The position numbers and the translations under genes were made by a program. From the NCBI RefSeq assembly GCF_026151205.1, contig NC_087077.1, positions 2,854,001 to 2,914,000 of the forward strand: DNA of 60,000 bases, written 5' to 3'. The first letter of the stretch is position 1; each line of letters opens with the position of its first letter. A model generated the notes under the pieces. The model was not told where the DNA came from, made no database searches, and saw only the letters and a program-made list of their open reading frames with translations. Source of the stretch: Bolinopsis microptera. Lineage: Eukaryota > Ctenophora > Tentaculata > Lobata > Bolinopsidae. Positions 1 to 60,000 of the stretch are shown piece by piece.

Positions 1-447
1 ATCGGCTCTCAAACAGAACCGTGATAATTACTTTTTATCTGTTAAATTGAAAGGAAATTGGTAAGAAATAGTAGTGTGGCAAAAAATTAAACTGCCAATT
101 TTGAATTTTCCATCGAGCTTGAATTACCAGCAAAACGGTCATTTTAGCTTTTTAATGTCTCATTTTATAAAATAACATTAAGCGTGCACGAAATATTGAT
201 AAAACTGAAATTGTGAGTCCTCCTTCAAATTATGGAAAAAGGGTTTCTTTAGTAAGTAGTAACCCAGGAGTCTATTTCACTTGTGGACAGAAACGTTTAC
301 CAGACGGTGCATGTATGAAGTGTTTGAATTGGGCATAGGCCATAGACCAGACAGCGAAATGGATCAGTCCAGCCAATTTTTTATCTTCCTGTTTTAAGAA
401 ACTTAACTGTTTGATATATCGGAATGATTGAAAACTTTTGCTTTCAG

Positions 448-535
448 AACCAAGTGGAGACGTGAGAAAGCCATGATGAAGCAGGGAAACAGGAACAATC
501 TTTTGATGTCATGTGATAGTGATCACATGATCTAG
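448..535 (+). CDS. Last exon of a homeobox gene (C-terminal part of homeodomain helix 3)
   Basis: A good acceptor (AAAACTTTTGCTTTCAG) ends at 447. The open frame after it reads TKWRREKAMMKQGN and runs 28 codons to TAG at 533-535. T-K-W-R-R following a split Arg codon is what follows WFQNRR in homeodomain recognition helix 3, and homeobox genes often carry an intron at this point. The product would be a nuclear DNA-binding transcription factor with a very short tail after the homeodomain. The upstream exons lie outside the window, since no WFQNRR-coding stretch occurs in 1-447. The subclass (NK, Tlx or other ANTP-like) cannot be decided from these residues. The call rests on a short motif plus a good splice site. 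Confidence 0.65.
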
Positions 536-2670
536 CAAACCTGACGATGTGATCCAGTTTAACTGTCGACAAAATGACGTCCAGCTCTCCAGTGAAGATA
601 TTCTCCGGCCCAAAGTATAAGTATCCTGTACTTGGATCTAGGAAATGTGATTACCGACGATATGAATCGTCAGCCACAAACTGAAGTACCCGATTTGAGA
701 TGCGTTATCTGAAACCGATGAATTTATTTGATGTTTGATATTTGATAAGTTTTAAGAATTTATTAACTGTATGTTCTTTTTTGATGATTTTTTGGAATGA
801 TTGTTGGTATTATGATAAGCGGTGGAGCGCCGTACTGACTTTCTTTCGTACATTTCTTAGCCTGAGGCCTTTTTATATTCAATACAGTTAAATCATGAAG
901 TATATTCATGGACTGTAGATCATATTGAAACGGAGATCTGCAATAATATATTTTGTTAGAGTTCGATAGTACATTCGAACATCTTCCGTAAATCTAATTC
1001 ACTAGTTCTTCTTGTTCTTTTTCTACTTAATTTTGTTAAATGTTAGTTTTTTTGTTAATCAAGATTAAACTATGTAGTTTGTACATTTATACGTTTGTTG
1101 TATTTTATCTCTTCTTAGATATATATACTTAATTTACCGTTACATACAATTTGAATAAGTAGTTTTATTTTCTTGGGGCACATATTGATATTCTACATCG
1201 TAAAATACGCATATTCGATTTTAATAATTACTGTAATAATATTATCATGAAGACTTTATACCACAGAGGTCAGACACTTGAAACAGGCGTATAAACGAAT
1301 ATTTTCATGGAATAGTCAAGAATAGAACATAATATAACCAAACAATGGTTTGTATTGTACCCGATGATTGGTGTTGTTGTATCTAGTTGACTAGTTGACT
1401 ATGCAATGACACTATTTGTAATATTTCTCTGTCCACCTATTTGGAGTGTTTCACTGCTTGTCAGTTGAGCACTTTTTAGAGAACCAAGCAAACTAATTAT
1501 AGGTAGTCACAACCCCACACGTCAAGCTTAAGAAAATGTCCAAAATTCTTGTAGCTGTTACATTTTCAGAGGGGGAAATCCGTTATTTAGTCTCTTTACG
1601 TAAGGTTAAAAAAGTTTAAATCAGCTCTAAATTGTCAGACTCAGTCGTGTCCTCCCGCCGATTGGTCCAAATTTCGTCAATTTGTTTGTCGCGCCTTACG
1701 TCTAGGGTCAAGCAGTTTTACAATAGATACGCCCATCAACCACTAATCAAGATACTTATCTAGATTACTGGGTAAAATATCTTTTAAGGTATCAGAATAG
1801 CACTGTTCCATTTTGTTACGATTACTCAAATGCCTCACTTAAGCGGTCTGACGTGGTAACTAATATGTCTTTTTCAGCTATCTTATGTGCTGTGAGACAG
1901 GGTATTGTGGGTTACATATTGTACCTGCAGTTATCTGGTTATTATTATAGTATTGGTATATTACAGAACACCAGCAAACCATTGTTGAGTTTAATTAAAA
2001 AGTACCCGCAAATAATATGTAATGTTTGGATCACTTGACACATTTAAACATTATTTTTAATTTTACGGTACGTCCTTCCAGTGTGATCCCATCACACAGA
2101 ATTGGCGGTAATTAATCGTGAAGAATTTGAATATTCAAACATACCCTCCAGTTTTTCTACCCAGCAAAAGATATCACAGCAAACCGCGGTATGGTACAGG
2201 GGACGGAACTTTCTTTTTTATTGTAAAAAGTTAAAAGAAGGCCTACCTTACGAAGTAGGCCTTCTATTGCTTATTAAAAATAAGCAAGCTCTGTCAATAC
2301 TATTATATTGGCCACGGCAGAGAAATTTCGGGAGCAGTGAAAGATAACAAACACTGTCGGTCTTTTATACCCTCTGAAGGATTATAAGTTAAGTTGAGGC
2401 TGATAAATTTCATGAAAGGCTCCGAAGAAATTGTTTACAAGATGAAACAGCTGATCACAAACGATCTTTGTATTTAATTTTCTCAAATATTAGGTTTCAT
2501 TTTTGTAAAATAAGAAGATGAAAAAATCCCCAAATACCATGATTTAATTTGGGGTACGAAATGTGGCGGTTTTCGGTAACAATTCCCATTTTTTCGATCC
2601 CAAATGATTTAGGTCACCGGAATTATGTCGAACATAAATAAGGTAACTTTAAAAGTAGACATTTACTATA
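536..2670. other. 3' UTR of the homeobox-like gene, then AT-rich non-coding DNA
   Basis: No convincing coding exon was seen on either strand. The first few hundred bases are probably 3' UTR. A perfect 11-bp stem with an 8-nt loop lies at 2236-2265 (AGAAGGCCTAC / GTAGGCCTTCT). The short open frames at 1853-2038 and 2102-2347 have no recognisable composition or motif and are treated as chance. Confidence 0.5.
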
Positions 2671-2754
2671 TTGCCATCAGCCGACTCCAAATCAGAAAGA
2701 ATTCAGAATTGGCCCAATTTTTATTCCCAACATAACATTGACAGGAATTCATTT

Positions 2755-3005
2755 TCACTAAGACCCCAATTTTCACTAAGACTCCACCTTTCACTCAAGA
2801 CTCCACTTTTCACTAATACTCCACTTTTCACTAAGACCCCACTTTTCACTAAGACCCCACTTTTCACTAAGACCCCACTTTTCACTCAAACTCCACTTTT
2901 TACTCAGAATCCACTTTTCACTAAGACCCCACTTTTCACAAAGACCCCACTTTTCACTAAATCTCCACTTTTCAGTAAGACTCCACTTTTCACTAAAACC
3001 CTATT
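2755..3005 (+). repeat. 18-bp minisatellite (CTTTTCACTAAGACCCCA-like), about 14 copies
   Basis: Imperfect tandem copies of an 18-bp unit run from about 2755 to 3005. Because 18 is a multiple of three, the array stays open in one frame and would encode a repeated L-F-T-K-T-P hexapeptide (2671-3069). Nothing suggests that this is translated. Confidence 0.85.
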
Positions 3006-3395
3006 TCTTAGCACCACATCTAATTTGAGGCGGTACCTTTTTCTCAACCAAATCTTTGTTCGTTGTTGAGTAACAGTTCAATTATGCAAATTTTATAATA
3101 CTAAAAACTTAATACCATAAACTTAATGCTATAAACTTAATACCATAAACTCTATACTATGTATAGAGTGCACATTTTATTTGTTGGTAAGAGACAAATT
3201 CATTCAAACAATATACACAAATGAATTCAGCAATGGTATTGTTTAACTACACTTACAGTAAAACCCACATTAACTGCGCCCCGATATATAAATTATAATA
3301 CTGCAAACCCTGATTTATATTTTACCCAAATAATTTTCCTTTCCCCAAATAAAATAGGACTTAACATTAACAATTAGCAGACATAAATATAATGT

Positions 3396-4137
3396 ATGCC
3401 GACCATATTTTTAGAAATAACCATTTTTATGCTAAACCCCAGCTCCCCTGCTACTATTTCACCCACAGCGACTAATAGCCGGCAAGATGATAGTGGAAAC
3501 AACACAGGGCGGAGTGTTACACACGACCAACAGTGTGATAAGTGTAAAAGGTGGTTTAAGCACGTGAAGAAACACGCGAGATTTTGTAAGCAGACACCGG
3601 ACAAGAGCCTGGAAGAGGATGCCGTAGGCATTATCGGTCAGGAAGGAGTTAACACGGAGACGGAACCCAGCCTGGACACAAACCACAGTGCAAAATGGAG
3701 GACGTCTACGTCTGCAAACTTTAGATCTCACGCAGATCCACCAGAACCGGTAGTTATTAAAACTCGATTAAAACTACCTAAGGCCAATGCATATTAGGTG
3801 GGACAAGATTGATCAAGACCTCGGTCTAATTGGTCTCCAGTTCACTACACACAGCGACCCTATTAAGGGTTTGGAGTTACGTGAGAACACCACCTATGAT
3901 TACCTCGAGTTGATATGCGAAGTTGGTTCAACAAACATTATACCATCGAAGAAAAAACCGAGACTTGATGCTGAGTGCAGACAGTTGAGGGAAATGAAGA
4001 AAGAGAGTAGGAAGGAATGGAAGAGAGTATGTGACTCGAATGATGGACTTGGAGTGGTGGCAGTTCAAGTAAATAAATCGCTCGCCCCAATTTTTAGAAA
4101 AATCCTTGTGAAAGGGCCCTTATGGGGCTCTTACTAA
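3396..4137 (+). pseudogene. Degraded 5' ORF of a non-LTR-type retroelement (C2HC finger plus basic linker)
   Basis: The first open segment (3396-3797) carries a compact Cys2-His-Cys finger, CDKCKRWFKHVKKHARFC, of the type that precedes reverse transcriptase in R2-like and related LINE proteins. It ends in a stop and continues in another frame at about 3787 with a hydrophilic segment rich in Lys, Arg and Glu (DAECRQLREMKKESRKEWKR), resembling the linker before an RT domain. The reading frame is then cut by a MITE at about 4077. No RT domain follows. The finger is seen directly; the retroelement assignment is inference from its architecture. It could instead be a small zinc-finger host gene. 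Confidence 0.4.
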
Positions 4138-4489
4138 TTCGCTCGCCCAAAAATTTCACGTGACTTTGGTTTTTATGGTTTTGCAGCCGTACAAAACGGT
4201 TTTATATAAACCATAATCCCAACCCTAACCCTAACCATAACCCCGAAGCTAACCATAACCCTTACCACAACCCTAACCCTAACCCGAGCCATAAACAATC
4301 GAATTCGTGTTTTACTAGCCTGTCACGTGACCAAAGCGGTTTTTTGCCCATAACTCTCCAAGTAAGCATTTTTACCCTACGTCATGGGGGGTGATTCGGA
4401 ATCAGCGTCCAAAAATACATCGATTCCGACCCATTTTATACCCAAAGGGCCTTTTCACAAGAATTTTCTTAAAATTTGGGCGAGCGATT
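4077..4489. mobile_element. Short MITE with about 41-bp terminal inverted repeats (ATCGCTCGCCC ends)
   Basis: 4077-4117 and 4449-4489 are inverted copies with a few mismatches, both ending in ATCGCTCGCCC. The ends resemble the ends of the larger inverted repeat at 4126-5431 (TTACTAATTCGCTCGCCC), so this is either a nested relative or an alternative end pair of one family. It truncates the retroelement-like ORF. No coding capacity was seen. Confidence 0.6.
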
Positions 4490-5431
4490 TAGTAGGAGCG
4501 CCCTTATGGTGTGAAAATTATCATAATCACTGTATTTTCGGACGTTGACTCCAAATCTAGGCAGTGCGCCATCGACAATAAGACGCGCGCGCTGACCATT
4601 GAATGGTTTTTTAGCTCTTATTTCGGCCAGCACATTATTTTGGAAACAATCGAAAAGTTATATTATAATACTTCCCATATAACAATTTTGTTGAAATTTG
4701 GTCAGCTTACGTAAACACTTATGTTCTACTGAACCTAATTTAGTTTAAGCAATTTCGATGGTCAAAATTTGAGTTATCAACGAATTTATACCTTTTTTGT
4801 CATTTTTAGACCTCTTAATCAAGGCCAATCCCTCCCAACTAAATTAGGTTCGGTAGTTAAGTATGATTGGAAGGTTCTGACAAATTTTCAGCATGATTCA
4901 TGTTCAGGAACCGAAGATATGACAGAATAATACGACAAAAATCAACGAATTTCGTCAAATTACGCGACTTTTACACCTAATTTTGCTCCAAAAGCCGCGC
5001 ACCATCAAATATGGCACCTAGGAGAAACTCACTGATCATTCCAAAAAGGTATAATAAATTTGGTACTGTGAAAATTCTCACAGTCTCTAGAAAACGATGG
5101 TACAAAATTTTGAAAATCCGAGCAAGTTTATTTTTATCGTGCACCGCCTACCAAATCACCCCCATGAGTCATGACGTAGGGTAAAAATGCTTCTCTGGAA
5201 AGTTATGGGCAAAAAACTGTTAAGGTCACGTGACACGCTAGTTAAACACGAATTCGATTGTTTAGGGCTCGGGTTAGGGTTGTGCTTAGGGTTATGGTTA
5301 TAGCTTCGGGTCATGGTTAAGGTTAGGTGTTAGGGTTATGGTTTATTTAAAACCGTTTTGTTCGGCTGCAAAACCATTAAAACGTAAGTGACGTGCATGA
5401 TAATTTTTGGGCGAGCGAATTAGTAAAAGCC
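4126..5431. mobile_element. Foldback MITE with about 270-bp arms containing telomere-like CCCTAA motifs
   Basis: The left arm 4126-4398 is matched in inverse orientation by 5157-5431, with termini GGCTCTTACTAATTCGC and its complement. Each arm holds degenerate CCCTAA/TTAGGG repeats (about 4205-4290 and 5265-5345) and a GTCACGTGAC palindrome-like site (4322-4331 and about 5225-5234). The spacer of about 760 bp has no recognisable gene. No clean target-site duplication was found. Confidence 0.75.
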
Positions 5432-6322
5432 GTATTTATTGATTATTGATTATGTAATGTGTGAGGGATCCCTGTGGCTGTTTTCCGCCCCACAGAGAAT
5501 GTTTTCCACCGGCATTTTGTCGAGCTGAATCTCCTGCACCCTGCAATATCCTCGATTTGCTTGAGTCTTAAAAATGGCGAGCTGGAGGCCAGATTAACAG
5601 GTTTTAATTCGACAATTCACAGCTAGTTCAGATAGTGAGCTATGTCCAATTTAAGGAGGATCTGGAGGAGTCATTCTAGAGCCTATAAAATAATTTCCAT
5701 CGGTATTTTGGTAAGCTGGACCTCATGCACCTTCGGAATATCCTCGCTGGAGGCCAAGCTAAAGGACTGGGCAGGTTTCAATCAAACCGTATCAGATATA
5801 CAGTATTTCTGAAACGTTGTGATTTCGTGAGGCATGCGCTGTCATTTTGTGAGGCATATCTGGTTTCCTGGAGTTAAATCCTTAACATGAGTATCTTTTT
5901 TGGGTAACATTTATTCGGTTAGGGAACCTGAGCTATGATATGGTTTATGTGGACTGTTATTTTGTGAGGCATCCACTCGTATTAGGACTAAGCGTTTGAA
6001 CTACTTGAATTTAAGGATGACGAGTTTGAGGTACAACTAAAAGGCGGGATTTTTTGACAAATTTTGGAATCAAAACTACATAAACCAAGTTTAAAATATC
6101 AAATATAAATATCGATGTCTGATAAAATCACTTTAAAGGTCCTGTGAGGAATAAGTTCACGACAAGAGTTTGTAAATCTTCCTTTATCCGAGTCACTGAG
6201 AAGAAGAACACTTGTTGTATTGACAGCTTGAAGAATACCAATCTCAGTAGACCATCTAATTCTATACTATTATCATATTCATATCCAATAACATCCTTAC
6301 AACCAGCAGCATCTTAACAAGT
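5432..6322. other. Non-coding; weak internal duplication
   Basis: Two diverged copies of a segment of about 80 bp containing GGCATTTTGTCGAGCTG / GGTATTTTGGTAAGCTG and AATATCCTCG lie at about 5511-5560 and 5699-5745. The right-hand end is probably 3' UTR of the minus-strand P450 gene. No exon was recognised. Confidence 0.4.
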
Positions 6323-8527
6323 TTAATGTTCTCTAGACTGGAACTGGATCTTAAAATCCGGGCCAGGAATAGACGTCAAGTCAGTCAAATCTCTTCTCAG
6401 ATCCACCCCTAACTGCTGAGTTGTGGTGACCTTTAAAGTTGTAGATCACAGCTGCCACCAATATTCTGGACTCCAAAGAAGCAAATCTCTGTCCAATACA
6501 GTTCCTTGGCCCGGCAGAGAAGGGTACAAATGCGTAAGGGTTTCTCCCGCGGCTGTTCTCAGTAGAAAACCGCTCAGGGTCGAACTTTTCAGGTTCAGGC
6601 CAGAACTCAGGGTCTCTGTGGAGCCAATAGAGCATAATATCCACATCAGTGCCAGGCGGTATTGTCAAGCCGTCAACAGTCAAGGTCTCAGTGAGCTTTC
6701 TTGCAACGAAGGTAATGGGTGGTTGAATCCTCAAGCTTTCTTTAACCACCATATTCAAATAAACCAGACTCGTTACTTCAAGGGCACTAAACGGTCTTCC
6801 AGCTAGTTTTTCGTCTATTTCTTCATAAAGACGCTGCTGCACCTCTGGATTCTTGCACAAGTAGTATAAAGTCCAGCTGACTGAAGCAGTGGTTGTTTCG
6901 TGTCCTGCCAAAAGGATTGCGTTACTTTCCCCCAATATCTGCTCATCAGTCAGGTTTCCCTCTAGTGCTTGCAATTCGACCATGTGATCTAAAAATGACT
7001 TTCTGCCGTTGTAAAGTCGGGTTTCCCCCGAAGCGAGCTCTTTCTTCCGATCCCTCACAAGTATCATCAACATAGCATTTAGGTCGTTTATAGCTTGAGC
7101 TTCAAGCTTTCCATTCGACGTCACGTTGTAGTAGTACCATTGGGAACAACTGCTCAGAAAATCCATAACATTTCTACTCCATAAGTAATGGAGTACTTTG
7201 CTAGTAGCATCCAGATACGGTTTCGATTCGTTTAGCGATTTGAAGGAGGTGCCAAACGATGTTTCAATTATTGTGTGAAGAGTTACATCAAGAATATGCT
7301 GCACCACCGGCCGAGTAGGATCCTGCTTGATGGCCTGGACAAGCAATTGGGAGTCTTCCTTCATTATGGTATCGAAATTCTCCATAACAGCGAAGTGAAA
7401 TGCTGGGGTAAGTTGTTTTCTTCGAGTATGCCAAGCTTTGTGGGGCAAAATGAGGACACTGTCCTTTAACCACCTGAAAGTATGCAGCAACTGTTTATTA
7501 ATTGTAGAAATAAAAAACTAAATTTGAACATAACGTGTTTTTAAATATGGGTCAATATATTTTAGGAAGTAGTCAATGTTTATCGGTGAAAATTCAAAAT
7601 TTGAATACGAAAACTAGATAAATTTACCTTGTGAATTCGTTGTATTGATATGATTTATCTACGTTTGTCCTTGACTTAAAAAGTATTTCTGCGGTCTTAA
7701 CACTTGATAGAGTTATTTCAGAAGCAAACCACATTTTCAAATGCCCAATCGCACCTAAGGAAACTATGGTTAGTATATGGGGGGGGGGGGGGGATAATTA
7801 GTTTTCAGCTCACATCAGATTATTTCTGGTTCTTCTGCCTAAGTCATTCAAGAGAAGACTCGTCGACTAGAGGGGAATAAAGTGACACGTGGTGCATCAC
7901 AATTCACATGATATGTATAATGTATGTACAATGTAAAATGTATCTACACTGTATAATAAATTGTATAATAAATTGTCTAGTAAAGTTACTAATATCAAAT
8001 ATGTTTGCAGATCAGGGCCAGTCGACTCGACCAATAAAATGTTAATTGAATAGTTTTAATAGATAACATCACAATTATAATCTGTGTGCCCCTCGGGGAT
8101 GAATATTTAACTTATTTCAATTATATATTACTTTTGAGTAAACATTGGCTGGTACTACGGACCAGTCCCCCAATCAATCGTCTATGGATGCCAATTGCCA
8201 GCCCTAATTTTACATGCAATCGTGCAAAGCTTAAAATTAGCTGCAGGCAATACTTGGTAACAGTTTGTGTTGCTATGTTTATAATGTTTGTAATGTTATG
8301 TTATGTTTACTTTACTCACTTCCAACGAATTTGGGATCAGAGAGATTGATAAAGAGTTCGTCGTACTTGTATTTATCAGCAGCTGTAATTCCGTTAAAAA
8401 GGTGAACATGCCCGTAGAAAGATTTAGATCCAGGGGTGAGAGGAATTCTGATTTGAGGGCCCGAGAATAGTTTCCACGTCAGGAAAAGGATGACAGCAAC
8501 TGCCACCACTCCAAGTCCAATTAACAT
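6323..8527 (-). CDS. Cytochrome P450, CYP4-like, three exons
   Basis: Exons: 8527-8320, 7754-7628 and 7473-6381, with phases that join exactly (475 aa). The N-terminal hydrophobic anchor LIGLGVVAVAVILFLTW fits an ER-membrane P450. Exon 3 carries the CYP4-type HTRRKQLTPAFHF block, the I-helix AGHETT (301-306), the K-helix ESLR (357-360), PERF (411-414) and the heme loop FSAGPRNCIG with Cys437. The product is a heme mono-oxygenase; the substrate cannot be predicted. The visible frame ends prematurely after VIYNFK. A one-base shift at about 6432-6437 (TTTAAA) opens a tail containing QQLGVDLRR and ending IPGPDFKIQFQSREH at 6323, which resembles the normal CYP4 C-terminus. That is either a base-call indel or a disabling mutation. 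Confidence 0.88.
7779..7793 (+). repeat. Poly-G run
   Basis: About 15 consecutive G lie inside intron 1 of the P450 gene, at the acceptor side of its exon 2. It is one of several long G or C homopolymers in this window. Confidence 0.8.
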
Positions 8528-8681
8528 TTTTGTTATCAGCTACAGAAATGATTACGAGTTATCAAAAACATAAGTTAACATTTAACAATAATATCAAAGA
8601 TTTTATTTTCGGTATGGTACCGGGATTTTGTCTGCAGTCGACCCAGCCTACAGATCATTATTAAATCCAATAATCTTATAT

Positions 8682-9316
8682 GTCTTCAACATAATAAATT
8701 TTATGTTCTCATTTTTATACTATATCAATACTCAACTGTACAATTATGGGAGAATGAAACAGTGCAATTTTATGAAGGACACGATGAATATCGCAACCGC
8801 GTTAAATCATGTCCACAAAAAGGCAACGATTAAAGATTTGAGGGAGCAGAAATGATCAACATTAATACAACTTATGATAAACAGTGACTGACCATAACTA
8901 GGAAGTTTGAATTGTCAAATAATTAACACTAATAGTATTTTAGAAAACCTCAACCTACAAACTCATCATCGCAACGAGGGCAAAGATGTGCAATACATTC
9001 ACTTCCTATCTGGATATTTTCAGAAATTACGGTCACGTACTCGATAGTTCGACACGTACTGTTGTTCGACAAAAGAACTGCAACTGGGTGAAAGGGATAT
9101 TTTTAAATTTAGATTAGCTTTCAATTAAGTTTTTTCATTGAGCAATCTTGAGTCACATATGAAATTTGATAACGTTCAGTTTTTCGATTATGCAAGACCA
9201 TCTTCGATCAAACAAAATATTCAAGTGGTCCCCATTGATCCAGTTACCAGTAATCTAGTTTGGCGGATCATCAAATACGACACATTTAATATTAACATAA
9301 TATCTTTGAATTAAGA
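8682..9316. repeat. Copy A of a duplicated repeat unit
   Basis: This segment matches 10221-11415 in direct orientation, from CTTCAACAT to AAGATTTGCACT, with indels and substitutions. The unit has no open frame of note. Its right end runs straight into the LINE reverse-transcriptase fragment at 9318, so it may be an untranslated or decayed part of that element family. Confidence 0.7.
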
Positions 9317-9317
9317 T

Positions 9318-9941
9318 TTGCACTTTGTTTATCTTGGTGCCAACATCAGTGGGGATGGTACCATTGACCGAGATCTTGACATCAGGATCCAGCGTGCTAA
9401 TGGTGCGTTCCATCAGCTTTGGAAGATATGGAACAGTAGAACTATAATAACGCCCACCAAGATCCGTATCTACAAGGCTGCTGTTATTACTGTTCTGTTA
9501 TATGGAGCTGAAGTGTGGAACACAACAAAGAAGCAGATGAAACGGTTCGAGGTCTTCCATCTGACCTCCCTGAGAAGAATCTTGAAGATAAAGTGGTTCT
9601 TCTATGTCTCCAATAAAGAAGTTCTCAGGCGTGCTGGAATAAAGTCTATTGAAACTTTCATCGGTTCGGCTAGACTAAGGTGGTACGGACATGTTGTCAG
9701 AATGCCAGAGACACGGTTTCCCAATTTTCTACTGGATTGGAAACCAAACTATGGAAATAGATTGAGAGGACGACCACGCAAAGGCTGGATGGCCTGTGTA
9801 CTCGAGGATGCGGCTGACTTTACAGGTGTCGATAACATCAGCAGAGACGCAGTAAAACAGTTAGCTCTAAAACGAGTGGAATGTAGGAACATGATACACC
9901 GTAGAAGAGATGTGTGTGATGCAGGCCACTCCAACGACTAG
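9318..9941 (+). pseudogene. LINE reverse-transcriptase C-terminal fragment
   Basis: The frame encodes the region after the RT palm: FVYLGANISGDG, then LLYGAEVW, LTSLRRILKIKW, RLRWYGHVVRMPE and RLRGRPRKGW, ending at TAG 9939-9941. This block order is characteristic of the 3' end of many non-LTR retrotransposon ORF2 proteins in invertebrates. There is no YADD palm motif and no endonuclease, so the copy is 5'-truncated. The open frame is uninterrupted over 207 codons, which suggests a fairly recent insertion. Confidence 0.85.
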
Positions 9942-10019
9942 GAGGAGACCTCTTCATGTAGCATGTGTATGTACTATGTCTAGACTATCTGTACTGTAGA
10001 CCCTGGTCATTAGGGGTCG

Positions 10020-10105
10020 TTCACATAATATTACGTAATCAGCCGCTTATGGTTGATTACGGGGGGGGGGGGGGGGAGGGGGGTTGGTCGTTGATTACGT
10101 AATAA
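10020..10105. mobile_element. Small MITE-like palindrome with a poly-G centre
   Basis: ATTACGTAATC on the left and GATTACGTAAT on the right flank a G run of about 16-20 bases, and the left flank reads GGGGTCGTTCACATAATATTACGTAATC. Short elements of this kind with a GTTCACA start are common in invertebrate genomes. The boundaries are approximate. Confidence 0.5.
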
Positions 10106-10220
10106 ACATTTTCTTTTCACCCTCTCGAATAATAACAATTTGAAAATATTTTAATTCAAATTCCACTCAATCTCACTCTGATTATAGTGATAAATTTAGA
10201 AATTGATCGGATATCCGACT

Positions 10221-11415
10221 TCTTCAACATTATACATTTTATATTCTCATTTGTTATACTATATCAATACTCAACAGTACAATTATGGGAGAATAAAACA
10301 GTGCAATTTTTACTGGGCGGCGCTCAGCCTGTCATTCCGCCGAATCTTTATTTATGAACATAATAGCCTGGGGTCCCCAGGTAATGCAATTTATGAAGAA
10401 CACGATGAATATCGCAACGTTAAATTATGTTCATACAAAAGAAACGATTACAAATTTTTAAGGGAACATAAAAATGATCAACATTAATGCAACTTTATGA
10501 TAAAACATGACTGACCATAACTTGGAAGTTTGAATTGTCAAATATTCAACACTAGTAGTATTTAAGAAAACCTCAACCTACAAACTCATCATTTTAACCT
10601 AAGACCCTAGATTATCAGTGATTCGTCTCAAACTCATTACGATCATGAAAGGGCAAAGATGTGCAACACATTCACTTCCTATCTGGATATTTTCTGCTGA
10701 AAAAGTGGTGGGTAATTACTTTACTGAGAATAACAGAAATTACGGTCACGTACTCTATAGTTCGACACGTACTGTAGTTCGACAAAAGAACTGCAACTGG
10801 GTGCAGAAAGGGATATTTTTTTAATTAGATTACCTTAGGGCCAATAAATGTTGGTTACAAAAATGTTGGTTACCATAATTTTAGTCGCAAATTTCGCAGA
10901 TTTTTAGTCTACAACAATTTTAGTCACATTTTTTGACTTTTCGAGACCATTTTCCATTCCATTTATTTGATTTTTCCATTATTTACCTATTTTTTTCGAT
11001 TTCGCACATAAAGTCATACTAAAAGGGGTCGTTTCACATAATTACTTCAATGAGTTAAACTAGATAAGGATATTGCCTGATGGGAAAAGGAAATAAGATA
11101 ATGTGAAAGCCGAAAAGCAATGGATTACACGTGTAATAGTCAAAGTAGTTCAGCAGTAGGAACGGTGATGTCATTATATTAATTATAAACAATGTAAGCT
11201 CAATAAGCAAATCATCAGCTCAAATCATTGAGCAATCTTGAGTCACATATGAAATTTGATAACATTCTGTTTTGCGATTATAAGACCATCTTCGATCAAA
11301 CCAAATATTCAAGTGGTCCCCATTGATCCAGTAACCAGTAATCTAGTTTGGCGGATCATCAAATACGACACATTAAATATTAACATACGATCTTTGAATT
11401 AAGATTTGCACTACG
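10221..11415. repeat. Copy B of the duplicated repeat unit, with two insertions
   Basis: This is the direct duplicate of 8682-9316. Relative to copy A it carries a 76-bp insertion at 10310-10385 and about 400 extra bases at about 10826-11225. After AAGATTTGCACT it continues with about 45 bases resembling the extreme 3' end of the LINE fragment, as if the RT segment had been deleted from this copy. Confidence 0.65.
10310..10385 (-). mobile_element. 76-bp mini-insertion with 7-bp TSD (GCAATTT)
   Basis: GCAATTT occurs at 10303-10309 and again at 10386-10392, and copy A of the host repeat lacks the insert. The insert is the reverse complement of the unit seen at about 31750-31850, sharing GGCGGAATGACAGGCTGA and CCAGGCTATTATGTTCATAAA. 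It contains one copy of the 36-bp monomer that is tandemly repeated there. The element class is unknown. Confidence 0.7.
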
Positions 11416-11915
11416 TCTATCTGTATTCTGTACTGTAATGCATTGTAAATTGTGACCTTTGCATATGCTGTTTTTGGTTAGGTTTGGTATTCACCAAAGT
11501 CCTAACGGTTTGGACTTTGGTTAACGAGCAGACTTGCCACATAGGTCCGGGACATGTTATGACTTATTATTACAAGGAATAACATTTACTTTAAGTGACA
11601 TGATACGTAGGTAAATAATTTCGCGCGCGTCGCGTCGACATGTCACGACGCGCGCAGAATCCATTGAGCTGGCCTCGTAAGATTGTCGCCGCGGCTTCCA
11701 AATACTTAGATGTCCCTCCCTATATAGCCAGCCGTTTCTGTTGTACATCATTGTTTTAAATGTAGATTTCAGTTCGGTTCGTGTCGGCCGTAATACACAG
11801 TAGTACAATAAGGTCAAGTGGATACGACCACCATATACCAACTGCTCCACGGGAATAGAAGTGAAAGTTTACAGTGTACAGCGAATAATTGAGATAAGTG
11901 CACACTGATGGGGGC

Positions 11916-11944
11916 GTCACGTGACCCTGGTAGCGTCACGTGAC
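11916..11944. promoter_or_regulatory. Two palindromic E-boxes GTCACGTGAC, 19 bp apart
   Basis: Two identical GTCACGTGAC decamers sit at 11916-11925 and 11935-11944. They contain CACGTG, the consensus of bHLH-zip factors such as USF, TFE and MYC. Similar sites occur inside the MITE arms near 4.3 and 5.2 kb, so they might derive from a repeat. Function is inferred only. Confidence 0.45.
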
Positions 11945-12131
11945 CCTGTACAATACGTATTAGGAGCAGGGAGAGGTGGGCAGTCTGACATTGCTTGATG
12001 AGGGCAATGTCCTCTCACTGTACACTTCAATAACTTGGAGATGTTTGGAGCGAAATGTATTTAAATTCTGGGCCGAATTAAAAGGGTGGGTCGCAGCAAG
12101 AGGATATATTTTGTAGAGTAATTTACGTCAC

Positions 12132-12151
12132 CACTGGTGACGTCACCAGTG
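12132..12151. promoter_or_regulatory. 20-bp perfect palindrome centred on a full CRE (TGACGTCA)
   Basis: CACTGGTGACGTCACCAGTG reads identically on both strands, and its core is the canonical CREB/ATF site. Together with the paired E-boxes about 200 bp upstream it looks like a small enhancer or promoter cluster, but no gene start was found next to it. Confidence 0.45.
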
Positions 12152-13312
12152 ATACAAATTAAACAGGGAAGGATGAAGCACTTTAAAATATTGACCTTAA
12201 GAGGAGGCTGTAACGATTTAATTTTCATAACAATTTAAAATTCTAAATAAGTCAGGGTGGGTGGCATAACAATTTAAAATTTTAAAGTAGGTAGTCGTAG
12301 TAGGTAGGGTAAAGACCTAAATGAGGCATAATAATCAACATCATGACGGAGGCTTTTAAAATCCTACGACATTATGAGGTCAGCTAGAAAATTTGCTCTC
12401 CTCGATAATTCTTAAATAAATTTATCAAAGTAAGAGCCATCCTTGCGAAATATGTGACCACCCGACAATGTTGTTAAATGACTTGCAAGCTGATAGATTG
12501 CATGTTTAGCTTGGTTTTCATATCAGGACTTCAGATGCACTTTCTATCCTTTCCAAGTTGCGGGTAAAATGAGTTTTGTGCGTGCGATTAAAATATCAAT
12601 ATTATTTGAGAACAGAAATCAACAATCGTTTACAGAAGGACAGTATGATGGGTTAAAACACCCAGAAATTGCAATTTTATTTTATTGAAGATAATTGATT
12701 ATGATTGACAAGAGAAAACGCATTATACTCACTTTCAGCCTAATGACAAAATTGGAATCTGTCAAGAACGAATGTTGAGACACGACAATTCGAGACACAA
12801 AATAAAGGGAGCCGAAATGTCCAGATCTTTAGCCAATGTACAGATTTTTAGCCAATCATATCTAAACTTTCGTCAAATTGAGCTAATTCTTACAACGCTT
12901 TGCATTCTTTACTAAACTTACATTGATATCAGTTTTACGACAAAGTCCATATTATATGTACATTTTCAAATTATTTAATGAAATTTGTAACATTATAATC
13001 AACTATTGCAGTTCAGATTTCAGAGGAACACCACCTGGATTTTTAGCGATCTATTTCCAAATTTATTTATTACACATACAAATAATCATCTAAGTATTTA
13101 AGAATAAGACTTTAATATTCAATAAATTATCAGAATATTTATTAAGAGAATCCACAGAAGTCCATGCTAAAACATCCTACACCCGGTGTAGGAATACTAC
13201 ACCCCTGCATTATACACACTATGCGTTCTGTAAAATGATATGTACAAGTCCACAAAAAGATTCTTGAAATACAGTGATTGGTGAAATTGTAAAAGCCTAA
13301 AAACTAAACAGC

Positions 13313-16300
13313 TTATAAACGACTATACAAAGCTTCCGTAAAATCAAATACCATGGAACCGACTGACATAGCTAAAGTATCAGCTTCACGCTGAGTTGCG
13401 CACTCCGCGTGCACTCTTACACAGTTCTCTGTACCACTGGGCCGCACAAAGCACCGCGCGCTCGAGAAATCTGACACAAGCGCGTCTACCTTCTCCTGCA
13501 TGCCCTCAGGGGAGGATATCTTGCGTTCAGCATCTGTAGTCTTGATAATATCCCTGTCCCTGATATTTATCTTCAATTGTCTGTACGGTAGATCAGCGTA
13601 CATTTCATTCCAGGATGCCGGAGATAGTTTGCATAGTTTCAGTATTGTTTCTATTGCTAGGATGTTGGTCACAGCGTCTCCTACTGCGGTGTTGATTAGT
13701 TTGGAGAAAGCAAGGAGTCTTGTTACCGCTGACTTCTGTGTTTTTCTAGTTTCACGAACTGTAGGGGTGTGATATTTAGGTTAATCATCCGTTCTCAGAG
13801 TCATTATGTATCAAGTCGATTATATCTATAAATAAATGAATTTGTCGACAATATAACCAGATCGCTTGTAAACCGTGACAATATAACCAGGTCGCTTGTA
13901 AACCGTGACTAATGACTACAATAGAAACATTAAAACTGAACGATATTCACCTGATCTGATATTGATCATCTCCATGGCAGTATCACTAAACAGAACAGTA
14001 CCGTGTCCATTAGCTTCAAAATAAACCCCCACATCGAAATCCTCAGCTCGTTTGTGGAGGTGTTTTACTCCAGTTGGTACGCACACTACAGGTATTCCTT
14101 TAGAGTAAAGGTAGGAGGTGGAACTTCCGTTAGCGTACGCAGTTTGTACTACCTGCAAAATAGAGTAGAGAGGGGAGCCGGGGGCTGGTTGAGGGGGAGG
14201 GAAGGGGGATGGGTGAGAGGGAGGGAAGGGGGTGAGTGGGAGGGAAGGGGGGGGGGGGCTTGGAGGAGTCAATGAAGCATGCCAACAAATATTAAAAGCC
14301 TAATCTCTCTGTTGTGTAATAACTCTGTTGTGTAATAACTGTGTATCCGCCGTGATAAGACATATTACTATATATTTACATTGAAAATGTAATCAAATTA
14401 CTCGATAAAGTTGCTATCCAGCGTTACAGAGTTAAAGGTGTAACAGTTTGTTAAGGGTGTAACAGATGTTAAGGGTGTAACAGATGTTACACAAGTTAAT
14501 CTAATCGACCACAGGAGAAATAAAGGAGTCTTCTAACCAAATTATACGGTGAAGATTTAATTAATTAACAGGTTATAGTGAAGGATTTGTAATTTAAAAA
14601 CCACACTTAATAATCGTGTATAAATTCATCATATAAGTGACAACAAAACTTGGAAACTATAATCACGTACACAAGATTTTACGAGTTTGAAAAATTCATA
14701 ATCTAGTCTAGTCTAAATCTGATATCATGCAAAATTTATACAACCAAAAATATTTGGGTGGCTGTAATTAGGGAAGGAGAAAATACTTCTTCAACAGAAG
14801 ATTTACAAACAACATTATAACCCTTTTCACCCTTTTAAAAAGTAATTTGATTGCAGTTAATAAAATATATTAAATTATGATTTACCCCGAGTGAGAGGTT
14901 GAGCTCTGCTTCTTGCATCAGAGAGTTGAGAAACCAAGCGAACAGTGTAGCTATCTTATCTCCATCTAACATGTAAAATTTGTGGTCCTGAACAATATTA
15001 TCATAGAATTTAGATCAGTACATGTAACTGATAACAATATTATCATTATAGAGTTTAGTTCAGTTTATAACTGATAACAGTCCTGGACAACATTATCATT
15101 TATTCGGCTTAGCTGGGTAGGACTCTAATAATAAATTCCATTAAAAATGGTCGTTTTTGTGAATTGACATTTGAGCGATAAAAAATAGAAAAATAAAGTT
15201 TTGACAAATATGGTTAACAGAATATAATATGTAGTATGTATTTACTAATATAATAGTAATATAATAGTAATATAGTAGTATGTAGTATTGTAGTAGTACC
15301 TGAGAGTAGAAGAAGAGGGACCTGTCAGCGTCGCCATCTATTGTGTAACAATGTTCATTCTCCACATAGTTCACTCCTCGCGGAGCATTCTGCATCAACT
15401 GAGAAGGTAATATTAATTAAAATATTATAAGTGCACTAATGAGCACTTCGATGATCTACGAATGTGAGGCACAGATTAAATTCTTATATTTTTATAAATT
15501 TTGCTATTTCCATTTACCCTGGACTCATTTCTTCCTATTTTTTCTAACATAACCTAGGCATCATCAGTAATATTATTTAACGTTAAACTGGTAATATTTT
15601 CCGTGCCATACCCAGTGACTAACTTCCAATCACAATTAATGCTATAAATAAGCATAATTTATAGACTGCTACACCTGTCTTTTTAAGCACGTGCTAAATT
15701 AGTGCCCTTTTCAGATCCTGGACCCGGGAGCTGAGATCCAATTATCTCACAACGACGATAACAGCTGCCTTAAATATTCTATCAATGTCTTGTAAGAAGG
15801 GTATAGCTCACTATAGCAACTGGGTGCGTACATAGGGATTTTAAACTCCACATGCAAGAGGGACAGTTAGTCGCACGTGCAAAACGGAGCAAGGAGCAGT
15901 AGTTAGAAAAATTTATCCAGTAACTGGACGTTGCTTAAGTCTAATTACTTTACTGTTCCATTAGACAATTCTCCAATTTTTGTTGGAGCTCTCTCATGTT
16001 TTGGAAGGAGCTTTTTGTGAAAACCATCGCTATTTGTTTTGGTACTAACTACTAATGTCTGTTTAAATTGTAGAGTGGTGATCATTAGATAAATTTAAGA
16101 ACCACCATGACCAATAGTTTAACTGTGCATCAATAGTCAATTCATCCAATTTAAGATTCTGAATCCCTCTAAATTCTGTGTTACTCTTATTTCACAAGTT
16201 GCTATATTAAATGCTACAAAGACAAAACGTGGAAAGAATAATATTTCTCTGCCCAGATGCAAGGATGGTGATATGTGCAATTCTTTTGCTGGCTCATCTC

Positions 16301-19300
16301 TTGATCGCTTTTAAAGGTGTAACAGCGAAGGGTAGGTCCGGTCTTCGAAAACCGAAAAAATATTTGACTTACAAAAATTTCGGTCCTAGTTTTTTCTCAA
16401 CATTTTTAGAAACCTGAATAAAAAGTTGACCTTTTTGGCCCCTTGCCCAGATTTTATGGGGGGCAATGGCCCCCGCTTCCCACACCCCTGACTGTCCGCC
16501 TATGTCCTGTCCTGTCCTTTTTGGATTCAATGAGACAAGCGGACATAGACGGACCTGACACCCCCCCCCCCCCCCCTATAATACATAGTTTTCCTAATTC
16601 CTCATGTTGCATGCATTATAAAAGCTCAACTTATTTCCAAAAATAATGAACATTTTCTCAGATTGTGGGCGATTACAGCATATCGGTGGTAAATGTGTAG
16701 AGCCTCTTAATGGCAACACAGCCACTGGAACTTATCTTGTCACCAACGAAGATTGTAAGGGAGACAGTTTTGTCTTCTGTATGGATTCAAACGGATACAT
16801 AAAGCATGAGGAGAGTGGTCTATGCTGTGTAAACAGTGGAGAAGTGAGTTGAATAACGTCAATGATCAATATGCTTTCAACAATCCTCCTACACATTAAT
16901 TTAACGCTTACAAACCCTTGCTCACAAACAAGACATCGTGAGTCGAGTGGCGGCTAGAATTGCACATCTGTAAATATGCAATCCGTTATTCTTAGAGTTC
17001 TTTCTTACAGGCACCTAGAAACCATCTTATTCTAACGGAATGCACGACTGCTGATAAATGGCAATTTACACGTCAAAGAAGTATCAAAAAAATCAGCGCT
17101 GATTTTGAACGATGTTGGAGTCCAAGTGGAGGGAGTGCAAATCCTAGTAATAACAATAAATTAGTTGAGGCGGGTTTTTGTAACGAGAACAGACTTAAGT
17201 TTACGTGGGAAAAGCTAGGTACCTGAGTTTTAACATCTCCTAAAATACGTTTGTATTTTCTATTCAAAAATCAAAATATTAATGGTGTGGTCTACGATAA
17301 TATATTATATCCAATATATTTTATCGAATGTCATTATATCAACGTCTTGTTCAGATTGTTCTAAACTTCCTGAAGACTGGACTGGAGTGTTTACAAATAC
17401 AGAGTTCCCAGTAGATAATGGAGCAACTATAACTGTATTCTGCCAGGAAGGCCATGTAAACGTAGGAAGCAGTGTAGTTACTTGTAACACGGACTTTATG
17501 GAATACGAATCAAAACCTAGTTGTATTATACGATCAGGTAAATTTTGCAAATTTTGCTGTTCACTTTTGTCCGTTAATGTCCGCCTATTATATCTGCCAA
17601 TGTCCTGTCCGGTCCTTTTTGATTCTATGAGACAATCGGACATAGACGGACGTGTCACCCCCCCCCCCCCCCCCCCAATAAGGCAGAGAAAAGTATTTAT
17701 AAACAGTAACTAGTATACCCTTGACAGGAACATGTTCCCCCGGTCAGTACTGGAGCACAGGGACAAGCCAATGTGAGAGCTGTGCTGCAGGAGAATACAG
17801 TGAGGGAGGAGAAGCAACCCAGTGTGATCCGTGTACGGGTGGTAAAACAGTGCTAGCAGGACAAGGAACCAGCGCTCAGTCTTGTAGATGGGGTAAGTAG
17901 AGTAGAGTAGAGTAGAGTAGAGTGGAGTGGAGTGGAGTGGAGTGGAGTGGAGTGGAGTGGAGTGGAGTGGAGTGGAGTGGAGTGGAGTGGAGTGGAGTGG
18001 AGTGGAGTGGAGTGGAGTGGAGTGGAGTGGAGTGGAGTGGAGTGGAGTGCAAGTGGAGTAGAGTGAGGTGGAGTAGAGTAGAGTAGAGTAGAGTAGAGTA
18101 GAGTAGAGTAGAGTAGAGTAGAGTAGAGTAGAGTAGAGTAGAGTAGAGTAGAGTAGAGTAGAGTAGAGTAGAGTAGAGTAGAGTAGAGTAGAGTAGAGTA
18201 GAGTAGAGTGGAGTGGAGTAGAGTAGAACTATGCGGCAAGTTCTATTGGTAGGAGTAAAGAGGCGGGCCGGTGAGGAACTCAATGTTTGAGCTCTTCACT
18301 GATATATGAGATCTTTTTAATAGCCTACAAGTTAATTAAGTAAATTGAATTTATTAAGTTTATAACGAATTAGGTTAAATAACTAAATTAAAATATCAAA
18401 ATGGTATTATTTCAGATGTGGAAGTAACCAATCTAGAAGTTCATGTTAGCACAGCGAGCATTCTAACTTGCACTGTAACTGGAATCCAAGATCCCGTCAC
18501 AATCACTTGGTCAGGATCGACAGACTTTGGAGATGATTATACTCAAGAATTTGGGAAGATAACATCAGGAAAACAGACAACAAAACTAGTTGTCAGTGGG
18601 GATGTGGTAACTGAGGATGAAACATACACTTGTACGGTCACCGGTATAGAGCTAGCGGATCACCAGCAAGAGCTAGCTCAGCTGGAGGTGTATGGTAAGT
18701 GAAACTGAAATTATACGTTTTATTGTCCAATTCTTAAGGCGCATTAAATCCTAGACATAAAATGGAAAAATTAATTCGCTTTTTTTAATTTCAGACGTTT
18801 ACCCGAGGCATGTTGAAACAAAAGCGGGTACGAATGCAACGATTGAGTGTTGGATAAGATCAAGAGGAATATTAATTTTAATGACGGTGGAATGGCTGAC
18901 AAGCGGAGGCAACAGTATTGACCCAACAACGGTAGAACGTGATAACGAGCAGACGCAGTTTATGACTCTAGAGGTGGAGGGACACGATGTAGATCAGGAT
19001 AAAACCTACACCTGCAGAGTAACTTCAGGAAAGTATCCCAACTCACCAAGTTCTGAAACAGATGTTCAACTGAATGTGTACGAGGTAACAACCTTCAGCG
19101 CTGAGGTTAGATCCGGTACAGACGCCATTATAACCTGTGAAATAGCGGGAATAACAAACAGAGTTTACGTTTATTGGCTGGAACCTTCAGGTAATGTAAT
19201 TTATGCGGACTCTAACAGTAACTACATTCCAAACTCTGGAACTTTGGATAACAACAGGCAGACAGCTACTCTGGAGGTTAAAGGAGCTACAGAAGACACA

Positions 19301-22300
19301 ACTTTCACTTGTAGAGTCATGTCTAGACCTATACCTAGACCTAGCTCGCCATATTCTGACACTGATGTCCAGCTCACTGTTTATGGATGTTCAAGGGACC
19401 CCAAACTCACTTTCACAGTCAAAGGGAAGCCTGTAGATAAAGTAAAGTTAGGAGAAGCTGTGACGGTGACATGTGCTCCAGGATACACACCATCTGGTCC
19501 CAACTCAGACACAACTACTACAGCTGCAACCTGTGTAAAGGTTGATAGCATGCAGTTTCATGACACATCATTTGAATGTGATGACACAAACAGCTGCAGA
19601 GTAAAAGAACAACTGCCGCCAGACCTGGACATTACACTAGCCCAAGATATGTGGGCTGATGGAGAAACTGGTGAAATAACATGGAAGTGTAAAGCAGGTT
19701 CTGTTAACATGACAGAGTGCACCGAATGGAAGTGTAAAGTTGGAAAAGTCAAGTGTTTATCGATCGACAAACTCATCACGGAGATAGAATTCTGTAAGAT
19801 CTGTCCACCAAAGACGTATCATGACTCAAGTAGGAGTATTTGTGAAAAGTGTCCAGTGGGCCACAAGTCTGGTTACGGGTTTGAAAAGTGCTTCAGTAAG
19901 TGTATTAAATTTACTTTTGTTTAAGGTATATTTGGTATAGTATATAAAAAGTTGACGAAAGTTATCCACTGGTCTTAGCAGAAAACTCGTGTCTTTTCTA
20001 TTTAAGTTTTCAGATGATCAGATTATAACGTCATGACAGTTGACAGCTATACAGCTATAAACTTATAACTTGTTATAAATCGAATCAAAATAAATTACTA
20101 ATTTGTTCATCTGGTATCTTATAAGATGGCTATTTCACCCTCAAATTATGGTAATGTTTGTATCTAGGTGACTACAGAACAGGTGCCAATAATTTAAGGG
20201 TGAAGCCTAAATAGATAATTATTTAAACTAACAACCTTATCTGAGAATGGGATGATTTCCAGTAGTATTGTCATTAACCAGCTGTTACAAGCAGTGAAGA
20301 CAAAACAATCTTCTGCTGCTTGTGACAGTAGTGTCAGGTACTGTAAGCAGATTTGTGGAGAGAAAACTGTAACAGTGAAAACATGAAGTACTAATCATGG
20401 GAAGAATTGGGAAGATGAAAATGTATCAAAGAAAAACTGAGAGGCTGTTTGGGAAACTGATAAACTTCTATCAAGATAAGGCCTTCATTCAATGATAAAC
20501 AAGGAAAGGACTGAAGATAATTTTACCCCTTGTTTTATACTTTTATTTAAGACATTTAAAGCTGCAACTTAGTCTGAGATCTGAGATTTCTGAGTTCTGA
20601 GATTTCTGAGTTCTGAGATTTCTGAGTTCTGAGATTTCCGAGTACTGAGATTTTTCAAGTTCATTCAGCCATGAAATTGTTCATAGATATATGTAATTTT
20701 GTTGCGTGTAAGCATTCATCTGCATTCATGGTTATGATTATAATTTAAATTATTACTAGCTGGCTAGAATGTAACACAGTTATGATATATGTTAACTGTC
20801 AAAACACATTTAATGGATTCGGGAGCTTTCGTTTTATCAGACTTTTAGACAGTCGTAAAAAAATGAACTAAAAAATATAAACTGAGCTACATATTTATCA
20901 AACAGATGAAACGATTTCAAGATTTGATAGCATTTTGGCCTGACTTAGATCGAGCGCCGAGGCAGTCCTTCTGATAATCACGTGACCGGTCCAGATATCT
21001 AGTAATTATCATTTAACGAACTAATTAATAGCTCTTATTTATTCCTGTCCCATGGGACTAGGATCATATCACCAGAATGTAAAACTCTTTAAATATCCCT
21101 AAATCTCTCTAAAGTTAAGCCCTTTTAATTAATATACCTTAACAAAGTCAGCTCCACAGTTTTCGTTGAGTCTCCCAGTAGAACCATCATTACAGATAGT
21201 GATGTCGATATGATCGGATAGTAAAGGTGCTATGGTCCGCAGGGCAATAGCTCCCACCCCGTTAGCGCAGTCTACCTGAAACAACGGGCTAATTAAATAA
21301 TCTATATTATATTATTTATAATACGTGTTGAAACCGTTAATATTAAAATTTATTATTATGAGAACGTGATCAATTCGAAAGACGGAACATTTTTGAAATT
21401 TATGACCGATTCTGTACATTTTGCAGTAATTACATCCTTTTCACTGCAAACCAAGCACGGTAGTCAACAGAGTGATTTTGATGATTTTTATTGAAAATAA
21501 TATTTCAATTTACAAAATGGTGTTAATTAAAATACTCATCGGGTGGTAATTATTTTGAATCACAAACTTCAAAATTCTGCAAAAATGGATGCAAACAAAG
21601 ATACGATAAGTCTGATTTTCCGATGTATGTAATCCGAAAACACGAATTCACCATAGAATAAAAATATAACATCAATGAGTACAAAATCTAAAAATCATAT
21701 TTAAATCAAAAATAAACCAGCTCTATGCTCTATGCATCTAATGGATAACGTATTATAAATAAACTATTAATTTCAGCAATGTTCTCTCTTAAAAAGGTCA
21801 TCTGGGGCCCTGACAATCCTATCTCTTATCTCGCCAGCCAATTGTTCAGTGCTGGCCACTACCACTCTTCTCCGAGTCAGATCAAACTCTTCTCCAGGTA
21901 CAGTGGATATCACTACTCCTCCTGCTTCACTTGCTATGACCACTGCTGCTGCCATGTCCCAGATGTGGAGCCCTTCTAACCAGAATCCGTCAACATTTCC
22001 TGAAACGAGAATTAAATTAGGGATACAAAATAATGTACAACAGAATGACTTAATTTTGGGGGCTGATTTTGATATCATAGTCATATTCCCTCAGCTCTGG
22101 ATATGATTTTGGTTAATGCCACAAAATTTAAAACCCAATAGAAATTAAACTAGAAGTAAAAGCAAGAGTAAACTAACCAGCAGCAAGTTGGCAGATCATG
22201 ATAGCGCTGCTTCCTCCCAACCTGAGACCATGACAACACCCTTCTCTCTCCCCACTCACCCTCTGAATACTCTCCATACTCTCCCTCAGCCCCATACCTT

Positions 22301-24506
22301 TACTGGGTATCACGTACGTGGACACCAGCGCTCTATTCAGGGCTGTTGTTTCAGACACTCTGATAGGACGGCCGTTCAGAGCCGCTCCAAAACCCCTCCT
22401 ACCCGTGTAGAGATCCCTGAGTATGGGGCAGTAGATAACACCGAACTTGGAGGTCTTGTCCACGGTGAACCCTATACAGATGCAACACTCGGGGTTACTG
22501 TGGACAAAGTTGGTTGTTCCGTCTATTGGATCTACGATCCAAGTTCTGCGATTGTCGAATATTGCTCCCTCCGAAGATTCCTCTCCGATTGTGTTATCAG
22601 AGGGATATTTTGTTCTTATCGCACTGAATATTGCTGCCTCGACTGCTTGGTCTGTTTTGGTGACAAGATCCGATCCGAATGATTTAGTCTGGATATCCTT
22701 GTTGGAGTGGAACGCGGGAGTGAACGTCTGGGATACTTCTTGGACTAGTTTAAGTGCAAACTCGTATTCCTCTTGGTACGCGAAATGCGCTGCCATAATT
22801 GTCTTAACCTAGCTGTTAAGAATATCACCCGTTAGATTTGATTTAATAGAGAAATTAAACGACTTTAATTTACTATTTCCCATTATCAAACAAACCGAAC
22901 CTTTATTGAGTGTTTCACATCATCCTTTCCGTACAAATGTATAAAGCTGTCAGCAAAAGTCCGGTAGTAGTCCTGGAGAGTGTTAGGTTTGGAGATGTTG
23001 GTTTGCTTGACAATCCAATGTAGCTGGGGTGTGGTGCACACTCCGATGTTGTGTACCTGTAATCAGACACGTGTCAGTAACCACGTGTCAGTAACCACGT
23101 GTCAGTAACCACGTGGTACATTCTTCTCGCCCAATAAGAGGAGTGGTAGTCTGATAATTAAGATTAAAAACTCGGACCTGAACCTAAATAAAATTTCAAT
23201 CACGTACTTCAACCGTTTTTAATTACAAATTTAGATTCTTAAACGTTATTCAAAATCTCTTATTCCACGGAGGAAATGGTCATAAAATCTTACCTTACAT
23301 TGTAAATTTTCAGCGCCAGCAGTAACAGCAGCCACAATGTCAGGTCCACTTTCCCGAGTGTCCCGTCCTACTACCAGTTTCCCACGTGAGCTCGTCAGGG
23401 TCACTTCCGCCTCATCAGAAAAGTCCTGCAGCACCTGGTGTACGTTTTGGTAAAATTGTTATTTTATAATCAATGTTCATATTATGTTCAAGGATTTACA
23501 CTTTACTGTAGTTATATGTGGTGAGTACAATGTACACATAACGTAAAATTGTGTATATTATAACTTTGTTGAATGTTGATACGTGCCCAATACGAAAATT
23601 TGATCGGCTGCAGAATTTTGCAAACATTATTTTGTTAATTTGATCAACAAAAAGAACTTGAAGTTCTTCTCCAATGACTGAAATTCAATCCATGTAATAA
23701 TGAGTAACGTGCCACATCCTAGCAGACGTAGTGTATTGAATAAGTAGAACGAAGTCAATTATCACCACACTTACGTTACAGAAGCACACCCACACCCACA
23801 CCCACACCCACACCCACACCCACACCCACACCCACACCCACACCCACACCCACACCCACACCCACACCCACACCCACACCCACACCCACACCCACACCCA
23901 CACCCACACCCACACCCACACCCACACCCACACCCACACCCACACCCACACCCACACCCACACCCACACCCACACCCACACCCATGCTAACCTCAACAAG
24001 AGAAGCAGAGTCAGTGTTTGACAGCTGAGTAGAGTAATGCTCCCACCTAGGCAGCAGCATTTCACCCTGGGGTTCCACCACTTTCAGACCATTATCTTCT
24101 GGTGGGTTGTGGGAGGCTGTCACCATCACTCCGATAGTTGCCTTCACTGATTTAGCTCTGATAATTAAATCTGGATAACTGCAAAGTAATTACTCCAACT
24201 GAATATCTTTGAATTCCTCGCAGATCTATTCGAAAAATTTGGGTGAATGCCTTGCACAAATGTTTTTTTCCCAATGCTCTTGATCAAATTTCTAGTACAA
24301 ATAATTCAGAGCACATTGTATTATAATAACCTGAGGGCAGCGAGTAATCCCATTCTATAAGCAGCAGGAGGTAATATATCCGCTTTACACCGGAATCCAG
24401 CTGTTCCGTACGCGTACTTCACATCTGGGGGGATGTTGTAGTTGGAAGCAGTGGCCCGGACAGTCTCCAGTGTAACCTCCAGAGGAGACACTCCGTCTCC
24501 AGACAT
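13313..24506 (-). CDS. PGM3: Phosphoacetylglucosamine mutase (nine exons)
   Basis: Interconverts GlcNAc-6-P and GlcNAc-1-P in the cytosolic UDP-GlcNAc pathway. Exons (high to low): 24506-24331, 24157-23992, 23434-23294, 23056-22901, 21275-21138, 15398-15300, 14987-14886, 14152-13951, 13758-13313. All phases join to 541 aa, the size of animal PGM3. Landmarks are [10 protein letters not shown] near the N-terminus, the phosphoserine loop TASHNP (72-77, Ser74), [10 protein letters not shown], the Mg site DGDADR (280-285), [18 protein letters not shown] and the phosphate loop RPSGTE (499-504). Intron 4 contains an IMPase gene and intron 5 an antisense secreted-protein gene. The ATG lies 3 nt after a pyrimidine-AG (CACTTCACCTGATCAG), so a 5' UTR intron or a trans-splice acceptor is possible. 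All catalytic motifs are intact. Confidence 0.95.
13845..13910. repeat. Two tandem copies of a 32-bp unit in PGM3 intron 8
   Basis: GACAATATAACCAG(A/G)TCGCTTGTAAACCGT is repeated twice with one substitution. Confidence 0.8.
14160..14262. repeat. G-rich low-complexity tract (GGGAGGGAAGGGGG)
   Basis: On the PGM3 coding strand this is a C/T-rich tract just upstream of the exon 8 acceptor, so it may simply serve as an extended polypyrimidine tract. On the plus strand its G-runs could form G-quadruplexes. The open frames through it on both strands are compositional artefacts. Confidence 0.7.
14425..14490. repeat. 18-bp tandem repeat (TTAAGGGTGTAACAGATG), about 3 copies
   Basis: GGTGTAACAG recurs with a period close to 18 bp inside PGM3 intron 7. 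Confidence 0.75.
16211..20036 (+). CDS. Secreted modular protein with sushi-like, Cys-rich and Ig-like domains, antisense inside PGM3 intron 5
   Basis: Exons: 16211-16331, 16662-16843, 17011-17218, 17355-17537, 17728-17892, 18416-18694, 18795-19895, 20014-20036. Phases join to 753 aa from the first ATG, or 735 aa from the ATG at 16265, which gives a cleaner signal peptide ([18 protein letters not shown]). Exons 2-3 form a Cys-rich module with [14 protein letters not shown], perhaps beta-trefoil-like. Exon 4 is a four-Cys sushi-like domain. Exon 5 has the C-x-x-G-x-Y pattern of GCC2/ephrin-receptor-like repeats. Exon 6 and the start of exon 7 hold three Ig-like domains (C...W...YTC). A further Cys-rich part ends exon 7. 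No transmembrane segment was found, so it is predicted to be extracellular. The last exon adds only a few residues and is the least certain. No named orthologue is recognised. Confidence 0.8.
16492..16576. mobile_element. Small inverted-repeat element with poly-C tail (copy 1)
   Basis: TGTCCGCCTATGTCC ... GGACATAGACGGAC forms an imperfect stem, followed by a run of about 16 C. A second copy lies at 17578-17676. Both sit in introns of the secreted-protein gene. Confidence 0.65.
17578..17676. mobile_element. Small inverted-repeat element with poly-C tail (copy 2)
   Basis: Same family as 16492-16576, with a shared core of CCTTTTTG-ATTC-ATGAGACAA-CGGACATAGACGGAC and a poly-C run of about 18. Confidence 0.65.
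17893..18228. repeat. Pentanucleotide microsatellite (GAGTA/GAGTG)n
   Basis: About 65 units of GAGTA or GAGTG, with blocks of each variant, start inside the splice donor of exon 5 (GTAAGTAGAGTAGAG). Long open frames across it on the minus strand (LYSTLLYST and HSTPLHSTP types) are repeat artefacts. Confidence 0.95.
20037..21137. other. Rest of PGM3 intron 5; 16-bp minisatellite and a hairpin
   Basis: A 16-bp unit GAGATTTCTGAGTTCT is repeated about four times at 20577-20650. A hairpin with 8-bp and 5-bp stems lies at 20282-20328. No further exons were recognised. Confidence 0.5.
20282..20328 (+). other. Bulged hairpin, possible small-RNA precursor
   Basis: CTGT-T-ACAAGCAG-T-GAAGA pairs with TCTTC-TG-CTGCTTGT-G-ACAG around a CAAAACAA loop. 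The stem is short for a miRNA precursor, so this is only a structural observation. Confidence 0.3.
21773..22796 (-). CDS. IMPA1: Inositol monophosphatase, nested in PGM3 intron 4
   Basis: Removes phosphate from inositol monophosphates to give free inositol (Mg-dependent, cytosolic; lithium-sensitive in the known family). Exons 22796-22178 and 21999-21773 join in phase 1 to 281 aa, the length of animal IMPA1. Motifs: [10 protein letters not shown] (41-50), GEES (71-74), the metal-binding loop [12 protein letters not shown] (86-97, Asp89 and Asp92) and WDMAAA (220-225, Asp221). All expected metal ligands are present. The gene lies wholly between PGM3 exons 4 (22901) and 5 (21275) on the same strand, so it must be transcribed from its own promoter or be excised with the PGM3 intron. 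IMPA1 versus IMPA2 cannot be separated by eye. Confidence 0.92.
23068..23115. promoter_or_regulatory. Four CACGTG E-boxes in a 14-bp minisatellite
   Basis: CACGTG occurs at 23068, 23082, 23096 and 23110, within a repeated CACGTGTCAGTAAC unit. It lies in PGM3 intron 3, about 270 bp upstream of the nested IMPase ATG. An array of bHLH-zip sites at exactly 14-bp spacing could act as an enhancer for either gene, or could be an inert minisatellite. Confidence 0.5.
23784..23984. repeat. Hexanucleotide microsatellite (CACACC)n, about 33 units
   Basis: A pure array on the plus strand begins a few bases inside PGM3 intron 2 (minus-strand GTTAGCATGGGTGTGGGTG). Open frames giving V-G or V-W repeats are artefacts. 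Confidence 0.95.
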
Positions 24507-25986
24507 TATCTGATCAGGTGAAGTGTTTAAACTTTGAAATTTGAGGTGTGGGTTTAAGTCGTGATATGACTTTTAAATTTCACGCCAAATGCCTTTGGAT
24601 TTATGGAAGTGTGCAAGAGTTCACTATATTGACTGTTTTTGGGAGTATTACAATAATATGATAGGTTATCATTTGGAAAACTGAGGCGTATCTTTAATTT
24701 TTAACCTTATAAGTTATAAGGCTTAACTGGTCACATGTGATATACTCACTATTACCACTTAAATCAATTAAACACAGTGTCTGCGGAAATATAATATAAT
24801 GATTAATGAACTATGAACGAAATCAACTATGAAACACAGCATACACGTGCAAAGTTTTTAAAGATTAAACCGGTTTAGCTAAAATAAAATCATACTGTCT
24901 AATAAACTGGCCGAAATTAATTTGAAATATCTTGAACTATTAACGAAACTTTTAACATACTGTATTAAGACTTATTATTATAGAGTTTGTAAACCAATCA
25001 TGATTCTATTTTATGATTTCAATTATTGCAGCCATTATAATTTATATTTTTTCAGTCTAATTATCAATCAAATTGTAACGATGACCTCGCTGTAACTTAA
25101 TATAACGATTTTTCATATTCTCAATTCAATAGCAAAGTTACTTGTTTGATTAAATTAACAACGAATTGAATGCAGCTTTAATAATTATTGGTGACCATGG
25201 TCTTAAAATCTCCAGATGAAAATTATATATTTTGAAAATCAATTATTTCTTGAATTTACTTAAACAATGGCAAAAAATCAACAAACGATCATATTTATAT
25301 GCCCATAAAAGAAACCATTTTCTGAGTAATCATGCACTACTCAACTGAAATTTCCGAGCACGAAGAGAGAAAAAAGTGAGGCCAAACTTTCACGACAGTA
25401 ATGAACAAATATAGTTTCACGCAAATTTGTTTTCTCATTTAGATATAAATAATCTTTGGGAGGGTAGAATACCGGCCAATCTAATCAATCCGAGTAGATA
25501 AACCATGCATGACAAATGATATTTGTTAAGTGCAAGTGTAAGGTGTGAAGACTGCTTGTGAAGTTTATTAATTAACAAAATGAACTTTTGTTTCAAATTT
25601 ATATCATACATACTATTACAACAGGTTCTAAGAATCTGATATTTATTCAATCGGAGATTTAAACATTAAATTACAAATATTATTGATTATAGGTTCGTCA
25701 GCTCCTTAAGTTAAACATGTAACATAACACTACAGCATATTGTGATGATTCTCAGCCATTAAATCATCTAGCTACCTTGATATTCTACACGAATTACGCA
25801 TTCTAACTAGTTGCAACATACTGATCTGGGAAAATGAGTTATCGTTTAAGTAAAATGTTCATCAGTTTCATCGCTGCCACACAAAATCATTGCAAAGACT
25901 TATATTAACCCTAAGGCTTGTTCCGAAAAAATCAATCATCGGTAAAACGACTATTATATAACACTACAATTCAAGTGAGCTCCTTC
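24507..25986. other. PGM3-UAP1 intergenic region
   Basis: About 1.5 kb of AT-rich DNA lies between the UAP1 stop and the PGM3 ATG. No exon was recognised. It should hold the UAP1 3' UTR and the PGM3 promoter, unless the two genes are co-transcribed. Confidence 0.5.
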
Positions 25987-27480
25987 TCAAAGCTTGCTGT
26001 GTAACCCATTTGTACCGGTGTGTCCGTTGTGGTAACCATTTTTGTGTGTCACTTCAAGATGTAAAGGCAAACTGAAAAATTTGTCCTTGACTAAATCTTC
26101 AAGGTTTTCACCAGTACAGCTCACCAAGGGTGAGATCTCACATAGTCCTTCATTTTTGAAAGTTCCCCCAGCTCTGATGATCCATCTCTTGTGTTGATTG
26201 GAAAGGTCCTCCAAGCATGTCTGAGGTGAGCATTTTGGGGCTCCAGGAGGATTCTTGAGAGGAGAAAATTCTTCGTTTCTGGCTACCTCGAGAACGGTGA
26301 ACTTCTCTGAGAACTGGAATACATCAAACACAAACTTCTCCATCTTGATACCATTGATCTCGGTTGGCAGAACTCTTTCTCCTGAACTGTTGATAGTTGG
26401 AATTTTCTTTCTAGCAACATGATGAATGAGTTGGGATTCTTTTCCCTCAATCACTTTTGTTAGAAAACTAGTTGTGAAATAATGATTGCATATGTTTCCT
26501 TGAGAGAATAATAATTTTCCTTCACTGTCAACCATATTAGCGGTCTCCTTTGAAATTTCGCTATATTCTACAACTTTCCAGGTCCCATTACATTCACAAA
26601 TAACACCAACAGCTTCAGTGGGGTATGCTTTGCTCACTACTTTTGCACCACAATCCGATTGTCGATCAAGGCAGCATCCAATGAAAAGTGGATCAGGGAC
26701 TTTGTTTAAAATGTTATCAACACAATAACAATGTACGCTCCTGACACCCTTTTTGAGCATGTCCTGCAGCACTCCTTCATTTCCCATGGACCTATACAGA
26801 TCACCATTACCACCTGGTGCTCTAGCGATTGAAAATTTGCTGTCCATTATCACTTTTCCATCAAGAGATAAACAAGGTATCATTTCTTGTTCAAAGAAGA
26901 TGATATTTTCTTCAGACAAACCAAACCATCCATTAGATTTGAAGTAGTCAACAGTGGCTTTCTTTGTATGTTCACTGGTCATTATGTACCATCTAATAGC
27001 TTTGGAGGATCCGTACATTTCAGCTGCCAATTGTTCTTGCTTACGTACACGCTCAGCCTGTAATTGATATAAACACTTGCTACTTTGCAATCCAACATTG
27101 TACATTCCCTTAGGATAAGGGACACCGAGACGTGTACCCTGACCACCAGCCATTAGAAGCAGAGCAACTTTCCCTTCACTTATCTCTTTCAGCCCTCGGT
27201 TAGTCCACTTTTCATTGATCTTATTTGAAATGAATACACTTTCACATGCATCAGGGGGTAGTGGCTTGAGATAATCCTCTTTTCCAGGTGCAGAGAGTTC
27301 CTTTTGCATACATCTTTTAAAGCTCTTCAGATGATCGGTAAAATCGATCGACTGTATATCTCGATAAAGATCATCTTTTTGATCTGATGATAGGTCTTCC
27401 CAGTGAGCTAAAAGATGTTCCTGGCCATGTGCAGCCAAGGATGACTTCAAGATTGCAATGTCTTCATCAGTAAAAGTCAT
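25987..27480 (-). CDS. UAP1: UDP-N-acetylhexosamine pyrophosphorylase, intronless
   Basis: Condenses GlcNAc-1-P with UTP to give UDP-GlcNAc and PPi, the cytosolic step after PGM3. It is a single open frame of 497 aa. The nucleotide-binding loop LLMAGGQGTRLG (108-119) is followed by PYPKG, APGGNGDLYRS, VVEYSEIS, GNICNHYFT and MEKFVFDVFQF...EFSPLKN, all typical of animal UAP1. The family usually has D-GNGGLY where this copy has GGNGDLY (222-229), a mild deviation near the substrate pocket. The absence of introns contrasts with the nine-exon neighbour and suggests an ancient retrocopy or intron loss. An AG at 27496 before AGTTCCTTCC, 14 bases upstream of the ATG, could be a 5' UTR splice acceptor. 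PGM3 lies immediately downstream on the same strand. Confidence 0.95.
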   Translation of the reverse strand: MTFTDEDIAILKSSLAAHGQEHLLAHWEDLSSDQKDDLYRDIQSIDFTDHLKSFKRCMQKELSAPGKEDYLKPLPPDACESVFISNKINEKWTNRGLKEISEGKVALLLMAGGQGTRLGVPYPKGMYNVGLQSSKCLYQLQAERVRKQEQLAAEMYGSSKAIRWYIMTSEHTKKATVDYFKSNGWFGLSEENIIFFEQEMIPCLSLDGKVIMDSKFSIARAPGGNGDLYRSMGNEGVLQDMLKKGVRSVHCYCVDNILNKVPDPLFIGCCLDRQSDCGAKVVSKAYPTEAVGVICECNGTWKVVEYSEISKETANMVDSEGKLLFSQGNICNHYFTTSFLTKVIEGKESQLIHHVARKKIPTINSSGERVLPTEINGIKMEKFVFDVFQFSEKFTVLEVARNEEFSPLKNPPGAPKCSPQTCLEDLSNQHKRWIIRAGGTFKNEGLCEISPLVSCTGENLEDLVKDKFFSLPLHLEVTHKNGYHNGHTGTNGLHSKL

Positions 27481-27818
27481 CCTTGGAAGGAACTCTGAAG
27501 AATAATAATTTAAGAATATAGATTTTACTTGATCTTGCTACCAACAAATGAAAAGCTGGCACCTTTAGTAGGAATATTGAAATAAGCAAATCAAATATAT
27601 CATTTCATTTCATTTCAACTTGTATTTTAATAGGTATCGTGCATTATCTATGACTAGCACTTCCCTGCGCAGACTGCAATTCTTATTTCTGATAATGGTG
27701 TACTGCCAGAATATAGAATAAATCAAATCAAATAATAACCCTTGACAAAATCAGGTAAGAGAGGAACTTCATGGATAAGGTTTTCCTAAAATTACTTAGA
27801 GGGCAAGTTCTTAGAGGG
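27481..27818. other. UAP1 5' flank
   Basis: No coding exon was seen. It contains the presumed UAP1 promoter or 5' UTR and repeated GAGGGCAAGTTCTTAGAGGGCA just before the MITE. Confidence 0.4.
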
Positions 27819-28139
27819 CAGTGGCATAACGTAGCCTATTGGCGCCCCCGCCGAAAATGCACCCCCCCCCCCCCCCCCCCCCCCCGGCCCCCCTGTTGGC
27901 GCCCCCTCCCCTTTTGGCGCCCCTCCCTAAAATTGAACAAATTAGGTAATTTTAGAGGATACGCTGGTAAAATCTCTAAAAATGTGTGTTCCCAGAGCAA
28001 AACACACAGTATTGCTAGTACCTCAGTTAAGTTTTTCAAAATTGTCCCACATTCAAACAACGATTTTGCCCCTTAAGATGGCGCCCCCCCCCCCCCTCCA
28101 CACACAGCGGGGTCAGCGGGGCCCTTCATTACGCCACTG
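27819..28139. mobile_element. hAT-like MITE with poly-C core (diverged)
   Basis: The termini CAGTGGCATAACG and ATTACGCCACTG match the termini of the better-preserved element at 31241-31586, and the inside is rich in GGCGCCCCC with a C-run of about 24. The flanking 8-mers (TTAGAGGG / GAGGAGGC) are no longer an exact TSD. Confidence 0.65.
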
Positions 28140-31100
28140 GAGGAGGCTAGCACACTAAAACGAATATTTTTTCTAAAGCAGAATTTAAAAAGAAGTTTGC
28201 AACTTCAGAAGGAGAAACTTGGACCTGTCTAGATATTAATAAATCATCCTGATCTGATAGAGTAAAACTAAACTGGCTACGTCTGCAGCATGATCTGCAC
28301 AACATAGGCAGGCTGTCAATTTGCAGCTTAAATGATAAATTTGACAGAATTGATGGAGCAACCATGCCCTATGTCATAAATGAACAGGAATTAATTGTCA
28401 TTGAAAGGAATTAAGGATGCATTATATCAAGAGCTACTTGAATACTATTGTTTTAAATCTTGATTGATTTTTATAGCCAACTTTGCACTTATGGCTTAAA
28501 CTAAATTGGTAGTGCCAGAGATCCACCGTGATCCTGGTACCAGGGCCCTGCCGTAGCCGGGATTGGACTTTTTACCAGCGTGACGGGAAAAAAGTCTAGA
28601 TCTCTTCTCAAAAGTAATTATAGCATATTTTTATCTTAAACAAATTGCCATCTTAAACATGGATCACTTCCGCACTAATAGTTGATTCCGCTAAATTTTG
28701 TAACCAAATAGAGCTAAAATCCCGGTCCCAATCAAATTTGACTGATCCCGGCCGATTTCAAATTGGACAAAAATCCAGGTCCCGGTCAAAATTGACCAAT
28801 TCTGCTCATGGTCCAGGCCATTTCAAAATTTATTATCCCGGTCGTTTGCTGGGTAGTGCTTGTTGCCATACTGGACACTGCAGCTGATTAAAACTGGAAC
28901 CAGGACAGTCAAGGTTGCTATCAAGGAATACAAATATTATTTGTTTAATTGCATCCTTACTTAAATCACCCTTTTAGCCTTTTAAAGGACAAACAGTATT
29001 TACAAACTCAGCATAATATTTGTTGCACTTGTGATTATAGAAGGGACTGTTTACAATATAATAAATATTTCAAACAAATATTACACCCATTAAAGTGGAA
29101 TTTAAGAAACATTAAATTTAATGCAATAACAATATAAAAATATGGAGGAAAAAAAACTAAATAACAACAAGACATTATTCATTTATTATTAAACCCAAAT
29201 TTTTACATACACGGAAAAAAATTTGCAAACTTGATCTGGCAGTTATTTTTATTTCATGAAATGTGAATTGAACTCAGCTTGCTATTTTGTATCACGTTGG
29301 GACCCCACGGTCGTTTCCTGACGATACAGGGGGAGCCGCGCACTTCGTGCGCGGCGGGTCATACAACGTATGACAAGCTATTTTATGATTTACTTAATTT
29401 TATTTGTAAAATTTACTTAATCTTAGATTACACCTTCAAAATTTTTATGCTATGAAGAATTGAAAATTATCAATTGCAATTATAGCCTGGTAACTGGTAC
29501 TAAAGTGTCAAGTGTATTATAACTTATTATAAACTTAGAGGACGTCGTCACTTCGCGCGCCGCGCGTATATATTGTCATGCTTGCTAGTCGCTGACGAGA
29601 TTGTTGCTATGCACAATTTTTCTTTTGATTGGCATTCGTAATTAATTTGTATTTAATTTACTCACGCGAACGCGGGCACCGAATTGCTAAAAAATTAAAA
29701 ACTTTAAAGGAAAGAAAAATTTTTTAGGAAAGAAAAATTTTTATTTACCACAAAACAATCAATACATAATGTTATATTCATAAATAAATTCAAATTTCAA
29801 TTTCAAACACATATACAGTACGCCGCGCACACAGCCACAATTTAAAATTGTTCAGAAATTCGTAGGTCAGCTGTAGGCGCCGCGCACATGATATATTTAA
29901 TTGTTATCTTACAATACATGTCAATACATATTTTACAATTACATGTCACATTTCTTAATTTCTAGAGCCAAAATTTCAGAAGCAAAATAATTTAAAAGAT
30001 ATTTCTGTCGTTCACGCAGTACAGGCCGTGAACACTGCGACCTAATTAATATAATAATGGAGAGATTCCAAAAAACCGCGCGCTCGTTATTTGTGATTAA
30101 ATTGAGTGCGCGCCACTGTCAACCGCAGTACCGCTCAAGCATGAAGTACTAAGCGGTACGCAGTTTTGCGTGAGGCGTAGACATTCGTGGCACACGTTTC
30201 ATTCAACTAATCCATTATGTGACATGTAATTATATTAAAGCAAAAAGAATGTTAATTTGAGTAATAATTGACGTAAACATATGTGTTTAAATAACATCTA
30301 TAATCTAGCGAGTTACTAATACCATTTGTTTGTATTATTGATTATATATGTTTACACTAGCCTATATTATGATGGAGATATACATTGCATTATATAATTG
30401 CTCCAATATTCAACACTGCTAAACAACAAATACCTACTCGCCCATCGATGAAGCAGTCGCCAAAACAAAGCTCAAAGTTAATATATCCTCGTACTTCGTT
30501 TTGGAAACTGTAGAATTCCAATAAATAATTAGTGTTTCAATTGTGTATTCGATGGGCAAGCACTCGCCACTCGAGGCCGAGACAAACGGCACCAGCTCCG
30601 CCCTGCAACCATGAAGTAATGTAAGCAGTAAGGCGGGGCGGTGGTGTGCGCCGTTTATACGGCCCACAGCACGAGACATTTTGAGCTCCAAGACTAAAGA
30701 CTATAAAAGTCCCGAATTAAACATAGCGACTTACCATCGTCAGCCGTCAAAAATTTAGAATTTGTATGTTATAAACTCTACACCTGCTATCAGTATAACA
30801 TGTAACTCACTCATCACTGACAACTGACGGTATTAATATTTAAAATAACAATTGCATAAATATTATTCGTTGAGAGCTGAGTATCGAGTATGAGTTGTAT
30901 CACGTCGTGACCAGGAAAACAACAATTTCAGGAAAACAACAATTTTATTTAGTATCAGTTATAGCAAACAAAAAATATATTTTATATAATATAATATAAC
31001 TAGGACGAACTTTAGATTAGAAATCTTGGGGGACTTGGAGTAGCAAGAGATTGACTAAAAGGTATATACCTTTTACCAAAAACGTCGAAAAGAATCCATG

Positions 31101-31240
31101 GTGATACAGGATTAGAGAGTACAGACCATAAAGTTTACGCACCCACCTTTGCCTCCAGAATTCTTGGTTGGTTAAAAATGTATGCTAACTTGGTCGTTTA
31201 TACTCCAAGTCCCTTTGTTAAAAGAAGTAATATTATGTAC
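28140..31240. other. Non-coding region, structural motifs only
   Basis: No exon was supported; the open frames at 28147-28365 and 30434-30691 show no family signature. It holds a repeated lexicon of CCCGGTC...CAAATTTGAC around 28720-28840, paired hairpins at 29335-29374, and the phrase CCCCACGGTCGTTTC at about 29303, which recurs at about 31615. CG-rich patches (29535-29570, 30075-30180) stand out from the AT-rich background. Confidence 0.4.
29335..29374. other. Two adjacent perfect hairpins
   Basis: GCCGCGCAC-TTC-GTGCGCGGC (9-bp stem) at 29335-29355 is followed two bases later by GTCATAC-AAC-GTATGAC (7-bp stem) at 29358-29374. No poly-T or gene end is adjacent, so a terminator role is not supported. 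Confidence 0.5.
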
Positions 31241-31586
31241 CAGTGGCGTAACGTTACTTTGTGCCGCCCCCCTGCTGATTGAAATTTGCCGCCCCTTTTC
31301 CGCCCCTAAAATTTTGTGTCCCTAAAAAAAAAAATAAAAAAAAAAAAAAAAAGGTCGGGTACTTTTTTTGCCGCCCCCTACACCTTTTTGCCGCCCCCTG
31401 AAGCAACAATGGTACCCCAAATATTTTTTTTCACGTCGACTAAACGCTAAATTCGACAGGGTAGTACACCAATAAGGCGCTTTTTCTGTGAAATCAGACC
31501 TACAATCCAGGAAAATGCCGCCCCCCTAAGGCCAAGGTGCCGCCCCCCTGCTAGCAGGGTTAGCAGGGGCGGTTGTTACGCCACTG
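31241..31586. mobile_element. hAT-like MITE with perfect 8-bp TSD (TTATGTAC)
   Basis: The 12-bp perfect termini CAGTGGCGTAAC / GTTACGCCACTG are flanked by TTATGTAC at 31233-31240 and 31587-31594. CAGTGGC ends and 8-bp duplications are hallmarks of the hAT superfamily. The inside contains CCGCCCC repeats and an A-run of about 30, with no ORF. Confidence 0.9.
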
Positions 31587-31683
31587 TTATGTACGTCTGG
31601 AGTTAGCTTCATTCCCCACGGTCGTTTCACTAATACGATACAATGACAAAGTAGGAGGCTACAGTTTTTAGAATAATTACATA

Positions 31684-31850
31684 GGGGACTCCAGGCTATT
31701 ATGTTCATAAACATTACCTGGGGACTCCAGGCTATTATGTTCATAAACATTACCTGTGGTCTCCAGGCTATTTAATTATGTTCATAAACATTAAACATAT
31801 AATGGAGATTTGGCGGAATGACAGGCTGATCGCCGCCCAGTAAAGCCATG
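31684..31850 (+). repeat. Dispersed element with three tandem 36-bp monomers
   Basis: GGGGACTCCAGGCTATTATGTTCATAAACATTACCT-like units start at 31684, 31720 and 31756. They are followed by a unique tail with GGCGGAATGACAGGCTGATCGCCGCCC, itself a GGCGG...CCGCC stem. The 76-bp insertion at 10310-10385 is a one-monomer version. Confidence 0.75.
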
Positions 31851-32151
31851 CTGTGCATTGGTTGGTGGATAAGAACAGTAATAAAAGCTAATCATATTTT
31901 ACCAGTAGGACATTCAGCTAAAAAGATTCTTTCTAAAAATGTTCCAAGATTTCTACTTTTCTAATGATTTTCCGTTTATCAAAAATTTTTTGGGAATAGA
32001 AATTTGAATACCTCAATCGTGTCTTATGCCTCCTCAGTGACCTTGGTCAGTGAAGATGGTTATTTAAGAAAAATTCAGTCAAAACAGTGAAATTTGGGTC
32101 ACGGAAAGCTGAAATTTGAATATTTTTTACTGGTAGGAGAAAAAGGTTGTA

Positions 32152-32985
32152 ATGATAGCTATTTATAAAGCTTTGATAAGACCTCATCTTGAGTATTGTG
32201 TCCAATTGTGGAATCCAGTTGCAGCTCATGGAAGTTGGGGGACTGTTTTGGAGCTGGAGAGCGTCCAGAGGCAGTTTACCCGTCTTATTGATGAGGTGGG
32301 TACTCTTCCATACAGCTGTAGACTGGATATTCTCAATTTGACAACGCTGGCAGTGCGGCGAATACGTGGGGACCTTATCGAAGCTTTTAAAGTAACTAGT
32401 GGTTTGACTGAATATGTATTGGGTTTGTTCAGAATGAGCAGATCTGGTCTTAATCTAGTTTCAACCAATAGGTGTAATAAGAGTGTAACTAAAGTTGTAA
32501 CTAAAGTTAAGAATCTCCAGTCTTCTTTTCTTCCGGAGCGAGTCATTCCTTACTGGAACAAACTCCCTTCAGATGTCAAGAACTGCTCAACAGTTTTAAG
32601 CTTTAAAGTTAGATTGGAAGGATTTAAGAAAGAAATGATTCTGTAACTGATTTTTATTTTTGGAATGTTTCGAATGAAGTTTTAGGGAAAATTGAAGGAC
32701 CCAGTTATTTAAGCAATAAGGAGACACATAATGAATATCTTTGGTTTCATCCTTTTGTGGCAAAGAAGCGTTTTATAAATCTTTATTCCACTGGGAAGTA
32801 TTAATGAATTATTTATAGATAGTGTATTAGATTTTATTAATTAATAAAATTGAATTTGATCAATTATTAATGTTGATGGAAAAATATATTTATTTTAATT
32901 ATTTTTTATTTAGTGCAATGATATTTTGTAGACACTTGTGATGATGTTATGTCATAATCTTTACTTACTTACTTACTTACTTAGG
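32152..32985 (+). pseudogene. LINE 3' fragment (RT thumb region) with (CTTA)n tail
   Basis: The frame 32152-32646 starts AIYKALIRPHLEYCVQLW, then has QRQFTRLID, RRIRGDLIEAFKV and IPYWNKLPSDV, the usual order at the end of ORF2 in CR1/L2/Rex-like LINEs. A short 3' UTR ends in CTTACTTACTTACTTACTTA (about 32965-32985), consistent with the short tandem-repeat tails of that group. Everything upstream of the thumb is missing (5' truncation). Confidence 0.8.
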
Positions 32986-33393
32986 ACATGTTCAAAATTT
33001 TCATTGCATCAAAGTTTTCCCCGGATATACTGCTTCCAGTACCTTGATGGGGACTTCTGTAACTCTCACTGTCATCACTGATTGGTCACCGGTCAAAATT
33101 TCAGTCAAAACGGTGAAATTTTGGTCAAGGGGTCGGCAGAAAAGCTCCTCTTCAAAAATATTCCAAAGTCTCTTTTTACATTATGATGATTTTCCGTTTA
33201 TCAAAGCTTTCTTTGGGAATAGAACTTTCAGTACCTGGGATTCCCAGCTCAATACTCAAATCCTTAATGCATATATAACTGTACACCACGATTTATTTAA
33301 AAAGTGTACAGTGAATCGAAATTTTACTGTAATATCGAGTATGAATAAAGAATATTTTAGGGAGTAGCAGCTAGCTATTCAATCATTGATATT
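32986..33393. other. Non-coding; 5' flank of MTHFD1-like gene with a dispersed repeat
   Basis: 33090-33250 resembles 31930-32100 (shared CAGTCAAAACGGTGAAATTT, GATTTTCCGTTTATCAAA and TTTGGGAATAGAA), with the blocks in different order. This is a diverged repeat flanking the LINE fragment. Confidence 0.45.
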
Positions 33394-36300
33394 ATGGCAG
33401 TCGTTATCAATGGCAAAGAGATCTCCAAGTTGGTTTTATAAATTTCCATTGTGATTTGTATTTAACTTCTTATAATTGTAAAAGAGGCATCACAATGAAT
33501 AATTTTAATGTCTGCTGCTCGTTAGAGCCATTGTGAACTTTGAATCTCAGAACCAAGCAAGGTGAACGAAAGGAATAAAAGTGCAATTTTACAACTTTAA
33601 CACCATTCAGAAAAGTACGAGAGGATCTGAAGGAGCATGTTACCGCACTGGCAGAGTGGGACGTTTTTAAACCTGGGCTAGCAATCGTTCAGGTGATCTT
33701 TCTCAGTTCATATACCTTTCCAAACTTCGGCAGCTTTCATTGACATCGAATTATTTACTGATTGGGTGATTGTTGTCTGGACACAACTATTGAATAATTA
33801 CTTTTGGGTAAAGTCATGTTAGGACAAAATCAAGATGGGCAACTCATGTCCAAATTAGGAATGCATTTATTTTCACAGGTGTTATCTCATTATATTTGGT
33901 ATGCTTAAAATAACTTTACAAGGTTGGAGACCGACCAGACTCCAACACCTACATCAGAATGAAGATAAAAGCAGCCAGCGAGATTGGAATACGTGCTCAA
34001 CACATCAAACTTGGAAACCAGTCCACCCAACAGGAGGTTTCTGATTTCAATTATTCAAAATTTAAGATCAATTGTGTTTTGCTGGCTAAATATTTATTTG
34101 TACTTCAGGGCCTATTACACCACTATTTAACACAGTGTTACCTCTGTAAGGTGATATCCGCATTGGAATGTTTGAACAATGATCCCGAGATACACGGTAT
34201 CATACTCCAACTACCACTTGACACATGCTGTACTGTTGATGAGGATGTGTGCACCAATACCATCCTCACTTCTAAAGATGTTGATGGGTACAATTTTTTT
34301 ACAGATTTAAGCTATTTTATCCCTTTATTATTAAGAAAGGCACGATTTTTCTCCCCTAAAAGCTGGTAATTAGGATATTTAATGAAACTATTAAACTATT
34401 AAAACATCGTTATCGGTTATATCGGCTGGAATATAATCAGTCGCATCACATGACTGAGTCGAATGACTGAGTCACATGACTGATTCACGAAGTAACAACT
34501 CTTTATCTATACATAACATTTATAGATTGACTGAGGTGAACAATGCTAGATTAACACGTGGTGTTCTGGCAAGTTGCCATATACCCTGCACTGCTAAAGG
34601 GTGTCTACATCTCATCAAATCAACTGGTCAGTCCCAGTTATTGGAAATATTTGTCTGTATAATATTGATTATTTAGTCATAATTCATGGTTTAGATTCTA
34701 GTTATGAAGGTTGTAGTTTGTATTTGTTTGAACAACTCTATTTCAGGAGTTAAACTCGAGGGTAGCAAAGCTGTTGTTATTGGACGTAGTAAGATTGTGG
34801 TAAGTTAAGCAACTTTGACTGTTACAATATTAAGTGATATTATCTTACAGATTAATATCTCATAAAATAAGATATAGAATATATGATATCATGATATTCT
34901 GAATTAAATTTTTCCATTCCAGTTTTAATACTTTCAACACTACTATATAACAAATAATTTGAGGTCCCAATGTCAAAGCGATAGAAGAGACTATGACGTG
35001 ACCGTTTGTATCCTAAGCAACGCATCTACTTCCTGGGCTACAGTATTGACTTCGCCATTTTCTCCTCCCTCACTGCCATTTTCTCCTCCCTCCTTCCATC
35101 ACTATGGATCTGAATTCTGTTACCAATGTTTTAAACTCGTTTTCATTAAATGAGCTGAAAGCTCTTAAGGCCAGTGTTGAGAATGTCATGAAACTTAAGA
35201 GGGATTCTGTTAAATGCGAGGACTTCTTGGAGTTGCATTCAGATTTTAGTAAGAGGTATTTACCCTCTGTTGCACACATTTTGCTATTGCACACATTTTC
35301 CGACACTTGTAAAAATTTCACGGATTTTCGACACTTGTAAAAATTTCACAGATTTTCGACACTTGTAAAAATGTCGAGGATTTTCGACACTTGTAAAAAT
35401 TTCACGGATTTTCGATACTTATAAAAATTTCGAGCAATTTCAGCCTTTAGTTGAAATTATCATATTAATACGTTTTTAGAGTTGTTAGAGTGGAAACAGG
35501 TGTATAGCTATGGCTAGCTAGCTATTCCAAAATTTTTAAATTTAACGACTGTTATCAGTTGCATAGCATCATGCCGTTTTTGTAGCAAGTAAGAAAAACA
35601 TGAAGTGAGTTTGACACCATGTGACAGCAAACTTGAGCTAGACCTGTTTTTGTTTCATGGTAACAATCCGATTATATCAAGCTGGAGAATAGTAAAAACA
35701 CGAAGTGAGCTTGACATGTTTACCACGTGACAGCAAACTTGAGCTAGACCTGTTTTTTGTTTCATGGTAACGATCCGATTATATCAAGCTGGAGAACGGT
35801 AAAAACACGAAGTGAGTTTGACATATCCACCATGTTACAGCAAACTTGAGCTGGACCTGTTTTTGTTTCGTGGTAACGGTTCGACTATATCAAGCTGGAG
35901 AACGGTAAAAACACGAAGTGAGCTTGACATGTTTACCACGTGACAGCAAACTTGCAGCTTGCCTACATCGCTCAAGGGACAAGCAACATGCAATGACGTT
36001 TGTTTTCATGGTAACGGTCTGACTATATCAAGCCGGAGAACGCTGCGGGAAATCAGATTGAATCAGTTCGTTTCGCAGAAGTTTGTAATCAATCAGTTCT
36101 TGATTGATAAATCTACTCAACTCGTTCCTCCACAGGTTCTATTTTATCTTAAAAAGATGCACAGTTCGTTCTTTAGTCTTGTGATACATAGTTCGCTCTT
36201 CAGTTTGCTAATTTGATTCTAATTCAAGTTGCATGCTAACTTATCATAAATAGCAGGGGCTCGTATTATACAATAATATTTAAACGTTTTTAACCCAACT

Positions 36301-38203
36301 TGAGAGTCTAAATTTTGAATTCTAAAATTCATATTTCTTATCTAATTTTTTAAATTTTATGTTTAGTAAGCACTATGGAACCAGGACAACTGAACACCGA
36401 GACAAATGTTGAACAACATTCTTAAAACTCACTGACACATACCAACACCTTGAGCTAGTATTAATTGTTTTAAGCTTTTTATACGTAAAAAATTCGAGCA
36501 TTTTTGACACTAGCATTTTCCGATACTTTCAAGAATCTATAATAGAGAAAACAGTCAGCCCTAACTAATATTGAGTTATTTTCATGTTTCTTATATTGAT
36601 TTAATGTTTCCTTAGATGACCTGGTTATTAATGTTTTAAACTATCTGCTTTTTATTAATTTTTTCACATTAAAATCTTACTCAGCAATGATTGTAGAAGG
36701 TGTACTAACCTTCATTGGGAGTTCGTGTAAGGGGAGGGTTAAAATCGTTGTAAAAACGAAAGATAACAAGGAGACTGACTATCTTATATGGTCATCGATT
36801 GTCCCCGATGAGCTAAAGGTTTGTAGTTTGCCATACAAAAGGATCAAATTTTAACGGTTTTTTAAAAATATTTCAGTTCAAAACAGTTATAGTGTAAAGT
36901 AGGAGATTGAAAATCTGACATCTGCTCGTAAAATTACTATTAGTGACAAATTCATCATATGAAATTTTTGTGACACAAATTTTCAATTTGCAATTTATTT
37001 TTGTGTAATAGAAAATAATATCAAACAGATAAATAGTAAGATAAATATGAAGACTCTTGAAAAGATTGTAAACGGCAAGTCTTACACAAATGTTGTTGGG
37101 TTAAGCATCATCACACCAGCAGTACAACAGTCAACCCCAGCAAAACACCGAAAAAGAGTGAGTCTATTTTTAAAGAAATCAATATATTTCTACAGTTTAT
37201 ACTTTTGAACATATAATTTGTGTGTACATCTAACCGTAACCGAACCCTCGATTTCTCATATTTAAGGTAATATTGATTAATCACCAGGGTTCAGGGGCCA
37301 CGCAGGTAAAATCACGATCTAAGATGTAGATGTATTTCTAACCTTAAATCTACATGTTTTGACAAGCATGCACCACCGTGTAAATTCAAAAATCTTCACA
37401 TGTCATTGCTGTATTACACAGTGATTTTAATTTGTTAAGTTACATCGTATGTCAATTTGAAAATTTTCCAGATAGCTAAACGACCTACCGCCACTACCAG
37501 AAACCCAGGTAAAAACAAAACCCCTCCATTTTAGATTTGGAAGACCTTCTTAGAAATGATACATATTTAGTTTTTATTAAAATTTCAAACCATTGTAATC
37601 GAATGCTATACAAATAGAAACTAGATCAGTGTATAAAATTATACCTACGAGCTAGCTCACTCTATAGTTTAATGTTTAAGAATAATTAGAAATGATTTAA
37701 ATTTTGGAATTGGTTCATCTAATATGAAAAATTTTCATTTCAGATGCAGACGAGGACACAGTCACACCAACCACCAGCGCAGCTGTCAGTCCCAAAAAAG
37801 TGAGATTATTTTCCTAGTATCTAAGATATGTATTTCTAACTTTAAATCTACAAGTTTTGATAAGCATACATCACCATGTAAATTCAAATGAATATTCCAT
37901 TGATCTGTTAGTCACTGAGGATCAAAGCCCTATTCATTCCTGTGATTATCAAAGATCCTGGTCAATAAGTCTTATCAAACACAACTCAATCGTTTGGAAT
38001 GAATATTCCATTGAGGATAAAACAACGATATTATTGTTAATAACACATTCAATTTGTAGATGAAATCTAAGGGGAAGCAGCTCCCCCCACCTGCAGACTT
38101 CATAGATTGGGCAGCTCTGTTGGATGTAAGTAATTTAAAATCCTAACAGCTCTGTTTAGTAATATTAGCTGGTTAATGAGATAGAGTTATTTAAAAAAAT
38201 TAA

Positions 38204-38244
<41 letters not shown>

Positions 38245-41200
38245 TATTTGAGACATTCAGTGAAACAGTAAAACACGAAATTCACATAAATTATATATAT
38301 ATAATTTTGACCGAAATAAAACTCTACAAGATTCTCAGGATGATGTTTTCTACATAACTGTGATGGCCGCTTTTGTGAAACTTCAAAAACTTGTTGATGA
38401 ACTCAATAACAGTTATAAAGGGAAAGGTAATTTGTCATCTTCTTTTATGAAACTGATTACGTACGTTACGTGATTATTAATGTTTTTGTATTGCAGCTTC
38501 TTTTGATCGAAGTGTTTGAGAGTCATAAGAAACCTAGATCTCAGAAATTAATCCAAACAGTAATGTCAAACCCCTGACATTAATAAGTTAATTAAAATTA
38601 GTTATGATTAGATAATAAGTTAATTAAAATGAGTTATAATTAAAATCAAATCTTACAAAAATTTCGTTCACTATAGATATCTACACAGGTATCTACACAA
38701 GTATCTACATTCTACAGGGTTCACTATAGGTATTTACATATTATTCTGATTTCTTCAGATTTAAAGACAGAGCAGGAGTTATTAAAGGAGTGGAAGAACC
38801 GTCAAAGTAAAGAGAAGTCAGAAAGAGAGAGACTGCTAGGAAAGTACAAGTCTAGCAAGATACCAAGAGTTGTAACATCTCATAGACCAGTGGAAATGAA
38901 CGTTGGGAAACAAATAGTCGCTGGTGGTGCTGCATATCAACCTCCCAAACCAAGATAGAGATCGTGTCATCAGAGGTTCCATACTTTTATGTAAGACTAC
39001 TGTCAATTATACAACATACTATTTGATCAGATTTATTTGGCATGAATTTCCATACATTCGATGGACAAGATTCTGAAAAAAATGATTCTATAGCGTTTAA
39101 TTTTGTTTCTTCAATAATTTGAATTAATTTGTTTTATTTGTACAAATGAAAACAAGTTCATAAAGACATAAAATAAAACCAATAAAATTACAACTAATTG
39201 ATATCAACTACATCGAGAAACTTTCCGTTTGGAGCAATCCATCCGACGACCCAGTATTTGTGTCCAATTTTCATATTTTCAAGTTTCTGGTATGCAAAGT
39301 TATTTGGGAAAATAACCGGAGCAAAGGCTTTGTTATCTACTTCACTGAAAAGCTCTAGTTTGAACCCTGCACTGTTTGAATACTGCTTTAACGTTTTAGA
39401 AACGATCTGCATTTGAGTATTCACTCTTTTCTTGTGTTCTTCCTCAGGTATCAATCGACATCCATCGCATCCAATCTCCATTCTTTGAGTATCAATACCC
39501 TCCAGTGAGTTAAAGCATATTGGACAATTGTCAACGTGAGATGAAACCATGTTAACGAGTATAGGATACCCATCCTTGTAGGAATATTCCACTTGTACTT
39601 CTTCTCCCACTTTGAAGGGAATCGTGGTACTGGATCTAGTACTTCCAGGTTTCTTTAACTGTACGGTATCCCAAACATTGAACTTAATCAATCTTGTCTT
39701 GAATGGTATATTCGTTGAGATCGTCAAGCGAGTGTATCCTTTTGTATTTGGATTAATTTCACAAATCAATCCATAGTTGTTGAAGAGAGCCATGTTTGAA
39801 ACGTAACCAAAGTTCTATATCAAGAAATGAGCTCTCTACATTCCAACTCGATTTATATAGGCGAGTCACTGGGCATTGAATTCATGAAGATCTTAAAACA
39901 ATTGCGTAACATGTACTTGTTTTCATTTGCCATCTGAGTAACATCTGATAAGTTCAGCTCTTCTCGTATTGCTTGCAAAACTATATTTTCATGGATATTG
40001 ATGATATCTTCATAACTCTTACTCTGAGCTGATATCAAAATATCAAACATAGGGAGTACTCTTTTTCGAATACGGTAAATGTCAAACATAGTTATAACTT
40101 TGGTTCTTTGATAGTATGAAAGCTCAGAGTGAAGCTCATTCAGAAATTCTGATGGTGAGTTGACAAAGAACTCTTGGAAATATTGTGTGCTGGTCTGCAT
40201 CTTTAATCGGTCAAGGTTGGAACTCTAAGTTCTTATATATCATGCCTCCCTTCAATCAAAATGAACTCTGGATACTCTGAAAAGTAGCACCCATCTCCAA
40301 ACCTCCGTCCATGTTTAACAGGGTGGTTTAGATCGAGATTGTTCCTGATGATACTGGGAACATTGGTTAAAAGCTGTGGCATGGTAAGCAAATATTTCTT
40401 TGGGGTGTGTGGTTATGAATTAGTCTGTTCTTTGAAGAAATATAATTTACCTCGATAAATAAGTTTTGAATTAGCCCGATCACATTCACTCTCTTTAGTT
40501 TCGAGTATTTATCATAAGAGAATATGACACTCAACCTGGACCTATAATCGATACTACCAGGAAAGTTTACGAGATGCAACTCTTAAACCTTAGTAGCAAA
40601 GTCCGATCTTCTAGATTGGTGGGTAAAATCCAAGTTGAAAACTGAGCCGAGTCATGATTGCATCTGTATGGATACAAAGGATGACATATCAATACCTGTT
40701 GATCGAACAAAGGAATTATATAGTTTTGATGAGTTGCACTTGAAATATCTTATCGATCAAATTGGAGAGATTAAAATTGTTGTTGATTCTGTTGACCTAA
40801 GAGACATCGGAAACTCAGAAATTCTGATGGTGAGTTGACAAAGAACTTTTGGAAATATTGTGAGCTGGTCTGCATCTTCAATCAGTCAAGGTTGGAACTC
40901 TAAGTTCTTATATATCATGCCTCCCTTCAATCAAAAACTTTCTATTCATCCATCTGTATTGTCCCAACACCTCGATCGTTTCTGCAACAGCATTAGAACA
41001 TTGTGGTGCATGTAGGTGTTGGCTTTTAGTGTTATGATTGTACTTTGTAACACAGTATGGGTAGATGGGTTCATTTCCAAATATTTCCGTTTGCTTAAAT
41101 CGGACAGACTTCTTAGTTTTATTAGTTGATGTCTTTTTCAGTATTGATGTTCCTGGATACCATGTCTGTGGAAGTTCTATATCAAGCAAAAAGTATTCAC

Positions 41201-44200
41201 TCCTATTATCAGCACATTTATGAAGGGTGGGTGCTTCTTTTCCTTGCATGTGTAAGAACAATCGCTTTTCAAACTCTTTGCGACGACGTTCACAAATTGT
41301 TAGAACCTCATAACCATAACAAAGTTTTTGCTCTTTCAGCTTTGTGAGCAGATCTTCAATTGATAAATCACGGATCTCTTGCATATTAGCTCATATCATT
41401 CACCTCTATAATATGGTTGCTTGCTGTTAACCACCCTACTACAACATAATTTTTACCTACTTTTAAATTGGGTACTCGATTAAAAACAAGAGTGTTTTCA
41501 AAAATCCTTGCTCTTAAAATTCTATTCTCTTTAAGATAGAGTAACTCTAATCTGAAAGCTCTGGTAACCGAATAACTATGTACAGCAAGTAATCTCATGA
41601 TCCCAATAACAAAACCTCTGTGATATTCATCTTCAATAAGAATATCTGACATTGCAAAACTAACAAAAAGAGAAATGAGATATATAATGATGTTGATCCT
41701 TTTAATAACAAATTTTTACAATTGATGAAATTGCTCGAAATTTTTACAAGTGTCGAAAATCCGTGAAATTTTTACAAGTGTCGGAAATCCGTGAAATTTT
41801 TACAAGTGTCGGAAAATGTGTGCAATAGCAAAATGTGTGCAACAGAGGGTAAATACCTCTTACTGATTTTGTTCAGAACAAGAGTGTTCAACATGGCACG
41901 TTGATGTCTGAACTTGAAACACTTATGGCCAAGCAAACTGCTGTGAAAACTGCCACAAAGTGGCTCACTTCCACTGGAGAAGAATATGTATGGTCTTCCT
42001 CAAATGGACACACCACGACTAAGGAGCCAATCGATATTTTAAATTATCCTGGGATATCAGAGCTTATGCATGATATCAACTCCAAGTTTGGCTGCAAGCT
42101 AAACTCATGCCTAGCAAGCATGTACAAGTCTGGTTCTTGTGCAACTAGGTACCACAACGACGACGAGACGTCTCTTGACCAGTCGCAAGGTATTTATGTA
42201 GTTTCATTTGGAGCTGAGAGGACCCTCGACATAATTCCAGAAAATGGGGATAAGCGATGTAACAGTAAATGCTATATCACCCCAAAGGACTGTAGTTTGT
42301 ATATTATGAAACCGGGGTGTCAGGAATATTGTCTTCACAAGGTTCGTGCAGAGAGCTCAGTTAAGGGGACTCGGTATAGCTTATCTTTTCGCTGCCAGAT
42401 ACCGAAGACAGATACAAATGTAGTCAAGGAGCAGATTGCCCGCACTACAATTCCTATGCCGCCCACCACCACCTCAACACCAACCCTTTACTACCGAAAT
42501 GCTCCAAGAAAACCGAAGAGCAGGAAAACCACTGTCCTGTTTGGTACGTCGATGACAAAATTCGTACGGACAAATAAGTTGGGATTCCGGGGAAGGAAAG
42601 TAATCAATGTGTCTCAAAGTGGTGCAAAAATTAGAGACATCACTGAAAACATTCATCATTTTCATAAAACTCATGCAGCTGCAGAAGCTGACGATATTGA
42701 AAAAATTATATTGAGTGTTGGTACAAATGACATTAAAAATTCTAAGTATGGGGTTCAGTTCCTTAGGAAGTATCTTACTGAATTAATTGACACCACTAAG
42801 CAGTTATTTCCCGCTGCAATTATAATTATCCAATGTTGTCTTCCTATTAAGTGTTTATATTCCTACATAGCAAAGAATGTTCTTAACAATCTACTTAAAG
42901 ACTTATGCCTAAAGAATAATTGCGTGTTCCTAGACTGTTTCTCAGACTTTTTAACTCGAGACTTTAGATAATGTAATGAACTTCTATACCATGATTGGCT
43001 TCATCTCAACATGAGAGGAGTAGGTTTACTGTCCACTTGGCTTAAGTTTGTTGTAATCGAACACAGGTTTGACAGGGTTGTAAATAATCTTCTGGGAATT
43101 TAAATCTTTGATCTTTTCTTCCATTTAATATTTTGATTAAGACGTTGCGCCTAAAATTAAAACTCAAACAAATATCTGATTTAATCTTTTTCTCAATTTT
43201 ATGCCTCCCATTTCAGGTACATTCGGTCACTGTCCATTTTCCAATATGTTAGACAATGAATCGTTTAGACTTAGAATAGGTCTTTTTGCATGCAAAAGGC
43301 CTCGTACACAGTCAAGAAATGCACTTATACATATCAACACGTTTATACCTAACAAAATTTACACATTTTAGTCTCCATACACCCCACACATCAACTACAA
43401 TTATCATAATCATATGTTTCTCTTCTATTCTCTCATCATGACTTACTTTCTCCCAATTCTTCTCTCCACGGTTAGGTCCATGAACACCGTATTCCCCCTA
43501 GATTCTAATATTCATTCCTCTCTACTCCTTGACAGCCCACGTTATCTTATAACATTTCTTGCTTGCTCCCACATCAAACTTTTCTTTGTAATTATCTCCT
43601 CATGGTTTATAAGAAATGTTCTTCTCCCTGGTAAGATTAATAGAGTCAAGTATTCCAGCCGCCTCAGGCGTCTAGTCTCTTTATTCATTCTTTGGGTTTT
43701 CTCTCTTAACTTTCTTCTGATAACTCCTGTTAATCCTTCTATGCTTAATCCAGGTCCCAAATCCCTATCTGTACTATACCAAAATGTCCAAGGTCTTATT
43801 CCTTTCAGTAACCTAAGCTCCTCCCATCCCCTTCTTGATGGTAATAAGATTTCCGAACTTCAATCCTTTGCTAACATAGAGCAGCCTGACATAATTGCCC
43901 TAAATGAGACTTGGCTCAAAAAGTCTATTTCTAGCAACGAAATCTTTCCTTCTTCTCATTATGAAATCTTCCGCAATGACCGCACGAGAAAGACTCATCC
44001 TCAAGATCCTAATAACCCTAAAAAGTTTAGGGAAAATGGAGGTGGTGTTCTTTTGGCTGTTCGGTCTGATCTCGACGCCACTACAACCCGACTACCAGTT
44101 AGCCTAGGTGCAGAAATGCTTGCCGTTAAAATTGCTTTCCCTAACAAAGAGAGTATTGTAATCTGTACTTGTTATAGAGTAGGAACTCTTGGGTTACCTA

Positions 44201-47200
44201 ATCATGATGTCATAGTTAGTTATATTCGCAAGCTAGTTTCCAAAAAGAATCCCCCTAAAATCTATCTTATTGGTGATTTTAATCTCCCCCATACAGACTG
44301 GCTATCTTCATCCAGTACCGTACCTATTGAGCAATCCTTCATAGATTCTTTCAGTGATCTTTCTCTCTCCCAGTTGATCACATCACCAACCCATAAAAGT
44401 GGTAATACATTAGACATTCTTCTCAGTAATTATGATAACACAATCGATAACTTGAATGTCTGTGATCCTCATTCCGTGTGCAAATCTGATCATTTTCCTG
44501 TCACTTTTTCAATTAAAAGCTCCTTTTCCCGTAAGAAAACTCCTAAACGTAAAATCTATAATTTTAAGAAAGCAAACTGGGACATGATTAATCGTGAATT
44601 ATGCTCGATTAAGGGGGCAGGGGGGGTCTTTATGAAATTTCTCTCGAAATTGATTTTATAGTTGTTTCTAATAGAGGGGAGTGATATCTATCTGCTGCTT
44701 TTGGTCCCATGGAAAAATATTGTTCCTAGACGAAATTATTGCCGGTCAAAGGTCAGCGCTCATGTGTAATTGTATTGCGCGAGCGATTTTCAATCGCGCG
44801 CCCTGAAAATCGAGTCTAAAAATCTATCTTCTCCTACATTTTTTGAGCAATCACCCTGAAACTTTCAGGATATGTTCTAAGGACCATTTAGAAACTTTTG
44901 CTCTTTTTAGAATTTCGAGATAGGACTTTTAAAATTTTTAATTCGATTTTGAAAATCTTGGACCTCTTTTTTTGACGAACTTTCCAGGTCCAAGATTTTC
45001 AAAATCGAATTAAAATTTTTTAAAGTCCTATCTCGAAATTCTAAAACGAGCAAAAGTTTCTAAATGGTCCTTAAAACATATCCTGAAAGTTTCAGGGTGA
45101 TTGCTCAAAAAATGTAGGAGAAGATAGATTTTTAGACTCGATTTTCAGGGCGCGCGATTGAAAATCGCTCGCACAATACAATTACACATGAGCGCTGACC
45201 TTGTACACGATTTAAAACTTAGCGCATTCCGTTTAAAACAAAAAATAACGTGTTATTCTTCAAAACTTAAACGTGACAGGGAATCTTTAATAACTTTACG
45301 TTTGATCTGGATAATTTAACTGGATTAATGTGTGGTTAGATTTACACATTCAAAATAAAACAACTGTCATAAAATGTGATAATGAAACGTGTTTTATGTT
45401 CCTCCCAGTTTGCGGTAACTTAGCCTGTCTGGTGGTTTACTATCACGTGCAAAGTTTGCTGGCAGAAGCAAATTAGGTTGTTGCAATTCATGCTCTCTAA
45501 CAATATTAGGTTTCATAGTGCTACGGTTAATTTCTATGGCAAGCTCACGTGGTTTAAGTACGGGTTGTGCAGTGATTATAGGTTCAACGGCTGCCTTATG
45601 GTCAGGCTCAGCGGGTAGATTTGGATTATTACCAACTATAATCGAAGTTTCCGGCTCTGTACTCTCAGGTAAGCTAGCTGTCTTCTCTAAATCACCATCA
45701 ATAGCTGTAGAACTCTGCTCATCTCTTATCTCCAGCTCAACTCGTGGTGTATCCGGATCTGTTTGTTGCAACGGTTCTGACACAACAGATCTCTTGATCA
45801 CCTGGTCCAAATGCTTGCGGTAGACTTCATCAGGTGTCTTGATCAGTAGCACTTTGGTACCTTCCTTACCCTCGATAACACCGTTTCTCCAGCACTTCTT
45901 GTTCTCATCATAGAACGATATAGTGTCATCAATATTCAGATCACGAAGTCTCGATTCAGCAATCGTGTTCTGATCGTTTAAAGCAACTTTGGCAAACTTA
46001 CTACTCGAACTCGGGTGTAGAAAACTCAAGGCGTTTCTCGTCCGTCTTTTCATCATCGCAACTGCAGGCTCTACTCCGGTAGTGGTGTGTGGTGTGTTGC
46101 GGTAGTTTAGCAGCCAATCAGCCAGGTTACACATAACGTCAGGGTTTTTCAAGATCATCCGTTTCATAGCTCTTTTAAACAGTCCGACTGCAACTTCTGC
46201 TTGTCCATTACTTGCAGGTGAGTAAGCAGGAATAAGCACGTGTCGAATCTGGTTATTGTTCGTGAATACTTTAAACTCTTCTGAAGTTAGACTCGATCCA
46301 TTGTCTGATACTAGTATCTTGGGTAGTCCCCAACGGCTAAAGATGTCTCGTAACTCTTGAATCACTCTCTTACTTGTAATGTTCGTCATTCTAACAACTT
46401 CTAACCATTTTGAATACGAACAGATAACTATCAGCCACATAGATCCAAGAAAGGGTCCACAGAAATCTAGATGAATCCGCTCCCAAGCCTCCATAGTTTT
46501 AGCCCATGGGTGTGGTGTAGATCTAGCGGGTTTCTTCTGGTTTAGTTGACATGGTTCACATAGTTTAACCATTTTCTCGATCTCAGCATCCATGTTTGGC
46601 CAATAAACATAGCCTCTCGCTAGTGCTTTTGTCTGTGAAATGCCCATGTGTGTTGCATGAAGCATTGAAAGCACGCTCTTTCTCATACTCTCTGGAATAA
46701 CAACTCGAGATCCCCAGACAATACAGTTCTGGTCTACTGACAACTCGTTTCGACGTGTGTAAAACGGTTTCAGCTTGACATCAACAGGGGGTTTCTCGTT
46801 CCAGCCGTCTTTAACAAACTGTAACACTCGACCAAGTGTCTTGTCTCTTCTCGTGTGACTAGCTATTAACTCAGCGTCAATCAAAGGTTTGTCATCACCG
46901 AAGTAGTGCACGCTGAAAACAGTATCTAGAGGTTTCATTTCAAACTCCTCTGTTAACTCGTCATCAAACTCTCTCGTCTCTGCCGATGTGTCTAAAGGCA
47001 GTGGAAAACGGGAACATAGATCAGCATTACAATGTTTACCAGTGGGTCGAAACTGGATCTTGTAAGTGTAACCGCTAAGGAACAATGACCATCGTTGTAA
47101 ACGACCTGCCACCATGCTAGGAATCCCACGACTAGGGTGAAAGATAGATTCCAGCGGCTTGTGGTCTGTAACTAGGGTAAACGGTCGTCCAAAAAGATAA

Positions 47201-50200
47201 CGGTGCAGTCTCTTAGTCGCCCAAACTATTGCCAATGCTTCTTTTTCTATCATGGAATAGTTTCTCTCAGATTTCGTCAGTGTTCGAGATATATACTCGA
47301 TCGGTCGCTCTGTCCCATTTTCATCAATATGTGACATAACAGCTCCTAAACCAACGGATGAAGCGTCCGTGTCAAGCTTTAACTCCAGCTCAGGGTTGTA
47401 GACTGTTAGAACCAAGTCAGACGATAACAGTGCTTTTAACTCATCAAAAGCTCTCTTTTCTCTATCTCCAAAGTGGAAAATACTGTCAGCGGGTCTTAAA
47501 CGGTTAAGTGGTTCAACAACTGTTGACATGTTGGGAATAAAACGTGAATAGTACTGTGCACCACCAAGAAATGATATCATCTCCGCTCTAGTAGTAGGAT
47601 ACGGTGCTCTCACTATCGTTTCAACTTTCGAACTCAGTGGTCTTATCCCGTCAGCAGATATTTCATGGCCAAGAAATGTCACCTTAGGCTCCATGAAAAC
47701 ACACTTGTCTAGCCGGCATTTGTAGCCTTCATTCTCTAGTGCTGTAATCACCGTTCTCACGTTCTTCATGTGACTCTCATCATCAGGTCCAGTTATTAGA
47801 ATGTCGTCAACACGCCATGCTGTGTTCTCTGTCTTTCTCAAGGTATCATCAATCTTGCGTTCAAATATCGGTCCGGCAGATGAAATACCGAATGGTAGAG
47901 AAGTAGGACTGAACAATCCTTTGTGTGTGTTCAAAGTCACAATCTTTTGGTCACATTCTCTCAACTTCAAACTATTATAAGCGGCTCTGATATCCAGCTT
48001 AGTAAACAGTTTACCTCCGACAATCTTACTCAAGCAATCTTCTATCGTCGGAAGTGGGTAAATAGCTGTGTCGAGATTAGGATTTACAGTAGTCTTGTAG
48101 TCACCACATATGCGAATCGTACCATCCGCTTTCATGACAGGAACTATGGGTGAAGCCCAGTCTGAGTGCTCTGTTGGAATCAGCTGTCCATTCTTCACTA
48201 ACTCGTCTATGGCTTTCCCAACCTTGTCTACGATGGCAAACGGGACCTGCCTTGCCTTGCAAAACTTTGCTCTCGCATCAGGCTTAAATTGTAGACAAGC
48301 TTCGAATCCTTTAACAGTTCCAACACCAGGATCGAACACAGGACTGCGGAGTATCTCACTAACAAATTCATCTCTCTGAAGCTTGGAGACAGCGTAAGAT
48401 TGCTCAACATCAACAAGTCCTATCATATGATCCAACCAGTCTTTACCAAACATCTGGATGATCCACTCTCGACCTAGGAGTGTGGGAAACCGACAATCGA
48501 CAACATATAGTGGTAAAATCCATTTCTTGCCTCTAAATTCAACGTTTACAAGGGCCTTGCAGTCAATGCTTTCACAATTAAAATTGGCTACTCGCAATTT
48601 CTGGGAACATGGAACAATCTGGCAATCAGTTAGTCCTAGTCTAGCAAAATCAGACTTACTTATACAGCTTAAAGATGAACCAGTATCTAACTCCATTTTC
48701 AAAATCTTATCATTAATCTCAACTTTAAGAAATGGTTTCTGATTACAATCAATACAACTGGATAAATTACTAACAACTGATGCAGGAAGAGTACCATCGG
48801 GAACAGGAGTCTGTACTGGAATCTGGACAGGATCAGTCGTCTCCACGCAGTACAACGTGTTCTCCGACTCTTGATGTGTGTACCCATAATCAGCAGCGCA
48901 AGCGTTGCCATCATCATGATCACCAATCCCTTCAACACAATGGGATTGCTTCTTAGCAGAACGACAGTTCTTCGCGATATGTCCGGGTTTGCGACAGTTT
49001 CTGCAACGAACTTTGCAGTTTTTCGCAACATGACCACGAACAGTACAACGTGAACAAACAATGCTAAGGTCGGCCTTCTGATGGAACTTAGAGTTTTGAG
49101 GTTTTTGAAACTTCCCGGGTTTTTGAACATAGTGTGTTGTGACTGACATTGAACTTTGCAGAGCGTTCTCCTTCGTCTGAGCTTTATCGAACAGGCTGGC
49201 AGACGTGTCATTGGTAGCAGATTCTGATATGAGTTCAGCACGTATCCTATCAGAGGATAGTCCAGCCACAAAACGTGTACGCACCATTAAATCAAACAAA
49301 TCACCGAACTGACAAACATTAGCAGCTTCCTTCAATCGTGACATAAAAGTACATAAGGATTCACCAGCAATCTGATTTAAAGTCATAAACTTCTGCTGTT
49401 GAGCTACAATGTTTGTTTTGGGTGATAACCGATCAACAAGAGTTTTTCTCAGGGTAGCGTAGTCAGTGTCTTTAATTTCAGCTGGAAATGTAAATGCACG
49501 CAACTTCTTCAACGCGTCAGGCCCCAGATTGACTGTTAACAGTGTTCTCATGAGTTCTGCTTTTTTAGCAGTTTTCTCGTTTGCGTCATCTGGTAACTTA
49601 TCTGCGTGTGCGAAAATGAACACAGAAGCGGCGTTTTCAAAGATTTCCAGCCACTCTCTGACACAATCAGTTTCCTTGGATAAGCGTAAGTTCGAAACCA
49701 GACTCGTCGCCATTGTTATGAATCGTTGTGACAAGGTAAACGCAAGACTAAAAGCTAAAAGCTAAACCAAAACCAAAACCCAGGTAGTCATCCTGAATAG
49801 TATATCGGTTAATAATACAATAAATTACTAGAATATATAACACCTAATAACCCTAAAAAGTTTAGGGAAAATGGAGGTGGTGTTCTTTTGGCTGTTCGGT
49901 CTGATCTCGACGCCACTACAACCCGACTACCAGTTAGCCTAGGTGCAGAAATGCTTGCCGTTAAAATTGCTTTCCCTAACAAAGAGAGTATTGTAATCTG
50001 TACTTGTTATAGAGTAGGAACTCTTGGGTTACCTAATCATGATGTCATAGTTAGTTATATTCGCAAGCTAGTTTCCAAAAAGAATCCCCCTAAAATCTAT
50101 CTTATTGGTGATTTTAATCTCCCCCATACAGACTGGCTATCTTCATCCAGTACCGTACCTATTGAGCAATCCTTCATAGATTCTTTCAGTGATCTTTCTC

Positions 50201-53200
50201 TTTCCCAGTTGATCACATCACCAACCCATAAAAGTGGTAATACATTAGACATTCTTCTCAGTAATTATGATAACACAATCGATAACTTGAATGTCTGTGA
50301 TCCTCATTCCGTGTGCAAATCTGATCATTTTCCTGTCACTTTTTCAATTAAAAGCTCCTTTTCCCGTAAGAAAACTCCTAAACGTAAAATCTATAATTTT
50401 AAGAAAGCAAACTGGGACATGATTAATCGTGAATTATGCTCGATTAAGGGGGCAGGGGGGGTCTTTATGAAATTTCTCTCGAAATTGATTTTATAGTTGT
50501 TTCTAATAGAGGGGAGTGATATCTATCTGCTGCTTTTGGTCCCATGGAAAAATATTGTTCCTAGACGAAATTATTGCCGGTCAAAGGTCAGCGCTCATGT
50601 GTAATTGTATTGCGCGAGCGATTTTCAATCGCGCGCCCTGAAAATCGAGTCTAAAAATCTATCTTCTCCTACATTTTTTGAGCAATCACCCTGAAACTTT
50701 CAGGATATGTTCTAAGGACCATTTAGAAACTTTTGCTCTTTTTAGAATTTCGAGATAGGACTTTTAAAATTTTTAATTCGATTTTGAAAATCTTGGACCT
50801 CTTTTTTTGACGAACTTTCCAGGTCCAAGATTTTCAAAATCGAATTAAAATTTTTTAAAGTCCTATCTCGAAATTCTAAAACGAGCAAAAGTTTCTAAAT
50901 GGTCCTTAAAACATATCCTGAAAGTTTCAGGGTGATTGCTCAAAAAATGTAGGAGAAGATAGATTTTTAGACTCGATTTTCAGGGCGCGCGATTGAAAAT
51001 CGCTCGCACAATACAATTACACATGAGCGCTGACCTTTGACCGGCAATAATTTCGTCTAGGAACAATATTTTTCCATGGGACCAAAAGCAGCAGATAGAT
51101 ATCACTCCCCTCTATTAGAAACAACTATAAAATCAATTTCGAGAGAAATTTCATAAAGACCCCCCCTGCCCCCTTAATTGGCAAGTCCTAGAATGCCTAG
51201 ATCCTGATTCGTCTTGGAAGTTAGTTAAAGACTGCATTATGAATTTAGTTGATATACATATTCCTAAAGTAACTATTAAATCAGAGTTCCAACCCCCGTG
51301 GTTCGATAGTGAACTTTTTTCTTCATGCCGTAAAAAAGATAGACTCAGAGCTAAATTTAAAATTTCTGGTTCTATTTCTGATGAGTTAAAGTTTGTTACT
51401 AGCCGTAAAGATTTTAAGAGGCTTTCATCAGCCAAAATAAGAGACAATCTTTTCAATAGTGATGATCCAGCGCTTATAACTAAGAAGTTTTGATCACATG
51501 TTAAGTATCAATCTAACTCCTGCCGTATTCCTAATTGTGTTAGTTATTCTGGACAGCTTCGGTTCAAACCCAAAGATCAAGCTGAACTTTTCAATTCTTT
51601 CTTTTATAACCAGTTTTCGGATCCTTCACTTTATGACACTGACATCTCCTATGTCAATGATGTTGATTTTGATATTGACTTCGATCATCGGGATGTTCGT
51701 AAGCTTCTTTCAAATATTAATTCAAATAAAGCCCAGGGACCAGATGGCATACACGGTAAAATTCTAAAAAATTGTTCCGTAGGTTTAGCTTACCCTCTAA
51801 CATGCATTTTTCGTGGATCCTACAACAGCGGCTACATTCCACAAGAATGGAAACTTGCAAATGTTGTCCCAATATTTAAGAAAGGTAAGAAAAGTGAGGT
51901 TGAAAACTATAGACCAATATCCCTTACTTGTTTAGTCATGAAAGTTTTTGAGCGCATTGTTAAACGTAAACTGCTTTCTTTGACAAGTACCCTTCTTGAT
52001 CCCAGGCAGCATGGTTTTCTAGAGCACAAGTCATGCACAACCAATATGGTTGACTTTTGTGATAGCCTGGCATTGTCTCTTAACGAAAATATTATCAATC
52101 ATGTTGTGTATTTTGATTTTGCTAAGGCATTTGATTCTGTAAATCATGATATCCTTCTTCATAAGCTAAAGACCTTATATAACATTGATGGTACACTTCT
52201 CAAATTTCTTACCAATTACCTTCAAGGCCGTTACCAAAGAGTGGTTATTGGTAATGAGATGTCATCTACCCTCTCAGTTAATTCTGGTGTCCCCCAGGGC
52301 TCTATCCTTGGTCCCTTACTTTTTGTATTGTTTATCAATGATATTCCTCTTGGCCTTTCGGATAATACTGATATTGTTTTGTATGCCGATGATACAAAAA
52401 TCTGGCGTAAAATACATTCATCTTCTGATAACACAAATTTACAAATGGATATAGACTATCTCTCTGACTGGGCACTAAGAAACAAAATGCGATTCCATCC
52501 AGCAAAATGTAAAGTGCTTTAAATTGTTTCAGGAAAACCATCTTTATCTCCTCCATTCGCATATAATCTTGATGGCTCTCCTCTTGTGTATGTAGAGTTA
52601 GAAAAAGATCTTGGAGTCAATGTTACTCCTAAGCTAAGTTGGAATAGTCAGTGCGACAGAATTTATACTAAGGCCTGCCAACAACTTGGTATGGTCAGAA
52701 GAAATGGCCATATTGTCATTGATCAGAAACGTCGCCGGGCGCTTTACCTTTCCCTGGTTCGTAGCCAATTCGAAAATTGTTCCATAATCTGGCGCCCTTG
52801 TAATAAATCACTTAGTGATAAATTAGAAAGTCTCCAAAAGAGAGCTATTAAATGGATTCTGTCTGAAGAGGGCCGCAGTTATCCACCTGAGCAATATGTC
52901 AAAAAGTGCAAGCTTGTCGACATTCTCCCTTTGTCTCATAAGTTTGACTTGAATGATCTTATTTTTTTCCACAAAGTTCTGAACAATTTAATTCCTGTAT
53001 CGCTGCCTCACTATCTCTCTTTATATCAGGGCACTTCTCGACTAAGACGTTGCCACCTCGACAGTCTGTCTATTGTGTCATCAATTTTACCTAAGTTAAG
53101 TCAGAATTCACACACCATATGTACCTCAAATAGCCCACTGGCAAAATCGTTTTTCTACAGAACACATATACTGTGGAATGGACTCCCTTTACAGGTAAGA

Positions 53201-56200
53201 CAGATTGTGTCTACTAGTCTTTTCAAAGCTGAGGTCACTAAGCATCTATGGAAATGTTTATTAGATAGTGAAACAACAGTCTAGCCAAGTCTCTTTGCTC
53301 CCCATATTATTATTTTTTGTTTTATTAAGTTTTTTTATCTACCTTCCTATACTTTCAACATCATATCACACTTCACCCGCACACCTTCTCACACATTAAT
53401 GACCATATCAGACCTGTATCTAATGTATCTGGAATTTGACGTATGAAATACCAATTTTGACACTATATCCACAGTTATTCACCATGGATTTGTTTATTAT
53501 TAAATAGTTTTTCATAAATTTTTGGATTTAGATTAATTCGATGTAATGGGTCCAAGTTACTGCGGACATAGTTCACTATGTGTTTACCGTGTTTGGGTGC
53601 CCATCATATTTTACAGATGGGGGCGATATTTTGAACGATTCTATTTTATATTCATCTATTGCTGTACTCTGTAAAATTTGAAAAGTATTTAATAAAAAAA
53701 TTTCTTCTGAATAATAGCCATTGTCGAAATTTTTGGGTAAGGATGCTGTATTCTACATAATTTGATTACATATAATTAACCAGGTTACAGTCAGTCCAAA
53801 ATCCGCTACAAAATATTATGATACTCTCATTTTAAAAAGCTCAAAATATGGGCGGTCGCACAGCGATATCTTATTCCATCATCCATGAGGGCAGAACGTT
53901 CGAATTGATGAAATAAATAGTTTTAAAATGGTGGCAATTCGGTAGTGTAGCATAACACGGTTAAGGCACGGTTAAAGCACAGTTAAGGCACGGTTAAGGC
54001 ACGGTTATGGCACAAGGATTTCAAATATAGGACGGTCAAACGAAGCAGGGCTGTTGCTTTACAATTAGAAAATTTATTCATAGCGGGAATCGCACTGTAA
54101 AATTTACAGATCGTCACATTCAGATCATGTGCCTTAGTTAACCACTTGTATGTTTATAGGTTATATTTCCCCAACCGTGCGTTAACCGTGCCTTAGGCGA
54201 CCACAATGGTTGCTTTTGGGCAGTTTGTGCCTTAACCGTGCCTTAACTGTGCGTTAACCGTGCCTTAAGTGACCGTGTCTCAACCGTGCCTTATGTAACC
54301 CTTTTCTCTAGCCGTGCCTTAACCATGCCTTAGTTAACCACTTGTATGTTTATATGTTATATTTCCCCAACCGTGCGTTAACCGTGTGTTAACCGTGCCT
54401 TAAGCGACCATAATGGTTGCTTTTGGGCAGTTTGTGCCTTAACCGTGCCTTAACCGTGCGTTAACCGTGTGTTAACCGTGCTTTAAGAACCGTGCCTTAT
54501 GTAACCCTTGTGCCTTAACCGTGCCTTAACCGTGCCTTAACTGTGCTTTAACCGTGCGTTAACCGTGTTATGCTACACTACCGAATTGCCAAAATGGTTT
54601 ATTTTACAGATATTTCATGTAATGGGCTTAATCAAATTAAAAGTTATCACTTAGTCTTAACATGAGATTGAATGAATTTCAGATTGAGATATAAGTAATT
54701 GATTCATTATTAAATCGTACATAATAGACTACACATTACATGTATGCGCCTACTTACAAGTTACACAAACAAGATTATTAGTCATAAAGTTTTCCATAGA
54801 ATTGGCCATGAAATAAGCCATAGAAATGAGATTTATAAAGTTCATACTAGAGATAAAATCGCTCAGTCATTCTTAAAATGACCGTATTAAAAATCGACAA
54901 TATCCATAACTCGTGTATTTTCATTCACCCTCTCTGTATTCTCCATGACGGAAACAAACAAATCCTGCACTTCCTGGGCATCCTTACAATTATTCTCTCC
55001 GTTACGGCAGCGAGTTGTGTAGTTCAAGACCCCGTTAACACTCTGATACAGCAACACTTGGTTGGCACCATTAGGACAGCAGTAAGATCCCAATGAATGG
55101 GTTGAAGTCATCTCACCCCAGCTGTATTTGGTGGGGTACTTGAACCCTACCTGGTTACTTGGCAGGAACTCGCAGTAGGTTCCCTCTGGCTGGGAGTTGA
55201 GGTACTCGGAGTGTTTCCCTGTTTCTACTGCTTCTTTGAATTGCGCGAACAAAGGAAACTTCTTCTCCTCGATACAAGATTTGAGCTGCTGGCTGATGTT
55301 TTTAACGGTCTCCAAGAGCGTGGTTTCTTTCTCTATCTTCTCACTTATTTCAATCTCAGCAATGCAAACCATAAAGCATTCATCACCAGGATCTGGTTCT
55401 ACCCGGGACCTGAGGTTACCAACAACATCCCCATACAATTTTGGAACACCCATTTCAGGAAACTCTCCTCCTCTTCTCCTGATGTGAACTGCAGCTACCG
55501 AGTAAAACAAAGCTGCAAAGCTGTAGCAACCAACCGTCACCCCTAATCTCTTACACAGGGCTTTCAACTTGGTCAGACCCTCTACAGTGCCTACTGCATG
55601 CAGGGATTTGTTAATCCAAGGGTTACTTGCGGAGGGTTTAGATGCCGCCAGTTCTTCACGGTTAAGCGGCAAAAGCATCTCCTGAACCTTGGCTCGCTCC
55701 AATCTACCCTCAATCATCTTCTCAACTAGCTCGTCGTTCTTCACAAACTTGGACATGTCCTCGCCTGATATCAGCACCGCAGCTGGTGACAGATCCACTG
55801 CCTTCCCAGAGACCAACAGATCATATTGCCTCAGTATCTCGTTGATGATGCGAAAACCCTGTGGTACCGTCACCAATGCCGTGGTGGTATCGGTTAAGCA
55901 GCATGTAACAGTCAGGTCTCTTTACAAGGTAGGTTTTGTGAAGTGGAGCCCCAGATCCACAGGAGAAGGGTGTGTTGACTAACTTCTCTGAGAGCTCCCA
56001 GCAGCCAGTGTAACCTGTAACCCCTTCCGCATCTCCACTCTGGTCAATAAACTCAAACACATCAGAGAAATCAGTGGCAGGAGTGAAGTATATCACTCCA
56101 TCTTCTCCCTTCCTCACATCTGCTCTAAAGTTTGGCTGATTGTAAATCAGAGCTCTGACTGCTTCTTCAAGCTTAGTAAGGTCAATGTGGTCAGACTGGA

Positions 56201-59200
56201 TGCACGTGTTCATTAAAATGCTACAGATAGAGTTAGGATCCAGGTTTCCAAACATCTGATTCTCCCAGTAACCTAACTGACGAGTGATCCAAAGAGTAGG
56301 GTCATCAGGTCCGTGGAAAGCCATGCTGTCACAATGGGCACTGATTGTTATGTTTGTAAATATCATATGTTTATAAAATACACTGTGAAATCGATGATAA
56401 GACATGAGCCAGATTTTTCCGTCCTGCAGAATCAATACTAATGATAAAGCAACGTGGCATTCATACTACAGAAAACATAAAGGTATAATCAAACCTTAAC
56501 CCCAAGATCTAGGGATATTATATATCCCTTGATTTAATGTCGCACTATCGGCCGCTATTCGTTCTATTAGATTTGTGTACTTAGTACTGCTGTGTACAAT
56601 GAGATAATATCGGCATGCCCAGTGCAGTGCCCGCAACTATCCTTTTTCGTAACATCGGAGAAAAGAATTACTTTTAAAAATAAGGAAAAACACATATTAT
56701 GTTCAACAAGACGTTCATTATTCTTATTATCAAATGGAAAGTTGATAATGCAGCGACTTTTAATATTATCGACAATCGACATATTTTGATAAATAACAAA
56801 AGAAGGTAAATCTTGGCAAATGAATAACTCGTCAAGCTGGATCGTAATCCATCAACAGAATGAAATTGAGTCACTTTAGTCAGGATTGGATGTAGTATAG
56901 TTAAACAACATTATATAGTTTGCAGGAATTTTAGCTTATACACAAAATGTGGTGGAATCTAATGTTGTAAAGTTACAATATCGAATACTCTGCCTCAATT
57001 ATGCTTATCTTGAGCTCAACTAACTGCCCCAGTTATCCTGCAAATCTAATTACAAACTTTCGATGAGGGCAATTCTAAATTTATACATTATTTGTTGTGT
57101 TAAACCCGGCAAGCGTGGGTGGGCGACAATTGACCCCCCAACAATTGACCCCCCGACAATTGACCCCCCGACAATTGACCACCCGACAATATAATTTAAT
57201 GTAACTAACCCTGACCCTGACCCTGACCCTGACCCTGACCCTGACCCTGACCCTGACCCTGACCCTGACCCTGACCCTGACCCTGACCCTGACCCTGACC
57301 CTGACCCTGACCCTGACCCTGACCCTGACCCTGACCCTGACCCTGACCCTGACCCTGTACCTGACCCTGACCCTGACCCCGACCCTGACCCTGACCCTGA
57401 CCCTGACCCTGACCCTGACCCTGACCCTGACCCTGACCCTGACCCTGACCCTGACCCTGACCCTGACCCTGACCCTGACCCTGACCCTGACCCTGTACCT
57501 GACCCTGACCCTGACCCCGACCCTGACCCTGACCCTGACCCTGACCCTGACCCTGACCCTGACCCTGACCCTGACCCTGTACCTGACCCTGACCCTGACC
57601 CCGACCCTGACCCTAACCGAACCTTAACCCTAACCCGATCAATTGACCCTAGTGTAATCACATGGGGGGGGGGGGGGGGGTCAATTGTCGTACTAAGCCA
57701 ACTAAGGCAATTCTAAATTTATACATTATTTGTTGTGTTAAACCCGGCAAGCGTGGGTGGGCGACAATTGACCCCCCAACAATTGACCCCCCGACAATTG
57801 ACCCCCCGACAATTGACCACCCGACAATATAATTTAATGTAACTAACCCTGACCCTGACCCTGACCCTGACCCTGACCCTGACCCTGACCCTGACCCTGA
57901 CCCTGACCCTGACCCTGACCCTGACCCTGACCCTGACCCTGACCCTGACCCTGACCCTGACCCTGACCCTGACCCTGACCCTGACCCTGACCCTGACCCT
58001 GACCCTGACCCTGACCCTGACCCTGTACCTGACCCTGACCCTGACCCCGACCCTGACCCTGACCCTGACCCTGACCCTGACCCTGACCCTGACCCTGACC
58101 CTGACCCTGTACCTGACCCTGACCCTGACCCCGACCCTGACCCTAACCGAACCTTAACCCTAACCCGATCAATTGACCCTAGTGTAATCACATGGGGGGG
58201 GGGGGGGTCAATTGTCGTACTAAGCCCTAGATTTCGCGACAATTGACCCCAGTGTAATTACATAGGGGGTCAATTGTCGGGGGGTCGATTGTCGGGGGGT
58301 CAATTGTCGCGGTACCAGCAAGGGTGTACTATAAGGATTAAGGTTACGTTATATATGTATACTACCACCCGTATTCACACTCAAAATTGAGTTTCGTCAG
58401 TTTCCGATACGAGATTGGGACGGGTCCTATAAACAAACAAACAAACATATATATATATCATGTATATACTACGCAGTTTTGTTTTTTTTGCGGTTTTCTG
58501 TTTACAAATTTGCTGTACATACAAAAATCAAGGCAGATGCGTAATCATACTATTTACAAAATATAACCGCAGCTACATTTTGCTTCTGCTCCGGAAAATT
58601 TCAGAGATGGAAAGCGTATCTTCTTAGTTTTGGCAAACTGGTCCTATTTATTTCTGCGGATTTATCTGTATTTAATTGGGAGGGCGCATGAACATGGTAA
58701 AATGAAAATTATGCAGTTAGCTTTGCATCGGTAATCCCGCCGTTGGGCGCGGTGTGGCGCGGCGCGTGACAACTGATAAGGTCAGTAAGTCACGTACGTA
58801 CGTACGCTAATTTTAATCGCTATAATCTTATCTTTACTTGGATATAATACTTTTTTACAAACCCATAACACAGGAGATACAATCTAACAATCGAGCTTAC
58901 TTTGCAGGGCTCCCCATTGAGAGACTTGCTTTTGGCTGAAAACTGTACGGTCACCACTTGTCACAGTAAAACAGTCGATCTTAGCGCAGAGGTAAACAAC
59001 TTTATTCAATCTGCAACTTTTTCGTCTAACAACTTGATTCTATTCAAAATGGGTCCCAATTCCATTATTTATCTACAGTACGACTTAACTTTTTATTGAT
59101 CAAGTTTATCTGGAAGCCGTGCTAATGGAAGAATTTTATTCGAAACTTTCTTGTCAATACAACTTATTATATATTAGCATGATTCATTGTGTTTGAAAAC

Positions 59201-59348
59201 ATGTGATTCCAGACGAGATCAGCGGATATATTGGTGGTGGGAGTTGGAAAGCCAGGGCTAGTTACCGGTGATATGGTGAAGCCGGGTGCTGTTATTATTG
59301 ACTGTGGTATCAACTACAGCGAGGAGAAAAACGGCAAGAGAAAACCGG
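33394..59348 (+). CDS. MTHFD1: C1-tetrahydrofolate synthase, dehydrogenase/cyclohydrolase part (8 exons visible)
   Basis: Exons: 33394-33428, 33611-33692, 33923-34036, 34151-34287, 34526-34626, 34747-34799, 58908-58991, 59213-59348. All phases agree and give 247 residues from [12 protein letters not shown]. It is the NADP-dependent methylene-THF dehydrogenase/methenyl-THF cyclohydrolase domain of one-carbon metabolism. The catalytic Y-x-x-x-K is in TYIRMK (Tyr49, Lys53); LQLPLD, DVDG, the NADP loop GRSKIV (169-174), VTTCHSKT and [11 protein letters not shown] follow. Exon 1 uses the donor AA|GTTGGT. Intron 6 is 24.1 kb. The last visible exon ends in phase 1, so the gene continues beyond 60000; whether a formate-THF ligase domain follows cannot be seen. 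Confidence 0.92.
35580..36050 (+). repeat. Tandem repeat of about 107 bp, four copies, inside the TIR element
   Basis: Units begin TAAAAACACGAAGTGAG at 35693, 35800 and 35906, with a diverged first copy before them. Each contains TTGACA...CACGTGACAGCAAACTTGAGCT and GGTAACG-TCCGATTATATCAAGCTGGAGAA. The last copy has lost part of its middle. The position next to the left TIR suggests a regulatory or replication role, which is inference. Confidence 0.8.
36687..38958 (+). CDS. Seven-exon gene of unknown function carried by the TIR element
   Basis: Exons: 36687-36818, 37029-37157, 37472-37508, 37744-37799, 38060-38125, 38339-38426, 38759-38958. All junctions are GT-AG and the phases join to 235 aa ending KPPRPR-like (PPKPR, TAG). 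The N-terminal 80 residues look like a compact beta-rich domain ([19 protein letters not shown]). Next is a Lys/Thr/Pro-rich linker (KHRKR ... TATTRNP ... SPKK). A helical, charged C-terminal part follows ([39 protein letters not shown]). I recognise no family. A multi-intron gene inside a small transposon-like unit is notable. The exon 6 acceptor (TCTACAAGATTCTCAG) is the weakest. Duplicated phrases in introns 2 and 4 suggest internal duplication. Confidence 0.6.
39194..39793 (-). CDS. Element ORF E: 199-aa protein with Cys4 motif, possible OB-fold/ssDNA-binding type
   Basis: An uninterrupted frame starts at an ATG with a TATA box (CCTATATAAATCG) at 39849-39862, about 60 bp upstream. The N-terminal half looks beta-rich ([40 protein letters not shown]). 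A CPICFN...CDGC pair follows (about residues 90-113), as in zinc ribbons inserted in replication-protein-type OB folds. The C-terminus [19 protein letters not shown] resembles that of ORF A (41386-41652). A role in binding single-stranded DNA is a guess from this layout only. Confidence 0.6.
   Translation of the reverse strand: MALFNNYGLICEINPNTKGYTRLTISTNIPFKTRLIKFNVWDTVQLKKPGSTRSSTTIPFKVGEEVQVEYSYKDGYPILVNMVSSHVDNCPICFNSLEGIDTQRMEIGCDGCRLIPEEEHKKRVNTQMQIVSKTLKQYSNSAGFKLELFSEVDNKAFAPVIFPNNFAYQKLENMKIGHKYWVVGWIAPNGKFLDVVDIN
39853..40200 (-). CDS. Element ORF C: 115-aa helical protein, unknown
   Basis: Starts [20 protein letters not shown]. The ATG at 40200 lies about 35 bp below a TATA box (GATATATAAG, 40233-40243). 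The protein is predicted to be largely alpha-helical and has no known motif. A truncated second copy of its first 20 residues starts at about 40874, downstream of the duplicated promoter module. Confidence 0.55.
   Translation of the reverse strand: MQTSTQYFQEFFVNSPSEFLNELHSELSYYQRTKVITMFDIYRIRKRVLPMFDILISAQSKSYEDIINIHENIVLQAIREELNLSDVTQMANENKYMLRNCFKIFMNSMPSDSPI
40233..40382 (-). CDS. Element ORF D: 49-aa ORF sharing its C-terminus with ORF B
   Basis: The ATG at 40380-40382 follows CTTACC and the ORF ends IEGRHDI with TAA at 40233-40235. The segment [17 protein letters not shown] looks like a conserved domain fragment, faintly reminiscent of the H-G-x-x-x-G-x-G-x-Y-F block of ADP-ribosyltransferases; the length is too short to trust this. 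The last codons overlap the TATA box of ORF C. It may be the remnant of a longer gene. Confidence 0.4.
   Translation of the reverse strand: MPQLLTNVPSIIRNNLDLNHPVKHGRRFGDGCYFSEYPEFILIEGRHDI
40770..40874 (-). pseudogene. Truncated duplicate of element ORF C start
   Basis: Reads [20 protein letters not shown] and then diverges to a stop. Together with the block up to about 40935 it duplicates 40120-40260 (promoter plus first 20 codons). The left boundary is approximate. Confidence 0.5.
40908..41384 (-). CDS. Element ORF B: 158-aa protein with LEM/SAP-like N-terminus
   Basis: The ATG at 41382-41384 lies one base beyond the stop of ORF A, so the two could share a transcript. The first 45 residues ([12 protein letters not shown] ... 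[17 protein letters not shown]) have the helix-turn-helix spacing and RR..FEKRL ending of LEM-like domains. The middle is basic ([14 protein letters not shown]). It ends in IEGRHDI, like ORF D. The domain call is by eye and tentative. Confidence 0.5.
   Translation of the reverse strand: MQEIRDLSIEDLLTKLKEQKLCYGYEVLTICERRRKEFEKRLFLHMQGKEAPTLHKCADNRSEYFLLDIELPQTWYPGTSILKKTSTNKTKKSVRFKQTEIFGNEPIYPYCVTKYNHNTKSQHLHAPQCSNAVAETIEVLGQYRWMNRKFLIEGRHDI
41386..41652 (-). CDS. Element ORF A: 88-aa protein related to the C-terminus of ORF E
   Basis: A TATA-like TCATTATATATCTC lies at 41677-41690, about 30 bp upstream of the ATG. The last 28 residues ([20 protein letters not shown]) align with the end of ORF E around G-x-x-Y-x-V-V-G-W, suggesting a shared small fold. 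It may be co-transcribed with ORF B. Confidence 0.5.
   Translation of the reverse strand: MSDILIEDEYHRGFVIGIMRLLAVHSYSVTRAFRLELLYLKENRILRARIFENTLVFNRVPNLKVGKNYVVVGWLTASNHIIEVNDMS
43414..44608 (+). pseudogene. LINE ORF2, 5' part: AP-type endonuclease
   Basis: After a hydrophobic N-terminal stretch the frame has the EEP endonuclease pattern [42 protein letters not shown] and SDHFPVTFS. It is interrupted at the TTAA at 44609-44612 by a palindromic MITE and resumes at 51178. Together with 51178-53284 it forms one ORF2 of a CR1-like LINE whose ORF1 is at 35104-43103. Confidence 0.85.
44613..45202. mobile_element. TTAA palindromic MITE, truncated copy 1
   Basis: Matches the first 590 bp of the intact element at 50448-51173. 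It stops abruptly at 45202 where gypsy-flanking sequence begins. Confidence 0.85.
45203..49842 (-). mobile_element. Gypsy/Ty3-like retroelement internal region, no LTRs visible
   Basis: It holds one long gag-pol frame (45394-49713), with 190 bp on the low side and 130 bp on the high side. Those flanks share no direct repeat with each other. Instead the segment is bounded by a 1,195-bp direct duplication of the LINE/MITE host (44008-45202 and 49843-51037). Confidence 0.75.
45394..49713 (-). CDS. Gypsy-type gag-pol polyprotein, intact frame
   Basis: Single frame of 1,439 residues from the ATG at 49711-49713. Order: Gag-like region; two CCHC knuckles ([28 protein letters not shown]); aspartic protease MELDTGSS; reverse transcriptase ([26 protein letters not shown], then RVDDILITG at the catalytic site); RNase H ([12 protein letters not shown]); integrase with its HHCC finger (CEPCQ), DFCGPF and SDNGSS; and a C-terminal tail. 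Having integrase after RNase H places it in Ty3/gypsy. No env-like frame was seen. The RT active site has Arg where the family normally has Tyr or Phe before x-D-D. Gag and Pol in one frame means no frameshift is needed. Confidence 0.9.
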   Translation of the reverse strand: MATSLVSNLRLSKETDCVREWLEIFENAASVFIFAHADKLPDDANEKTAKKAELMRTLLTVNLGPDALKKLRAFTFPAEIKDTDYATLRKTLVDRLSPKTNIVAQQQKFMTLNQIAGESLCTFMSRLKEAANVCQFGDLFDLMVRTRFVAGLSSDRIRAELISESATNDTSASLFDKAQTKENALQSSMSVTTHYVQKPGKFQKPQNSKFHQKADLSIVCSRCTVRGHVAKNCKVRCRNCRKPGHIAKNCRSAKKQSHCVEGIGDHDDGNACAADYGYTHQESENTLYCVETTDPVQIPVQTPVPDGTLPASVVSNLSSCIDCNQKPFLKVEINDKILKMELDTGSSLSCISKSDFARLGLTDCQIVPCSQKLRVANFNCESIDCKALVNVEFRGKKWILPLYVVDCRFPTLLGREWIIQMFGKDWLDHMIGLVDVEQSYAVSKLQRDEFVSEILRSPVFDPGVGTVKGFEACLQFKPDARAKFCKARQVPFAIVDKVGKAIDELVKNGQLIPTEHSDWASPIVPVMKADGTIRICGDYKTTVNPNLDTAIYPLPTIEDCLSKIVGGKLFTKLDIRAAYNSLKLRECDQKIVTLNTHKGLFSPTSLPFGISSAGPIFERKIDDTLRKTENTAWRVDDILITGPDDESHMKNVRTVITALENEGYKCRLDKCVFMEPKVTFLGHEISADGIRPLSSKVETIVRAPYPTTRAEMISFLGGAQYYSRFIPNMSTVVEPLNRLRPADSIFHFGDREKRAFDELKALLSSDLVLTVYNPELELKLDTDASSVGLGAVMSHIDENGTERPIEYISRTLTKSERNYSMIEKEALAIVWATKRLHRYLFGRPFTLVTDHKPLESIFHPSRGIPSMVAGRLQRWSLFLSGYTYKIQFRPTGKHCNADLCSRFPLPLDTSAETREFDDELTEEFEMKPLDTVFSVHYFGDDKPLIDAELIASHTRRDKTLGRVLQFVKDGWNEKPPVDVKLKPFYTRRNELSVDQNCIVWGSRVVIPESMRKSVLSMLHATHMGISQTKALARGYVYWPNMDAEIEKMVKLCEPCQLNQKKPARSTPHPWAKTMEAWERIHLDFCGPFLGSMWLIVICSYSKWLEVVRMTNITSKRVIQELRDIFSRWGLPKILVSDNGSSLTSEEFKVFTNNNQIRHVLIPAYSPASNGQAEVAVGLFKRAMKRMILKNPDVMCNLADWLLNYRNTPHTTTGVEPAVAMMKRRTRNALSFLHPSSSSKFAKVALNDQNTIAESRLRDLNIDDTISFYDENKKCWRNGVIEGKEGTKVLLIKTPDEVYRKHLDQVIKRSVVSEPLQQTDPDTPRVELEIRDEQSSTAIDGDLEKTASLPESTEPETSIIVGNNPNLPAEPDHKAAVEPIITAQPVLKPRELAIEINRSTMKPNIVREHELQQPNLLLPANFARDSKPPDRLSYRKLGGT
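49843..51037 (+). repeat. 1,195-bp direct duplicate of 44008-45202
   Basis: Constant offset of 5,835 bases with only one difference noticed (CTCTCTCCCAG versus CTCTTTCCCAG near 50200). It covers the end of the LINE endonuclease region (49843-50447) and most of the TTAA MITE. Confidence 0.9.
50448..51173. mobile_element. 726-bp palindromic MITE with TTAA target duplication (piggyBac-like)
   Basis: TTAA at 50444-50447 and 51174-51177 flanks an almost perfect hairpin with ends GGGGGCAGGGGGGGTC and its complement; the two halves pair over nearly their whole length around about 50810. TTAA duplications are diagnostic of piggyBac-type transposition. The insert splits the LINE ORF2 and leaves the frame intact apart from the element. 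No coding capacity was seen. Confidence 0.88.
51178..53284 (+). pseudogene. LINE ORF2, 3' part: reverse transcriptase
   Basis: Continues the endonuclease frame. RT blocks: [58 protein letters not shown] and the catalytic [10 protein letters not shown], then the thumb region ([38 protein letters not shown]). Two in-frame stops break it, TGA at 51491-51493 and TAA at 52520-52522. With so few lesions the copy is young but dead. The block pattern fits the CR1/Jockey group. Confidence 0.88.
53285..53932. other. LINE 3' UTR and intron sequence
   Basis: No gene. AATAAAAAAA near 53690 may mark the LINE 3' end; the exact border is uncertain because no target-site duplication was identified. Confidence 0.4.
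53933..54590. mobile_element. MITE with 8-bp TSD and internal CCGTGCCTTAA repeats
   Basis: AAAATGGT at 53925-53932 and 54591-54598 is an exact 8-bp duplication. The TIRs begin GGCAATTCGGTAGTGTAGCA and continue into CACGGTTAAGGCACGGTTAA repeats. The right half contains many TTAACCGTGCC units, some in two larger repeats of about 200 bp. The 8-bp TSD suggests an hAT or P-type transposase, but the ends are not the usual CAG. Confidence 0.88.
54887..56324 (-). CDS. HHxxxDG acyltransferase (condensation/alcohol-acyltransferase-like), one frameshift
   Basis: The likely start is the ATG at 56322-56324 ([21 protein letters not shown]); the frame is open further upstream. The catalytic motif [10 protein letters not shown] (near residue 150) is the signature of the CAT/condensation/alcohol-acyltransferase superfamily, which transfers acyl groups from CoA or carrier thioesters. 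The frame shifts by one base right after it, at 55853-55859 (AAAACCC). The other frame then reads [14 protein letters not shown] and runs to 54887. Together they give about 480 residues, normal for the family. The lesion sits in a homopolymer stretch, so sequence error and true pseudogene are both possible. No intron is evident. The gene lies antisense inside the MTHFD1 intron. The substrate is unknown. Confidence 0.75.
56325..57067. other. 5' flank of the acyltransferase gene; no further gene seen
   Basis: The open frames at 56567-56874 look random. The probable promoter of the minus-strand gene lies here. Confidence 0.4.
57068..57705. repeat. Satellite unit A with a (CCCTGA)n array
   Basis: GGCAATTCTAAATTTATAC ... 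four GACAATTGACCCCCC-type motifs ... (CCCTGA)n from about 57211 to 57612 ... CCCTAACCCGATCAATTGACCC ... poly-G ... TCAATTGTCGTACTAAGCC. The complementary strand reads TCAGGG, a variant of the TTAGGG telomere motif, and true CCCTAA occurs at the border. A GTACCTGACCCTGACCCTGACCCC variant recurs at intervals of about 84-135 bp. The minus-strand G-S repeat frame is an artefact. Confidence 0.9.
57706..58226. repeat. Satellite unit B with a (CCCTGA)n array (tandem duplicate of A)
   Basis: Same order of parts as unit A with fewer hexamers (about 57847-58143). Further CAATTGTCGGGGGGTC motifs in inverse orientation follow to about 58313, so the pair is bounded by inverted CGACAATTGACC / GGTCAATTGTCG motifs. 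Confidence 0.9.
58314..58907. other. Non-coding end of MTHFD1 intron 6
   Basis: Contains AAACAAACAAACAAAC(AT)n near 58430-58460, GTACGTACGTACG near 58795, and a GC-rich patch at 58735-58770. No exon was recognised before 58908. Confidence 0.45.
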
Positions 59349-59617
59349 GTTAGTATTTTCGTTAAAATTCATTGCTTAATCAATTACAACTACAATAATA
59401 TTAGAATATGATATAGATTTCATTCCTTCATCAGAGCTATTTTCAACAGCAAGGAAGTGATTAGTGATTATGGGAGAAATTGTCTGGATTCTTGCTCTGA
59501 GAACTGAAAATGAAATTATATTCTCTCAACCCAATTAATACTTAACAACCTCGAACTTTCCATCATTACAACATTTCAAATTCACAACGACCTGATATCG
59601 CCCCGAAACTTCAGTAT
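59349..59617. other. Non-coding; MTHFD1 intron 8 start and 3' flank of the HMG-box gene
   Basis: No exon was seen on either strand. Confidence 0.4.
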
Positions 59618-59896
59618 TCATTTAGACTTTTTTCTTTTCCAGCAGTCAGGATGGCTCCTCTTGTGAACCTCTGCCAGGGTCTGTGCCTCTCTAGCGTACC
59701 TCTTCTTCTCCTCACTCGACAGTTTCCTCCACTTCTCCCCCAACAGTATGCTTATGTCCCTGTTATCTCTCCCTGGGTGCAATCTCGTCAGTTCCAACCT
59801 GTACTTCTTAGCGAACAACATGAACGAGTTCATCGGTCGTTTAACTCTGATTGAAGAGGAGTTTGTGCTGTCAGCTGACTCTAGAGATATCTCCTC
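59618..59896 (-). CDS. HBP1: HBP1-like HMG-box transcription factor, last exon
   Basis: A strong acceptor (CTGTTCTCTTCCAG) precedes the exon. It encodes 92 residues with a complete HMG box: RPMNSFMLFAKKYR, LHPGRDNRDISILLGEKW, SEEKKRYAREAQTLAEVH and SHPDCWKRKKSK, then TAA. FMLFAKKYR together with PDCWKRK at the end is typical of HBP1 rather than SOX or TCF. HBP1 is a nuclear, sequence-specific repressor with its HMG box at the C-terminus, which agrees with this being the final exon. Upstream exons lie beyond 60000. It is antisense to MTHFD1 and, if that gene continues to the right, sits inside its next intron. Confidence 0.85.
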   Translation of the reverse strand, partial: EEISLESADSTNSSSIRVKRPMNSFMLFAKKYRLELTRLHPGRDNRDISILLGEKWRKLSSEEKKRYAREAQTLAEVHKRSHPDCWKRKKSK

Positions 59897-60000
59897 CTGG
59901 AAGAGAACAGGTTGGCACAAGTCCCCTGGGCAAAGAAACAGAAAGACGTGAACTCCGTATCTTGCAGCGGCTATTGAGGGTCTCAGGGCGCACCAACCCT
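59897..60000 (-). other. Intron of the HMG-box gene
   Basis: Pyrimidine-rich intron end upstream of the last exon; no other exon was seen before the window ends. Confidence 0.5.

Follow-up and report, generated by a model that had tools for sequence, protein, structure and literature searches.

What kind of element forms a 6.6-kb unit with clean inverted-repeat ends in the ctenophore Bolinopsis microptera? The unit lies in a 60,000-nucleotide stretch of contig NC_087077.1 (the window, to which unprefixed positions refer), and a sequence-only reading had offered three options for it: a new class of DNA transposon, a new small DNA virus, or a non-autonomous satellite of a Polinton-like element. 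Comparison with other copies in the same genome singled out the last of these options. Almost certainly, the unit belongs to a Polinton (Maverick; adintovirus-like) family resident in this genome: it is a non-autonomous provirus that has lost its interior and sits within ORF1 of a LINE (Table 1).

Table 1 Features of the 6.6-kb unit in the window
Feature	Position	Strand	Basis
Left target-site duplication, GATTTT	35242-35247	.	Sequence read; lone GATTTT in LINE copy L044
Left terminal inverted repeat, containing subterminal repeats of 28 bp	35248-35402	+	Arm comparison
106-bp tandem repeats, left subterminal region	35616-35959	+	Repeat analysis
Polinton left-end block	35954-38214	+	Matches to left ends of other copies
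First exon of the spliced gene(s) at the left end, beginning with ATG	36687-36818	+	Copies differ by a 3-nt indel and with third-position bias
Exon of 37 codons beginning with ATG; donor GTGAGT	37047-37157	+	Copy comparison
Exon, AG/GT bounded	37472-37508	+	Copy comparison
Exon, AG/GT bounded, in-frame 3-nt indels between copies	37744-37799	+	Copy comparison
Exon, AG/GT bounded, last of Polinton origin	38060-38125	+	Copy comparison
AT-rich short dispersed repeat (MITE-like, label assigned here) at left deletion border	38225-38306	.	Matches elsewhere
Fragment, captured or filler, with 95% identity to C3:7666824-7667532	38351-39058	+	Genome match
Polinton right-end block, starting inside 3' end of protease gene	39065-41864	-	Match to L013/L016 and junction sequences
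Accessory ORF, 199 aa (206 aa stop to stop), CPxC...CxxC centre between two halves	39194-39793	-	
Accessory ORF, 123 aa stop to stop	39853-40224	-	Present in L013 and L016 too
Accessory ORF, 160 aa stop to stop	40908-41390	-	ORF listings
Accessory ORF, 109 aa stop to stop	41386-41655	-	Paralogous to C-terminal half of 206-aa protein
Right terminal inverted repeat	41710-41864	-	Arm comparison
Right target-site duplication, GATTTT	41865-41870	.	Sequence read

Unit ends and longer relatives

The ends of the unit are real and lie where they were first read. The inverted arms, of 155 nt each, are complementary at 95% and are made of 28-bp subterminal repeats. The host site is ORF1 of a LINE, and an uninterrupted target site with a single GATTTT was present in 5/5 related LINE copies examined, the joined flanks aligning gap-free at 166/166 positions. 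A literature search found no account of a LINE ORF1 together with AlkB and an esterase. Polintons/Mavericks (polintoviruses) are recognised by a 6-bp target-site duplication and by long terminal inverted repeats (TIRs) starting with AG, and the window copy has both.

Searching the animal's own genome with the left TIR (35248-35445), as proposed alongside the sequence-only reading, gave 50 matches, with longer relatives among them: besides the window copy, facing TIR pairs 15.8-29.6 kb apart delimit eight long elements. Compared by eye, the target-site duplications were perfect over 6 bp for six of these eight; the duplication of the C13 pair agrees at 4/6 bases, and termini were not found for the C10 pair. 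Five of the eight long copies were examined at their ends or left part. The Pfam analysis of long copies covered selected ORFs of C11 alone, C5:4397002 was inspected by ORF listing, and the frames of the C9 copy look broken.

Polinton core genes were recognised in C11. Its integrase combines an rve domain (E 2e-12) with a C-terminal chromodomain (E 4.3e-13), and an adenain-like protease matched Peptidase_C5 (PF00770, E 1.5e-6). The start of DNA_pol_B_2 (PF03175, profile positions 8-77 of 468) was matched at E 7.8e-5, below Pfam's cut-off, and three further frames of the PolB region had no Pfam match. An ATPase candidate matched Adeno_IVa2 (0.0021, weak) and ATPase_2 (0.0013), both likewise below the cut-off. 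Between the ATPase and the protease lie two capsid-sized ORFs of 278 and 531 aa, neither with a match in Pfam; the capsid role of the 531-aa ORF is putative, assigned from size and position. IMG/VR searches confirmed no relative for this ORF, the integrase, the 206-aa and 160-aa ORFs or alignment A2 of the 206-aa family, and PHROGs searches with five proteins returned nothing but one chance-level match (0.19).

In having frames for an rve integrase and an adenain-like protease along with PolB-like and ATPase-like ones, the long relative resembles Polintons, which PMC6431247 describes as PolB- and integrase-bearing elements of typically 15-25 kb. The window copy departs from these in measuring 6.6 kb and in missing all core genes, namely polymerase, integrase, ATPase, capsid-sized ORFs and protease, the last represented by the 3' end of its gene. 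Adintovirus traits include an OTU-like N-terminus of PolB and a hexon recognisable by BLASTp. Here the likeness lies in the C11 integrase, as PMC11071296 counts a C-terminal chromodomain among adintovirus traits, whereas the 531-aa capsid-sized ORF differs in having no match in Pfam or PDB.

It is therefore extremely improbable that the unit represents a novel DNA transposon class or a novel small virus: Pfam found no transposase, polymerase or capsid match among its eight ORFs, but both of its ends are near-identical to those of long elements sharing its TIRs, one of which has capsid-sized ORFs as well as frames for an integrase, a protease and a PolB-like protein. The earlier description of an element with no recognisable transposase or polymerase holds for these eight ORFs, in which Pfam matched neither PolB nor integrase, and breaks down once C11 is included.

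Two Polinton ends and a patchwork centre

About 3 kb of left end and 2.8 kb of right end remain of the Polinton, joined via an AT-rich repeat and a C3-like fragment. The right-end block is 98.3% identical to L013 and L016 (over 39065-41815 and 39065-41826); the right end of C11 matches 39065-41826 at 98.3%. The small one-way ORFs on the minus strand, which had been taken as viral in appearance, are therefore Polinton accessory genes. The sequence-only reading counted five or six such ORFs; four (206, 123, 160 and 109 aa) are open, all of them found in L013 and L016 too; the motifs described as TATA boxes were seen by eye as TATATAA-like sequences upstream of three. The 206-aa frame was matched at 96-100% in C1:335278, C13, C18 (with one internal stop), C10 and C5:12598322, and its C-terminal half is 30% identical to the 109-aa ORF over 86 aa (E 2e-14 as a single comparison, 8.4e-6 in the genome search).

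Judging from its zinc-ribbon-like centre, the 206-aa protein may, as a guess, bind nucleic acid. Eight members of A2 gave sub-threshold Pfam matches only, most commonly to a zinc ribbon (3/8), and sequence searches of PDB with the ORF and with its profile returned insignificant matches only (best 0.16 in each). An RPA-like or OB-fold identity stays a guess because the AlphaFold model of the 199-aa protein alone was unusable (mean pLDDT 39.9). Scanning the right block for promoters of bacterial type, which means little in a eukaryote, gave no excess (6 against 10.9 expected).

The left-end block is 93-98.6% identical to L039, L040 and L041. Its parts recur in other copies: 35954-36349 in C8 and C152, 35954-36287 in C9, 36414-38214 in C11:18.62, and about 36431-38220 in C5:12.57, C13 and C152. 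The spliced plus-strand gene reported from the window does exist at the left ends of several other copies, but the form with seven exons is a chimera, since the middle of the element has been replaced by the AT-rich repeat and 708 bp of C3-like sequence. The exons as far as about 38125 are part of the Polinton left end (the last of them was bounded at 38057-38122 in one comparison and as in Table 1 in another), and the final two (38362-38426 and 38759-38958, placed by eye) lie with the intron between them in the C3-like stretch. Exon 1, whose protein gave 14 match rows in the genome including the window, may be a separate 50-aa gene because, read in phase, it meets a stop codon six codons inside the AG-bounded stretch that follows (by eye). 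Among the 40 of 106 candidates scored, the AT-rich repeat (query about 1850-1957) matched 18 other loci. For the 708-bp fragment, C3:7666824-7667532 was the sole match among these scored candidates, and its spliced peptide had insignificant Pfam and PDB matches only.

Origin of the short form

We lean towards a deletion in place, following insertion of a full-length element and proceeding via break repair with filler DNA. The inner junctions were seen once among the 40/106 candidates scored, and a borrowed fragment sits at the junction; this fragment keeps its intron and was therefore copied as DNA. Such an architecture would fit template switching as well as break repair using filler DNA. A deletion that preceded insertion would, however, give an identical structure. 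The 6.6-kb unit would then be a mobile satellite integrated in trans by a Polinton integrase, a reading that we consider quite possible though short of probable. Its termini and duplication are intact, a Polinton integrase would be expected to recognise such termini, and an open integrase frame is present in a long copy; to move further, the unit would depend on a full-length relative supplying integrase and polymerase in trans. Against mobility, the scored candidates included no further copy sharing these inner junctions, the C3-like stretch matched C3 only, and other left blocks cease matching at the microsatellite. Pack-type elements are non-autonomous DNA transposons that have lost internal sequence and carry captured fragments; the unit is like them in its intact termini, missing core and foreign intron-keeping fragment, and unlike them in that its structure was seen once.

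Exon and intron divergence in the left-end gene

Third codon positions of the left-end spliced gene differ by 17-57% from copies C5, C13, C152 and C12a, while the introns and flanks of the same copies are 1-9% different from the window, so that divergence at silent sites reached as much as 20 times that of the intervening introns. The right-end block is without such an excess of third-position differences. CpG or one-sided mutation was rejected as the cause, as the third-position changes are of many kinds; at A sites alone, copy C5 differs at 10/44 positions in exons versus 6/455 in noncoding DNA. Patchy gene conversion of noncoding DNA is disfavoured, given that the dense differences track exon borders within a few bases.

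It is conceivable, if rather unlikely, that the left-end gene is diversified one exon at a time, in a process working on its mature mRNA. Silent changes might accumulate and let copies escape small RNAs aimed at the spliced transcript. Alternatively, error-carrying or divergent cDNA might anneal across looped-out introns and overwrite the exons, leaving introns and flanks almost unchanged. In literature searches on synonymous sites outpacing introns and on transposon evasion of silencing, none of the titles or abstract openings returned described the pattern.

As an element, the unit is an ordinary deletion derivative, mistakable for a new transposon class if longer relatives are not sought. 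It helps to delimit a Polinton family with right-end accessory genes that lack known domains in Pfam and PHROGs scans, and it exemplifies a Polinton that has acquired a fragment with an intron, of which the genome holds another copy elsewhere. The pattern in the left-end gene matters more than the element itself: silent sites outpacing introns are the reverse of the usual expectation and, if confirmed, would mark a process that sees only spliced RNA.

Insertion site of the 6.6-kb unit

The sequence-only reading had spotted this element with correct boundaries, and the 6-bp duplication it claimed was read directly in the sequence, GATTTT flanking the unit on either side. Each end of the unit carries a 155-nt inverted repeat composed of 28-bp units, and the two repeats are 95% complementary. 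The sequence outside them is ORF1 of a LINE, and the 1.1-kb LINE stretch 3' of the unit had at least 41 genome matches (93-100% identity, the window counted in). The unit is a true insertion. Joining the LINE flanks with one GATTTT gave gap-free alignments over 166/166 positions at 97-100% identity with each of five copies examined. One uninterrupted LINE copy, locus L044, matched the flanks at 100% over 166 bp and at 99% over the right-hand 1.1 kb, and because the flanks are nearly identical to this copy, the insertion looks young. L044 encodes a single 478-aa frame matching a GDSL esterase domain (1.7e-12) and, below the cut-off, a 2OG-Fe(II) oxygenase-like domain (0.0022), followed by an endonuclease frame (1.7e-10). 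ORF1 of the interrupted LINE (corresponding to L044:1303-2739 in the uninterrupted copy) shows the same sub-threshold oxygenase-like domain, AlkB-like by eye, and a GDSL/SGNH esterase.

Long relatives and composition of the unit

The left terminal repeat had 50 matches in the 264.65-Mb host assembly. Besides the window, eight facing repeat pairs were found, of 15.8, 20.6, 21.3, 21.6, 22.2, 22.3, 27.6 and 29.6 kb. Comparing ends by eye, 6-bp duplications were perfect at 6/8 of these long pairs; the duplication of the C13 pair agreed at 4/6 bases, and the termini of the C10 pair were not found. Core-gene annotation rests on the C11 copy, one of the eight, read as three separate pieces. In one of its frames the beginning of DNA_pol_B_2 is recognised (7.8e-5, below the cut-off; profile positions 8-77 of 468), and three frames lying between this one and the integrase had no Pfam match. 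The integrase combines an rve core (2e-12) with a chromodomain (4.3e-13). Another frame has a P-loop and a weak resemblance to adenovirus IVa2 (0.0021), frames of 278 and 531 aa gave no match, and one frame encodes an adenovirus-type protease (1.5e-6); capsid genes we infer from size and order only. The gene set corresponds to that of Polintons as described in PMC6431247, and the integrase has the chromodomain given as an adintovirus trait in PMC11071296. Frames of the C9 copy (L009-L011) seem by eye broken and homopolymer-rich, possibly reflecting poor consensus sequence and not biology. The region C11:18.55-18.91 Mb (L030, L031, L036, L041, L064) is rich in fragments of Polinton left ends and terminal repeats, L041 having two 70-bp terminal-repeat pieces 1127 bp apart.

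Features of the unit and its flanks (window coordinates)
Feature	Position	Relation
Unit	35248-41864	
LINE ORF1 flanks	35050-35241; 41871-42971	
Left-end match	35954-36349	C8 copy, 99%
Left-block match	36414-38214	C11:18.62 copy, 98.6%
Left-block match	36431-38220	29.6-kb C5 copy and C152, 93-97%; both without one 143-bp stretch
Left-end exons (+)	36687-38125	
Shared 61 bp in two introns	37330-37390; 37828-37888	90%
C3-like fragment, 708 bp		C3:7666824-7667532, 95%
Right-block match	39065-41826	right end of C11 copy, 98.3%
Right-block match	39065-41815	right end of C5:4397002, 98.3%
206-aa ORF (-)	39194-39793	
122-bp direct repeat	40140-40261; 40815-40936	97%; also matched in L013 and L016
109-aa ORF (-)	41386-41655	

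These block matches to the left and right ends of long copies indicate that the window copy has both family ends and none of the core. The right block starts within the protease gene, matches the C9 copy at 86%, and its minus-strand ORFs all recur (4/4) in L013 and L016, the right ends of long copies. In the 29.6-kb C5 copy, the left block is followed by a roughly 100-bp repeat array (judged from overlapping matches) and then by sequence 98% identical to the C11 stretch upstream of the polymerase frame; overlapping BLAST matches likewise place such an array between left-end gene and polymerase in L039:3332-6369, L027 and L009.

Between the blocks lie an AT-rich short repeat, matched at 18 other loci, and the C3-like fragment, which no other match overlapped among 40 of 106 candidates scored. 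The 5.5 kb around the C3 locus had no match of at least 250 bp to the compared pieces of long copies. Since the fragment has kept its intron, it was taken up as DNA. The single seven-exon gene proposed earlier does not stand: exons six and seven fall in this fragment, which makes the predicted gene a chimera.

Searching the same genome with the 206-aa ORF gave 45 matches, 36 without internal stop; the 45 include several partial matches from a single copy and hits to the 109-aa ORF, which is paralogous to the C-terminal half of the 206-aa protein. Aligned with seven divergent relatives (37-71% identity), it showed CPxC...CxxC in 8/8 rows, and a total of 42 columns are invariant. Domain, PHROGs and PDB sequence searches recognised no known domain in the accessory proteins, and a single-sequence predicted fold was unusable; nucleic-acid binding would be a guess.

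Divergence of the left-end exons

We compared the left-end spliced gene of the window with 14 other copies; five sequences were also aligned with MAFFT. Against C5, C13 and C152 in that order, differences at third codon positions numbered 27, 27 and 22 of 131; there were 8 of 131 at first positions in every case and 4, 4 and 3 of 131 at second positions, and noncoding sites differed at 17/1243, 12/1234 and 13/1324. Exon indels were multiples of three in these comparisons. Against C12a, the values were 45/79 (third) and 32/370 (noncoding). Third-position divergence exceeded noncoding divergence in 12/14 copies, at least four-fold in nine and just 1.5- to 3-fold in C11:18.91, C11:18.87 and C11:18.899. 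No excess was seen in C10 (3/57 versus 34/532), whose frame has indels and a stop, or in C8 (0/14 versus 21/316), with very few sites. Fisher tests on eight pairs gave p values of 9.9e-16 to 6.9e-23 for five and 0.0018 to 0.0002 for three closer ones, guides only since sites and copies are non-independent. Exons diverging far above introns and flanks, chiefly at silent sites, were noted in the window, L039, L040, L034, L030, L059 and L065. The 61 bp shared by two introns suggest a duplicated exon-intron unit or a mobile intron.

In the right block, comparison with L013 gave 4/564 third-position and 17/955 noncoding differences, and comparison with the subfamily carrying the 71%-identical 206-aa protein gave 173/401 and 89/244; a comparable third-position excess appeared in 0/13 pieces with countable sites. 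Compared with the window, third positions in the right ends of C5 and C13 showed 0/71 and 0/94 differences, within part of the 109-aa ORF only. Accordingly, the elements look young relative to one another and the left exons are the outlier, unless right ends were recently exchanged. The exon pattern could reflect selection on the mature mRNA, cDNA-mediated conversion, or introns under unusual constraint in combination with recombination. Titles and abstract openings found in a literature search held no earlier account of exon-over-intron divergence, which is no proof of absence.

Origin of the short form

The unit was inserted with a duplication, is kin in sequence to the long elements, has lost its interior and carries a foreign fragment. 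Integration would have been performed by an integrase of the Polinton family, the core may have been lost via break repair with filler, and any later movement of the short form would need helpers. No second copy with the same inner junctions was seen (40 of 106 candidates scored for the C3-like stretch), which leaves any mobility of this form hypothetical. The 6.6-kb unit is an ordinary kind of element, with one interesting anomaly in one gene.
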